In this document: positions 1 through 44,578 of the stretch, piece by piece | Position numbering within the stretch: position 1 is the stretch's first letter | Layout: each line of letters opens with the position of its first letter | Origin: Herpetosiphonaceae bacterium | Lineage (GTDB): Bacteria; Chloroflexota; Chloroflexia; Chloroflexales; Herpetosiphonaceae | Assembly: GCA_013538855.1 (NCBI GenBank) | Contig: JABXJS010000134.1 | Span: 1 to 44,578 of the forward strand | Length of the DNA: 44,578 nt | Reading direction: 5' to 3' | Made by a program: the position numbers and the translations under genes | The notes under the pieces: model-generated | The model's database searches: none | Told to the model about the DNA's origin: nothing | The model's input: the letters and a program-made list of their open reading frames with translations, nothing else

Positions 1-507
1 CAGCCGAGCCGGGTGCCCTTTGGGCGGCGCTGCTGCCAAGCGACCGCTCGCCAGGCGCAGACACCGCCACCGTCCACTCCACGACGGCAGCGAACGGGCA
101 CTGTCAGCGGTGGCGGTTCGACCAAGCAGCACTCAGCGCCCAGCGTAGCCTGCGAGCCGCTATCTGTTGGATGCTAGGTCGGGCTGCGCCGCCACAGCTC
201 AGCCGAGCAGCGGCATGGTTGGAGCCGACAGGCTGTGGCGAGAGCTGGTCCGACCGCGTGTGTGGCTGCCATGAAGCGAGCGTGCGGGATGGCACCAGCG
301 CCGACTCTGCACACAGAAAAAGGAGCGCTTAACCACAGCGCTCCTTTTCTCAATCTGACTGCGCTTGCCGCACCAGCCTGTGCGCGTGAAACAGACACAG
401 CAGCTTCAGCGCTGTGCTGCACGCGGGCACACAGCCGTCAGCACCATCCATGGATCAGTCGCCGCACACGACCGCGCGCACAGAAAGGGCCGCCCAAGCA
501 GCGACGC
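1..507. other. gene-free left edge
   Basis: No convincing coding frame is seen on either strand; open frames here are Arg/Ala/Pro-rich, typical of shadow frames in GC-rich DNA. The stretch holds a 9-bp inverted repeat (ACCGCCACC at 63 with GGTGGCGGT at 109), a terminator-like hairpin at 315-350, and near 252-265 a motif (CTGGTCCGACCGCG) that recurs in the gap at 8.8-9.0 kb. Confidence 0.5.
315..350 (-). terminator. intrinsic terminator for the small membrane protein gene
   Basis: A 12-bp perfect stem (AAAAGGAGCGCT paired with AGCGCTCCTTTT) closes a 7-nt loop. Read on the minus strand it is followed by TTTTTCTGTG, so it fits rho-independent termination about 160 bases after the stop of the minus-strand gene at 508. 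The plus strand also ends in TTTTCT, so it could work both ways. Confidence 0.7.
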
Positions 508-1050
508 CTAGCGCGGCGGAATGGGCGCGCCTGGCGGCAGGCCGTACTGGCCCAGCAGCACCTGCACAGCCTGCGAGCGCGTGTCCATCAGGCGGATGGG
601 GCTGGCGACCGCCGCCGACGAGTGGGCGATGGTCGTCACCGATGAGAACCACCAGCGCGCTGGATAGACGGCACGAATCTCGTAGCTGAACAGTGCGATC
701 GGCGGCATGAAAACTGGTTTGATCAGCAGGCCGCCCTGATAGACTGTGACGCCAAGCAGCGGGCCGCTGAAGTTCAGGCTGCCGAGGCGACCGCCGCAGC
801 GCGTCGTAGCCAGCACCGCGCCGCCGCTGGCCTGGAGCTGCTGGACGGCGCGCTGCCGCTCGGCGGGCCGCGAGCGGTACAGGAAGCGCGGGAACACGAG
901 CGCAAAAAACAGGTAGCCAAACGCCAGCAGCGCCAGCGGGTGCGACACAGCCAGCGGCAGCAGCGGCGGGCGACCGCTAGCAAAGACCAGAACGTTGGCC
1001 ATGCCCAGCACAGCCACGCCAGCAGCAATGAGGCCAAGCAGCGTTTTCAT
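508..1050 (-). CDS. small membrane protein, function unknown
   Basis: This 180-residue protein has two hydrophobic helices in its first third (about residues 4-26 and 33-54) separated by a short Pro/His-containing turn. A basic stretch (YRSRPAERQR) follows, suggesting the rest lies in the cytoplasm. The C-terminal 120 residues look like a small beta-rich domain with repeated GG and VYQGG-type turns, perhaps a PH-like fold; I do not recognise a family. The start is supported by AAAGGTG seven bases upstream of ATG. It lies 104 bases downstream of the methyltransferase gene on the same strand and may be co-transcribed with it. A terminator follows. Confidence 0.65.
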   Translation of the reverse strand: MKTLLGLIAAGVAVLGMANVLVFASGRPPLLPLAVSHPLALLAFGYLFFALVFPRFLYRSRPAERQRAVQQLQASGGAVLATTRCGGRLGSLNFSGPLLGVTVYQGGLLIKPVFMPPIALFSYEIRAVYPARWWFSSVTTIAHSSAAVASPIRLMDTRSQAVQVLLGQYGLPPGAPIPPR

Positions 1051-1154
1051 AGCGCACCTTTGCGACGAAAGCGCACAGCAGATCGACGGCCGCTCTGCGG
1101 GCGGACGCTGCGCGCCGGGAAGGATCAGCGCACATTATAGGCTGAATTTTCTGC

Positions 1155-1943
1155 TCAGGGTAGCGGCTTGCGGGCGCGGACGTGCAGAAAGTAGGCGACG
1201 ACCTGGGCGTCCTGAAGGGCCGGCTTGGCCTGCACAACGGCGTCGGATGGGCGCGGCTCGGCGAGCTGCTCGATGCTGAAGCCGGTGGCGACGAGCAGGT
1301 TGAGCCAGGCGCTGAGCGTGTGGGTGAAGCGCGGCACCTGAAACTGCGCGAGATCGGCGGTCAGCGCGGGCGGGGCGTGAAAGATCCACTGCTCGATCTC
1401 GCCGCTAAGCTGGCGGAAGTAGTCGCCGACCTCGATGGCGTAGGTGCGGCCGTCGTCGCCGCGCAGGTTGCGGCGATGCGGCGTGCTAAAGCAGGGGTGG
1501 GTGATGGAGAACTGGAGGAAGCCGCCGGGCCGCAGCACGCGGAACGCCTCGGCGAGCGCCAGGTCGGTCTCAGGAATGTCCATCAGGCTCATGCAGGCGA
1601 TGGCGAAGTCGAAGCTGGCGTCAGCGAAGGGCAGCTCGACGGCGCTGGCGACGCGGTAGTCGATGCCGAGCGGCTGCTGCTGCTCTAGCGCCTGGGCGGC
1701 GGCGATGAAGTCGGCGGCGATGTCGATGGCGGTGACGTGGGCAGCGCGCTGGGCCAGCAGGCGCGTGTTGTGGCCCTCGCCGCAGCCGATGTCGAGGCCG
1801 CGCAGCCCGGCGACCGGCGGCAGCAGCGCGAAGAAGGCCGGCGTGTTGAGCCAGTCGCGGTAGAGATCGTAGCCAGCGCGGGCGAGCAGCGTCCAGGCGC
1901 GGGCATTGGCGTTCCAGAGCCGCCCAACCTCGGTGTGGTCCAT
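1155..1943 (-). CDS. class I SAM-dependent methyltransferase
   Basis: A 262-residue enzyme with the Rossmann methyltransferase fold. Motif I is LDIGCGEGHNT (about residues 50-60), followed by the acidic end of strand 2 in VTAIDIA, motif IV-like FADASFDFAIACMSLMDI, and the post-motif LRPGGFLQFSITHPCF. This is the Methyltransf_11/UbiE-like group, whose members methylate small molecules or quinones; the substrate cannot be told from sequence. GGGAGG sits seven bases before the ATG. A probable promoter lies at 1983-2011. The gene is alone or leads a two-gene unit with the membrane protein downstream. Confidence 0.85.
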   Translation of the reverse strand: MDHTEVGRLWNANARAWTLLARAGYDLYRDWLNTPAFFALLPPVAGLRGLDIGCGEGHNTRLLAQRAAHVTAIDIAADFIAAAQALEQQQPLGIDYRVASAVELPFADASFDFAIACMSLMDIPETDLALAEAFRVLRPGGFLQFSITHPCFSTPHRRNLRGDDGRTYAIEVGDYFRQLSGEIEQWIFHAPPALTADLAQFQVPRFTHTLSAWLNLLVATGFSIEQLAEPRPSDAVVQAKPALQDAQVVAYFLHVRARKPLP

Positions 1944-1982
1944 ACTAGGTCCTCCCTCGTGCTATAGAATTGATGGAGGAGG

Positions 1983-2011
1983 ATTATAGCAAGGTACGAA
2001 GAATTAGTCAT
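1983..2011 (-). promoter_or_regulatory. sigma70-type promoter of the methyltransferase
   Basis: On the minus strand ATGACT and a perfect TATAAT are separated by 17 bases, about 40 bases before the start codon. The -35 box overlaps the end of a 41-codon reading frame. Confidence 0.45.
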
Positions 2012-2129
2012 TCAGCTGCCGCCAGCGCCGTTTGACTGCACGAGCGGTATTAGGGTCATCAATGTACGCGTTGAGTTTAAGCACAAATTCTTGACGCTTT
2101 GAAGGTGATAAAACAACAAGATGCTGCAT
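2004..2129 (-). CDS. 41-residue small ORF or gene remnant
   Basis: ATG-to-TAA frame of 41 residues beginning MQHLVVLSPSKRQEF and ending RRWRQLND. Its composition (Leu/Val/Lys/Arg mix, no Ala/Arg/Pro shadow bias) looks like genuine protein, and the DNA is markedly more AT-rich than the flanks. The same frame is open for seven codons before the ATG, then meets a TAG. No ribosome-binding site is visible. It may be the 3' end of a decayed gene that arrived with the adjacent DNA methyltransferase, or a real microprotein. I do not recognise the family. Confidence 0.35.
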   Translation of the reverse strand: MQHLVVLSPSKRQEFVLKLNAYIDDPNTARAVKRRWRQLND

Positions 2130-2316
2130 TAGCCACTCATATTTGTAGCACTATGGTAAGCGAGAAACGTATACTATTTAACGTTGTATGCGTCACAGAG
2201 ACAGGCGGTTTGGGGCACAATCCCATGCCCCACGAAGAGTTGCACCATGCATCCAAGATGTGGGACGTTTAAGGCTAAACGGGATTAAAAGTATGCTGGT
2301 CTTCAAGGAGGGTGGA

Positions 2317-3360
2317 TTGAACGTGATTGATCTTTTTAGCGGGGCGGGCGGGCTATCAGTGGGGCTAGCGGCGGCGGGCTGGCAGATTGCGCTGGCCGTT
2401 GAGAATAATCGCTATGCCTGCGCAACATACCGCCATAATCATCCACACACGCCGATCCTTGAGCAAGATATTTGCAGCGTAGATTTCGCCCCATGGCGCG
2501 GAAACGTCGATCTCGTTGCTGGCGGGCCGCCCTGCCAGCCCTTTTCTGTGGCTGGACATCAGCGCGCCTCCGCCGATGAGCGTGACTGTGTGCCGCACTT
2601 CATTCATGTAGTCGCGACTGTGCAGCCCAAGGCGTTTCTGATGGAGAACGTGGCGGGCTTAGCGACACTACGCAACAAGGTATATTTACACACGATCATC
2701 AAAGATTTTCAAGATTTAGGCTACGTGGTCACCTATGCGGTGCTGGATGCAGCACACTATGGCGTGCCACAGTATCGACGCCGCCTGATCATAGTGGGCA
2801 TGCGGGAAGCAGTATTTATTTTTCCTGCGCCAACCCACGGCCCAGGCACACACCAGCCATTGGTCACAGCCCGCACAGCGCTCGCAAACGTACCGCCAAG
2901 CACACCGAACCAAGCCATTGTCACCTATGCTAAAAAGCCTGTTCTTCGACCTAGCCCATATGCTGGAATGCTCGTTAATGGCGGTGGTCGGCCGATTAAC
3001 TTAGACGAGCCGTGTCAAACCATCCCCGCATCCGCAGGTGGAAATCGCACCCCCATTGTTGATCAGACAGGCATTTTTGCGGCATACCATCAGTACTTGT
3101 TGGCTGGTGGGAAGCCGAAGCAAGGCGTCGTGCAGGGTGTGCGCCGCCTAACGGTGCACGAGGCAGCCCGGCTCCAAGATTTCCCCAGCGACTATACGTT
3201 CATTGGCCCGACTAGCGCCCAGTATCGCCAGATTGGCAATGCTGTGCCTTCAGGTCTCGCCCAAGCAGTCGGCGCACAACTTATGCTGGCGCTCAGCGAG
3301 CCACAACGCTATCAGCACCAACGCACCAAGCCCCCGCTCGAACAGCTAGCAATGCTCTAG
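2317..3360 (+). CDS. DNA (cytosine-5-)-methyltransferase
   Basis: C5-cytosine methyltransferase of about 347 residues, a normal length. Family motifs appear in order: I, IDLFSGAGGLSVG at the extreme N terminus; IV, GGPPCQPFS with the catalytic Cys near residue 73; VI, MENVAG; VIII, QYRRRLIIVG; X, QIGNAVPSG. The target-recognition region (about residues 190-280) does not reveal a specificity. I place the start at TTG 2317, because AAGGAGG lies five bases upstream and the product then begins N-VIDLFSGAGG as in relatives; the upstream ATGs at 2188 and 2293 lack ribosome-binding sites and would add an atypical tail. No restriction endonuclease is recognisable beside it, so it is an orphan or part of a decayed system. 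GC content is lower than in neighbouring housekeeping genes, which suggests acquisition. Confidence 0.93.
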   Translation: MNVIDLFSGAGGLSVGLAAAGWQIALAVENNRYACATYRHNHPHTPILEQDICSVDFAPWRGNVDLVAGGPPCQPFSVAGHQRASADERDCVPHFIHVVATVQPKAFLMENVAGLATLRNKVYLHTIIKDFQDLGYVVTYAVLDAAHYGVPQYRRRLIIVGMREAVFIFPAPTHGPGTHQPLVTARTALANVPPSTPNQAIVTYAKKPVLRPSPYAGMLVNGGGRPINLDEPCQTIPASAGGNRTPIVDQTGIFAAYHQYLLAGGKPKQGVVQGVRRLTVHEAARLQDFPSDYTFIGPTSAQYRQIGNAVPSGLAQAVGAQLMLALSEPQRYQHQRTKPPLEQLAML

Positions 3361-3432
3361 TTAAACGCACCCAAACGTGTACAGCACCTACGCCACGATG
3401 AGCAGCTTTGGCTAGGCGATACGCAGCTGCCT

Positions 3433-3460
3433 TCGACAGCCGCTGAATTTCTTGTATAGT
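3433..3460 (+). promoter_or_regulatory. promoter of the beta-helix gene
   Basis: TCGACA (5/6 match to the -35 consensus), a 16-base spacer and TATAGT (5/6 match to the -10) lie about 45 bases before the start codon. Confidence 0.5.
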
Positions 3461-3504
3461 TAGCGCATGAAGTGCGCTCTATGCTTGTGTTTGGGAGGTT
3501 TGAT

Positions 3505-5280
3505 ATGCGCAGATTGATTGGGCTGCTGGCTGTACTGGCGCTGCTTACGGCACTTAGCCCCGGGCGGGTCACGGCATTTAGGGCAGCTGGGACCGGTGCC
3601 AGCATCGCGCTAGCTCAGCGAGCGGCCACAGCAGCAGGCGCTGGCTGCAAGCCCTCGCTGGTGGTGGACGCGCCACAGGGCAACCACCGCTACGCCAGCG
3701 CCGCCGATGTGGCCGCTATTCCACAGGCCAATGTTGGCGACTACATTGTCGATGGGCGCAACACGCCCAACGCAATCTACATCACCACCGCAGCAAACTT
3801 CAACAACTCGCCGACGCTGGGGCCAGGCGCGAAAATCCTGATCAAGGGCGGCACCTATGATGCGATCTACCTGCATCTGCCCAACGTCCACGGCAGCGCC
3901 AGCAGCCCGGTCATTATCACCAACTACGACGGCCAAGTCGCCGCCCGCAAGCTGACGATCCTCGGCGCAAGCAACTTTGTGCTGACCGGGCGCTACAATC
4001 CCTCGGCCAAGACCGGCGATGTAGACTTCCAGGGCTGGGAGAGCAGCGCCAGCAGCTACCAGGGCCAGTTTGGCTTCGACATCCGCAACGCCTGGCAAAA
4101 CACCAATGTCAGCAGCTTGGCCATCGGCGGCGACGCCACCAGCTACGAAATCGAGTACGTCGAGGTCGGCGATGGCGGCTTCGCGGGCATGCTGCTCAAG
4201 ACCGACAGCGGCAGCGTGGACATGGAGCACGTGTCCATCCACGACAACTACATCCACGACTCGGACGGCGAGGGCATCTATCTTGGCAGCACGCAGCCCG
4301 ACCCGCAGCACCAGTTTCGCCATCTGCGCATCTACGACAATGTGATCGCGCGCGCCGGGCTGAACACGCTCCAGGTAGGCCAGCTGGCCGAGGATGTGCG
4401 CATCGAGCACAATGTGCTGATCATGGGCACGCTCAACTGGAAACATCCCTTTGGGCTGTACCAGGATCAGGCGGTGCAGTTTGGGCTACGGCGCGGCGGC
4501 ACCATCTTCCGCAAGAACATTATCGTCGGCGGCGCAAGCTGGCTCGCGATCGCGTTTCTAGCGCCGAAGGATGGCCTGGCGCTTGATCCAAACGACCCAT
4601 TTGTCTTCGAGGACAATCTGCTGCTCGGCAGCCGCAGCCAGGGGGCGGCCTACTTCGAGAGCCGCGGCGACCCGGCCACGCCGCTGATCGTGCGCAACAA
4701 CTATGTGGGCGCGCTCAACGGCGACTATGGGCTGGTGTATCCAGGCAGCTCGATCTCGGCGAGCATCCGCTGGGCGGCCTACAATGGCATCACGCCGACG
4801 ATGAGCGCCAGCGGCAACCGCTTCGACGCCAGCGCCACGCAGCCGTATGTGCAGGCCGGCGGCAGCGCGCAGCTGGTGGCCAGCGACAACGTCCAGGGCA
4901 GCGTGCCCCAGCCGCGCTTCCACAACTTCATGGAGCTGCCGCCCAGCTTCGACTACCGCAGCATCGAAAAGTGGAACGCCAGCATCGGCATCGGCGACAA
5001 CAGCGGCGCGCCGATCACCTACGCCAGCGGCGCGCTGGTGATGCACAACGGCTTTCTCTACCGCTCCAAGCAGGACGGCAACACCAACCACATGCCGCAG
5101 AGCGCCTCCGACAGCTGGTGGGAGCTCGTGACCTTCGCATCAACCGGCGGCCCGTGCATCCCCGACGACGTGCGCCTGCCCAGCGATGACTTCTACGCCC
5201 AGCAGGATATCGGCCTCTCGCGCAAGATTCTGCCGCCGCTCAACGCCGCCGCCGTCTACCTGCCGCGCCTCCAGCGCTAG
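3505..5280 (+). CDS. secreted right-handed beta-helix protein with C-terminal CBM5/12-like module
   Basis: About 591 residues. An N-terminal signal peptide (MRRLIGLLAVLALLTALSPG, probable cleavage after VTA) targets it for export. The body (about 60-430) is a parallel beta-helix of the pectate-lyase-like kind, shown by recurring Asn-rich coils such as IHDNYIHDSDGEGIYLG, LRIYDNVIARAG, RIEHNVLIMG and IVRNNYVGAL. Near residues 486-545 a short Trp/Tyr-rich module (WNAS..., YASGALVMHNGFLYRS..., WWEL) resembles chitin/cellulose-binding CBM5/12 modules. This suggests a polysaccharide lyase or glycosidase acting outside the cell, but no catalytic site can be assigned. The start at 3505 is chosen because GGGAGG lies just upstream and the signal peptide begins there; an in-frame ATG at 3472 is less likely. 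It has its own promoter and terminator. Confidence 0.75.
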   Translation: MRRLIGLLAVLALLTALSPGRVTAFRAAGTGASIALAQRAATAAGAGCKPSLVVDAPQGNHRYASAADVAAIPQANVGDYIVDGRNTPNAIYITTAANFNNSPTLGPGAKILIKGGTYDAIYLHLPNVHGSASSPVIITNYDGQVAARKLTILGASNFVLTGRYNPSAKTGDVDFQGWESSASSYQGQFGFDIRNAWQNTNVSSLAIGGDATSYEIEYVEVGDGGFAGMLLKTDSGSVDMEHVSIHDNYIHDSDGEGIYLGSTQPDPQHQFRHLRIYDNVIARAGLNTLQVGQLAEDVRIEHNVLIMGTLNWKHPFGLYQDQAVQFGLRRGGTIFRKNIIVGGASWLAIAFLAPKDGLALDPNDPFVFEDNLLLGSRSQGAAYFESRGDPATPLIVRNNYVGALNGDYGLVYPGSSISASIRWAAYNGITPTMSASGNRFDASATQPYVQAGGSAQLVASDNVQGSVPQPRFHNFMELPPSFDYRSIEKWNASIGIGDNSGAPITYASGALVMHNGFLYRSKQDGNTNHMPQSASDSWWELVTFASTGGPCIPDDVRLPSDDFYAQQDIGLSRKILPPLNAAAVYLPRLQR

Positions 5281-5288
5281 CCAGCCAG

Positions 5289-5319
5289 CAGCGCGCTCCG
5301 CTACGGCCAGAGCGCGCTG
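5289..5319 (+). terminator. hairpin after the beta-helix gene
   Basis: A 9-bp perfect GC-rich stem (CAGCGCGCT with AGCGCGCTG) and 13-nt loop begin nine bases after the stop codon. There is no strong U-tract (TCTCG follows), so termination may be partial. Confidence 0.55.
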
Positions 5320-5351
5320 TCTCGATCAATGCAGTCAATGTGATTCTTCTC

Positions 5352-5378
5352 TTGACATGCATAATAAATAGCTATAAG
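5352..5378 (+). promoter_or_regulatory. promoter of the ATPase/RloB operon
   Basis: A perfect TTGACA and TATAAG are separated by 15 bases, inside an AT-rich stretch that contrasts with the GC-rich surroundings. It lies about 60 bases before the ATPase start. Confidence 0.45.
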
Positions 5379-5436
5379 CTGGTTTATGCGGAAAATTCGC
5401 AAAAATCAACCTTTCAGATAGGAAAATGGTGTTTTT

Positions 5437-6744
5437 ATGCTGATCGAGTTTAGCGTCGGCAACTATCGCTCCTTCAAGGATGAAGTTACGCTGAGCATGG
5501 TAGCGGCCAATCTCACATCGAAGAACAAGGAGCTTGACACAAGCAATGTGATCGCCGTTGATCAGAAGCTATCGCTGCTGACCAGCGCAGCGATCTACGG
5601 CGCGAACGCTAGCGGCAAGAGCAACCTGATCGCCGCCATACGCTTTATGCGCACTTTTGTGCTGTCATCGTCTCGTGAGACGCAAATTACTGATACTATC
5701 GCAGCCGAGCCGTTTCGGCTCAGCACAGCGACTGAGCACGAGCCAGCAACATTTGAGATGGTGTTTCTGCTGCAAGGCACGAAGTATCGCTATGGCTTTG
5801 CGACCACCACAAAGCGCGTGGTTGACGAATGGCTCTACTATGTGCCAACAACACGCGAGGCGCTGCTCTTTGAGCGGAAGCTTGATACGATTGAGGTTAA
5901 AGGGAATTTCAAAGAGGGCCGTGGCTTAGAGGAGCGCACGCGTCCGAATGCGCTGTTTCTCTCGGTTGTCGCACAGTTTAATGGGCAAGTCGCAACACAG
6001 ATATTACGTTGGTTTCAACGCCTGAATGTAAGTTTTGGCATCAGCGAAACGCACGATATGCTTAATGCGCTTACGCGCTTTGAAAATGAAACGCTTCGAC
6101 CTAACATCGTCAGTTTTGTACAACAGCTCGATCTAGGTATCAGCGATATTCATATTCAGCGCTCAACGATGAAACCGCCCAAACTACCACACGATGCTCC
6201 AGAAGATATTAGATTATTTTTTGATAACCTTGAGAAAGCCGAAGCTGAGCAGATTTCAATCTTAACGCGGCACCGTAAATACAATGAAAACAATGAGCCA
6301 GTTGAATGGATAGACTTTGAACTAGATGAAGATGAATCTGAAGGAACACAAAAGATTTTTGCACTTGCCTACCCTATTATTCATACATTACGGTATGGCA
6401 CAATTTTGGTTATTGACGAGATAGATGCACGTTTACATCCATTGATAACATGTGAAATCATTAAATTATTCAACTCTGTCGCTACAAATCCACATAAAGC
6501 ACAGTTGATTTTTACAACTCATGACACGAATTTATTAAGCACCGATATGTTACGTCGTGACCAAATCTGGTTCACCGAGAAAACTCGTCAAGGTGCAAGT
6601 CAGCTCTACTCGCTCGCTGAGTATAAGTATAACGTGCGCAACGATGCAGCGTTTGAAAAAAACTACATTGAAGGCCGCTACGGTGCGATTCCTTTTATTG
6701 GTGACTTTAGTCATTTACTTAGTGAGGCTGCCAACAATGGCTAA
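5437..6744 (+). CDS. AAA15/OLD-like ATPase, RloA/AbiLi type (anti-phage module)
   Basis: A 435-residue ATPase of the SMC-like AAA_15/AAA_21 group. It opens with the typical MLIEFSVGNYRSFKDEVTL, has Walker A GANASGKSN near residues 54-62, and Walker B ILVIDEIDARLHP near 325-337, followed by the switch segment LIFTTHDTNLL. The central part is helical and charged. This family pairs with a small TOPRIM/RloB-like partner in AbiL, RloAB and PARIS-like defence systems, where the ATPase senses phage proteins or DNA ends and controls the effector. Here the partner follows with an 8-base overlap. The 6.1-6.7 kb part is much more AT-rich than the host DNA, a sign of transfer. The ribosome-binding site is weak (AGGAAA, 12 bases away); a five-codon frame (ATG at 5426) overlaps the start. 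Confidence 0.85.
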   Translation: MLIEFSVGNYRSFKDEVTLSMVAANLTSKNKELDTSNVIAVDQKLSLLTSAAIYGANASGKSNLIAAIRFMRTFVLSSSRETQITDTIAAEPFRLSTATEHEPATFEMVFLLQGTKYRYGFATTTKRVVDEWLYYVPTTREALLFERKLDTIEVKGNFKEGRGLEERTRPNALFLSVVAQFNGQVATQILRWFQRLNVSFGISETHDMLNALTRFENETLRPNIVSFVQQLDLGISDIHIQRSTMKPPKLPHDAPEDIRLFFDNLEKAEAEQISILTRHRKYNENNEPVEWIDFELDEDESEGTQKIFALAYPIIHTLRYGTILVIDEIDARLHPLITCEIIKLFNSVATNPHKAQLIFTTHDTNLLSTDMLRRDQIWFTEKTRQGASQLYSLAEYKYNVRNDAAFEKNYIEGRYGAIPFIGDFSHLLSEAANNG

Positions 6745-7405
6745 AAAACGCGCATCATCGCGGCGCACAGAGGCTGGCTACCGCCAGCGCAACGTAGATG
6801 TACGTGAGCCAGAACAGCGCTTCCTGATCATCTGTGAGGGCGAGAAGACCGAGCCGAACTACTTCAAACGCTTCCGCGTTCCAAGGAAAGTTTTGCCGGA
6901 TGCACAAGGCATCGGCAAAGGAAAAAATCCAATCGAGCTAGTTGAGCTAGCTCGTAGCAAGCGCGCTGAAGGCGACTACAACCAAGTCTGGTGTGTGTTT
7001 GACCTTGATGATATTCCAGCAGATATATTCAATCGGGCAATTGCTTTAGCTCAACAGTACAATATCAACGTTGCCTATTCAAATGAAGCATTCGAGCTGT
7101 GGTATTTGCTTCACTATGATCTGCATACCGCTGCTATAACACGGGATCAATACTGTACTAAGCTAAGTCACAAGCTTAAACGACCGTACAAGAAAAACGA
7201 CTCTTCGCTCTTTGATGTGTTAGAAGACCTGCAAGATCAGGCCATCAAATATGCAACGAAGCTGCTTGAACAACACCAAACTAGTGCAACTAGCGGATCG
7301 AAAAAAGCAGCAGGCCGAATAATGCCGTCGAATCCAGCCAGCCTCAATCCCTCGACAACAGTGCACTGGCTTGTGGAAGAGCTGCGGAAGCATAGCCGAC
7401 CATAG
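6737..7405 (+). CDS. RloB/AbiLii-like protein, probable defence effector
   Basis: A 222-residue RloB-family protein. After a basic N terminus (MAKKRASSRRTEAGYRQR) comes the TOPRIM-like signature LIICEGEKTEPNYF with its conserved Glu, then an acidic motif VFDLDD and the family motif SNEAFELWYLLHY. These fit a metal-dependent TOPRIM nuclease-like fold as in the second subunit of AbiL and, more distantly, AriB of PARIS. The start ATG overlaps the ATPase stop (ATGGCTAA), so translation is probably coupled. A long frame starting earlier at 6557 is rejected because it would overlap 60 codons of the ATPase. A strong terminator follows. A nuclease or tRNase-type toxic activity is inferred from relatives, not seen. 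Confidence 0.85.
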   Translation: MAKKRASSRRTEAGYRQRNVDVREPEQRFLIICEGEKTEPNYFKRFRVPRKVLPDAQGIGKGKNPIELVELARSKRAEGDYNQVWCVFDLDDIPADIFNRAIALAQQYNINVAYSNEAFELWYLLHYDLHTAAITRDQYCTKLSHKLKRPYKKNDSSLFDVLEDLQDQAIKYATKLLEQHQTSATSGSKKAAGRIMPSNPASLNPSTTVHWLVEELRKHSRP

Positions 7406-7438
7406 CCACGCGGGAAGCTCTGGGAGCTTCCCGCATGG
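7406..7438. terminator. bidirectional terminator between convergent operons
   Basis: A perfect 11-bp stem, GCGGGAAGCTC with GAGCTTCCCGC, closes a TGG loop; beyond one mismatch three more pairs extend it to 14. TTGTTT follows on the plus strand. It separates the RloB gene from the minus-strand acetyltransferase gene whose stop is at 7449. Confidence 0.85.
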
Positions 7439-7448
7439 TTGTTTAGCG

Positions 7449-7739
7449 CTAGTCGACGAGGCTTTGGTACTCGGGGTGGCGCTTGATGTAGCCGGCGACG
7501 TAGGGGCATAGCGGCAGGACGCGCAGGTTTTGTGTCTTGGCGTGCTCGAGGGCGATGTGGGCCATCTGGCTGGCGATACCCTGGCCCTCGAACTCGACCG
7601 GCACCTCGGTGTGGGTGAAGACGATCGTGTCGCCGCGCAGCTGGTACTGAATCATGGCCAGCTGGTCGTCGATGTGCGCCTCGAAGCGCGGCGGATGGGC
7701 CTCAATATTATTAGTTACGTCAACAGTGCGCTTGCTCAT
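7449..7739 (-). CDS. small GNAT-fold acetyltransferase (NATD1/YjdJ type)
   Basis: A 96-residue single-domain protein of the Acetyltransf_CG group (NATD1/YjdJ), half the length of usual GNATs. The family signature is clear: IQYQL... for the first strands, TEVPVEFEGQGIASQMAHIALEHA as the acetyl-CoA pyrophosphate loop region (GQGIA), and the C-terminal LCPYVAGYIKRHPEYQSLV. Substrates of this family are not established. The ATG follows AAGGAG at good spacing. It lies 17 bases downstream of the CDGSH protein gene and is almost certainly co-transcribed with it. Confidence 0.88.
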   Translation of the reverse strand: MSKRTVDVTNNIEAHPPRFEAHIDDQLAMIQYQLRGDTIVFTHTEVPVEFEGQGIASQMAHIALEHAKTQNLRVLPLCPYVAGYIKRHPEYQSLVD

Positions 7740-7756
7740 AGATGCTCCTTGAAACG

Positions 7757-8425
7757 CTACTCGGCCTGAAAGCCGACAATCTGATGGGTGCCGTCGCAGA
7801 ATGGCTTGCTGGCCGAGTGGCCGCAGCGACACAAAAAGCCCTTTGTGCCGCTGAACAAGAGCTTGCCGGTGTGGTCGCGCACCTCGAACGGCCCCTCTAG
7901 CTGCAGCGGGCCATTGGGCACGGCGGTGATCGTGAGCGGGCCAGACGCGCTCTGCGGTTGGATGGGCCGCGCGCCAGGGTCAACCTCGCTGGCGCTGAAG
8001 CCAACCTGGCGATGCGCGTTGTCGCAGAATGGCTTGTGCTGCGACTCGCCGCAGCGGCAGAGCGTGGCGCGGGTCTCGCCCGCCACCGCGACTGTCGCGC
8101 CGGTCAGGTGCAGGTCGCCGTGCACCTGCAGCGGGCCATTGTGCCAGACGCTGATCACGTTGACGGCGGGCGCGGCCTCGGCGGCTCCGCCATCCTTGCG
8201 GATGAAGTGCAGCGCGCCAGAAGGGCACTGCGCGACCGTGGCCGCCAGCGCGTCGGCGGCGGCCGCGTCTGGCTTGATCCACGGGCGCTCGTCAGGGTTG
8301 AACGACTGCGGCAGGCTGCGCACGCACTCGGCGGCGTGGATGCAGTGGCGCGGACTGTAGGTTATGTCAATATCTTCGCCTGAGTAGCGCTTGTCCTGCT
8401 TGATCCCTGTGTACTGTTTAGCCAT
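7757..8425 (-). CDS. iron-sulfur protein: Fer4_19 plus two CDGSH domains
   Basis: A 222-residue cytoplasmic protein. The N terminus (residues 15-75) is a divergent mono-cluster ferredoxin domain of the Fer4_19 type (SPRHCIHAAECVRSLPQSFN ... QCPSGAL). Two CDGSH zinc-finger-like [2Fe-2S] domains follow: the first reads CRCGESQHKPFCDNAH and the second CRCGHSASKPFCDGTH. Each provides the 3 Cys:1 His ligand set; the first carries Asn-Ala in place of the canonical Gly-Thr/Ser between Asp and His but keeps all ligands. The tandem arrangement with Fer4_19 is a known bacterial architecture of unknown role, probably electron transfer or redox sensing. The start is chosen at the ATG preceded by AAAGGA; a longer frame to 8473 lacks support. 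The acetyltransferase gene follows in the same operon. Confidence 0.9.
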   Translation of the reverse strand: MAKQYTGIKQDKRYSGEDIDITYSPRHCIHAAECVRSLPQSFNPDERPWIKPDAAAADALAATVAQCPSGALHFIRKDGGAAEAAPAVNVISVWHNGPLQVHGDLHLTGATVAVAGETRATLCRCGESQHKPFCDNAHRQVGFSASEVDPGARPIQPQSASGPLTITAVPNGPLQLEGPFEVRDHTGKLLFSGTKGFLCRCGHSASKPFCDGTHQIVGFQAE

Positions 8426-8817
8426 AGATCGTCCTTTCGGCAGCGGCCTAGCCTCACAGCCAAGCCCCACCACGCGACAGCGGAACTACACAAACTATAC
8501 ACCGCCTTTGCCAAACACGCTTGGGCGCGCTCAGCCTCCTGCGACTCAGCATCAGCCAACGGCCTCAAGCTTGGCTATGCTGCTGACTGCCCGTCACGTA
8601 GACCGCCCGAACACTTGTGTGCGGAGCCAATGGTCAGGCTAGCGGCCTAGCAGCACGCTATGGTTTGAGCAACAGCGCTGCTGATGTGTCGCTGCGGCTC
8701 AGCCGAGTGTCAGCGCTGGTGCGCATTCGAGCGTTCACGGGTGTTGCCCCAGAGCTGCGGGTGCTGAATGGCCCCACAGCTGGAGGGCAGCGCGACGCCG
8801 CGCCACCGTGGCCATAT

Positions 8818-8857
8818 GGCGCACAGTGAGTTGGTCCGACCGCGCGGCGGGGTGGCC
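8818..8857 (+). repeat. 40-bp direct repeat, copy 1
   Basis: Matches 8964-9003 at 36 of 40 positions; core TTGGTCCGACCGCGCGGCGG. Non-coding. Confidence 0.7.
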
Positions 8858-8963
8858 GATCTATTCAGCCAGAGTGACAGCACCACGCTGGCTCCAGCCC
8901 TGCACCACGGGCGCACAACCACGGCGCTTGTTTCTCCCAGCACCTGCCAAACCGCCGCCACAC

Positions 8964-9003
8964 GGCGCACGGTGCGCTGGTCCGACCGCGCGGCGGGGCG
9001 GCC
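8964..9003 (+). repeat. 40-bp direct repeat, copy 2
   Basis: Second copy of the 8818-8857 element, 146 bases away. A shortened version of its core is present near 250 and its first part (GCACGGTGCGCTGG) near 22272. Confidence 0.7.
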
Positions 9004-9121
9004 ACAGGGTACGCAGGGTTGCACAGCGTGCGGATGGCGGGCGGCGGCTTGGCGCAGGGGTCGGTGAGAGCGAAGCGGGCCACCGGGGCGGCGTGGGCGG
9101 CCGACCCGGTGGTGGCGGGGC

Positions 9122-9877
9122 TTACTGCTGTGCGCGCTCCATGACATCGCGCGGGCGGTCGGGGTAGTCGGCACCGACGGCATCGACGCCGAGGGCGATG
9201 ATGTGCTCGTAGTTCTGCTCGGGGCCGCCCCAGGGGCTGATCAGCAGGTCGGCGGCGTGGGCCTGCTCGACCTCCTCGCGGGTGAGCAGCGCCCAGTAGG
9301 GCATCAGCACCTCGGCGTTGACGGACTTGGCCATAACGGTGGGATCGGGCAGGCGCGAGGCATAGAGCACGCCGGTGGCAACATCGGGGGCCAGGGCCTT
9401 GAAGTCGCGCAGGACGATATGGTCGAAGGAGATGACCAGCACCTCCTGGCGCATATCCAGCTCATCGAGCTGCGTGAGCAGCAGGCGCTCGATGTTGGGA
9501 TAGAAGACGGGGCCATTTTTGATCTCGATGACAACGCGGGTGCGGCCACGCGCCCAGCGCAGCACCTCGCGCAAGGTGGGCACGCGGCAGGCGCTGAAGG
9601 ATGGATCGAACCACGAGCCAGCGTCGAGCGCCTGAATCTCGGCGGTGGTGTGCTGGCAGACGAGGCCCGAGCCGCTGGTCGTGCGATCGAGGGTTGGATC
9701 GTGAATGACAATCAGCTCGCCGTCCTTGGAGACATTGATGTCCAGCTCGATCGCATCGGCGCGCAGGGAGAGGCCGCGCTCGAAGGCGACCATCGTGTTC
9801 TCGGGCGCGTAGCCGCCGGCACCGCGGTGGCCGATGACCAGCGGGCCAGAGCGCTTAGTCTGTAAAATCTCTTTCAT
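9122..9877 (-). CDS. ugpQ: glycerophosphodiester phosphodiesterase
   Basis: A 251-residue cytoplasmic GDPD (no signal peptide), which hydrolyses glycerophosphodiesters to sn-glycerol 3-phosphate and an alcohol. The TIM-barrel signatures are present: GHRGAGGYAPENT near residue 17 with the catalytic His, ELDINVSKDGELIVIHDPTLDRTT (metal-binding Glu/Asp and second His), and VVIEIKNG. The C terminus carries the family's GVDAVGADYPDRP motif. Length is normal for the short UgpQ-like type. Its start overlaps the 3' end of the DUF4864 gene by 23 bases, so it is the last gene of the minus-strand operon that begins near 17.4 kb. The symbol is by family resemblance only. Confidence 0.9.
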   Translation of the reverse strand: MKEILQTKRSGPLVIGHRGAGGYAPENTMVAFERGLSLRADAIELDINVSKDGELIVIHDPTLDRTTSGSGLVCQHTTAEIQALDAGSWFDPSFSACRVPTLREVLRWARGRTRVVIEIKNGPVFYPNIERLLLTQLDELDMRQEVLVISFDHIVLRDFKALAPDVATGVLYASRLPDPTVMAKSVNAEVLMPYWALLTREEVEQAHAADLLISPWGGPEQNYEHIIALGVDAVGADYPDRPRDVMERAQQ

Positions 9878-10289
9878 GGGGCGGTGTTCCTTGTAGCACT
9901 GCGTCGGTCAGCCAACAGTGCGAGTAGCGCCCGGCGGGCTGCCGACTAAGAATAAAGACAAACGGAATCCGGTCGCCGTCTGCACTAAGAATAGTAACCG
10001 AAAGGCGCGCGACAAGATTCTGAATAATCAGCGATTCGAAGGTTGCCTGCTGATGGTTGATCAGCGGCGCATAGAGCGGGCTTTTGACCAAGGTGCAGAA
10101 GCGGTCGAGCGGGCCGGTGACAACCTTGTTGGCCGGCGAGGCGAACAGAAAGGCCACCCGAATACCTGTGTCGGGGCGCGGCGAGTTATTATGGCGCAGC
10201 GCCTGGAGCTGGATCGCGATCACATCGCGGGGCGACCATTCGGGGTTTGGCTCGGGCAGAGCGATGTAGTGGTCGATGGGCAATGTCAC
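9855..10289 (-). CDS. DUF4864-like protein
   Basis: A 144-residue protein resembling DUF4864, a small NTF2/SnoaL-like domain. Typical elements are VIAIQLQALRHN, the FASPANK segment, the PLDRFCTLVKSPLYAPLINH region, and a C-terminal strand pattern FVFILSRQPAGRYSHCWLTDAV. No catalytic role is known for the family. It starts with GTG, whose bases overlap the upstream TGA stop (GTGA), indicating translational coupling to the kinase-like gene, and its own end overlaps the GDPD gene. Residues 1-10 (TLPIDHYIALPEP) match relatives in having a short Pro-rich lead-in. Confidence 0.7.
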   Translation of the reverse strand: MTLPIDHYIALPEPNPEWSPRDVIAIQLQALRHNNSPRPDTGIRVAFLFASPANKVVTGPLDRFCTLVKSPLYAPLINHQQATFESLIIQNLVARLSVTILSADGDRIPFVFILSRQPAGRYSHCWLTDAVLQGTPPHERDFTD

Positions 10290-11344
10290 AGGGCGGCTCG
10301 CTGGGTAACGGTATGCGCAGCCTCTATGATGACCGGAACGAGCTGCCCAAAGACAGCAAAGCGCTGGTCGGCGGTCTGGCCGCGATGGAAGCGAATATAG
10401 ATCTGGGCGATGATCACGGCGAGGCGGAAGAGGCCCAGCGCGTGATAGAAGTCGATATGGTCGACGCTGCGGCCGGAGCGCAGGGCATAGCGCTGGACCA
10501 GCTCGGCGCGGGTCATGAAGCGGGCGTCGGTAGGCATCATAGCCATCTGCTGGAAGAGCGGCTCGTCATCGGGCTGGCTCCAGTAGCAGAGGAGCGTGCC
10601 GAGGTCGGAGAGCGGATCGCCGAGCGTGCACATGTCCCAGTCGAAGACGGCGATGAGCTTAGATGGATCGGCGGGGCTAAACATCGTGTTATCGAGCTTG
10701 TAGTCATTGTGGACGAGCGTGCTCGCGCTGTGGGCGGGCTGGTGCTGGCTAAGCCAGGCGTGGACGGCGTCCATGCGCGGGCTATCTTCAATTTTGGCCT
10801 TGTGCCAGCGCTGGTACCAGCCGTCGATCTGGCGCTGGAGAAAGCCCTCGGGGTGGCCGAGGTCGGCGAGGCCGAGGGCGGCGTAGTCGACGGCGTGAAA
10901 GTCGGCGAGCGTATCGACGAGGGCGGTGCTGAGCTGGCGCGGGGCGCTGGGCGTGTCGAACACGTCAGGCAGGCGGCGGCGCACCACGGTGCCCTCGCGG
11001 CGCTCCATGACAAAAAAGGGCGCGCCGATGATGGCTGGATCAGCGCAGAAGACAAAGGCCTGCGGTGCAGGCGGAAAGGCGCGGTGGAGCACCGAGAGCA
11101 CCTTGAACTCGCGGGCCATGTCGTGGGCCGAGGGCGCAAGGGGGCCAAGCGGTGGGCGGCGCAGCACATACTGGTGCGAGCCATAGTCGAGCAGGTAGGT
11201 GAGGTTGGCCGCGCCGCCGCCAAACTGGCGCACCGTCAGCGGGCCAGCAGCGGCGGGGAGCTGCTCGCGCAAGTAGGCGGCGAGGCGCTGCTCATCGAAG
11301 CGCTCATCGCTGCGCACCTCGATCGTATCGCTCAAGTTGCTCAT
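10286..11344 (-). CDS. APH-family kinase, ACAD10/11 N-domain type
   Basis: A 352-residue phosphotransferase of the aminoglycoside-phosphotransferase fold, of the subgroup found as the N-terminal domain of ACAD10/ACAD11. It has the early FGGGAANLTYLL nucleotide-loop strand pair, the Lys-region analogue YVLRRPP, the catalytic-loop LVHNDYKLDNTMF (Asp acting as base) and FDWDMCTLGDPLSDLG (metal-binding Asp). In characterised relatives (ACAD10/11 and LvaA of Pseudomonas) this kinase phosphorylates a 4-hydroxyacyl-CoA, after which the dehydrogenase partner eliminates phosphate. The partner-like dehydrogenase is encoded 4 kb upstream in the same operon. An antibiotic-resistance role is unlikely. The upstream neighbour is the cyclase/ATPase giant (29-base gap). 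Confidence 0.85.
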   Translation of the reverse strand: MSNLSDTIEVRSDERFDEQRLAAYLREQLPAAAGPLTVRQFGGGAANLTYLLDYGSHQYVLRRPPLGPLAPSAHDMAREFKVLSVLHRAFPPAPQAFVFCADPAIIGAPFFVMERREGTVVRRRLPDVFDTPSAPRQLSTALVDTLADFHAVDYAALGLADLGHPEGFLQRQIDGWYQRWHKAKIEDSPRMDAVHAWLSQHQPAHSASTLVHNDYKLDNTMFSPADPSKLIAVFDWDMCTLGDPLSDLGTLLCYWSQPDDEPLFQQMAMMPTDARFMTRAELVQRYALRSGRSVDHIDFYHALGLFRLAVIIAQIYIRFHRGQTADQRFAVFGQLVPVIIEAAHTVTQRAAL

Positions 11345-11373
11345 AGCAAAACATCTCCTTCAAATAACAACGG

Positions 11374-14300
11374 CTAGGGGTTGGCCTGCGCCCATGCGCT
11401 GAGGATCAGCCGATGGGCGGCGACATTTTGGAAGAAGCCTGCGCGCAGCGCCGGATCAGCAATCTGCTCGGCGACCTTGTGCAGCTGCTGATAGGCGCTC
11501 GTGAGCACCGCCGGGCTGCGCTGGTCACCGCTGGCATGCAAAATCTCATAGCAGGTCCAGTGGATGCGGAACGGCTCCTCGGCACCATCGAGCGAGTGCT
11601 GCTGTATCAGCTCCAGAATGGCATTGACATGCTCGACGGCAGGGGCGAGGCGACCCTGAGCGAACTCGAGGCGCGCCATGCCGGCCATGGTCTCGATCAG
11701 CAGCGACCAGTGGTTCATCTGGCGGCGGATGGTGGCGGCAACGGCATAGGCGTCGGCGGCGGCCTGCCAGCGCTCGGTGGCGGTGAAGGTGTGGCCGAGA
11801 TAGGTTTGGGCGTAGGCCTCCATCACGCGGTCGCCGATATCGCGGGCGATGGCGAGGGCGGCCTGGCAGTACTGCTGGGCGGTCTGCTGCTGATTGGTGA
11901 CGTGGTTGAGCAGGCCAAGGTTGATCAGCGTAATACAGACACCCTGGCGGCGACCGGACTCGTAGGACAGCTCCAGGCAGCGCTCGTAGTAGCTCAGGGC
12001 AGAGCTATAGTCGCCGAGGAACCAGTGCGCCAGGCCCAAGTTGTTGAGCGCGCCGGCCTCGCGCCAGATATCGCCGATCTCGTGGAAGACGAGGCGCGAC
12101 TGCTCGAACATCTCGCGGGCGGTGATATAGTCGCCAGCGTGATCGTAGTAGACGCCGAGCTGGAGGTAGACCTCGGCCTCGCCGCGCTGATCGCCAAGCT
12201 CATGATAGATCGTGAGCGCCTGATTGAGCCACTCTAGCTCCTGGGCAGAGTCGCTTGCCGTTTGGCCCTGGCTGCGCAGCCATGTGGAGAGCACCATGTA
12301 CAGTTCGGCCTCATCGTAGCGCAGGCCGTGGCGCTGGGCTAGCTCCAGGCCGACCTGGGCATCGTGCAGTGCGGCGCTAAAATCGGTGAAGTGCTGATTG
12401 ACGCGAGCGCGCAGCAGTCGCGACTTGACCAGGATGAGCGGCGGCAGCTCAATCGTGCGGGCGATGGACTCGAGCACCTGATCGACGAGCATGCGGGTGG
12501 AGGCATAGTTGCCCATGCGCGTGTGACAGTCGGACTCGCGCACGAGGACACGGGCGAGGGCCAGCTGATCCTTGTGCTGCTCGGCGAGCGTGCGAATCGC
12601 AGCCAGATCGCGCTGCTGCGCGTCGCGATCACCGAGCAGGTCGAAGACGGCCTCGCGGGCAAAGAGCAGATCGACACGGCTGGCGACCTCGCTCGGCGGC
12701 GTCAGCTCCAGGGCGCGCGAAAAGTACTGAATAGCCTCGTTATTGGCGTAGCGTGCGGCGGCCTGCCGACCAGCCAGGGCGGCCCAGTGGCGCTCGGCGG
12801 CGGCCTGCTCGGCGAGCCGCGAGTGGTAGACCAGGTCGGAGTAGTGGCCGCTCAGATCGCCGGCGTAGACCTCCTCGATGGACTGGGCGGCGAGGGCGTG
12901 GAGCGCGCGCACGTGCGAGCGCAGCTGCATCGCGTAGGCGGCATCGCGCAGCAGCGCATGCTTGAACAGGTAGCGAATCTCGCTGAGGGCGGCCCAGATG
13001 GCGGCATTCTCGGCGACTTTGACCTTATCGAGCAGCTGCGAGTCATTCTGGAGCATATGCAGCAGCACGCGCAGCGGCCACTCGCGCCCAAGCACAGCGG
13101 CGGTCTGGACAACCTTCTTGACCGAAGCGGAGAGGCGGTCGATACGGGCGACAAGCACATTCTGAATATTGGTGGGCAAGGTCGCGGCAGTGTCGCTGAG
13201 CGAGCGCAGGTCGAAGGGCGCGCTGCTGGTGAGCAGATTTTGCTCGCGGAGGAAGAGCACCAGCTGTTCAACAAAAAACGGGTTGCCCTCGGCGCGCTGA
13301 GCGAGAAACTCGGCCAGCTCGGCGGTGATCGGCCCTTCGAGCAAGTTCGCGGCGACGTGGCTCGTGGCGGCGGGACTAAGCGCCGTGAGCTGGATGTGCG
13401 TCTGGCGCACGCCTGGTGGGAGCAGCTGATCGAGCTGATCGGATGGACGTGCGGTGATCAGGAGCGCAAAGGGCGACAGCTCAACATTGCGCATCAGCTC
13501 GTGGAGCAGCAGGCGTGAGTCTGGATCGAGCCAGTGCGCATCCTCCAGCAAGATGACGAGCGGCTGGCGGCGGCTCTCGGTGCGAATCAGCGTCTTGACA
13601 GCAGCGATGGTGTTGGGCAGACGCAGCGTGGCGTCGATGCGCTCGTAGAGCGAGTTAGGCCAGTAGAGATCGAGCAGCGCGCCGAGGAACGAGCGCGTGC
13701 GGTTTAGCTCCATGTGCAGCTGTGGATCGCTGGTGGTGCTGATCAACTCGTTGAGGATGCGCTCGAAGCTGGCCTTATTCTGCCGCTCGTCGGCGTCGGG
13801 AATCTGCTGAAAGTAATTGCGCAGGAGGTAGCGCCATGGGTTGAGCGACTGGCGCAGCACCTCGTCGGTTTGAGCCAGGAGCCAGCGGCTGCCGGCGGCG
13901 GCGTGCCACTTATACTGATACTCATGCACAAGGCGGCTCTTGCCGAGACCGGCCTCGCCAACGATGACCACAGCCCCGGCGAACTCGCCGCTCTGCAGCG
14001 GCTGCAGGGCAGCCGACATCTGCGCCAGCTCGGCGTCGCGGCTGATGAGGCTGCCGCGATAGAGCGTGCTGAAGGTATCGCGGCGTGCGCCAAGCTCAAA
14101 GACCTCAAGCGACTGCTCAAAGCCCTTGAAGAGCTGCGGGCCGCGTGGCAGCAGCTCGAACTGGTGCTCAATCTGCTGGGCGGTGTGCTCATCGAGCCAG
14201 ACGCTATCCCAAGGGGCGCTGGTCATCATGCGGGCGGCGAGGTTGAGGCCGCGGCCATAGCCGCTGTACTCGCTGCGCTCCAGCGAGCCGATCAGCCCGG

Positions 14301-15285
14301 CGTAGATCCACTGTGAGGTGATGCCAACGCGCAGGCGGGTGGGGGCCTGATCGCTGAGCGCCTCGACGAAGCGCAGCGCGCGGGTCGCGTCGCTCTCGGT
14401 GCTGGTGGGCGCGCCCCAGAGCAGCAGCACCGTGCAGCCCTTATCATCAAAGTTAATTGCGCTGAGATAGCCGCCGTACTGGTTTTGCAGCTCGAACAGC
14501 GTCTGAATGATCTCGCTGAGCAGCTCGACGGTTGAGGCGCGCTTGAGGTTGATCATGACCGTTGTGACATAGCGAAACTCGCCGCGGGTGTTGAGCTGCA
14601 GCACGTCGGAGCCGACGAACGGCTCCAGCAGGGCCTGGTTACTGGCGACTGGCGCAGGGCGTGGCGGCGGCGTGGCGATGGTGTTGACCTGATCGAGGCG
14701 CAGATAGCCCTTCGCGCCAGTGGTGCCGCTGACCGCCGGGCCGAGCTTGGCCGCCACCGAGGGGCTGAGCACAATCGTATTGGGCTGCGCCTGCTCCTGG
14801 GCGCGCACGCAGTCGGTGATCGCCGTGCCGGAGAAGTAGTAGGTGGCGCGCTGCCCGTCGGGGCTGGTGACGATGTGCCACTGGATCTGACCAGCGCCAA
14901 GGCCAATCTTGAGCGCGAAGTGCATGGAGCCGACCGGTGTAGTTTGGTGGGCCAGCGGCGCAAACTTGGCCTGCATCATCTGGGCAGCGCTCACGGCGTG
15001 CAGCCAGACATCGGCGCTGGCGAGCGGAAAGATAGCGGTGAAGGCATCGCCGCTAAAGCGTGTGATCTGGCCGCCCCAGGTGGCGATTGCCTCAACCAGC
15101 GGCGTAAAGATCGTCTCCATCAGGCTGGCCAGCGTCTCGGTCTCCCAGACACCATGCTGAAGCAGCTGCTCGGTCATGGCGGTGAAGCCCGAAAGATCAA
15201 CAAACAGGCTCGCGGCCTGGAACGCGCCGTGGTGCTCGCCAGCTGCGATCTGCTTGATGATCAGCTCTGGAACAAGGTACTGCAT
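11374..15285 (-). CDS. soluble-adenylyl-cyclase-like protein: two cyclase domains, AAA ATPase, TPR
   Basis: A 1303-residue multidomain protein. Residues 20-180 form a class III nucleotide cyclase domain with metal-binding Asp30 in LFVDLSGFT and a second Asp in RFSGDAFTAIFP. A second, divergent cyclase domain (about 240-400) lacks the first Asp (VMINLKRAS) but keeps SEYSGYGRGLNLAARM. An AAA/STAND ATPase follows, with Walker A GEAGLGKSR near 443-451 and Walker B VILLEDAHWLD near 577-587. The last 450 residues are TPR repeats (for example AGALNNLGLAHWFLGDYSSAL). This is the layout of mammalian soluble adenylyl cyclase. Whether it makes cAMP is unproven. The start is the ATG at 15285, with AAAGG upstream; upstream in-frame codons are less likely. 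It sits between an acyl-CoA dehydrogenase and the kinase that would partner it. Confidence 0.9.
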   Translation of the reverse strand: MQYLVPELIIKQIAAGEHHGAFQAASLFVDLSGFTAMTEQLLQHGVWETETLASLMETIFTPLVEAIATWGGQITRFSGDAFTAIFPLASADVWLHAVSAAQMMQAKFAPLAHQTTPVGSMHFALKIGLGAGQIQWHIVTSPDGQRATYYFSGTAITDCVRAQEQAQPNTIVLSPSVAAKLGPAVSGTTGAKGYLRLDQVNTIATPPPRPAPVASNQALLEPFVGSDVLQLNTRGEFRYVTTVMINLKRASTVELLSEIIQTLFELQNQYGGYLSAINFDDKGCTVLLLWGAPTSTESDATRALRFVEALSDQAPTRLRVGITSQWIYAGLIGSLERSEYSGYGRGLNLAARMMTSAPWDSVWLDEHTAQQIEHQFELLPRGPQLFKGFEQSLEVFELGARRDTFSTLYRGSLISRDAELAQMSAALQPLQSGEFAGAVVIVGEAGLGKSRLVHEYQYKWHAAAGSRWLLAQTDEVLRQSLNPWRYLLRNYFQQIPDADERQNKASFERILNELISTTSDPQLHMELNRTRSFLGALLDLYWPNSLYERIDATLRLPNTIAAVKTLIRTESRRQPLVILLEDAHWLDPDSRLLLHELMRNVELSPFALLITARPSDQLDQLLPPGVRQTHIQLTALSPAATSHVAANLLEGPITAELAEFLAQRAEGNPFFVEQLVLFLREQNLLTSSAPFDLRSLSDTAATLPTNIQNVLVARIDRLSASVKKVVQTAAVLGREWPLRVLLHMLQNDSQLLDKVKVAENAAIWAALSEIRYLFKHALLRDAAYAMQLRSHVRALHALAAQSIEEVYAGDLSGHYSDLVYHSRLAEQAAAERHWAALAGRQAAARYANNEAIQYFSRALELTPPSEVASRVDLLFAREAVFDLLGDRDAQQRDLAAIRTLAEQHKDQLALARVLVRESDCHTRMGNYASTRMLVDQVLESIARTIELPPLILVKSRLLRARVNQHFTDFSAALHDAQVGLELAQRHGLRYDEAELYMVLSTWLRSQGQTASDSAQELEWLNQALTIYHELGDQRGEAEVYLQLGVYYDHAGDYITAREMFEQSRLVFHEIGDIWREAGALNNLGLAHWFLGDYSSALSYYERCLELSYESGRRQGVCITLINLGLLNHVTNQQQTAQQYCQAALAIARDIGDRVMEAYAQTYLGHTFTATERWQAAADAYAVAATIRRQMNHWSLLIETMAGMARLEFAQGRLAPAVEHVNAILELIQQHSLDGAEEPFRIHWTCYEILHASGDQRSPAVLTSAYQQLHKVAEQIADPALRAGFFQNVAAHRLILSAWAQANP

Positions 15286-15342
15286 AGTCGGGCCTTTGAT
15301 CATGTGGCGAGCGGTGCGGCGGCGGCGCAAGCGGCACCGCAG

Positions 15343-16563
15343 CTACCACTCGATCTGTTTGCCATTGACGTAGTTTTTGAGAATAGCGCGCGAGACCACC
15401 ATCTTGTGGACCTCATCGGGGCCGTCGTAGATGCGGGCGGCGCGGCCCTGCCGCCACATAAAGGCCAGCGGGGTGTCGTCGGACACGCCGAGGCCGCCGT
15501 GGACCTGAATGGCGCGGTCGAGCACCTGCATGAGCATGTTGGCGACGGCGAACTTAATCAGCGAGATGTCGATGCGGGCGGCGCGCATGCCGAGCTGGTC
15601 GATGCGCCAGGCGGCGTGAAGCGTCATCAGGCGCGCGGCCTGAATCTCAGCAGCGCTCTCGGCGATCCAGTTCTGGACGGTCTGCTTCTCGGCGAGCGGG
15701 CCGCCAAAGGCCTGGCGCTCCATGCTGTAGCGGCAGAGCAGGTCGAAGCCGCGCTGCGCCTGGCCCAGCCAGCGCATGCAGTGGTGGATGCGGCCAGGGC
15801 CAAGCCGCGTCTGGGCGATGGCAAAGCCGCTGCCTGGCGCGCCGAGCGTGTAGCTCAGCGGCACGCGCACATCGTTGTAGCGAATCTCCCAGTGGCCGCC
15901 GCCGGTGGTGTGGCCCATAACCGAGATGGGGCGCACCAGCTCCACGCCGGGCGTGTCGGCGGGCACGATGATCTGCGAGTAGCGCTGGTGCGCTGGTGCG
16001 TCTGGCTCGGTCTCGGCCATGACGATGCCGAAGGCCGCGCCGTTGGCGTTGGTGCTGTACCACTTATGGCCGTTGATCACCCAGTGGTCGCCATCGCGCA
16101 CCGCCTTGGTCTGGAGGTGCGTGGGATCGGCACCGCTAACCTCTGGCTCGGTCATGCTAAAGAACGAGCGCACATCGCCGCGCTGGAGCGGCCAGAAAAA
16201 GCGCTCTTTTTGCTCGTCGGTGCCAAAGTGCCACAGAATCTCGGCGTTGCCGCTGTCAGGCGCATTGGAGCCGAAGATGCGCGGCGCGAAAAACGAGCGC
16301 CCGATCAACTCATTGAGCAGGCCATACTCCATCACGCCCAAGCCCATGCCGCCAGCCTCGGCGGGCAGGTGTCCGGCCCACAGGCCAAGCTCCTTGACCT
16401 GGGCCTGTAGCTCGCGAATCTCCGGCAGGTCCTCGGCGCAGGCGGGGTAGTGCTCCTCATCGTAGCGAAACCAGTCGGCCTCACGCGGATAGATGCGCTG
16501 CTCCAGCAGGTCGTGGATCTGCGTGCGCATGGCGGCGATGTGGGGCGGTATCGAAAACTCCAT
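15343..16563 (-). CDS. acyl-CoA dehydrogenase, ACAD10/11-like
   Basis: A 406-residue FAD-dependent acyl-CoA dehydrogenase of full length. Visible signatures are FFSMTEPEVSGADP (substrate/FAD binding), WVINGHKWYSTNA (FAD strand), the RLGPGRIHHCMRWLGQAQR helix, QVHGGLGVSDDTPL and the C-terminal IYDGPDEVHKMVVSR. In this last motif Asp stands where many short-chain enzymes have the base Glu (YEG); the GPDEVH form is the ACAD10/11 type. Together with the APH-family kinase in the same operon it suggests 4-hydroxyacyl-CoA breakdown rather than ordinary beta-oxidation. It is 58 bases upstream of the cyclase/ATPase gene and 25 bases downstream of the tail-anchored protein gene. Confidence 0.9.
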   Translation of the reverse strand: MEFSIPPHIAAMRTQIHDLLEQRIYPREADWFRYDEEHYPACAEDLPEIRELQAQVKELGLWAGHLPAEAGGMGLGVMEYGLLNELIGRSFFAPRIFGSNAPDSGNAEILWHFGTDEQKERFFWPLQRGDVRSFFSMTEPEVSGADPTHLQTKAVRDGDHWVINGHKWYSTNANGAAFGIVMAETEPDAPAHQRYSQIIVPADTPGVELVRPISVMGHTTGGGHWEIRYNDVRVPLSYTLGAPGSGFAIAQTRLGPGRIHHCMRWLGQAQRGFDLLCRYSMERQAFGGPLAEKQTVQNWIAESAAEIQAARLMTLHAAWRIDQLGMRAARIDISLIKFAVANMLMQVLDRAIQVHGGLGVSDDTPLAFMWRQGRAARIYDGPDEVHKMVVSRAILKNYVNGKQIEW

Positions 16564-16587
16564 TGTTTTTCTCCCTTGCGGCTGGGG

Positions 16588-17367
16588 CTAGACCAAGGCC
16601 AGGATCAGCGCCACGATAATCAGCAGCAGGCCAACACCCATGATGATAAATGGCAGCATTGCGCTTGAGCCGCGGGCGGCGCTGGGCTGACTTGGCGCGG
16701 GGTAGGGCGTGTAGCCAGGCCCCCCGAGCGGCTGCGAGCCAGCTGCCTGCTGGTAGGGGTTGGGCGTGGTCGAGCTGCCTTGCTGATAGGGGCTGGGCTG
16801 TGACTGCGGCGGGTACTGGTTGGGCTGCTGGGCTGGCGGAGCCTGGTAGGGGTTGTAGGACTGGGCTGGCGGAGCCTGGTAGGGGTTGTGCGGCTGCGCC
16901 GCCGGTGCTGCGCCGGAACTCGGCGACGCGGGCTGCGCCGGGCTAGCATCGAGGGCGGCAGCCGCCTCGGACGAGAGGTTGGTCGTCTTGTAGGCATCGG
17001 CCTGCTTGTGGGACTCGGCCTCGCGCAGCGCGGCGGCGGCCTCCGGCGACAGATTGATCGTGCCGTAGGGATCGTCGGGGTTGCTGCCGTGCGCAGGGCG
17101 CTGCTGCAGCGCGGCGGCGGCCTCCGGCGACAGATTGACCGTCGCATGCGGGTCGTCGAGCTTGCGGGTGGCGGATTCGCGCAGCGCGGCGGCGGCCTCC
17201 GGCGAGAGATTGACCGTGCCGTAGGGATCGTCGAGCTTGCGCGTCGCTGGTGTTTCTGGCTGTGGCGCAGCGCTGGGGGCGCTCGGCTCCTCGTAGCTGT
17301 CGCCGAGGCGGCGGGTGGCCATTGAGCGCTTAGCGTTAGGGTCGGGGGTTTGGTTCTGATCGGCCAT
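16588..17367 (-). CDS. tail-anchored repeat protein, function unknown
   Basis: About 259 residues, no known family. The first half contains four copies of a roughly 30-residue unit whose core is DPYGTVNLSPEAAAAL, with variants DPHATVNLSPEAAAAL, DPYGTINLSPEAAAAL and DAYKTTNLSSEAAAAL; three units are preceded by ATRKLDD-like basic/acidic stretches. A Pro/Gln/Tyr-rich linker follows with NPYQAPPAQ-type repeats. The last 23 residues are a single hydrophobic helix (LPFIIMGVGLLLIIVALILALV), so it is probably C-terminally anchored with the repeats in the cytoplasm. The start is the ATG after AGGAGG; an in-frame ATG seven codons upstream overlaps that site. It is the first gene of the operon leading into the acyl-CoA dehydrogenase. 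Confidence 0.75.
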   Translation of the reverse strand: MADQNQTPDPNAKRSMATRRLGDSYEEPSAPSAAPQPETPATRKLDDPYGTVNLSPEAAAALRESATRKLDDPHATVNLSPEAAAALQQRPAHGSNPDDPYGTINLSPEAAAALREAESHKQADAYKTTNLSSEAAAALDASPAQPASPSSGAAPAAQPHNPYQAPPAQSYNPYQAPPAQQPNQYPPQSQPSPYQQGSSTTPNPYQQAAGSQPLGGPGYTPYPAPSQPSAARGSSAMLPFIIMGVGLLLIIVALILALV

Positions 17368-17453
17368 GGTTCTTCCTCCTATGGGCACAATTCTGCTCTA
17401 CGCTATCACATTCTCCAGGTGCACGCAACCAGACAGCGGGCCGCGCCACCGCC

Positions 17454-17467
17454 TGGCTGCGCAGCCA
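17454..17467. terminator. short palindrome after the GNAT gene
   Basis: TGGCTGCGCAGCCA, a perfect 14-bp palindrome, begins ten bases beyond the minus-strand GNAT stop. It can fold as a 5-bp stem with a GCGC loop. There is no U-tract, so a terminator role is weakly supported. Confidence 0.25.
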
Positions 17468-17476
17468 CTGCACAGG

Positions 17477-18388
17477 CTACGCCGGATAGTCTTTGCGGAA
17501 GATCAGCACCGGGTGCAGCGGCTCAAATCCACAGCGCTGATAGAACTGGACAGCCTGCACACGCTCCTGCTCGGTCTCAACAAACACCTGCTGCGCGCCG
17601 ACGGCAACACATGCCTGGAGCAGCACCGACATCAGCGCCTTGCCGATGCCTTGCCCATGGTAATCAGGGTGCACGCCAAACGGCTCGACCTGAGCGGAGC
17701 ACGGCTGTGCCGAATTAAGCCAGCCAATGCAGAACCCAATCATCTGATTCGCCGCATCGACGGCAACCAGATCAAGCGCCGGGTTATACAGCGGCTGCTC
17801 CAGCGTGCGGGCGCGCCACGCAACGGTCATATTCTTTGAATTAAAGACGGTCTGGTGCAGCGCAACGTAGGCGGGCACCTCGGCCTGGCCTGCCAGCGGG
17901 CGAATGCGAACACCGCTCGGCGGCTGAATGTCCGGCAGAGTCGTCAGGGGATTGCGCAGCAGCACATCGGACCAGGGCAGCGTTGGATGGCTGGTCTGCT
18001 CGCTATAGCCCGCCTGCTCCAGCACCCGCCGCCGCTGCACTTGCTCCGGCAGGATCGAGCAGAACCACATAGGCCGACCAGCGCCAGCCTGCTGTAGCTC
18101 GCGACAGCGCGCGTCGGCCCAGTCCATGATCAGCGGCAGCAGCTGATCCTCGGCCAGCGGCTGACAGACGATGTCGAGCATCCAGAAGGGCAGCTGAAGC
18201 GCCGCCCATGCGATCAGCGCGCCCTGCGCATCGACCCACAGGCTTACGTTGGCAGGGTCGTCGAGCGCCCAGGAGCTGAGGCGGTAGGGCATGTCGATCA
18301 CGTGCAGGGTACTGGCGCTTGTGGCGGCCACAAGTCCTAGCAGGGCAGGCTGCGCAGACTGCGTGTAGGGAAGGCGCGTAACATTCAT
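17477..18388 (-). CDS. GNAT-family N-acetyltransferase
   Basis: A 303-residue protein. Its C-terminal half is a GNAT domain: VRIRPLAGQAEVPAYVALHQTVF opens the fold, VEPFGVHPDYHGQGIGKALM contains the acetyl-CoA loop (Q/RxxGxG/A form HGQGIG), and FVETEQERVQAVQFYQRCGFEPL is the closing helix-strand. The N-terminal 140 residues look like a second, degenerate GNAT-like half (LPYRLSSWALDDPANVSLWVDAQG), as in tandem GNATs. The substrate is unknown. It follows the ADP-ribosylglycohydrolase gene by 33 bases and is probably co-transcribed. Confidence 0.85.
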   Translation of the reverse strand: MNVTRLPYTQSAQPALLGLVAATSASTLHVIDMPYRLSSWALDDPANVSLWVDAQGALIAWAALQLPFWMLDIVCQPLAEDQLLPLIMDWADARCRELQQAGAGRPMWFCSILPEQVQRRRVLEQAGYSEQTSHPTLPWSDVLLRNPLTTLPDIQPPSGVRIRPLAGQAEVPAYVALHQTVFNSKNMTVAWRARTLEQPLYNPALDLVAVDAANQMIGFCIGWLNSAQPCSAQVEPFGVHPDYHGQGIGKALMSVLLQACVAVGAQQVFVETEQERVQAVQFYQRCGFEPLHPVLIFRKDYPA

Positions 18389-18420
18389 AGCGGTTCGCTC
18401 ATCTATGTTGCCGAAGAAGT

Positions 18421-19323
18421 TTATTGATCAAACGGCCAGGCGGGCAGCGGCTCCCGCGCCGCAAGCCAGTGACTGGGGATCTGCTGGCGGCCAACAGCGC
18501 TGGCGACTATGCCGCCGACGATCGCGCAGTTGGTGTCGATGTCGCCCAAGCCGCTGGCGGTGTGCCACAGCGCCTCGGCGTAGCTGCCAAGGTGCTGACC
18601 GGCGCACCAGATGGCGAAGGGCACGGTGTCCTGCGCGGCGATGGTGCTGCCGTTGCCCAGCATCATGGCAATGTGGTAGAGCGAGGTCTTGGGCGCGAGC
18701 TGGGCGGCGCGGCGCAGGCGCGCGGCAACCTCGCTCGGCGGCACGTGGGGCAGGATCAGCGTGATAAACATGTTCACATCGGGCGGCGCGGCGCGGTGCT
18801 GCCAGGCGATCGCGGCGGCAACAGCGACGGCAATCGCGCCTGCGACGCCCTCAGGATGCGTGTGCGTGACCTCGGCGGAGCGCCGGGCCTGCTCCACACA
18901 CTGCGCCAGATCATCGGCGAAGAAGGCTCCCAGCGGCGCGACGCGCATGGCTGCGCCGTTGCCGTAGGAGCCTTGGCCGTCGAACATTTCGCGGGTGTGG
19001 GCCAGCAGCGCCGAGCCAGCCGTCGTCGTGCGCAGCAGGCGGCTGATCGCCGGGCCATAGCCGCGCGTGATGTCATAGTGGGCGATGAAGCTGTCGGCCA
19101 GCGCAGGCGCGTCGATGCGCCCGCGCCGCGCAAGCTGCTCCACCAGCGAAAGGGCCATGGTGGTGTCGTCGGTCCACAGCCACGGTGGCGGCGGCTCCTC
19201 GCGGCGCATGAGGTTGCCAACACTTTTACGGCTATCGAAAAACTGCTCGCCAAACGCATCGCCAACCGATAGGCCCTCGATGGAATCCAGCATGCGCTGA
19301 TAGCGCGCTTGTGGGCTGCTCAT
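18421..19323 (-). CDS. ADP-ribosylglycohydrolase (DraG/ARH family)
   Basis: A 300-residue enzyme of the ARH/DraG family, which removes ADP-ribose from proteins, nucleic acids or small molecules using two Mg2+ ions. Signature segments are present: SVGDAFGEQF at the N terminus, WTDDTTMALSL (the metal-binding Thr-Asp-Asp), NGAAMRVAPLGAFF, THTHPEG, and GLGDIDTNCAIVGGIVASAVG (second metal site Asp-x-Asp-Thr). The start is the ATG preceded by AAAGGG; an upstream extension of 16 codons has no site. The NADAR gene precedes it by 92 bases and a GNAT gene follows by 33 bases. Confidence 0.92.
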   Translation of the reverse strand: MSSPQARYQRMLDSIEGLSVGDAFGEQFFDSRKSVGNLMRREEPPPPWLWTDDTTMALSLVEQLARRGRIDAPALADSFIAHYDITRGYGPAISRLLRTTTAGSALLAHTREMFDGQGSYGNGAAMRVAPLGAFFADDLAQCVEQARRSAEVTHTHPEGVAGAIAVAVAAAIAWQHRAAPPDVNMFITLILPHVPPSEVAARLRRAAQLAPKTSLYHIAMMLGNGSTIAAQDTVPFAIWCAGQHLGSYAEALWHTASGLGDIDTNCAIVGGIVASAVGRQQIPSHWLAAREPLPAWPFDQ

Positions 19324-19414
19324 GCGATCCCTTTCTGAGCTGTAGCAGCTTGTTGCGCTGTTCTGGCTCACTACAACGGTCTCGCACTCGATTATAGCAT
19401 TTTCGGCTCTGGCG

Positions 19415-19882
19415 CTAGGCGCGCAGCTCGGTCTGCTGCTCCATCAACAGCTCGGCGCGCAGCTCCATCAGGATTTTGCCGAGCATGTTCTTGCCGCTGC
19501 CGTCGCCACCGTCGCCCCAGTAGCTGTCGTTGCGCGTGTGCTCGATCAGCGTGGCGTCGCCGGTCTCCAGCAAGGTCGCGCGCACATCGGCGTGCTGCTG
19601 GAGCTTGGCGCGCACGGCGCGGCGCATCACGTCATCTTTAATCGACTCCCAGTCCTTGCGCAGCGGCAGCTGGCGGCTGCGCCCGATGCGCGCGGCGGTG
19701 CCTGGCGTGGCGGCAGCGCGCACCCGCGCCTGTAGCTCTGGCTCGCGAAACTTCTGGGCCTGGAAGTAGTGCTCGGACGTGGGCCAGGTGTGGCCATCTA
19801 GCGCGATTGGGTGTGCCGAGAAGTTCGAGAAACAGCCGTAGTGGTCCTCGACGCGGTAGAAGCGAATAGCGTTTGCGGTCAT
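19415..19882 (-). CDS. NADAR-domain protein (YbiA-like N-glycosidase)
   Basis: A 155-residue NADAR (DUF1768) protein, the whole of the domain. Recognisable features are FYRVEDHYGCFSNFSAHPI at the N terminus, WPTSEHYFQAQKF, the SRQLPLRKDWESIKDDVM segment, and the C-terminal RNDSYWGDGGDGSGKNMLGKILM. YbiA-type members cleave an N-glycosidic bond of harmful riboflavin intermediates, and others remove ADP-ribose from guanine in DNA; the present sequence does not decide between these. It lies immediately upstream of an ADP-ribosylglycohydrolase gene. Confidence 0.92.
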   Translation of the reverse strand: MTANAIRFYRVEDHYGCFSNFSAHPIALDGHTWPTSEHYFQAQKFREPELQARVRAAATPGTAARIGRSRQLPLRKDWESIKDDVMRRAVRAKLQQHADVRATLLETGDATLIEHTRNDSYWGDGGDGSGKNMLGKILMELRAELLMEQQTELRA

Positions 19883-19924
19883 AGCGCCTCCTTAAACTAA
19901 TGCTGAATGCTGGAAGAGCTGATG

Positions 19925-20698
19925 CTAGCGTTCCAGCGCCTGCACCAGCTGGCCCACCTCGGCGCTGGCTGTGCGGATGGCCAGGTCAAAGCCGGCGCGC
20001 TCAGGCAGGCCCAGCGTCGGGTAGCCAACTGACGCTGCGGGCGCGTCGCCGTACATACTGGCAAACTGCACCGGAAACTCGGTGCTCGCCAGCAGCGGCT
20101 CGATCACGGCGCGCACATACTCGCGCTCCTCGGCGTCGCTGATGAACGGCGTGCGGCCGCCAAAGCGCTGCGCATAGCCCTCCTGGCGCAGGATATCCGC
20201 CAGGGTGGCGGGCGTGCCATACTCGCGCACGTACAGCGTGCGGTAGATCGCGCTGAGCACCTCGGCGCGAATCCAGTCCAGGTCAAGCGTGTCGCTGGTC
20301 CAGCACAGCGGGGTGATCCAGCCGTACTTGTTGGGGCCAGGGCTGAGCTGCCCGGCGGCCTCGGTGAGCCAGCGGTTGGTCCAGCCGCCCTGAGCATCGT
20401 CGGCCAGGATGAGCGCCACACGGTAGCTGCCGACGAGATGCGCAACGTGCGCCTGCGCCGCAGCTGTGGCAGCGGCGGCCACGTCGTCGGCGGCGGCGGC
20501 GAGCATGGCGTCGAGGTAGGCCGGCACATGCTCTTTGCCCATCGGATTCATGGCCTGCAGCGGCAGCTCGAACTTCTCGGCGCTGCCAACCATGGTCTGA
20601 ATGTAGTGATTGAAGCGCTCCATGCCGCGCGGCAGGCGATAGATATCGCGCTGCACGTGCAGCAGCGGCACATACTCTAGCTGCATTGGCGTTCTCAC
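19925..20698 (-). CDS. conserved-looking cytoplasmic protein, function unknown
   Basis: About 257 residues from GTG at 20698, or 253 from ATG at 20686; neither has a strong ribosome-binding site. No signal peptide or membrane segment is seen. The N terminus (MQLEYVPLLHVQRDIYRLPRG) leads into a helical, Ala-rich region (AAADDVAAAATAAAQAHVAHL), then WTNRWLTEAAGQL, a Trp/Pro-containing patch (YGWITPLCWTSDTLDLDWIRAEV) and a C-terminal Gly/Pro segment. I do not recognise a family. It is the first gene of the minus-strand group NADAR, ADP-ribosylglycohydrolase and GNAT (43-base gap to NADAR), which is the only clue to its role. Confidence 0.7.
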   Translation of the reverse strand: MRTPMQLEYVPLLHVQRDIYRLPRGMERFNHYIQTMVGSAEKFELPLQAMNPMGKEHVPAYLDAMLAAAADDVAAAATAAAQAHVAHLVGSYRVALILADDAQGGWTNRWLTEAAGQLSPGPNKYGWITPLCWTSDTLDLDWIRAEVLSAIYRTLYVREYGTPATLADILRQEGYAQRFGGRTPFISDAEEREYVRAVIEPLLASTEFPVQFASMYGDAPAASVGYPTLGLPERAGFDLAIRTASAEVGQLVQALER

Positions 20699-20864
20699 TT
20701 ACTTGATAGCCGTAGCGATAGGCTCAGTCTGCCACATGCGCCGCCCGCCCGGATCGGCCCAGCGGCGCACATGCGCTCAGGCCCAGGGTTGAGGCTGCTT
20801 CTGGCAAGCATCATGCTCGGCCTAGCGCTAGACCAAGCGTGATGTAGAGCACAGGAGGATTTGA

Positions 20865-22256
20865 ATGGAGCAGACATCCGAGCACACCCGCCAGCCTGGG
20901 CAGACCAAGTCGGTGCCGCAGGAGCCACGTGGCGTGCAGCACTTGAAGTGGCTCGGCCCCGGCTTTTTATGGATGGTCTCGGCCGCCGGATCAGGCGAGC
21001 TGCTGTTCACGCCGCGCATCGGCTCGCTGTATGGCTACACGCTGATCTGGGCCTTGCTGGCGGCGGTGCTGTGTAAGTGGTTTATCAATCGTGAGGTCGG
21101 GCGCTACGCCGTGTGTACCGGCCAGCCAATCCTCGAGGGCTTCAAGACGCTGCCGGGGCCGCGCAACTGGGCCATCTGGCTCATCGTGGTGCCGCAGATC
21201 ATCGTCGGCGTCGCGGCGGTGGCCGGGCTGGCCAGCTCCGCGGCCACCGCGATCATCGCCGTCGCTCCCGGGCCGCTCTGGCTCTGGACGCTGCTGATCG
21301 TCGGCGTCGGCGCTGGCTTTGTGCTCTGGGGCCGCTACAGCCTCATCGAGAACGCTGCGACGGTGCTCGGCATCGCCCTGGCGCTCGCCGCCATCGTCAC
21401 CGCCCTCAGCGTCGGGCCGGACTGGGCCGCCCTCGGCGGCGGCTTCGTGCCCAGCGTGCCGCGCAATGTTGACTTCAGCGAGGTGCTGCCGTGGATCGGC
21501 TTCGCCCTCTCTGGCGCGGCCGGGATTATGTGGTACTCCTACTGGCTGCCGCCCAAGGGCTACGGCGTGGCTGGCGGCAACGACCAGGCCGAGCCGCAGA
21601 CCGCCGACCCCAAGCGCGACCTCAGCGCCGCCGATCGCCAGCGCCTGCGCGGCTGGCTGCGCCAGCTGACGCTCGACAACACCGTCGCCGTCGTCGGCAC
21701 GCTGATCATTATGCTCGGCTTTTTGGTGCTCGGCACCGAGCTGCTCCAGCCCCAGGGCCGCGTGCCCAAGGAGGATCAGGTCGCGCAGGTCATCGCCCAG
21801 CTGATGGAGCAGACCTGGGGCCGCTTCGGCTACTGGTTTATGCTCGCCGCTGTCGGCATCGCCTTCTTCAGCACCACGCTCTCCAATCAGGACGGCTGGG
21901 GCCGCCTGCTCAGCAACGGCACGCGCATCATCTTGCGCGGTCTCGGCCTGCACGGCCGCTGGACCGACGCCGAGCTGCTGCGCAAGGTCTATATTGCCAT
22001 CGTGCTGGCGGTGCTGCCGGTGACGATCTTTGTGCTGTTTGGCAATCCGGTGGTGCTGCTGCAGCTGGCAGGCGGCATCGGCGCAGCGCATCTGCCGATT
22101 CTGGCAGGGCTGACGCTATACCTCAATCGCCGCGCGCTGCCTGCCGCCGTCCAGCCGTCGCGCTTCACCTTCTGGGCCACGGTGGCCGCAGCGCTCTTCT
22201 TCGTGGCCTTCGCGGGCATCTATCTCTATCAGCTCAGCAGCGGCTCCGGCGGCTAG
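20865..22256 (+). CDS. divergent NRAMP-family transporter
   Basis: A 463-residue membrane protein with about eleven hydrophobic helices, of the NRAMP/LeuT-fold family. The start of TM1 reads GPGFLWMVSAAGSGELLFTPRIG, where canonical metal-transporting NRAMPs have the DPGN metal-binding motif; here SAAGSGEL replaces it. In the TM6 region the canonical MPH metal motif is likewise absent (IMWYSYWLPPKGYG). A charged cytoplasmic loop (GNDQAEPQTADPKRDLSAADRQ) follows TM6. The fold is therefore likely, but transport of Mn2+ or Fe2+ by the usual site is not; Mg2+ or an organic substrate is possible. AGGAGG sits seven bases before the ATG. The gene converges with an SDR gene. Confidence 0.8.
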   Translation: MEQTSEHTRQPGQTKSVPQEPRGVQHLKWLGPGFLWMVSAAGSGELLFTPRIGSLYGYTLIWALLAAVLCKWFINREVGRYAVCTGQPILEGFKTLPGPRNWAIWLIVVPQIIVGVAAVAGLASSAATAIIAVAPGPLWLWTLLIVGVGAGFVLWGRYSLIENAATVLGIALALAAIVTALSVGPDWAALGGGFVPSVPRNVDFSEVLPWIGFALSGAAGIMWYSYWLPPKGYGVAGGNDQAEPQTADPKRDLSAADRQRLRGWLRQLTLDNTVAVVGTLIIMLGFLVLGTELLQPQGRVPKEDQVAQVIAQLMEQTWGRFGYWFMLAAVGIAFFSTTLSNQDGWGRLLSNGTRIILRGLGLHGRWTDAELLRKVYIAIVLAVLPVTIFVLFGNPVVLLQLAGGIGAAHLPILAGLTLYLNRRALPAAVQPSRFTFWATVAAALFFVAFAGIYLYQLSSGSGG

Positions 22257-22282
22257 CGCTGTGCCGCCGACGCACGGTGCGC

Positions 22283-22322
22283 TGGACGTGCGCGCATGCT
22301 GCTTGGCATCCACGCACGTCCA
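22283..22322. terminator. hairpin between convergent genes
   Basis: A perfect 10-bp stem (TGGACGTGCG with CGCACGTCCA) and 20-nt loop lie between the transporter stop (22256) and the SDR stop (22351). No U-tract is present. Confidence 0.45.
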
Positions 22323-22350
22323 TGACGCCTAGCTGAGCAATCGCAGCGCG

Positions 22351-23229
22351 CTAGGACTCTGCGCCGAGCACGTGGGTGGCGTAGTAGTCGGGCCAGTGCG
22401 GCTGGCGGCCATCGACATCGCTGAAGCCATACTCGCGCCCGAGGTCGCCGGTGTTGAGCGCGCGCCCGCGCTTGGCGAACACGTCGGGGTCGCAGGCCAG
22501 CCCCACCACCGCCCGCCCGATGAAGAACGGCGTCTCCGAGGCGATGAAGTGCTTTTCGGCGGCGGTCGCGTCGCGCCAGTTGGCCTCGGTCACGCCGAAG
22601 TGGTCGAGCATGGCCTCCGAGCGCAGGAAGCCCGGCGTCAGCGCCAGCGCGGTCACGTTGTGCGGCTCGAGGTCGGCGGCCTGGCCCAGCGCCAGCCGAA
22701 TCACGGACGCCTTGACCAGATCGTAGTAGAAGGAGCCGCGGTAGTCGGGCTGGTCGCCGTCGGTGATCTCGATGATCAGGCCCTGGCGGCGCGCCACCAT
22801 CAGCGGGGCCGCGAAGTAGCTGGTGATGATGTGCGAGTGCACGCCCTGCTGCTGAAGCTTCAGCCCGTTGTCCAGCGAGTGCTCCCAGAACGGCACACCC
22901 CACTCGGTGAGCACATCGCCGCCCCAGACATCGTTGACCAGCAGGTCGAGCTTGCCGTCCTGCTCGGCCTTGATGCGCTCGAACAGCGCGCGCACCTCGT
23001 CCACGACCGTGTGGTCGGTGCGCACGGCGATGCCCACGCCGCCGCGCTCCGTGACTAGCTCGGCGGTCTCGTCGATCGTCTCGGCACGCCCGCTCACCAA
23101 GTTGCCGCGCACGCTGCGCCCGGTGCAGTACACGGTCGCGCCCGCCGACCCTAGCTCCAGCGCGATGCCGCGCCCAGCTCCACGTGTTGCGCCCGCCACA
23201 ACCGCGACATACCCTTGCAGTGGTTTCAT
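22351..23229 (-). CDS. short-chain dehydrogenase/reductase (DHRS1-like)
   Basis: A 292-residue classical SDR. The NAD(P) motif is GATRGAGRGIA near residues 13-23, followed by YCTGRSVRGN (Arg favours NADP) and LDLLVNDVWGG in place of the usual NNAG. The active-site YxxxK is YDLVK in the segment SFYYDLVKASV; the partner Ser is less clear (IIEITDGDQ). The extended length and the DVWGG motif resemble DHRS1-type SDRs of unknown substrate. The start is the ATG with AAGGAGG upstream; a frame extending to 23334 is not supported. Confidence 0.88.
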   Translation of the reverse strand: MKPLQGYVAVVAGATRGAGRGIALELGSAGATVYCTGRSVRGNLVSGRAETIDETAELVTERGGVGIAVRTDHTVVDEVRALFERIKAEQDGKLDLLVNDVWGGDVLTEWGVPFWEHSLDNGLKLQQQGVHSHIITSYFAAPLMVARRQGLIIEITDGDQPDYRGSFYYDLVKASVIRLALGQAADLEPHNVTALALTPGFLRSEAMLDHFGVTEANWRDATAAEKHFIASETPFFIGRAVVGLACDPDVFAKRGRALNTGDLGREYGFSDVDGRQPHWPDYYATHVLGAES

Positions 23230-23710
23230 CACGCCTCCTTCAATAGATAGTGTTCGCTCGGGATGTGCGAGTATAGCAGCGCGCGCAGGAGCGCGGATCG
23301 GTCGGCGGTCGGGTTGGCAGCTGTGCGTTCGCACAGGGTTGTGCTAGGCCCGTATGGCAATTTTTTGTGAATGGTGCGTCTGTGGTTGGGGCCAGCGTGG
23401 CGCGGCGTGGGCCGGCGCTGGATTACGCCGCACGTTCCCGTTGGCTCTGCCGTGGCTGCGGGTGGATCGGCGCTGGGCCACGTTTGCGCCCTGCGGATGG
23501 GCAGCTCCAGGCGGCTGGCCTAGCGCGCAGCGTTCACGCAGGTAAAAACAGTGCGAAGCGTGCCTGGCAGCAGGTGGCGTTGGCAGCAAGCGCATGGCCG
23601 TGACCGTCGCTGCCGCGTGGGCCGAGTGCGCGCAGCCGTAGCTCCCACAGCGACGTCAGACCCACTGAGCTGTGCAAGCACCGTCAACTAGGTGGCCGCT
23701 CTGTCTGCGC

Positions 23711-23868
23711 GCCGCCAACCGGCGCACGGGCAGCGCAGCCCCAGCGCTGGGCAATCGCGCTGGCCGGAGCGCGGGCACCCGCCAGGGTCGGCACCGCAGC
23801 CGCCCGCAGGGCATCGCGTGCTGGCCGACGCCGCCGCGCGCAACCACGGGCGCTCCTGTTCAAAAACA
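23711..23868 (+). repeat. long direct repeat, copy 1
   Basis: Copy of about 158 bases beginning GCCGCCAACCGGCGCACGGG and ending in a C-A-rich stretch (TTCAAAAACA). It matches 23881-24022 almost perfectly except for a roughly 14-base insertion near 23771 and a few substitutions. Confidence 0.8.
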
Positions 23869-23880
23869 GCCTCCACCTTT

Positions 23881-24022
23881 GCCGCCAACCGGCGCACGGG
23901 CGGCGCAGCCCCAGCGCTGGGCAATCGCGCTGGCCGGAGCGAGCCAGCACCGCAGCCGCCCGCAGGGCATCGCGTGCTGGCCGACGCCGCCGCGCGCAAC
24001 CACGGGCGCTCCTTTCAAAAAA
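23881..24022 (+). repeat. long direct repeat, copy 2
   Basis: Second copy, offset by 170 bases from the first; begins with the same GCCGCCAACCGGCGCACGGG and ends TTTCAAAAAACA. Confidence 0.8.
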
Positions 24023-24131
24023 CACCATAAACGCTTGACACCTACTGGCGCGTCACACAGAAGTCAGCCCACACCCACGCCAGACCTCAGCCTAGCCTGG
24101 CGGTCCGACGTGGGAGTGGGCTAAACTTCGA

Positions 24132-24170
24132 CGCCGTCGCCAAACAACCCCCATTGCATTGACGACGGCG
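24132..24170 (-). terminator. hairpin after the GH116 operon
   Basis: CGCCGTCG and CGACGGCG form an 8-bp stem about 20 bases beyond the GH116 stop (minus strand), with a 23-nt loop. Weak as a terminator because no U-tract follows. Confidence 0.35.
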
Positions 24171-24190
24171 GGGCGTGACTGATGCCCCTG

Positions 24191-26527
24191 CTATCTAGCG
24201 GCCAGCGCGAGATCGGGGGCGGCGAGCCGCTTCAGCGCGTGCTCGATCGCCCAGATCGACTGCGGCCGCATATACATGCTGGCGCGGAAGGTGCGCTCCT
24301 GGCCCCATGCCTCCGGCGTGCGGAACCACAGGCCCAGCTCGATGTACGTGGCGTTGTATGCGCCCCAGGCCGTGCGCCAGCCCGCCTCGGTAAGGCCGGA
24401 TTGGAGCATCAGCGCCGCGAGCGCGTAGGTTGTGCCGCTCCAGACCTCACTGGCCTGGTTCGAGCTGGTATCGACGGTTCCATCAGGGAACATGCCGTTG
24501 ACCGCGCCAAGCGCGCCGTGCGCATACTGCAGCACATTGTGCTGATAGATCGTCTGGAGCGCCGTCTGGATGAGCTGCGGATCGACGACCGGCGGCAGGT
24601 CCAGCGCGCCAGCGTACCACTGGCCGACGAGCTGGTCGGCCATGATCACGTGGCGCAGCGCATTGTCGGCGGTGTGGTAGTCGAAGTACGCGCCGTTCCA
24701 GAGCTTCTGGACCAGGCTTGTGCGCGCCTGGTCGGCCCAGTCGCGGTAGCCCTGGGCGGCGCTGTCGGCACAGCTGGTGGCCATGCTGGCGGCGGCATCG
24801 AGGGCGGCGATGAGCAGGCTGGCACTGTAGGGGCTGGCACCCGTCATGGCCCAGGTGTCGTAGGTCTGATCAGCGCCGCTGTGGTCGAGCAGGCCGTCGC
24901 CATCGCTGTCGAACTGGCGCACATAGTCGATGGCGGCCTTGACCGAGGGCCACAGCTCCGGCAGCAGCTCCGGCGCAGGCAGCAGCGTGATATCGCGGAA
25001 GACGCGCAGCACATACTTCAGGTTCAGGTCTTTCCACACATTGATGTTCTGGTACGAGTAGGCGTTGGCGCGCTCCAGCGGCTGCTCGAACGGCGCGCCC
25101 AGGTCGTGGGGCAAGGCCCCGGCGCACTTGCGCGGCGCGATCTCGCCGGTGGCCTGGATGGTGACATCGACCAGATCGGCGTCGTTGACGGTGGCGGCGA
25201 ACTGGCGCAGCTCCTGGCGCTCCAGCTCCGGCCAGAGCGCCAGCACCGACCACGAGCTATAGAAGGACACATCGAGCGTGCCATAGAACGGGTAGTCGAA
25301 GCACTCCAGGTAGCTGAACCAGCCGGGATGGTCGGGCGGCGGCGGGGGGCTGCCGAGCTTGTGGTCAACCCAGAGGGTGCCGCCATCGAGCAGGTAGTAC
25401 AGCTCGTTGAACAGCGCCGTCTTGTACCAGTCGGGGCGCTGCTGATCGCTGAGGATCGGCTCCTGCCAGGCGCTAATCTCTGCGCGCCAGCCCTGGTAGT
25501 GCTGCAGCGTATGGTCGGCGAGCTGCGCGGCCTGCTGGCCGGAGTCGCCCCAGAAGCGCGTGTAGCGCTTGGCCCAGGCGTGGTCGGGGCCAAACGCGGC
25601 CACTGGAAAATCCCAGGCCAGGCTGAAGGGGATGCGCGCCGACCCATTGGCGGGCAGGTCCAGCGTCACACAGAGCGCAGCGGCGGAGCGCTGGCCGTTG
25701 GCGGAGCGCTGGCCGGAGCGATCATCGAGCCGCCCATCGCGGCTAAAGTCGCGCCAGATCGCCGCGGCGTCGCCCTCGATCTCCCAGAAGGGCCAGCGCG
25801 TGATCTGATAGCCGGGATCGCGGGCCACAGCGAGCGCCTGGCTGCCGGAGCGGCCATCGTTGGGCGTGCTCGACTGCTGGCCGAGCACGATGCCATAGGC
25901 GGTGTCGGTATCCCAGGCGCTGTGCTGGCGCTTGAGGCCCTGCAAGCTGGCGACGGGGCTAAGCGCGTGCTCCCAGGTGAGCATCAGGCCAACGCGCAGC
26001 GGCTGATTCGAGCGATTGACGATGTGCCACTCCAGCGCGGCGACGGGGAAGCTGGTCTCGCGCAGATTGCCCGGCAAGATCGGCGACAGCTGCTCCTGCA
26101 TCAGCACGATCGGCCAGTCCGGGTGATCGTAGACATACCAGGCGCGGGGGAACAGCGCGTGATAGGTGCCAGCGCCAACAGGGTAGCGCCAGCGCCAGGT
26201 GGGCAGGCCCGCGTCGGGGGCGGCGGTGCAGAGCACCTGCGCGGTGCTGGTGTCGCCCTGCTGCCAGAAGACGCTGAACTGATTGGCCCAGGCGGGCGCG
26301 TAGGTGTGCTGGCCAACCTCAAGGTGCCAGCGCGACCAGTCGCCGCGGAACGAGCGGCCGACCGCGCCAGCGCCTAGACCGCCCAGCGGCAGCCCCTGAT
26401 ACGGCCCATCGTCGATCAGCGGCTCGGGCACATCGGCGGCCACGGCGGCGTTGGGGCAGTCCAGGCCGAGCGGGCGCATCCAGGCGGCGCTGGGGATCGC
26501 CGCCTTGAGCGAAGACAGATCGTGCAT
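24191..26527 (-). CDS. GH116 beta-glucosidase
   Basis: A 778-residue GH116 (GBA2-like, formerly DUF608) glycosidase, normal for the family. The N-terminal beta-sandwich starts PYQGLPLGGLGAGAVGRSFRG; the (alpha/alpha)6 catalytic domain contains SYLECFDYPFYGTLDVSFYS, with Glu408 aligning with the nucleophile of TxGH116/GBA2, and ADQTYDTWAMTGASPYS, with Asp557 as acid/base. No signal peptide is seen, so it acts in the cytoplasm. As the last gene of an ABC sugar importer operon (8 bases after the second permease) beside cellulases, cellobiose or longer cello-oligosaccharides are the likely substrate; beta-xylosides remain possible. The start is ATG with AGGGGG upstream; open frame farther upstream overlaps the permease and is rejected. 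Confidence 0.93.
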   Translation of the reverse strand: MHDLSSLKAAIPSAAWMRPLGLDCPNAAVAADVPEPLIDDGPYQGLPLGGLGAGAVGRSFRGDWSRWHLEVGQHTYAPAWANQFSVFWQQGDTSTAQVLCTAAPDAGLPTWRWRYPVGAGTYHALFPRAWYVYDHPDWPIVLMQEQLSPILPGNLRETSFPVAALEWHIVNRSNQPLRVGLMLTWEHALSPVASLQGLKRQHSAWDTDTAYGIVLGQQSSTPNDGRSGSQALAVARDPGYQITRWPFWEIEGDAAAIWRDFSRDGRLDDRSGQRSANGQRSAAALCVTLDLPANGSARIPFSLAWDFPVAAFGPDHAWAKRYTRFWGDSGQQAAQLADHTLQHYQGWRAEISAWQEPILSDQQRPDWYKTALFNELYYLLDGGTLWVDHKLGSPPPPPDHPGWFSYLECFDYPFYGTLDVSFYSSWSVLALWPELERQELRQFAATVNDADLVDVTIQATGEIAPRKCAGALPHDLGAPFEQPLERANAYSYQNINVWKDLNLKYVLRVFRDITLLPAPELLPELWPSVKAAIDYVRQFDSDGDGLLDHSGADQTYDTWAMTGASPYSASLLIAALDAAASMATSCADSAAQGYRDWADQARTSLVQKLWNGAYFDYHTADNALRHVIMADQLVGQWYAGALDLPPVVDPQLIQTALQTIYQHNVLQYAHGALGAVNGMFPDGTVDTSSNQASEVWSGTTYALAALMLQSGLTEAGWRTAWGAYNATYIELGLWFRTPEAWGQERTFRASMYMRPQSIWAIEHALKRLAAPDLALAAR

Positions 26528-26535
26528 ATATCCCC

Positions 26536-27429
26536 CTACTTCACCGCACCGGCGGTGAGACCAGCGATAAAGCGCTTCTGCAGCAAGAAGAACATCAAGG
26601 CCACCGGCAGAATGATCACCACCGAGGCGGCCGACAGCAGCTCGTAGCGCTGCTCGGAGCCAGCGACGCCAGTGAACTGGCGAATGCCCACCGGGATCGT
26701 CTGCACGTTGAGCACCCAGGCGAACAGCAGCTCGTCCCAGGCGGTCAGGAACACGAAGATCGCCGTTGAGATCACGCCTGGCCCGGCCAGCGGCATCACG
26801 ATGTACCAGAAGGCTTGGAAGCGCGTCGCGCCATCGACCATGGCCTGCTCCTCTAGATCGACCGGGATGGTCGCGAAGAAGGAGCGCTGAATCCACAGCG
26901 AGATCGGCAGGAAAAAGCCAACGTACAGCACGGTCGCGCCAAAGTTGGTGCCGATGAGCGGGATGTGCAGCGTGTTCTTGATCCACAGGAAGGTCATATA
27001 CAGCGGGATCAGGAACAGCGTGCCGGGGATGAGCTGCGTGCCCAAGATGCCCAGGCTGAAGGCCCCCGCGCCAGGGAAGCGGAAGCGCGCCAGCGCATAG
27101 CCGGACATCGAGGCCAGGATCGTCACCACCAGCGTTGTCGCGCTGCAGATGATGATGCTGTTCAAAAAGTACTTGCTGAAGTTCACGCGCTGCCACATCA
27201 CCGAGTAGTTCTCGAAGTGCCAGGACTGCGGCCAGAAGGCGCTGCCGACGGTGAACTCCTGGCGCGTCTTAAACGAGCCGATAATCAAAAAGATGATTGG
27301 CAGCAGCAGCAGCGCGATAATCAGCAGCAGCAGCAGATCGTAGGCTCGGCTGACCAGGAAGCGCCGCAGGCGGTGCTGATCGACGCGCAGCGACTTGGCT
27401 GTTGTGCGCTCGGTAACAGAGATGCCCAT
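26536..27429 (-). CDS. sugar ABC transporter permease, MalG type
   Basis: A 297-residue inner-membrane permease with six hydrophobic helices and a cytoplasmic basic N terminus. The EAA loop that contacts the ATPase is EEQAMVDGATRFQAFWYIVMP with the conserved Gly. The first periplasmic segment (SFKTRQEFTVGSAFWPQSWHFENY) is typical of the CUT1 class (di- and oligosaccharides). Its ATG immediately follows the stop of the first permease (TAAATG), indicating coupling. Confidence 0.93.
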   Translation of the reverse strand: MGISVTERTTAKSLRVDQHRLRRFLVSRAYDLLLLLIIALLLLPIIFLIIGSFKTRQEFTVGSAFWPQSWHFENYSVMWQRVNFSKYFLNSIIICSATTLVVTILASMSGYALARFRFPGAGAFSLGILGTQLIPGTLFLIPLYMTFLWIKNTLHIPLIGTNFGATVLYVGFFLPISLWIQRSFFATIPVDLEEQAMVDGATRFQAFWYIVMPLAGPGVISTAIFVFLTAWDELLFAWVLNVQTIPVGIRQFTGVAGSEQRYELLSAASVVIILPVALMFFLLQKRFIAGLTAGAVK

Positions 27430-28407
27430 TTAGCTTCCTCCTTCAGTGCGCAGGCTTGAGCGGAACACGCGATACCAGATGCCAACAAACACCAGCAGCA
27501 GAATCATCAGCAGCACCGACGAGGCCGCGCCAAAGCCGTACAGGTGGCGCTCCCAGGTCTGGCGGGTGATGGCCGGCACCAGCAGGTCGGCGTACTCGCC
27601 AGCGAAGGCCGTGCCGCCGCCGAACATCTGCACGGCGATGTTGTAGCCGCCGTAGAGGCCGTTGATCACGCCAAACAGCACCAGCGTGGCCAGGATCGGC
27701 TTGAGCAGCGGCAGGGTGATATAGCGAAAGCGCTGTAGGCCGTTGGCTCCGTCAAGCTCGGCCGCCTCGTACAGATCGAGCGGGATCACCTGCATCGAGG
27801 CCAGCATCATAATCGTGGCGAAGGGCAGGCCGCGCCAGACGGTGGCGATCACCAGCGCGTAGAGCGAGTTTGGCCCAATCAGCCACGTGATCGGCTGGTC
27901 GATGATGCCCAGCCAGTCGACGAGGATGCGGTTGGCCAGGCCGCCCTGCTGGAGCCAGATAAAGTTGAAGATCGTTCCGGTCACGAAGGTTGGCACCACC
28001 CAGGGCAGCAGCACCAGCGTGCGGGCGATACCGCGCCAGCGAAACTTGCGGTTGAGCAGCAGGGCCAAGATCATGCCCAGCGTCAGCGTGGCCACGTTGG
28101 TCCAGAAGGTGTACTCAATCGTGTTGCCGGTGGCATTGAGCATGCCGGAGATGCGCGAGCTATCGCTGCCGAACAGCAGCGCCAGAATCACCTCGCGGTA
28201 GTACTTGAAGCCCACGAAGGGCGCTTTAAGATACAGCGTGAGCGTTGTGAGGCGCACATCAAGCAGCGACAAGTACAGGCCCTGGACCATGGGGATAAAG
28301 TGGATGAGAAACATCGCCACCACTGTCGGAGCGATGAACTTATAGGCCAGGCTGTGCTGCTTCATGCGCCGCCAGAGCGATGGCTTCGAGTGTGGAGATG
28401 CTGCCAT
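27430..28407 (-). CDS. sugar ABC transporter permease, MalF/UgpA type
   Basis: A 325-residue CUT1 permease with six helices. The EAA loop reads YEAAELDGANGLQRFRYITLP. The N terminus (KQHSLAYKFIAPTVVAMFLIHFIPMVQGLYLS) is typical of the family. It lies 111 bases downstream of the binding-protein gene, separated by a stable hairpin, and abuts the second permease gene. The cognate ATPase is not encoded in the operon. Confidence 0.93.
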   Translation of the reverse strand: MAASPHSKPSLWRRMKQHSLAYKFIAPTVVAMFLIHFIPMVQGLYLSLLDVRLTTLTLYLKAPFVGFKYYREVILALLFGSDSSRISGMLNATGNTIEYTFWTNVATLTLGMILALLLNRKFRWRGIARTLVLLPWVVPTFVTGTIFNFIWLQQGGLANRILVDWLGIIDQPITWLIGPNSLYALVIATVWRGLPFATIMMLASMQVIPLDLYEAAELDGANGLQRFRYITLPLLKPILATLVLFGVINGLYGGYNIAVQMFGGGTAFAGEYADLLVPAITRQTWERHLYGFGAASSVLLMILLLVFVGIWYRVFRSSLRTEGGS

Positions 28408-28461
28408 AGCTGGCTCCTTCCTATGACATCGAGCGCGGCTTGTGCGAGCGGTGGCGGTGAG

Positions 28462-28498
28462 TAGGCGGCGGCAGTGTGGTGGATGCAGCCGCCGCCTA
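28462..28498 (-). terminator. intercistronic hairpin between binding protein and permease
   Basis: TAGGCGGCGGC and GCCGCCGCCTA form an 11-bp perfect stem with a 15-nt loop, 20 bases after the binding-protein stop and 55 bases before the permease start. It lacks a U-tract and probably attenuates or stabilises the upstream mRNA so that binding protein exceeds permease. Confidence 0.55.
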
Positions 28499-28518
28499 GG
28501 CCAGACGGATGAATGCGC

Positions 28519-29991
28519 TTAGTTGCCCAGCAGCTCGTCCACGGTGGTGGCGGCCTTGTCCAGGCGCTCCTTGACCTTATCGGACGTGATCACGCCATCG
28601 GTGCCGGCCACATCGTCCCACAGCGAGCCAAGCTGCTCGTTGAGCACGCTCTCGATCTGGCCCCACTCGGCGATCGAGGCTGAGGTCTTGCCGTTGGCGG
28701 CGGCCGCGATGAACACGCTGTACAGCGGATCGCTGGCGATCTGCGGATCGCTCTGGGCGGTCTTAGTGGCGGGCAGCATGCCGATGTTCTGCGTGTAGCG
28801 CAGCTGCGACTCGTTGGCGGTCAGGAACTTGACCAGCTTGAAGGCCTCCTCCGGGTTCGGGCAGCTCTTGAGGATGGCCAGGTTGCTGCCGCCGACGAAG
28901 GTGTACTGGCCGCCAGGGCCGGCCGGGAACTGCGCGTAGGCCAGGTTATCGGCCACGGTGCGGTTGGCCCAGCCGCCGTCGGCCTCGGGCGTGCGGGCGT
29001 TGCTGATCAGCCATGGGCCAGTGATGATGCTGAAGGTGCGGCCGTCGCCGAAGGCGGCGTCAACCTGGCTCGAGTTCAGCTCCAGCGTGTTGGTGATCGT
29101 CATCTTCTCGCCGTACAGCTTGGCGAACTCGGTGACGCCAGCGATAGCCTTGTCGGAGTTGAAGGCGGCCTCGGAGTCATTGCTCAGCAGCTCGCCGCCA
29201 GCGTTCCAGATCCACATTGAGCTATTCTGCCACACGTTCCAGTCGTTGCGGCCAGGGAAGGCGATGCCGGCCACGTCGGGGTTCTGCTCCTGAATGGTCT
29301 TGAGCGTCTGCTCGAAGCTGTCCCAGTCCTTGAAGGCTTCCTCGGGCTTCAGGCCAGCTTGCTCCAGCAGGTCGGCGCGGTAGGCCAGGGCGCGCACATC
29401 GGCGAACCAGGGGATCGAGAACGCGCCGGGCTGGCCGATCAGCTGCGTTGTCTCCCACGAGGCATCGACGAAGCTGTCGCTGCCGCCAAGCTCGGTGATC
29501 TCAGCATCGCTGAAGGGGCGCAGGCCGCCCATCGCGGCGAAGGTTGGGTTCCAGGTGGTGCCCAGCTGCACAACGCACGGCCCCTCGCCGCCCTGCACGG
29601 CCGTCTGGATGCGCTGGAAGGCAGCGCCCCAGTCCAGCATCTCTGGCTCGACCTTGATGCCCGGGTTGGCGGCCTCGAAGGCGTCGATCTCTTTCTGCAT
29701 CGCCTCGGCGGGTGCGGCTCCGTTGGGCATATGCCAGAGCTTGAGCGTCACAGCGGCGGTGTTGGAATCTGGGGCTTCAGTTGGGGCCTCGGTGGCGGCT
29801 GGCGCTGCGGTGGCTGCGGGAGCCTCGGTGTTGGCGGGCGCTTTGGTCGGCTCGGCCTGGGCCGCGTTGCCGCCAGTGGCACTTGTAGCGGTGGAACCGG
29901 TCTCATTTGCGCCACAAGCTGACAGGAGCAGCGTGAGGCAGAGCAGAAGGGCAAGTGAGCCGCGGAATGATCGCTGCATCGAGCGTAGCAT
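28519..29991 (-). CDS. sugar ABC transporter substrate-binding lipoprotein
   Basis: A 490-residue type-1 sugar-binding protein. It has a lipoprotein signal (LALLLCLTLLLSAC, lipobox LSAC with Cys near residue 26) followed by an Ala/Thr/Pro/Glu-rich flexible tether (about 30-75). The mature domain starts VTLKLWHMPNG and shows family segments FEAANPGIKVEPEML, GTTWNPTFAAMGGLRPF, GIAFPGRNDWNVWQNSSMWIW and FVGGSNLAILKSC. Several Trp residues in the ligand region suit stacking on oligosaccharides. AAGGAGG precedes the ATG. It is the second gene of the lacI-led operon; cello-oligosaccharide is the likely ligand from context. Confidence 0.93.
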   Translation of the reverse strand: MLRSMQRSFRGSLALLLCLTLLLSACGANETGSTATSATGGNAAQAEPTKAPANTEAPAATAAPAATEAPTEAPDSNTAAVTLKLWHMPNGAAPAEAMQKEIDAFEAANPGIKVEPEMLDWGAAFQRIQTAVQGGEGPCVVQLGTTWNPTFAAMGGLRPFSDAEITELGGSDSFVDASWETTQLIGQPGAFSIPWFADVRALAYRADLLEQAGLKPEEAFKDWDSFEQTLKTIQEQNPDVAGIAFPGRNDWNVWQNSSMWIWNAGGELLSNDSEAAFNSDKAIAGVTEFAKLYGEKMTITNTLELNSSQVDAAFGDGRTFSIITGPWLISNARTPEADGGWANRTVADNLAYAQFPAGPGGQYTFVGGSNLAILKSCPNPEEAFKLVKFLTANESQLRYTQNIGMLPATKTAQSDPQIASDPLYSVFIAAAANGKTSASIAEWGQIESVLNEQLGSLWDDVAGTDGVITSDKVKERLDKAATTVDELLGN

Positions 29992-30041
29992 GGGAATCCT
30001 CCTTGATTCAGCGGTGAACGAACAAGGTCACCACCTGGTTG

Positions 30042-31061
30042 TCAGAATGCTCCACAAGACTTTCGGATGATCAGCTCGGGCTTGAGCTGCTGATGATGGA
30101 TGGCGGGCGGATTACCTTCAAGATGATCCAGCAACATCGTGGCGGCGGTGGCACCGAGCCGCTGGATCGGCTGGCGCACCGTGGTCAGCTCAGGTGTCGC
30201 AAAGGATGCGATCGGGATATCGTCGAAGCCAACCAGGGCGATGTCATCGGGCACGCGCAGGCCGGCATCGTAGATCGCGCGCAGCGCGCCGAGCGCCATC
30301 ATGTCGCTGGCGGCAAACACGGCCGTGGGCGGCGGCTGCACGTCCAGCAGCGTGCGCATGGCGCTGTAGCCACCCTCCTGGGTGAAGTCGCCCTCGCCGA
30401 TGAGCTGCGGGTCGATGCCGACACCGGCTTTGAGCAGCGCCTGCTTGTAGCCGTCGCGGCGGTCGATGGCCGTATTCATCTGGAGCGGGCCGGTGATCGT
30501 CGCGATCCGGCTGTGCCCCAGCCGCAGCAGATGCTCGACGGCGACAGCGGCACCATCGCGGTTGGCCACATCGACGCTGTACATCGGCTGCAGGTAGGGA
30601 TGGCTGCCTATCAGCACCAGCGGCATATCGTCGTTGATCAGCAGGGGCAGGATCGGGTCGTCGATATCGCTGGAGAGCATCAGCACGCCGTCGGTGATGC
30701 GGCTGCGCAGCACGCGCTGGTAAAACGAGCGTTCCTCCGCTCCGGTCGCCATCGACAACATCAGCGAGTAGTCGCGCGCGGTGCACGCCTCGGTAATGCT
30801 CTGGATGGTCAGCGAGAAGAACGGGTCGGTGAAGATAAACGCTGAGCTGCGGGGAATCAGCAGAGTCAACACATTCGTGCGGCGGCTGGCCAGACTGCGC
30901 GCTGCTGCTTGCGGCACGTAGTCCTGCTCTTTGATCACCTCTAGCACTCGCTGGCGCACCTCCGGCCGGACGCTCGGGTGGTTGTTCAGCACCCGCGAGA
31001 CTGTCGACCGCGAGACTTCCGCCAGTTTGGCTATTTGCCGAATGGTTATCTGTTGTTCCAT
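30042..31061 (-). CDS. LacI-family regulator of the cellulose regulon
   Basis: A 339-residue LacI/GalR repressor. The N-terminal helix-turn-helix and hinge read IRQIAKLAEVSRSTVSRVLNN and PQAAARSLASRRTN. The ligand domain has the usual periplasmic-binding-like segments (DGVLMLSSDI, LVLIGSHPY, GPLQMNTAIDRRDGY, FAASDMMALGAL, IALVGFDDIP). It leads the importer/GH116 operon. Candidate operators overlap its own ribosome-binding region (31063-31076) and lie just inside the transcript (31166-31179), so autoregulation is likely. Comparable actinobacterial regulators (CelR) bind TGGGAGCGCTCCCA and release it with cellobiose; the operator here is close to that. Confidence 0.93.
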   Translation of the reverse strand: MEQQITIRQIAKLAEVSRSTVSRVLNNHPSVRPEVRQRVLEVIKEQDYVPQAAARSLASRRTNVLTLLIPRSSAFIFTDPFFSLTIQSITEACTARDYSLMLSMATGAEERSFYQRVLRSRITDGVLMLSSDIDDPILPLLINDDMPLVLIGSHPYLQPMYSVDVANRDGAAVAVEHLLRLGHSRIATITGPLQMNTAIDRRDGYKQALLKAGVGIDPQLIGEGDFTQEGGYSAMRTLLDVQPPPTAVFAASDMMALGALRAIYDAGLRVPDDIALVGFDDIPIASFATPELTTVRQPIQRLGATAATMLLDHLEGNPPAIHHQQLKPELIIRKSCGAF

Positions 31062-31062
31062 T

Positions 31063-31076
31063 TGGAACCGCTCCCA
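31063..31076 (-). promoter_or_regulatory. LacI operator candidate O1, at the lacI start
   Basis: TGGAACCGCTCCCA, two mismatches from the best site TGGGACCGGTCCCA. It lies directly before the lacI start codon and covers its ribosome-binding site. Confidence 0.6.
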
Positions 31077-31165
31077 TGAATACTAGATGGCGAAGGTTCA
31101 AACGCTCCTGCCTCTACGAGAGACCTGTGCTGGTTTTGAGTGAACTGAGCCATAGCTGAATTTCT

Positions 31166-31179
31166 TGAAACCGGTCTCA
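31166..31179 (-). promoter_or_regulatory. LacI operator candidate O2, lacI operon promoter
   Basis: TGAAACCGGTCTCA keeps the central ACCGGT and the outer T/A ends. It begins 12 bases downstream of the -10 box of the lacI promoter. Confidence 0.6.
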
Positions 31180-31191
31180 GGGATTAATCTG

Positions 31192-31220
31192 AGAATACGC
31201 TATACTGTGCATTTTGTCAA
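31192..31220 (-). promoter_or_regulatory. promoter of the lacI/importer/GH116 operon
   Basis: On the minus strand a perfect TTGACA and TATTCT (4/6) are separated by 17 bases, about 130 bases before the lacI start. Confidence 0.65.
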
Positions 31221-31434
31221 GTGCGACAGCACCGACCAGCAGCGCTAGCGCGTCTAGTAGGGCGACGGCAACATTGCCTACTCCACGCAGCTGCCTAAGG
31301 GCTGCTGGTGCGCCGCCAAGTCATCGTTTTGGCCACCCATTGAGAACACTGTGTAGGCGCGATTCTACCGCAGTTTAGCCGCCCTGACAAATGCCTCGCT
31401 GCATATATGCGCACAAGCGCTTTTTGAATCATGC

Positions 31435-31463
31435 TTGACACCGCTGGCCAAATAGTTTACGAT
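31435..31463 (+). promoter_or_regulatory. promoter of GH9
   Basis: Perfect TTGACA, 17-base spacer and TACGAT (4/6). An operator-like site starts 11 bases after it, the same geometry as in the divergent lacI promoter. Confidence 0.6.
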
Positions 31464-31474
31464 ATTTTTACATT

Positions 31475-31488
31475 TGGGACCGATTTCA
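31475..31488 (+). promoter_or_regulatory. LacI operator candidate O3, GH9 promoter
   Basis: TGGGACCGATTTCA: the left half-site is perfect, the right half has three differences from TGGGACCGGTCCCA. Confidence 0.5.
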
Positions 31489-31559
31489 GCACACCCCTCC
31501 ATCACACTCGCAGCAAACGTCACAGCCCCCACACCATACCGCTCGTATATAGCGCATAA

Positions 31560-34187
<2,628 letters not shown>

Positions 34188-34199
34188 CAGCAAAGCGCC

Positions 34200-34234
34200 G
34201 AGCAGCTGTGGGGCAACACGCTCCACGGCTGCTC
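34200..34234 (+). terminator. hairpin after GH9
   Basis: GAGCAGCTGTGG and CCACGGCTGCTC form a 12-bp stem with one G-T pair and an 11-nt loop, 12 bases after the GH9 stop. No U-tract follows, so read-through into GH48 is possible. Confidence 0.5.
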
Positions 34235-34252
34235 CGCCGTGCCCAAAAACAC

Positions 34253-34648
34253 CAGCCCGCCCTGATACCTAGTGCCACATGGCTTTGTTGATACTGCTCG
34301 TCGATCCGGTCACGGCCGCTTGTGCAGAGGAATACCCGGCAGCCCATCACCGCCCGCGCTCCCGCCCGCGTGCCAGCCCGCCCTGATGCCCAGCGCCGCC
34401 AGTTTTGTTGATGCTGCTTGTCGATTCGGTCACGGTCGCTTGTGCATAGGCATACCTGGCAGCCCATCACCGCCCGCGCTCCCGCCCGCGTGCCAGCCCG
34501 CCCTGATGCCCAGCGCCGCCAGTTTTGTTAATGATGCTCGTCGATCCGGTCACGGCCGCTTGTGCATAGGCGTGCGCAGCTGCACACCGTCGCCCGCGCT
34601 CCCGCCCGCGTGCCAGCCCGCCCTGATGCCCAGCGCCGCATGGTTTAT
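34253..34648 (+). repeat. 120-bp tandem repeat array upstream of GH48
   Basis: Three full units and a partial fourth. The landmark CAGCCCGCCCTGAT begins at 34253, 34374, 34494 and 34614, giving periods of 121, 120 and 120 bases. Units share a TTTTGTTGAT patch and a GCTTGTGCA patch and end in GCTCCCGCCCGCGTG. Units 2 and 3 are most alike. The array fills the whole GH9-GH48 gap; no protein-like frame is convincing, although 120 is a multiple of three and frames stay open. Confidence 0.9.
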
Positions 34649-34663
34649 TAGAAGGAGGCCCAC

Positions 34664-37165
34664 GTGAAGACGTCAACGCATAGTCGATCATTTGGTGTTC
34701 GCGGCATGCTGGTGCTCATGCTGCTGCTGGCGCTGCTGCCGAGCTGGCTCGCTCGTGGCAGCAGTCAGGCGGCCGCAGCAGCTACCTGCGAGGTTATCTA
34801 CTCGATCCCCAACCAGTGGCCCGGCGGCTTCCTTGGCGATGTCACCATCACCAACAACGGCCCGGCACGCACCAGCTGGACGCTGACCTGGACGTTCGCC
34901 GGTAACCAGCAGATCACCAATCTGTGGAACGGCGTCGTCAGCCAGGTCGGCCACAACGTCACGGTCACTAACGCCGCGTGGAACGGCAATCTGCCCAGCG
35001 GCGGCACGGTCAGCTTTGGCTTCCAGGGCACCTTCAGCGGCACCAACGCCAAGCCCACCAGCCTTGCACTCAACGGCGTGACCTGCGGCGGCAGCGCGCC
35101 AACCAGCACGCCGACGCCGCCGCCAACCAACACACCCACCACGCCGCCGACCAGCACGCCGACCCAAGGCCCGACCAGCACACCCACCAGCACGCCGACC
35201 CAAGGCCCGACCAGCACACCAACCAGCACGCCAACCCAAGGGCCCACCACAACGCCCACCACACCGCCGACCGACGGCGAGTACACCCAGCGCTTCTTGG
35301 AGCTGTACAGCGACATCAAAGACCCGGCCAACGGCTACTTTAGCCCCGAGGGCGTGCCCTACCACTCCGTCGAGACGCTGATCGTCGAGGCCCCCGACTA
35401 CGGCCACGAGACCACCTCCGAGGCCTATAGCTACTGGCTCTGGCTCGAGGCGATGTACGGCCACGTCACCGGCAACTGGCAGCCGCTCGCCGCCGCCTGG
35501 AGCAACATGGAGCAGTACATCATCCCCACCCACGCCGATCAGCCGACTAACGCCGGCTACAACGCATCCAGCCCCGCCACCTATGCCGCCGAGTGGGATC
35601 TGCCCAGCCAGTATCCGTCGCAGCTCCAGTTCTCCACCCCCGTGGGCCAAGACCCGCTCGCCGGCGAGCTGAAGAACACCTATGGCAGCGCCGACATCTA
35701 CGGCATGCACTGGCTGCTCGATGTTGATAACTGGTACGGCTACGGCCAGCGCGGCGACGGCACCACCCAGCCCGCCTACATCAACACCTTCCAGCGCGGC
35801 CCGCAGGAGTCCGTCTGGGAGACGGTGCCGCAGCCCTCGTGGGAGGCGTTCAACTGGGGCGGGCCAAACGGCTACCTCGATCTCTTCACCGGCGATAATA
35901 GCTACGCCAAGCAGTGGCGCTACACCAACGCCCCCGACGCCGACGCCCGCGCCGTGCAGGCGCTCTACTGGGCCAAGCAGTGGGCCGATGAGCAGGGCGG
36001 CTCGCCAATCGTCGATGGCCTCGTCGCCAAGGCCAGCAAGATGGGCGACTACCTGCGCTATGCCTTCTTCGACAAGTACTTCAAGCAGATTCCCTGCACC
36101 ACGCCCAGCTGCGCTGGCGGCTCGGGCTACTCCAGCGCCCACTATCTGCTGTCGTGGTACTACGCCTGGGGCGGCTCCGCCAATCCTGCGAGCGTATGGG
36201 CCTGGCGCATCGGCTCGAGCCACAGCCACTTTGGCTACCAGAATCCGCTGGCGGCCTGGGCGCTGAGCCAAGACAGCGACTTCAAGCCCGCCTCGCCCAA
36301 TGCCGCCCGCGACTGGGGCACCAGCCTCCAGCGCCAGCTCGAGTTCTATCGCTGGCTCCAGTCCGCCGAGGGCGGCATCGCCGGCGGCGCAACTAGCAGC
36401 TGGCAGGGTCGCTACGCCACGCCGCCTGCCGGCACCAGCACCTTCTATGGCCTGGCCTACGACGAGAAGCCGGTCTATCACGATCCGCCGAGCAATCAGT
36501 GGTTTGGCTTCCAGGCGTGGTCCATGGAGCGCGTCGCTGAGTACTACTATGTCACCGGCGATGCGCAGGCCAAGGCCATCCTCGACAAGTGGGTCGCCTG
36601 GGCCATGGCCAACACCACGCTCAGCGCCGACGGCGGCTATGCTATCCCATCAACCCTGGCCTGGAGCGGCCAGCCCGACACGTGGAACGCCGCCAGCCCT
36701 GGCGCGAACGCCAACCTGCACGTGACCGTGGTCGACACCACCCAGGATGTCGGCGTCGCCGCCGCCTATGCCAAGACGCTGATGTACTACAGCGCTGGCA
36801 CTAAGCGCTACGGTACCCAGCACAGCGCCTCGCAGCAGCTCGCCAAGCAGTTGCTCGACCGCATGTGGAGCAACTACCGCGATCCGCTTGGCGTGGCCGT
36901 CAGCGAGACCCGCAGCGACTACAGCCGCTTTGAAGACCCCATCTACGTGCCCAGCGGCTGGTCTGGCGTGATGCCCAGCGGCGATCCGATCAACAGCAGC
37001 TCAACGTTCCTGAGCATCCGCTCCAAGTACGCCGACGATCCGAGCTTCGCCAAGGTGCAGACGTACCTGGACGGCGGCACAGCGCCAACCTTCACCTATC
37101 ACCGCTTCTGGGCACAGAGCGATATCGCGCTCGCCAACGCCGAGTACGATCGCCTGTTCAACTAG
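34664..37165 (+). CDS. secreted CBM2-GH48 cellobiohydrolase
   Basis: An 833-residue protein: signal peptide (hydrophobic core 15-30, cleavage near QAAAAA), N-terminal CBM2 (about 42-144), a Thr/Pro linker with [10 protein letters not shown] repeats, then a full GH48 domain (about 205-833) ending in [23 protein letters not shown]. The GH48 active-site segment [17 protein letters not shown] holds Glu253, which aligns with proton donor Glu55 of Cel48F, and Glu242, matching Glu44; [14 protein letters not shown] contains the probable base Asp. GH48 enzymes work processively from the reducing end of cellulose and are the hallmark exocellulase of strong cellulose degraders. The start is GTG, with AGAAGGAGG nine bases upstream, just after the repeat array. 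No LacI operator is visible in front of it. Confidence 0.96.
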
Positions 37166-37173
37166 CCAGCTCC

Positions 37174-37211
37174 CACAGCGCGCGCGGCATGGAGGGACCG
37201 TGCGCGCTGTG
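37174..37211 (+). terminator. terminator after GH48
   Basis: CACAGCGCGCGCGG and CCGTGCGCGCTGTG form a 14-bp stem with one G-T pair and a 10-nt loop, nine bases after the stop. Confidence 0.6.
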
Positions 37212-37260
37212 CTCGCCCTCGCCAACGACGGCAAGCGGCGCAGATGGCGCTTGAGCGGCT
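37211..37260 (+). repeat. 50-bp direct repeat, copy 1
   Basis: GCTCGCCCTCGCCAACGACG... repeated perfectly at 37307-37356, 96 bases away, in the gap after GH48. Confidence 0.85.
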
Positions 37261-37306
37261 GTACCAGCAGACGAGCGCATCCTGTCAGCACCAATGCTGT
37301 GCGCGT

Positions 37307-37356
37307 GCTCGCCCTCGCCAACGACGGCAAGCGGCGCAGATGGCGCTTGAGCGGCT
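37307..37356 (+). repeat. 50-bp direct repeat, copy 2
   Basis: Perfect second copy of 37211-37260. The rest of the gap to 37650 is GC-rich with no protein-like frame. Confidence 0.85.
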
Positions 37357-37657
37357 ACAGCGGTGGCCCGTGCGCCTCCAGCCGAGCTGGCCCCGCAGCG
37401 CACGCTGCCAGCGCACGACGGCGCGGCACCAGCCGATTGGGGGCTGCGGCCATGTGAAGCCTGCGGCTGCGGTGCTAGCATCACCCGCAGCCGCGGCGCG
37501 CCACCATCCTACGTGCGGGCGACAGCCGTGCAGACCCTTGGCTGAGCCGCAGCGACACACCAGCAACGTTCCTTTTTTCCATAACCCAGGCCCGTCCACC
37601 AACGTGGATCCATGCGCAGCGGATTAATAAACACGCTCTCTTGGTTGTCCCTAGCGC

Positions 37658-37686
37658 TAGACACCTTAAGAAAAAGTAAATATAAT
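37658..37686 (+). promoter_or_regulatory. promoter of GH8
   Basis: TAGACA (5/6), a 17-base spacer and a perfect TATAAT lie in an AT-rich patch 58 bases before the GH8 start. Confidence 0.75.
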
Positions 37687-37694
37687 AGACGTGC

Positions 37695-37708
37695 TGGGAT
37701 CGGTCCCA
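37695..37708 (+). promoter_or_regulatory. LacI operator O5, GH8 promoter
   Basis: TGGGATCGGTCCCA differs from the perfect palindrome TGGGACCGGTCCCA at one position. It begins eight bases after the -10 box, where a bound repressor would block initiation. Confidence 0.75.
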
Positions 37709-37743
37709 ATAGCGATCTCGCATTTAGCTGCAAGGAGGCATGA

Positions 37744-39456
37744 ATGTCACTGTCGATTCGTCGCGGCGTACTGCTGCTGCTGGGGGTGAGCCTGCTCGCC
37801 GCCTGCTTCCGCTCCCAGCCGGTCACGGGAACGGTGAGCAATCCCTATCGCTACCCCTACAACCAGCCCACCTCGATTAACTTCAACACCGCCGATGTCA
37901 CGCAGGCGTGGAACAGCTGGAAGGCCAGCCAGATCACCGCCACCAACGCTGGCGGCGGCGGTCGCCTGCGCGTGATGGGCGGCACCGACACCAGCAGCAC
38001 CGTGTCGGAGGGCATGGGCTACGGCATATTGTTCGCCTCGCTCTTCGACGATCAGGCCACGCTCGACGGGCTGTGGCTCTTCACCCGCGACTATCTCAAC
38101 GCCCACGGCCTGATGCACTGGCACATTGGCAACCCCGGCCAGACGCTGGGCACCGGCGCGGCCACCGACGGCGACGCGGACATGGCGCTGGGCCTGCTCA
38201 ACGCCTGCATCAAGGTTCAGCAGGGCGCATGGAGCGCCAGCCCCAACGGCCTCGACTACTGCCAGCTCGCCAGCAATCTGATCAACGCCATCTACACCTA
38301 CGAGGTCGATCACCCTGGCGCGCAGCCGCTCGCCGGCCTGACCAACAACCCCGGCGACGAGCTGCTGCCCGGCGATATGTGGAGCCTGTCCAGCGACTAC
38401 CAGCAGGGCATCGTCAACCTGTCGTACTTCGCGCCTGGCTACTTCACCGTCTTTGGCAAGTTCACCAACAACCTCGCCGCTTGGCAGGCCGTCAACGCCC
38501 GCAACTACGCCATCACCAACCTGGTGCAGGCCAAGCCCGGCAACTGCTCCAAGCTCGTGCCCAACTGGAACCAGTATGACGGCGATCCGCAGCAGGTGTC
38601 CTGGCAGCCCGAGGAGTACGCCTGGTGGAGCTACGACGCCGCGCGCTTCGCCTGGCGCATCGCCGTTGACCGCGCCTGGTACGACAGCGCCAGCGCCCGC
38701 GAGACGCTCAACGAGGTCGGCGGCTTCTTCAGCAGCGTCGGCATCAACAATCTCAAGGCGCGCTATCGCCTCGACGGCGCGTCGGTCGATAGCTACACCA
38801 ACGCCTTTTTCCTGGGCAACGCCGCTGCCGCGATCTGGGGCGCGCCCAACCCGCAGCCGGTTAGCTGCGGTGCCGCGACGCCCACGCTCAAGACCACGCC
38901 GCAGCAGGCGTACGACAAGCTGCTGCAAACCCAGGACAGCTCGTACTACCCTGGAGCCTGGCGCTTGTTCAGCATGCTCTTGCTCACCGGCAACTTTCCG
39001 AACTTCTACGAGATCGCCCACAGCAGCCCGCAACCAAGCGCCACGCCCACCACGTCGGCCCCCACCGCGACGCCGACGCGCACGCCCGCTGCGCCGACCA
39101 GCACGCCCGCTGCGCCAACCGCGACACCGCAGCCCGGCGGCTGCAGCGTCAAGTACAGCGTGGCCAACGACTGGGGCAGCGGCTTCACCAGCGATGTGAT
39201 CATCACCAACAACGGCCCGGCGCGCTCCAGCTGGTCGCTGAGCTGGGCGTTCGCCGGCAATCAGCAGATCACCAATCTGTGGAACGGCGGCGTCAGTCAG
39301 TCCGGCCAAAACGTCACCGTCACCAACGCCACCTGGAACGGCAGCCTGCCAACCGGCGGCAGCGCCAGCTTTGGCTTCCAGGCCAGCTACAGCGGCTCCA
39401 ACGCCAAGCCCACCAGCTTTAAGCTCAACGGCAGCGCCTGCACGATCACGCCCTAG
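37744..39456 (+). CDS. GH8 endoglucanase lipoprotein with C-terminal CBM2
   Basis: A 570-residue protein. The N terminus is a lipoprotein signal (GVLLLLGVSLLAAC, lipobox with Cys21), so it is probably attached to the membrane, unlike the two other cellulases. The GH8 (alpha/alpha)6 domain (about 35-420) has TVSEGMGYGI with proton donor Glu89, the Asp cluster TDGDADMALGL (142-146) and the base-region motif SYDAARFAWRIAVD. GH8 includes endo-1,4-glucanases, lichenases and chitosanases; the cellulase context favours endoglucanase. A Thr/Pro/Ala linker leads to a CBM2 (about 466-570) with Trp residues in NDWGSGF, TNLWNG and ATWNGSL. AAGGAGG lies five bases before the ATG. Strong promoter and operator upstream, hairpin downstream. 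Confidence 0.94.
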   Translation: MSLSIRRGVLLLLGVSLLAACFRSQPVTGTVSNPYRYPYNQPTSINFNTADVTQAWNSWKASQITATNAGGGGRLRVMGGTDTSSTVSEGMGYGILFASLFDDQATLDGLWLFTRDYLNAHGLMHWHIGNPGQTLGTGAATDGDADMALGLLNACIKVQQGAWSASPNGLDYCQLASNLINAIYTYEVDHPGAQPLAGLTNNPGDELLPGDMWSLSSDYQQGIVNLSYFAPGYFTVFGKFTNNLAAWQAVNARNYAITNLVQAKPGNCSKLVPNWNQYDGDPQQVSWQPEEYAWWSYDAARFAWRIAVDRAWYDSASARETLNEVGGFFSSVGINNLKARYRLDGASVDSYTNAFFLGNAAAAIWGAPNPQPVSCGAATPTLKTTPQQAYDKLLQTQDSSYYPGAWRLFSMLLLTGNFPNFYEIAHSSPQPSATPTTSAPTATPTRTPAAPTSTPAAPTATPQPGGCSVKYSVANDWGSGFTSDVIITNNGPARSSWSLSWAFAGNQQITNLWNGGVSQSGQNVTVTNATWNGSLPTGGSASFGFQASYSGSNAKPTSFKLNGSACTITP

Positions 39457-39480
39457 CATCCATACGAGCAGGCAGAATCA

Positions 39481-39509
39481 CGGCGGCTGGCGCAAACGCC
39501 CAGCCGCCG
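39481..39509 (+). terminator. terminator after GH8
   Basis: CGGCGGCTGG and CCAGCCGCCG form a perfect 10-bp stem with a 9-nt loop, 24 bases after the stop. No strong U-tract. Confidence 0.55.
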
Positions 39510-39518
39510 CATTGCTCG

Positions 39519-39598
39519 CCCCGCAAGCCACACCGCCAGATAAAAGCCACCCAGCAGCACCTACACAATGACGCCCTAGCGCACACGCGCAGGCCCAC
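39519..39598 (+). repeat. 80-bp perfect direct repeat, copy 1
   Basis: Begins CCCCGCAAGCCACACCGCCA and is identical over 80 bases to 39617-39696. Its inner ACGCCCTAGC resembles the end of the GH8 coding region (ACGCCCTAGC at the stop codon). Confidence 0.9.
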
Positions 39599-39616
39599 AC
39601 CCAGCCGCGATTCTAA

Positions 39617-39696
39617 CCCCGCAAGCCACACCGCCAGATAAAAGCCACCCAGCAGCACCTACACAATGACGCCCTAGCGCACACGCGCAGGCCCAC
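39617..39696 (+). repeat. 80-bp perfect direct repeat, copy 2
   Basis: Second identical copy, period 98 bases. Confidence 0.9.
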
Positions 39697-39787
39697 CACG
39701 TCGGTTTCGCGGCTAAGCCGCAGCACCTTTTCGGCAACAATTCAGCGGCTAGCGCTGAAGCCGGCAGCTGCGGTGGAGCAGGGCTGC

Positions 39788-39921
39788 TCACGGTGGTCTA
39801 CTCTGGTTGATGTTCAGCGCGTTGGTTCATTCAGGCTGGCGTGCAGCGCGCCTGTCACGGTGGTCTACTCTGGTTGATGTTCAGCGCGTTGGTTAACGCA
39901 GGTTGGCGTGCAGCGCGCCTG
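39788..39921 (+). repeat. 67-bp tandem duplication
   Basis: Two adjacent units starting TCACGGTGGTCTACTCTGG at 39788 and 39855, each ending in GGCGTGCAGCGCGCCTG. Together with the 80-bp repeats it fills the gene-free gap 39457-39992. Confidence 0.85.
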
Positions 39922-39992
39922 GCCGTGCTCGGGCGGGGCTTGGGGTGGCATTGTGGATGCGCGCAGCGGCGGCGGCACATGCAGCGCACACG

Positions 39993-40448
39993 CTAATCGA
40001 CCGCTGGTATCGCGTTGCCAGCCTGGATGCGCGTATAGATCTGCTGGACCATGGCCAGCTCCTCCGGGCTAAAGTACTGCAAATAGTAGCGCTGGATACG
40101 CTCCTGATGGCGCTCCTTGAGCCGCTCGATCAAAGCGCGGCCCTGCTCGGTGAGCTGTACATATACCTCGCGGCGATTCTCCTCGTACACGTGGCGCTCG
40201 GTCAGCCCCTCCTCGACCAGGCGGTCAACGAGGCGCGTCATGCCGCTGTTGCTGATAATGCAGCGGTCGATCAGGTCCTGCATACGCAGGCCGCGCTCGC
40301 GCTCGCTATACTCGTACAGCGCGATCAGCACATCATACCAGGCGATGCGCACGGAGTCCTCCTGCAGCATGTCCTGCGCCAGCCGCTGATTGATCCAGGC
40401 GTGGGTGCGAATAACCGCCAGCCAGGCCGCCGTTTCTTGCTCATTCAT
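39993..40448 (-). CDS. MarR-family transcriptional regulator
   Basis: A 151-residue winged-helix regulator. Family features are a helical N terminus (NEQETAAWLAVIRTHAWIN), WYDVLIALYEYSERERGLRMQDL, the recognition helix region ISNSGMTRLVDRLVEEGL, the wing EENRREVYVQLTEQGRAL and a C-terminal dimerisation helix. The start ATG at 40448 has GAGGG upstream. It is transcribed away from the SDR gene and probably controls it; AT-rich palindromic sites lie at the promoters of that gene and the hydrolase. MarR proteins commonly respond to phenolic compounds or oxidants. Confidence 0.93.
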   Translation of the reverse strand: MNEQETAAWLAVIRTHAWINQRLAQDMLQEDSVRIAWYDVLIALYEYSERERGLRMQDLIDRCIISNSGMTRLVDRLVEEGLTERHVYEENRREVYVQLTEQGRALIERLKERHQERIQRYYLQYFSPEELAMVQQIYTRIQAGNAIPAVD

Positions 40449-40652
40449 TGGTCGGTCCCTCATTGCACTACACAGATTCCAGTGTGCCCGACGCTGTGCC
40501 ATTCAGCGCTTTTCAATGGGCACAGAGCTTGCGCCAAGTGTATGCCAGCAAGCCCCAGCCAGCAAGCCGCGCCAGCCGCAGCGCTGCTGCGTCGCCAGCA
40601 TCCACGCACCAGCCCGCTGCTGGCGTGGCGCGCTCCGCTCATCAACTCACCC

Positions 40653-40680
40653 TAGACAAGCTCAGTATATGTGCTATAAT
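40653..40680 (+). promoter_or_regulatory. promoter of the SDR gene
   Basis: TAGACA (5/6), 16-base spacer and a perfect TATAAT, 60 bases before the start. Confidence 0.7.
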
Positions 40681-40690
40681 TTCATCAGTC

Positions 40691-40714
40691 AATATTTTCA
40701 ATTACAAATTTATA
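40691..40714 (+). promoter_or_regulatory. candidate MarR site A
   Basis: An AT-rich imperfect inverted repeat, AATATTTTC and CAAATTTATA around AATTA, just downstream of the -10 box. Its left half equals that of the perfect palindrome at 41466-41485. Confidence 0.45.
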
Positions 40715-40739
40715 CTATGGAAATTATGAGGTAGATTGT

Positions 40740-41456
40740 ATGCTAGATGGACAGCGGATACTGGTTGCTGGCGGCGCTGGCGAGGTTGGCGCAGGGATTG
40801 TGCGCCAGCTGCTGGCGGTCGGCGCGCAGGTCATCGTGCCCTCACGCAGCGAACAGCGGCTTACTGAGCTGCGCTCGCTGCTTGATCCAAACACCCACGC
40901 CCGGCTGCACACATGGGTCGCCGATCTCGGCACGCTGGAGGGGGCGCTCGCCTTCCGGGCGCAGCTGGAGCGCGAGCTAGGCCAGCCGCAGCACGTCGTC
41001 GCCAGCCTGGGTGGCTGGTGGCAGGGCCAGCCGCTGGTTGATGTGCGTCTCGATCTCTGGCAGCGCCTGCTCGACAACAGCCTGACCGCTCACTTCATCA
41101 CGGCGAAGGTGTTTCTGCCGCCGCTGGCGGACACGGCGGGCAGCTCGTACACGCTGATCAACGGCGGCGGCGCGCTCAACCCGGTGCCCACCGCTGGCCC
41201 CATCTCCATCTCCGCCGCTGGTCAGCTGATGCTGCAGCGCGTGCTCGCCGCCGAGCACCACCACCAGCCTGTGCGCATCAACGCGCTGGTGCTCGCCACG
41301 CCGGTCATCACCCGCTCGCGGCCCGACGGCCCCGCCAGCTGGCTCAGCGCCGACGACGCCGGGCGCTACTGCGTCTACCTCGCCTCCGCTGCGGCAAGCA
41401 GCGTGCGCGGCCAGACAATCATCTTCGCCAAGGCCGCAGAGCTGCCCGGCGTCTAA
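40740..41456 (+). CDS. atypical short-chain dehydrogenase/reductase-like protein
   Basis: A 238-residue SDR-fold protein. The nucleotide-binding loop is ILVAGGAGEVGAGIV, followed by VPSRSEQRL, which suggests NADP. The usual NNAG is replaced by ASLGGWW, the catalytic Ser region by TLINGGGALNP, and the YxxxK motif is missing: the expected segment reads GPISISAAGQLML. It may therefore bind a nucleotide without normal SDR catalysis, or have another chemistry. The ATG lies at the end of an AT-rich leader (ATGAGGTAGATTGT ahead, weak GAGG site). The neighbours are the divergent MarR gene and the YcaC-like hydrolase. Confidence 0.82.
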   Translation: MLDGQRILVAGGAGEVGAGIVRQLLAVGAQVIVPSRSEQRLTELRSLLDPNTHARLHTWVADLGTLEGALAFRAQLERELGQPQHVVASLGGWWQGQPLVDVRLDLWQRLLDNSLTAHFITAKVFLPPLADTAGSSYTLINGGGALNPVPTAGPISISAAGQLMLQRVLAAEHHHQPVRINALVLATPVITRSRPDGPASWLSADDAGRYCVYLASAAASSVRGQTIIFAKAAELPGV

Positions 41457-41465
41457 TTTTTTAGT

Positions 41466-41485
41466 ATATTTTCTTTTGAAAATAT
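41466..41485 (+). promoter_or_regulatory. candidate MarR site B
   Basis: ATATTTTC and GAAAATAT form a perfect 8-bp inverted repeat around TTTT, ten bases after the SDR stop. It overlaps the -35 box of the next promoter, so it fits an operator better than a terminator, though it could serve as both. Confidence 0.5.
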
Positions 41486-41503
41486 TGTATGTAAAAGCAT
41501 AAT
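41476..41503 (+). promoter_or_regulatory. promoter of the YcaC-like hydrolase
   Basis: TTGAAA (5/6), a 16-base spacer and CATAAT (5/6). Transcription would start near 41511 and leave a leader of about 145 bases. Confidence 0.6.
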
Positions 41504-41510
41504 AACTCGT

Positions 41511-41640
41511 AGGACAGCGGCCGTTTCGATGTACCCATCCCGCATCCTGCGAGCAGGGTGCAACCTTGCCGGGGCTTGGATCTGCGACCCACACCCGCCA
41601 CGCAGGTTGGGGCTTCACCGTGGACTAGTAGTAGCATCTT
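41511..41640 (+). other. long, structured 5' leader of the hydrolase gene
   Basis: A GC-rich leader in an otherwise AT-rich junction. It contains CATCCTG/CAGGGTG (7-bp stem, 4-nt loop, one G-T pair), a distant CAACCT/AGGTTG pairing and two GGGGCTT copies. I match no known riboswitch class. The ribosome-binding site (TGGAGG) lies after it. Confidence 0.3.
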
Positions 41641-41654
41641 TGGAGGAAACACGC

Positions 41655-42281
41655 ATGCACACGATCAACGACTTGACGCTTGAGAATAGCGTTTTGACTC
41701 TGATCGACCATCAGCCGTTCGTCGCCTTTCCGGTGCGCTCGATCTCGCCCGACGAGCTGACCAACAACGTCACCGGCTTAGCCAAAGTCGCCAAGGCGCT
41801 AGAGCTTCCGGTGGTGCTCACCACGATCAACGCCGAGGGCGGCCCGCTCAAAGACCCGCTGTTCACCCAGCTCACGGCGGTTTTTCCGGAGATCAAGCCG
41901 ATCGACCGCCACAACACCAACGCCTGGGCCGATCCCAACTACGTCGCCGCGATCAAGGCCACCGGCCGCAAGAACATCATCGCCGCCGGGCTGTGGACCG
42001 AGGTGTGCCTGGCGCAGACGACCCTCTCCGCGCTCAAGGACGGCTTCAACGTCTACGTTGTCCCCGATGCCTCCGGCGGCGTGAGCGCCGAGGCCCACGC
42101 CATGGCCGTGCAGCGCATGATCCAGGCCGGCGCAATCCCGATCACCTGGCAGGCTGTCTACGCTGAGCTTTGCCCCGACAACACCTCCGCCGAGTACCCG
42201 CGCCTCTACGATGTGGTCGGCACACACGGCGGCGGCGTTGGACATGCCGTGCAGTACGTCATGGCCCAGCTTCAGCAGTAG
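41655..42281 (+). CDS. isochorismatase-like cysteine hydrolase, YcaC type
   Basis: A 208-residue protein of the isochorismatase-like superfamily, closest to YcaC. The catalytic triad is visible: Asp in LTLIDHQPFVAF, Lys in the IKATGRKNIIAAG region, and nucleophile Cys in GLWTEVCLAQTTL. The substrate of YcaC-type enzymes is not established (amide or nitrile hydrolysis is suspected). TGGAGG lies ten bases before the ATG. It is downstream of the MarR-linked SDR gene but has its own promoter with a palindromic site, so all three probably form one regulatory unit. A hairpin follows. Confidence 0.93.
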   Translation: MHTINDLTLENSVLTLIDHQPFVAFPVRSISPDELTNNVTGLAKVAKALELPVVLTTINAEGGPLKDPLFTQLTAVFPEIKPIDRHNTNAWADPNYVAAIKATGRKNIIAAGLWTEVCLAQTTLSALKDGFNVYVVPDASGGVSAEAHAMAVQRMIQAGAIPITWQAVYAELCPDNTSAEYPRLYDVVGTHGGGVGHAVQYVMAQLQQ

Positions 42282-42370
42282 GTTCGCAGGTGCGCAGCGC
42301 ATCGTCGGCGCAGGTGGCGGAAGCAGGTTGGCGCTCCGTCGGCCACCGCGCCGCAACGCAGACGCGCACA

Positions 42371-42406
42371 TAGGCGGCGGGAGCAGGTTGGCGCTCCCGC
42401 CGCCTA
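42371..42406 (+). terminator. hairpin after the hydrolase gene
   Basis: TAGGCGGCGGGAGC and GCTCCCGCCGCCTA form a perfect 14-bp stem with loop AGGTTGGC. A degenerate hairpin with the same loop sequence sits just upstream (about 42312-42344). The rest of 42282-42793 has no protein-like frame; a -10-like TACAAT is at 42752. Confidence 0.7.
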
Positions 42407-42793
42407 CGCTTTGATCTCAGTGCACTGCGCTCAATCACAGGCCCGCTAGCGGGCAGCGCCGATGATAGCGCAGTGGTGCAGCCTCCACCGCCGCCGCACC
42501 ACCGCCCCACGGCAGCGCGTCCGCGTGCGCCACCTGCGCCGCTGTGCTGAGCCACCCGCAGCTTTTTTATTGCCAACGGTGAACGGACGATTGAGCACCA
42601 GCGCTGACTCTGCTGTCTGAGCCGCAGCAACCAACCACCAACGCTTCTTCAATAACATCGGCCCGCCAGCGCGCCACAGCACGGCGGCTAAACCCGCGCC
42701 CGCCGCCGATCCGTTAAGAATATTGAGCGCCGCCCACGGCACAGCCGGTGCTACAATACGAGCAGACACTCAGCCACAAGGAAGGAAGCCCCC

Positions 42794-43411
42794 ATGTTTG
42801 ACGCATTTCGCAAGAAGTTCGACCGCACGCCGCCTGGCGCTGAGGAGCGCGTTCCGCCTGGCCAGTATGTCACCGAGAAGTTTCCTGTACTGCACTACGG
42901 CGATGTTCCCAACTACGCCAACCTAGAGCAAACCTGGGACTTCCGCGTCTTCGGCGACATCACCGAGCCAAAGACCTTCTCCTACAGCGAGTTTCGCAGC
43001 CTGCCCACCGTCACCGTCGAGAACATCGACATCCACTGCGTCACACGCTGGAGCAAGCTGGGCACGCGCTGGACGGGCATTCGCTTCAGCGAGTTTCTCA
43101 AGCACATCCCCGCGCTCAAGCCCGCGGCCGCCTACGTCCTGGCCCACTCCGAGGGCGGCTACACCGCCAACCTGCCGCTTGAGACGATGATGGACGACGA
43201 TGTGCTGCTGGCCTACAAGTTCGAGGACGCCGAGCTGGCCCCCGAGCACGGCTACCCGCTGCGCCTCTTTGTGCCCAAGAAGTACTTCTGGAAGAGCGCC
43301 AAGTGGCTGCGCGCCATCGAATTTATGTCAAGCGACCGTCTGGGCTTCTGGGAGCGCTACGGCTACAACAACCACGCCGACCCGTGGCTTGAAGAGCGCT
43401 ACGCCGAGTAG
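42794..43411 (+). CDS. sulfite-oxidase-fold molybdopterin oxidoreductase
   Basis: A 205-residue Oxidored_molyb (sulfite oxidase-like) protein without signal peptide, so cytoplasmic. The family core is present: WDFRVFGDITEPKTFSYSEF, then ENIDIHCVTRWSKLGTRWTGIRFSEFL, whose Cys ligates the molybdenum cofactor, the SEGGYTANLPLE loop, and PLRLFVPKKYFWKSAKWLRAIEFM. It is about the size of YuiH-like proteins and lacks the dimerisation and haem domains of true sulfite oxidases. The physiological substrate of this group is unknown. AAGGAAG precedes the ATG. A DUF2071 gene follows by 12 bases. Confidence 0.93.
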   Translation: MFDAFRKKFDRTPPGAEERVPPGQYVTEKFPVLHYGDVPNYANLEQTWDFRVFGDITEPKTFSYSEFRSLPTVTVENIDIHCVTRWSKLGTRWTGIRFSEFLKHIPALKPAAAYVLAHSEGGYTANLPLETMMDDDVLLAYKFEDAELAPEHGYPLRLFVPKKYFWKSAKWLRAIEFMSSDRLGFWERYGYNNHADPWLEERYAE

Positions 43412-43423
43412 AGGAGCCGCGCT

Positions 43424-44161
43424 ATGTCCACGCTTGAGCGCCACCCGCGCCCCTGGCCGCTGCCGCCGCGCCCGTGGATTATGGCCATGGAGTGGCGCGA
43501 CCTGCTCTTCGCCCACTGGCCCATCGCGCCCGCCGCCATGCAGGCGCTGCTGCCGCCGGGCCTAGAGCTAGACACCTACGACGGCCAAGCCTGGCTCGGC
43601 GTGGTGCCCTTCGAGATGACCGGCGTGCGCCCGCGCGCCATCCCCGCGCTGCCCTGGGTCTCGCGCTTCGCCGAGCTGAACGTGCGCACCTACGTGGTTG
43701 TCGATGGCAAGCCCGGCGTGTGGTTCTTCAGCCTCGATGCGGCCCAGCCGCTGGCCGTGCGCGGCGCACGCTGGGGCTTTCACCTGCCCTACTTCGACGC
43801 CCAGATGCACATCGAGCGCGGCGACGGTATCCGCTACCAGAGCCAGCGCACCCACCGCGGCGCAGCGCCCGCCACCTTCGCCGCCAGCTACCGCCCGACC
43901 GGCCCGGTCTACCACAGCCAGCCCGGCACGCTGGAGCAGTGGCTCACCGACCGCTACTGCCTCTACGCCACCGACGACCGGGGCCACGTCTGGCGCGGCG
44001 ACATCCACCACGCCCGCTGGCCGCTGCAGCCCGCCAGCGCCATGCTCAGCGTCAACACCATGGGCGACTGGATCGGCCTCGACCTCAGCGCGCCGCCGTC
44101 GCTGCTGCACTTCGTGCGCTACCTCGCCGTCGTCGCCTGGTGGCCCGAGCGGCTGCGCTAA
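43424..44161 (+). CDS. DUF2071 (YqjF-like) protein
   Basis: A 245-residue protein of the DUF2071/YqjF family. Characteristic segments are MEWRDLLFAHWPIAPAAMQAL, LLPPGLELDTYDGQAWLGVVPF, FAELNVRTYVVVDGKPGVWFFSLDA and WGFHLPYFDAQMHIER. The domain resembles acetoacetate-decarboxylase-like beta barrels, but no reaction is known. AGGAG lies before the ATG, 12 bases after the molybdoenzyme stop, so the two genes form an operon. A strong terminator follows. Confidence 0.92.
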   Translation: MSTLERHPRPWPLPPRPWIMAMEWRDLLFAHWPIAPAAMQALLPPGLELDTYDGQAWLGVVPFEMTGVRPRAIPALPWVSRFAELNVRTYVVVDGKPGVWFFSLDAAQPLAVRGARWGFHLPYFDAQMHIERGDGIRYQSQRTHRGAAPATFAASYRPTGPVYHSQPGTLEQWLTDRYCLYATDDRGHVWRGDIHHARWPLQPASAMLSVNTMGDWIGLDLSAPPSLLHFVRYLAVVAWWPERLR

Positions 44162-44171
44162 CATGAGCAAA

Positions 44172-44199
44172 GGCCGCTAGGCCCCAATGCCTAGCGGCC
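44172..44199 (+). terminator. terminator after the DUF2071 gene
   Basis: GGCCGCTAGGC and GCCTAGCGGCC form a perfect 11-bp stem with loop CCCAAT, ten bases after the stop. Confidence 0.8.
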
Positions 44200-44216
44200 A
44201 CCACAGCCGGTTCTTC

Positions 44217-44578
44217 ATGGTTTTATGAAGGCTAGCCGTGCTAGATGATTGCTCCTACTGCTGCCCATTTCACGCCACGCTCCATCAGCGCAGCTAGGCG
44301 CGCCCGCCTGCGCCCGCCCCGTGATGGCCAGCGCCGCGTGTTGTGTTGAGCCGCACACCGCCGTTGCCGCCCGCTCGTACTGCTGCCTATTCCGCACCGT
44401 GCCCCACAAGCGCCCGCCCGCACGCCTGCCTGCGCCCGCCCCGTGATGATCAGCGCCGCCTTTTTTGTTGAACCGCGCACCGTTGTTGACAGCCGCTCCT
44501 ACTGCTGCCTATTCCGCACCGTGCCCCACAAGCGCCCGCCCGCACGCCTGCCTGCGCCCGCCCCGTGATGATCAGTGC
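44217..44578 (+). repeat. 122-bp tandem repeat array cut by the window end
   Basis: The landmark GTGATG after CGCCCGCCCC occurs at 44321, 44443 and 44565, exactly 122 bases apart. The last full units are almost identical; the first (from about 44217) is degenerate. Patches such as CAGCGCCGCC followed by TTTTGTTGA are shared with the array at 34253-34648. No gene is seen in this stretch. Confidence 0.85.

Follow-up and report, generated by a model that had tools for sequence, protein, structure and literature searches.

P0001, encoded in the 44,578-nucleotide stretch of Herpetosiphonaceae DNA analysed here (the window), is a predicted tail-anchored membrane protein, largely disordered, that most resembles a docking scaffold for phosphothreonine signalling. 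It carries four repeated units with a Thr-x-x-Leu (TxxL) motif and belongs to the Herpetosiphonaceae TxxL-repeat tail-anchored family, which is defined in the present analysis. As far as the searches go, the protein is undescribed and restricted to the family Herpetosiphonaceae. The two leading readings of its function treat the units either as kinase targets or as helical binding motifs at the membrane.

The open reading frame was confirmed at window positions 17367-16588 on the minus strand, with an ATG start and a product of 259 aa. This frame, the Tyr/Pro/Gln linker and the single C-terminal helix had been described in the initial annotation, and all were borne out. The features of the gene are listed below.

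16588..17367, minus strand: gene for the tail-anchored TxxL-repeat protein P0001, supported by the ORF and by homologues
17302..17316, minus strand: ATRRL, the first TxxL motif near the N-terminus, about residues 17-21
17170..17244, minus strand: unit 1, ATRKLDDPYGTVNLSPEAAAALRES, residues 41-65
17095..17169, minus strand: unit 2, ATRKLDDPHATVNLSPEAAAALQQR, residues 66-90
17014..17088, minus strand: unit 3, GSNPDDPYGTINLSPEAAAALREAE, about residues 93-118
16942..17013, minus strand: unit 4, diverged, SHKQADAYKTTNLSSEAAAALDAS, about residues 118-142
16660..16935, minus strand: linker rich in Pro, Gln, Tyr, Ser and Ala, about residues 144-236, from the sequence, with pLDDT mostly below 50 pointing to disorder
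16591..16656, minus strand: C-terminal hydrophobic helix, about residues 238-258, a predicted tail anchor from hydropathy and AlphaFold2

The Kyte-Doolittle hydropathy of the C-terminal helix is 2.18 at residue 240, counting residues from a GTG that lies in frame seven codons upstream. Residues 238-258 also form the best-scored helix of the AlphaFold2 model, which has a mean pLDDT of 45.3 and a pTM of 0.17; apart from this tail helix the protein is predicted to be disordered. Both hydropathy and the model place a single hydrophobic helix at the end of the protein, with no N-terminal signal, as in tail-anchored proteins. The third-position GC of the gene is 0.827.

The cores of the units are TVNLSPEAAAAL (T51), TVNLSPEAAAAL (T76), TINLSPEAAAAL (T103) and TTNLSSEAAAAL (T128), at spacings of 25, 27 and 25 residues. 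The first two cores have the same sequence, from which core 3 departs at one of 12 positions and core 4 at two. Of the four near-identical 30-residue units originally described, the number stands, the length does not, and the fourth unit has diverged. A basic ATRKL stretch was said to lie beside each unit; it precedes two of the four, and ATRRL occurs once, near the N-terminus. At the DNA level the array has a period of 75 (TRF score 271-300). Between unit 4 and units 1-3, differences affect 0.55-0.65 of synonymous and 0.08-0.12 of non-synonymous sites. This high synonymous and low non-synonymous divergence indicates that unit 4 is old, that its core is held at the protein level and that the array encodes protein. 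Across the 6.3 Mb genome the DNA pattern of the core is seen four times, always within the P0001 array, and the reversed-pattern control gave no occurrence.

A search with the whole protein among 100 relatives matched one, the source genome, and a whole-protein search of genome contigs gave none that could be confirmed. Two matches within the source genome (L002 and L003, E 0.07 and 0.09) were rejected as weak, with surroundings that do not have a P0001-like layout. The idea that P0001 is an orphan was rejected when a profile of the four window units recovered Herpetosiphon homologues that the whole-protein search had missed, which puts the earlier miss down to insensitivity. The initial annotation had proposed such a repeat-unit search and had named restriction to the strain, or recognition as a known domain, as what would speak against its reading; one protein was found in each of the six Herpetosiphon-genus genomes (E 0.007-0.008 each), and no curated domain was matched. 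In a second genome collection, four relatives are Herpetosiphon geysericola, H. giganteus, H. llansteffanensis and H. aurantiacus DSM 785 (L115-L118).

The Herpetosiphon homologues are 252-270 residues long and share the layout of P0001, with units, linker and C-terminal helix in the same order. They contain two full units, DKKLHDPKATVQLTADDLAAMRAE and TNKKLENPYATVQLNPEEMAALRAE, and a further TVIMSP site; the unit consensus is KLxDPYATVQLxPEEMAALRAE and the linker repeat is QYAPPAQ-like. One of these proteins is 33% identical to P0001 over most of its length (E 2e-13), in a single BLASTP comparison inflated by the low-complexity linker. The window-only unit profile scored 16.6 bits on the Herpetosiphon N-terminal part, compared with 6.9 for the best shuffle (2000 shuffles, of which 1769 gave a score). 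Homology is supported by the motif, the order of elements and the size taken together. The family members have at least two copies of the unit [KR]L-x-[DN]-P-x-[AG]-T-V-x-L with its following helix, then a Y/P/Q linker, and a single C-terminal helix as the last element.

Beyond the genus, the window-unit profile matched 13 of 82 genomes of the order at E <= 0.1, seven being the family and six weaker partial matches. Two of the partial matches, L072 and L073, were rejected because their architecture differs from that of the family. The A5 profile matched eight of the 82 genomes at E <= 0.05, namely the seven of the family and G045 at 0.034, and a mixed unit profile matched 64 of 400 phylum genomes at E <= 0.1, strongly only in the seven family members (E <= 2.5e-15 in each); family E-values in the A2 and A5 profiles arise partly by construction, as the profiles include the members' own units. 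The next best match after the family, G447 (E 3.5e-5), reads as an out-of-frame, Arg-rich translation and was rejected by eye. Among the 10 loci inspected from the 57 other genomes matched in the 400-genome search, matches were unlike the family or unconvincing, L102 excepted. There, positions 1375-3054 (G280, E 0.023) encode a penicillin-binding protein by Pfam, from another Chloroflexota family, with TVELSPEVMAAI in a short segment ahead of its membrane helix; this near match to the unit, present as one copy in one genome, is a lead only. Two genomes of the same family as the source, G001 and G003, gave no family match with the unit profiles, and both are only 75-76% complete.

P0001 had no curated match in Pfam or NCBIfam, and P0005 and P0006 had none in Pfam. 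Across the seven family members NCBIfam returned only TIGR02284 (best E 0.017) and PHROGs nothing under 0.008. PDB sequences held no convincing likeness, the best being a chain named HeliScrew4 (E 0.019). Literature searches returned no paper recognisably on P0001, the motif strings matching only unrelated papers. The words kinase, FHA and threonine are absent from the Herpetosiphon aurantiacus genome paper (PMC3368417).

When six distinct units from both genera are aligned, the Thr, the Leu at +3 and two helix Ala are invariant. The conserved Thr of each unit was therefore upheld across genera. The conserved Ser proposed alongside it was not: Herpetosiphon has T or N at this position in its two full units, with S at the site TVIMSP. 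An AT-x-R/K-L motif is also common to both genera, as ATRRL or ATRKL in the window and as FATTRL or FATARL in Herpetosiphon, where T44 and L47 are constant and residue 45 varies. At the Herpetosiphon PDQTVIMSP site the Thr is kept, with Met at +3. Within Herpetosiphon, pN/pS is 0.000 for unit 1 (where synonymous changes are few too, pS 0.131), 0.048 for unit 2, 0.018 for unit 3 and 0.177 for the linker, values that reflect few independent events since the six genomes form two close groups in the alignment. Amino acid columns vary at 0 of 34 positions in unit 1, three of 30 in unit 2, one of 18 in unit 3 and 14 of 68 ungapped positions in the linker. By these sequence comparisons the Herpetosiphon units are under strong purifying selection.

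Seven of the 13 Thr residues of P0001 have a hydrophobic residue at +3, compared with a shuffle mean of 0.94 and a count of seven or more in 0 of 20,000 shuffles, an excess that is descriptive only since duplicated units are not independent. In P0006 the proportion is four of nine (shuffle mean 0.98). Ser with a hydrophobic residue at +3 is not enriched in either protein (1/24 in P0001 and 0/10 in P0006).

The reading favoured, tentatively and at less than even likelihood, is that P0001 is tethered to the membrane and phosphorylated at several sites by Hanks-type Ser/Thr kinases, after which its TxxL sites would recruit FHA proteins. The C-terminal helix would anchor the protein to the cytoplasmic membrane, and the long N-terminal part would probably face the cytoplasm. 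The units would present an array of Thr-x-x-Leu sites, each followed by a short Ala-rich helix; acidic residues lie four to five positions ahead of the Thr in most of them. Hanks-type kinases may phosphorylate the unit Thr, and the resulting pThr-x-x-Leu sites could bind proteins with FHA domains, which would then cluster at the membrane, multiple sites giving higher avidity. This phosphothreonine scaffold is favoured on account of the invariant Thr and Leu at +3, the acidic context, the Thr(+3) enrichment and the kinase and FHA repertoires of the organism; the AT-x-R/K-L motif common to both genera, the Thr kept at PDQTVIMSP, the low pN/pS of the units and the predicted disorder also speak for it. 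The units have the conserved Thr with hydrophobic +3 of a kinase substrate and FHA ligand, and the organism encodes both kinases and FHA domains: the source genome gave 35 Pkinase and 19 FHA matches, counts that do not speak to pairing. At one locus (L046 919-1602, G000 C79) a frame encodes several hydrophobic segments with an FHA match near its end, and the protein is a possible membrane-bound pThr reader.

The sections of PMC5549992 consulted describe FHA domains as reading the residue at pT+3, with Val and Met among those reported. According to excerpts of PMC7164672, the sites that disappear when PknA is depleted in Mycobacterium tuberculosis have an excess of acidic residues at positions -1 and -3 to -6, and of Leu or Val at +3. 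The P0001 sequence DDPYGTVNL resembles this PknA-dependent pattern as given in those excerpts; other features of the pattern, Pro at +2 and a basic residue at +4, are absent from the P0001 units. The PknA-derived motif comes from Actinobacteria, and Chloroflexota kinases may differ.

Some observations weigh against the phosphothreonine scaffold. TxxL is short and arises by chance. No kinase or FHA gene was present among the neighbours scanned in the window and at the Herpetosiphon locus. A simple motif scan, in which some frames were partial, found the unit motif in none of 49 kinase or FHA loci (30 of the 35 kinase and all 19 FHA), so that a second instance of the same signal is lacking there. 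A further version of the scaffold, a Herpetosiphonaceae-specific multivalent pThr antenna in which kinases would write the pThr-x-x-Leu array and FHA proteins would be gathered at the membrane in proportion to site number, is rather unlikely; if true, it would be the bacterial equivalent of scaffolds with multisite docking.

The Ala-rich helix that is conserved behind TVxL is dispensable for FHA binding and points to another kind of partner. The unit could thus be a phosphorylation-independent docking motif, with TVxL as an edge strand and PExxAALR as a helix on one cytoplasmic partner, and P0001 its multivalent membrane anchor. The helix Ala residues are conserved equally with the Thr, whole units are under strong selection, and the low-confidence AlphaFold2 model has a strand followed by a helix in units 1 and 3 (TVN and TIN; E51-53 H56-70 and E103-105 H108-128). 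In the same model pLDDT at the units is mostly below 50 and unit 2 shows the helix only. The Thr is strictly kept, though a plain strand would accept Val, Ile or Ser. Because a helix conserved in this way suggests a docking motif larger than TxxL, this alternative is rated only slightly below the favoured reading.

It is rather unlikely that P0001 is an unspecialised, disordered component of the envelope, in which low-complexity sequence on a membrane helix serves as a spacer, the repeats grow or contract in number and no particular cytoplasmic partner is bound. Its low-complexity composition, variable linker length and lack of domain matches would suit such a spacer, as would the change in repeat number from four in the window to two and a partial one in Herpetosiphon. 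The unit protein sequence is nearly frozen while synonymous sites vary, unlike the linker, and one core survives between genera, neither of which agrees with a mere spacer.

Two genes follow P0001 on the same strand.

15343..16563, minus strand: acyl-CoA dehydrogenase, 24 bp downstream of the P0001 gene
11374..15330, minus strand: nucleotidyl-cyclase domain/AAA_16/TPR protein (the 'giant'), 12 bp past the dehydrogenase

No promoter-like and no terminator-like site was found between the genes of this stretch; two terminator-like sites were found, both inside the dehydrogenase gene. The statement that P0001 leads an operon with the cyclase/ATPase is possible as to position, given these gaps, and fails as to conservation of context at the two Herpetosiphon loci read (L081 and L082). 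At these loci the homologue is flanked by a response regulator and an acetyltransferase, and the dehydrogenase is unlinked to it. The Herpetosiphon dehydrogenase homologue (79% identity) is directly paired with an APH-family gene, which in the window comes next after the cyclase/AAA/TPR gene; the cyclase gene thus separates two genes that are adjacent in Herpetosiphon. Its place inside the dehydrogenase/APH-family pair (window 10286-16563) suggests insertion or rearrangement. In two other genera (G001 and G003), the gene for the nearest cyclase homologue (39-40% identity) comes after that of a BTAD/TPR regulator. The operon thus reflects a local gene order, and it is very improbable that P0001 docks on or regulates the TPR region of its cyclase/ATPase neighbour, a partnership suggested initially and left unsupported by these differing contexts.

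The acetyltransferases that adjoin the gene in the window and in Herpetosiphon are unrelated by BLASTP, and in the source genome the first 60 residues of the Herpetosiphon enzyme find their closest match, a weak one (E 0.0019), on another contig. At L081 (1652-2452) a response regulator is fused to HTH_25 and a C-terminal membrane helix, and adjoins a HEAT-repeat protein. Elsewhere in the window, an ADP-ribosylglycohydrolase gene adjoins a NADAR-domain gene on the same strand (18421-19882), a possible ADP-ribose handling pair. Two large ORFs (31560-34187 and 37744-39456) have nearly the same 21-residue ends and on that ground are probably related proteins.

A family unit that resembles kinase and FHA consensus sequences, in up to four copies, would be a practical bait for pairing kinases with readers in Herpetosiphon, for which type strains exist. 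The Chloroflexota source genome has dozens of Ser/Thr-kinase and FHA matches, yet a literature search on the subject returned two papers, neither of which, as judged by its title and the opening lines of its abstract, is a Chloroflexi phosphoproteome. Should the motif be unrelated to phosphorylation, it would still define a new short docking motif.

The principle of a disordered, tethered, multi-motif protein would be already known in kind. The closest likeness is with the Herpetosiphon proteins, which agree with P0001 in size, unit motif, Y/P/Q linker and C-terminal helix, and differ in having two full units and the TVIMSP site rather than four units, other neighbours and a QYAPPAQ-type linker. 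MapZ is a membrane-tethered Ser/Thr-kinase substrate with one membrane helix and a cytoplasmic part bearing Thr sites. Compared by layout only, P0001 differs from MapZ-type substrates in having its anchor at the extreme C-terminus and no extracellular domain. Rv2623, described in the consulted sections of PMC5549992 as the ligand of Rv1747 FHA I, resembles P0001 in its Thr, hydrophobic +3 and kinase- and FHA-bearing genome; relative to that pair, P0001 offers four to seven candidate sites on a predicted membrane tether.
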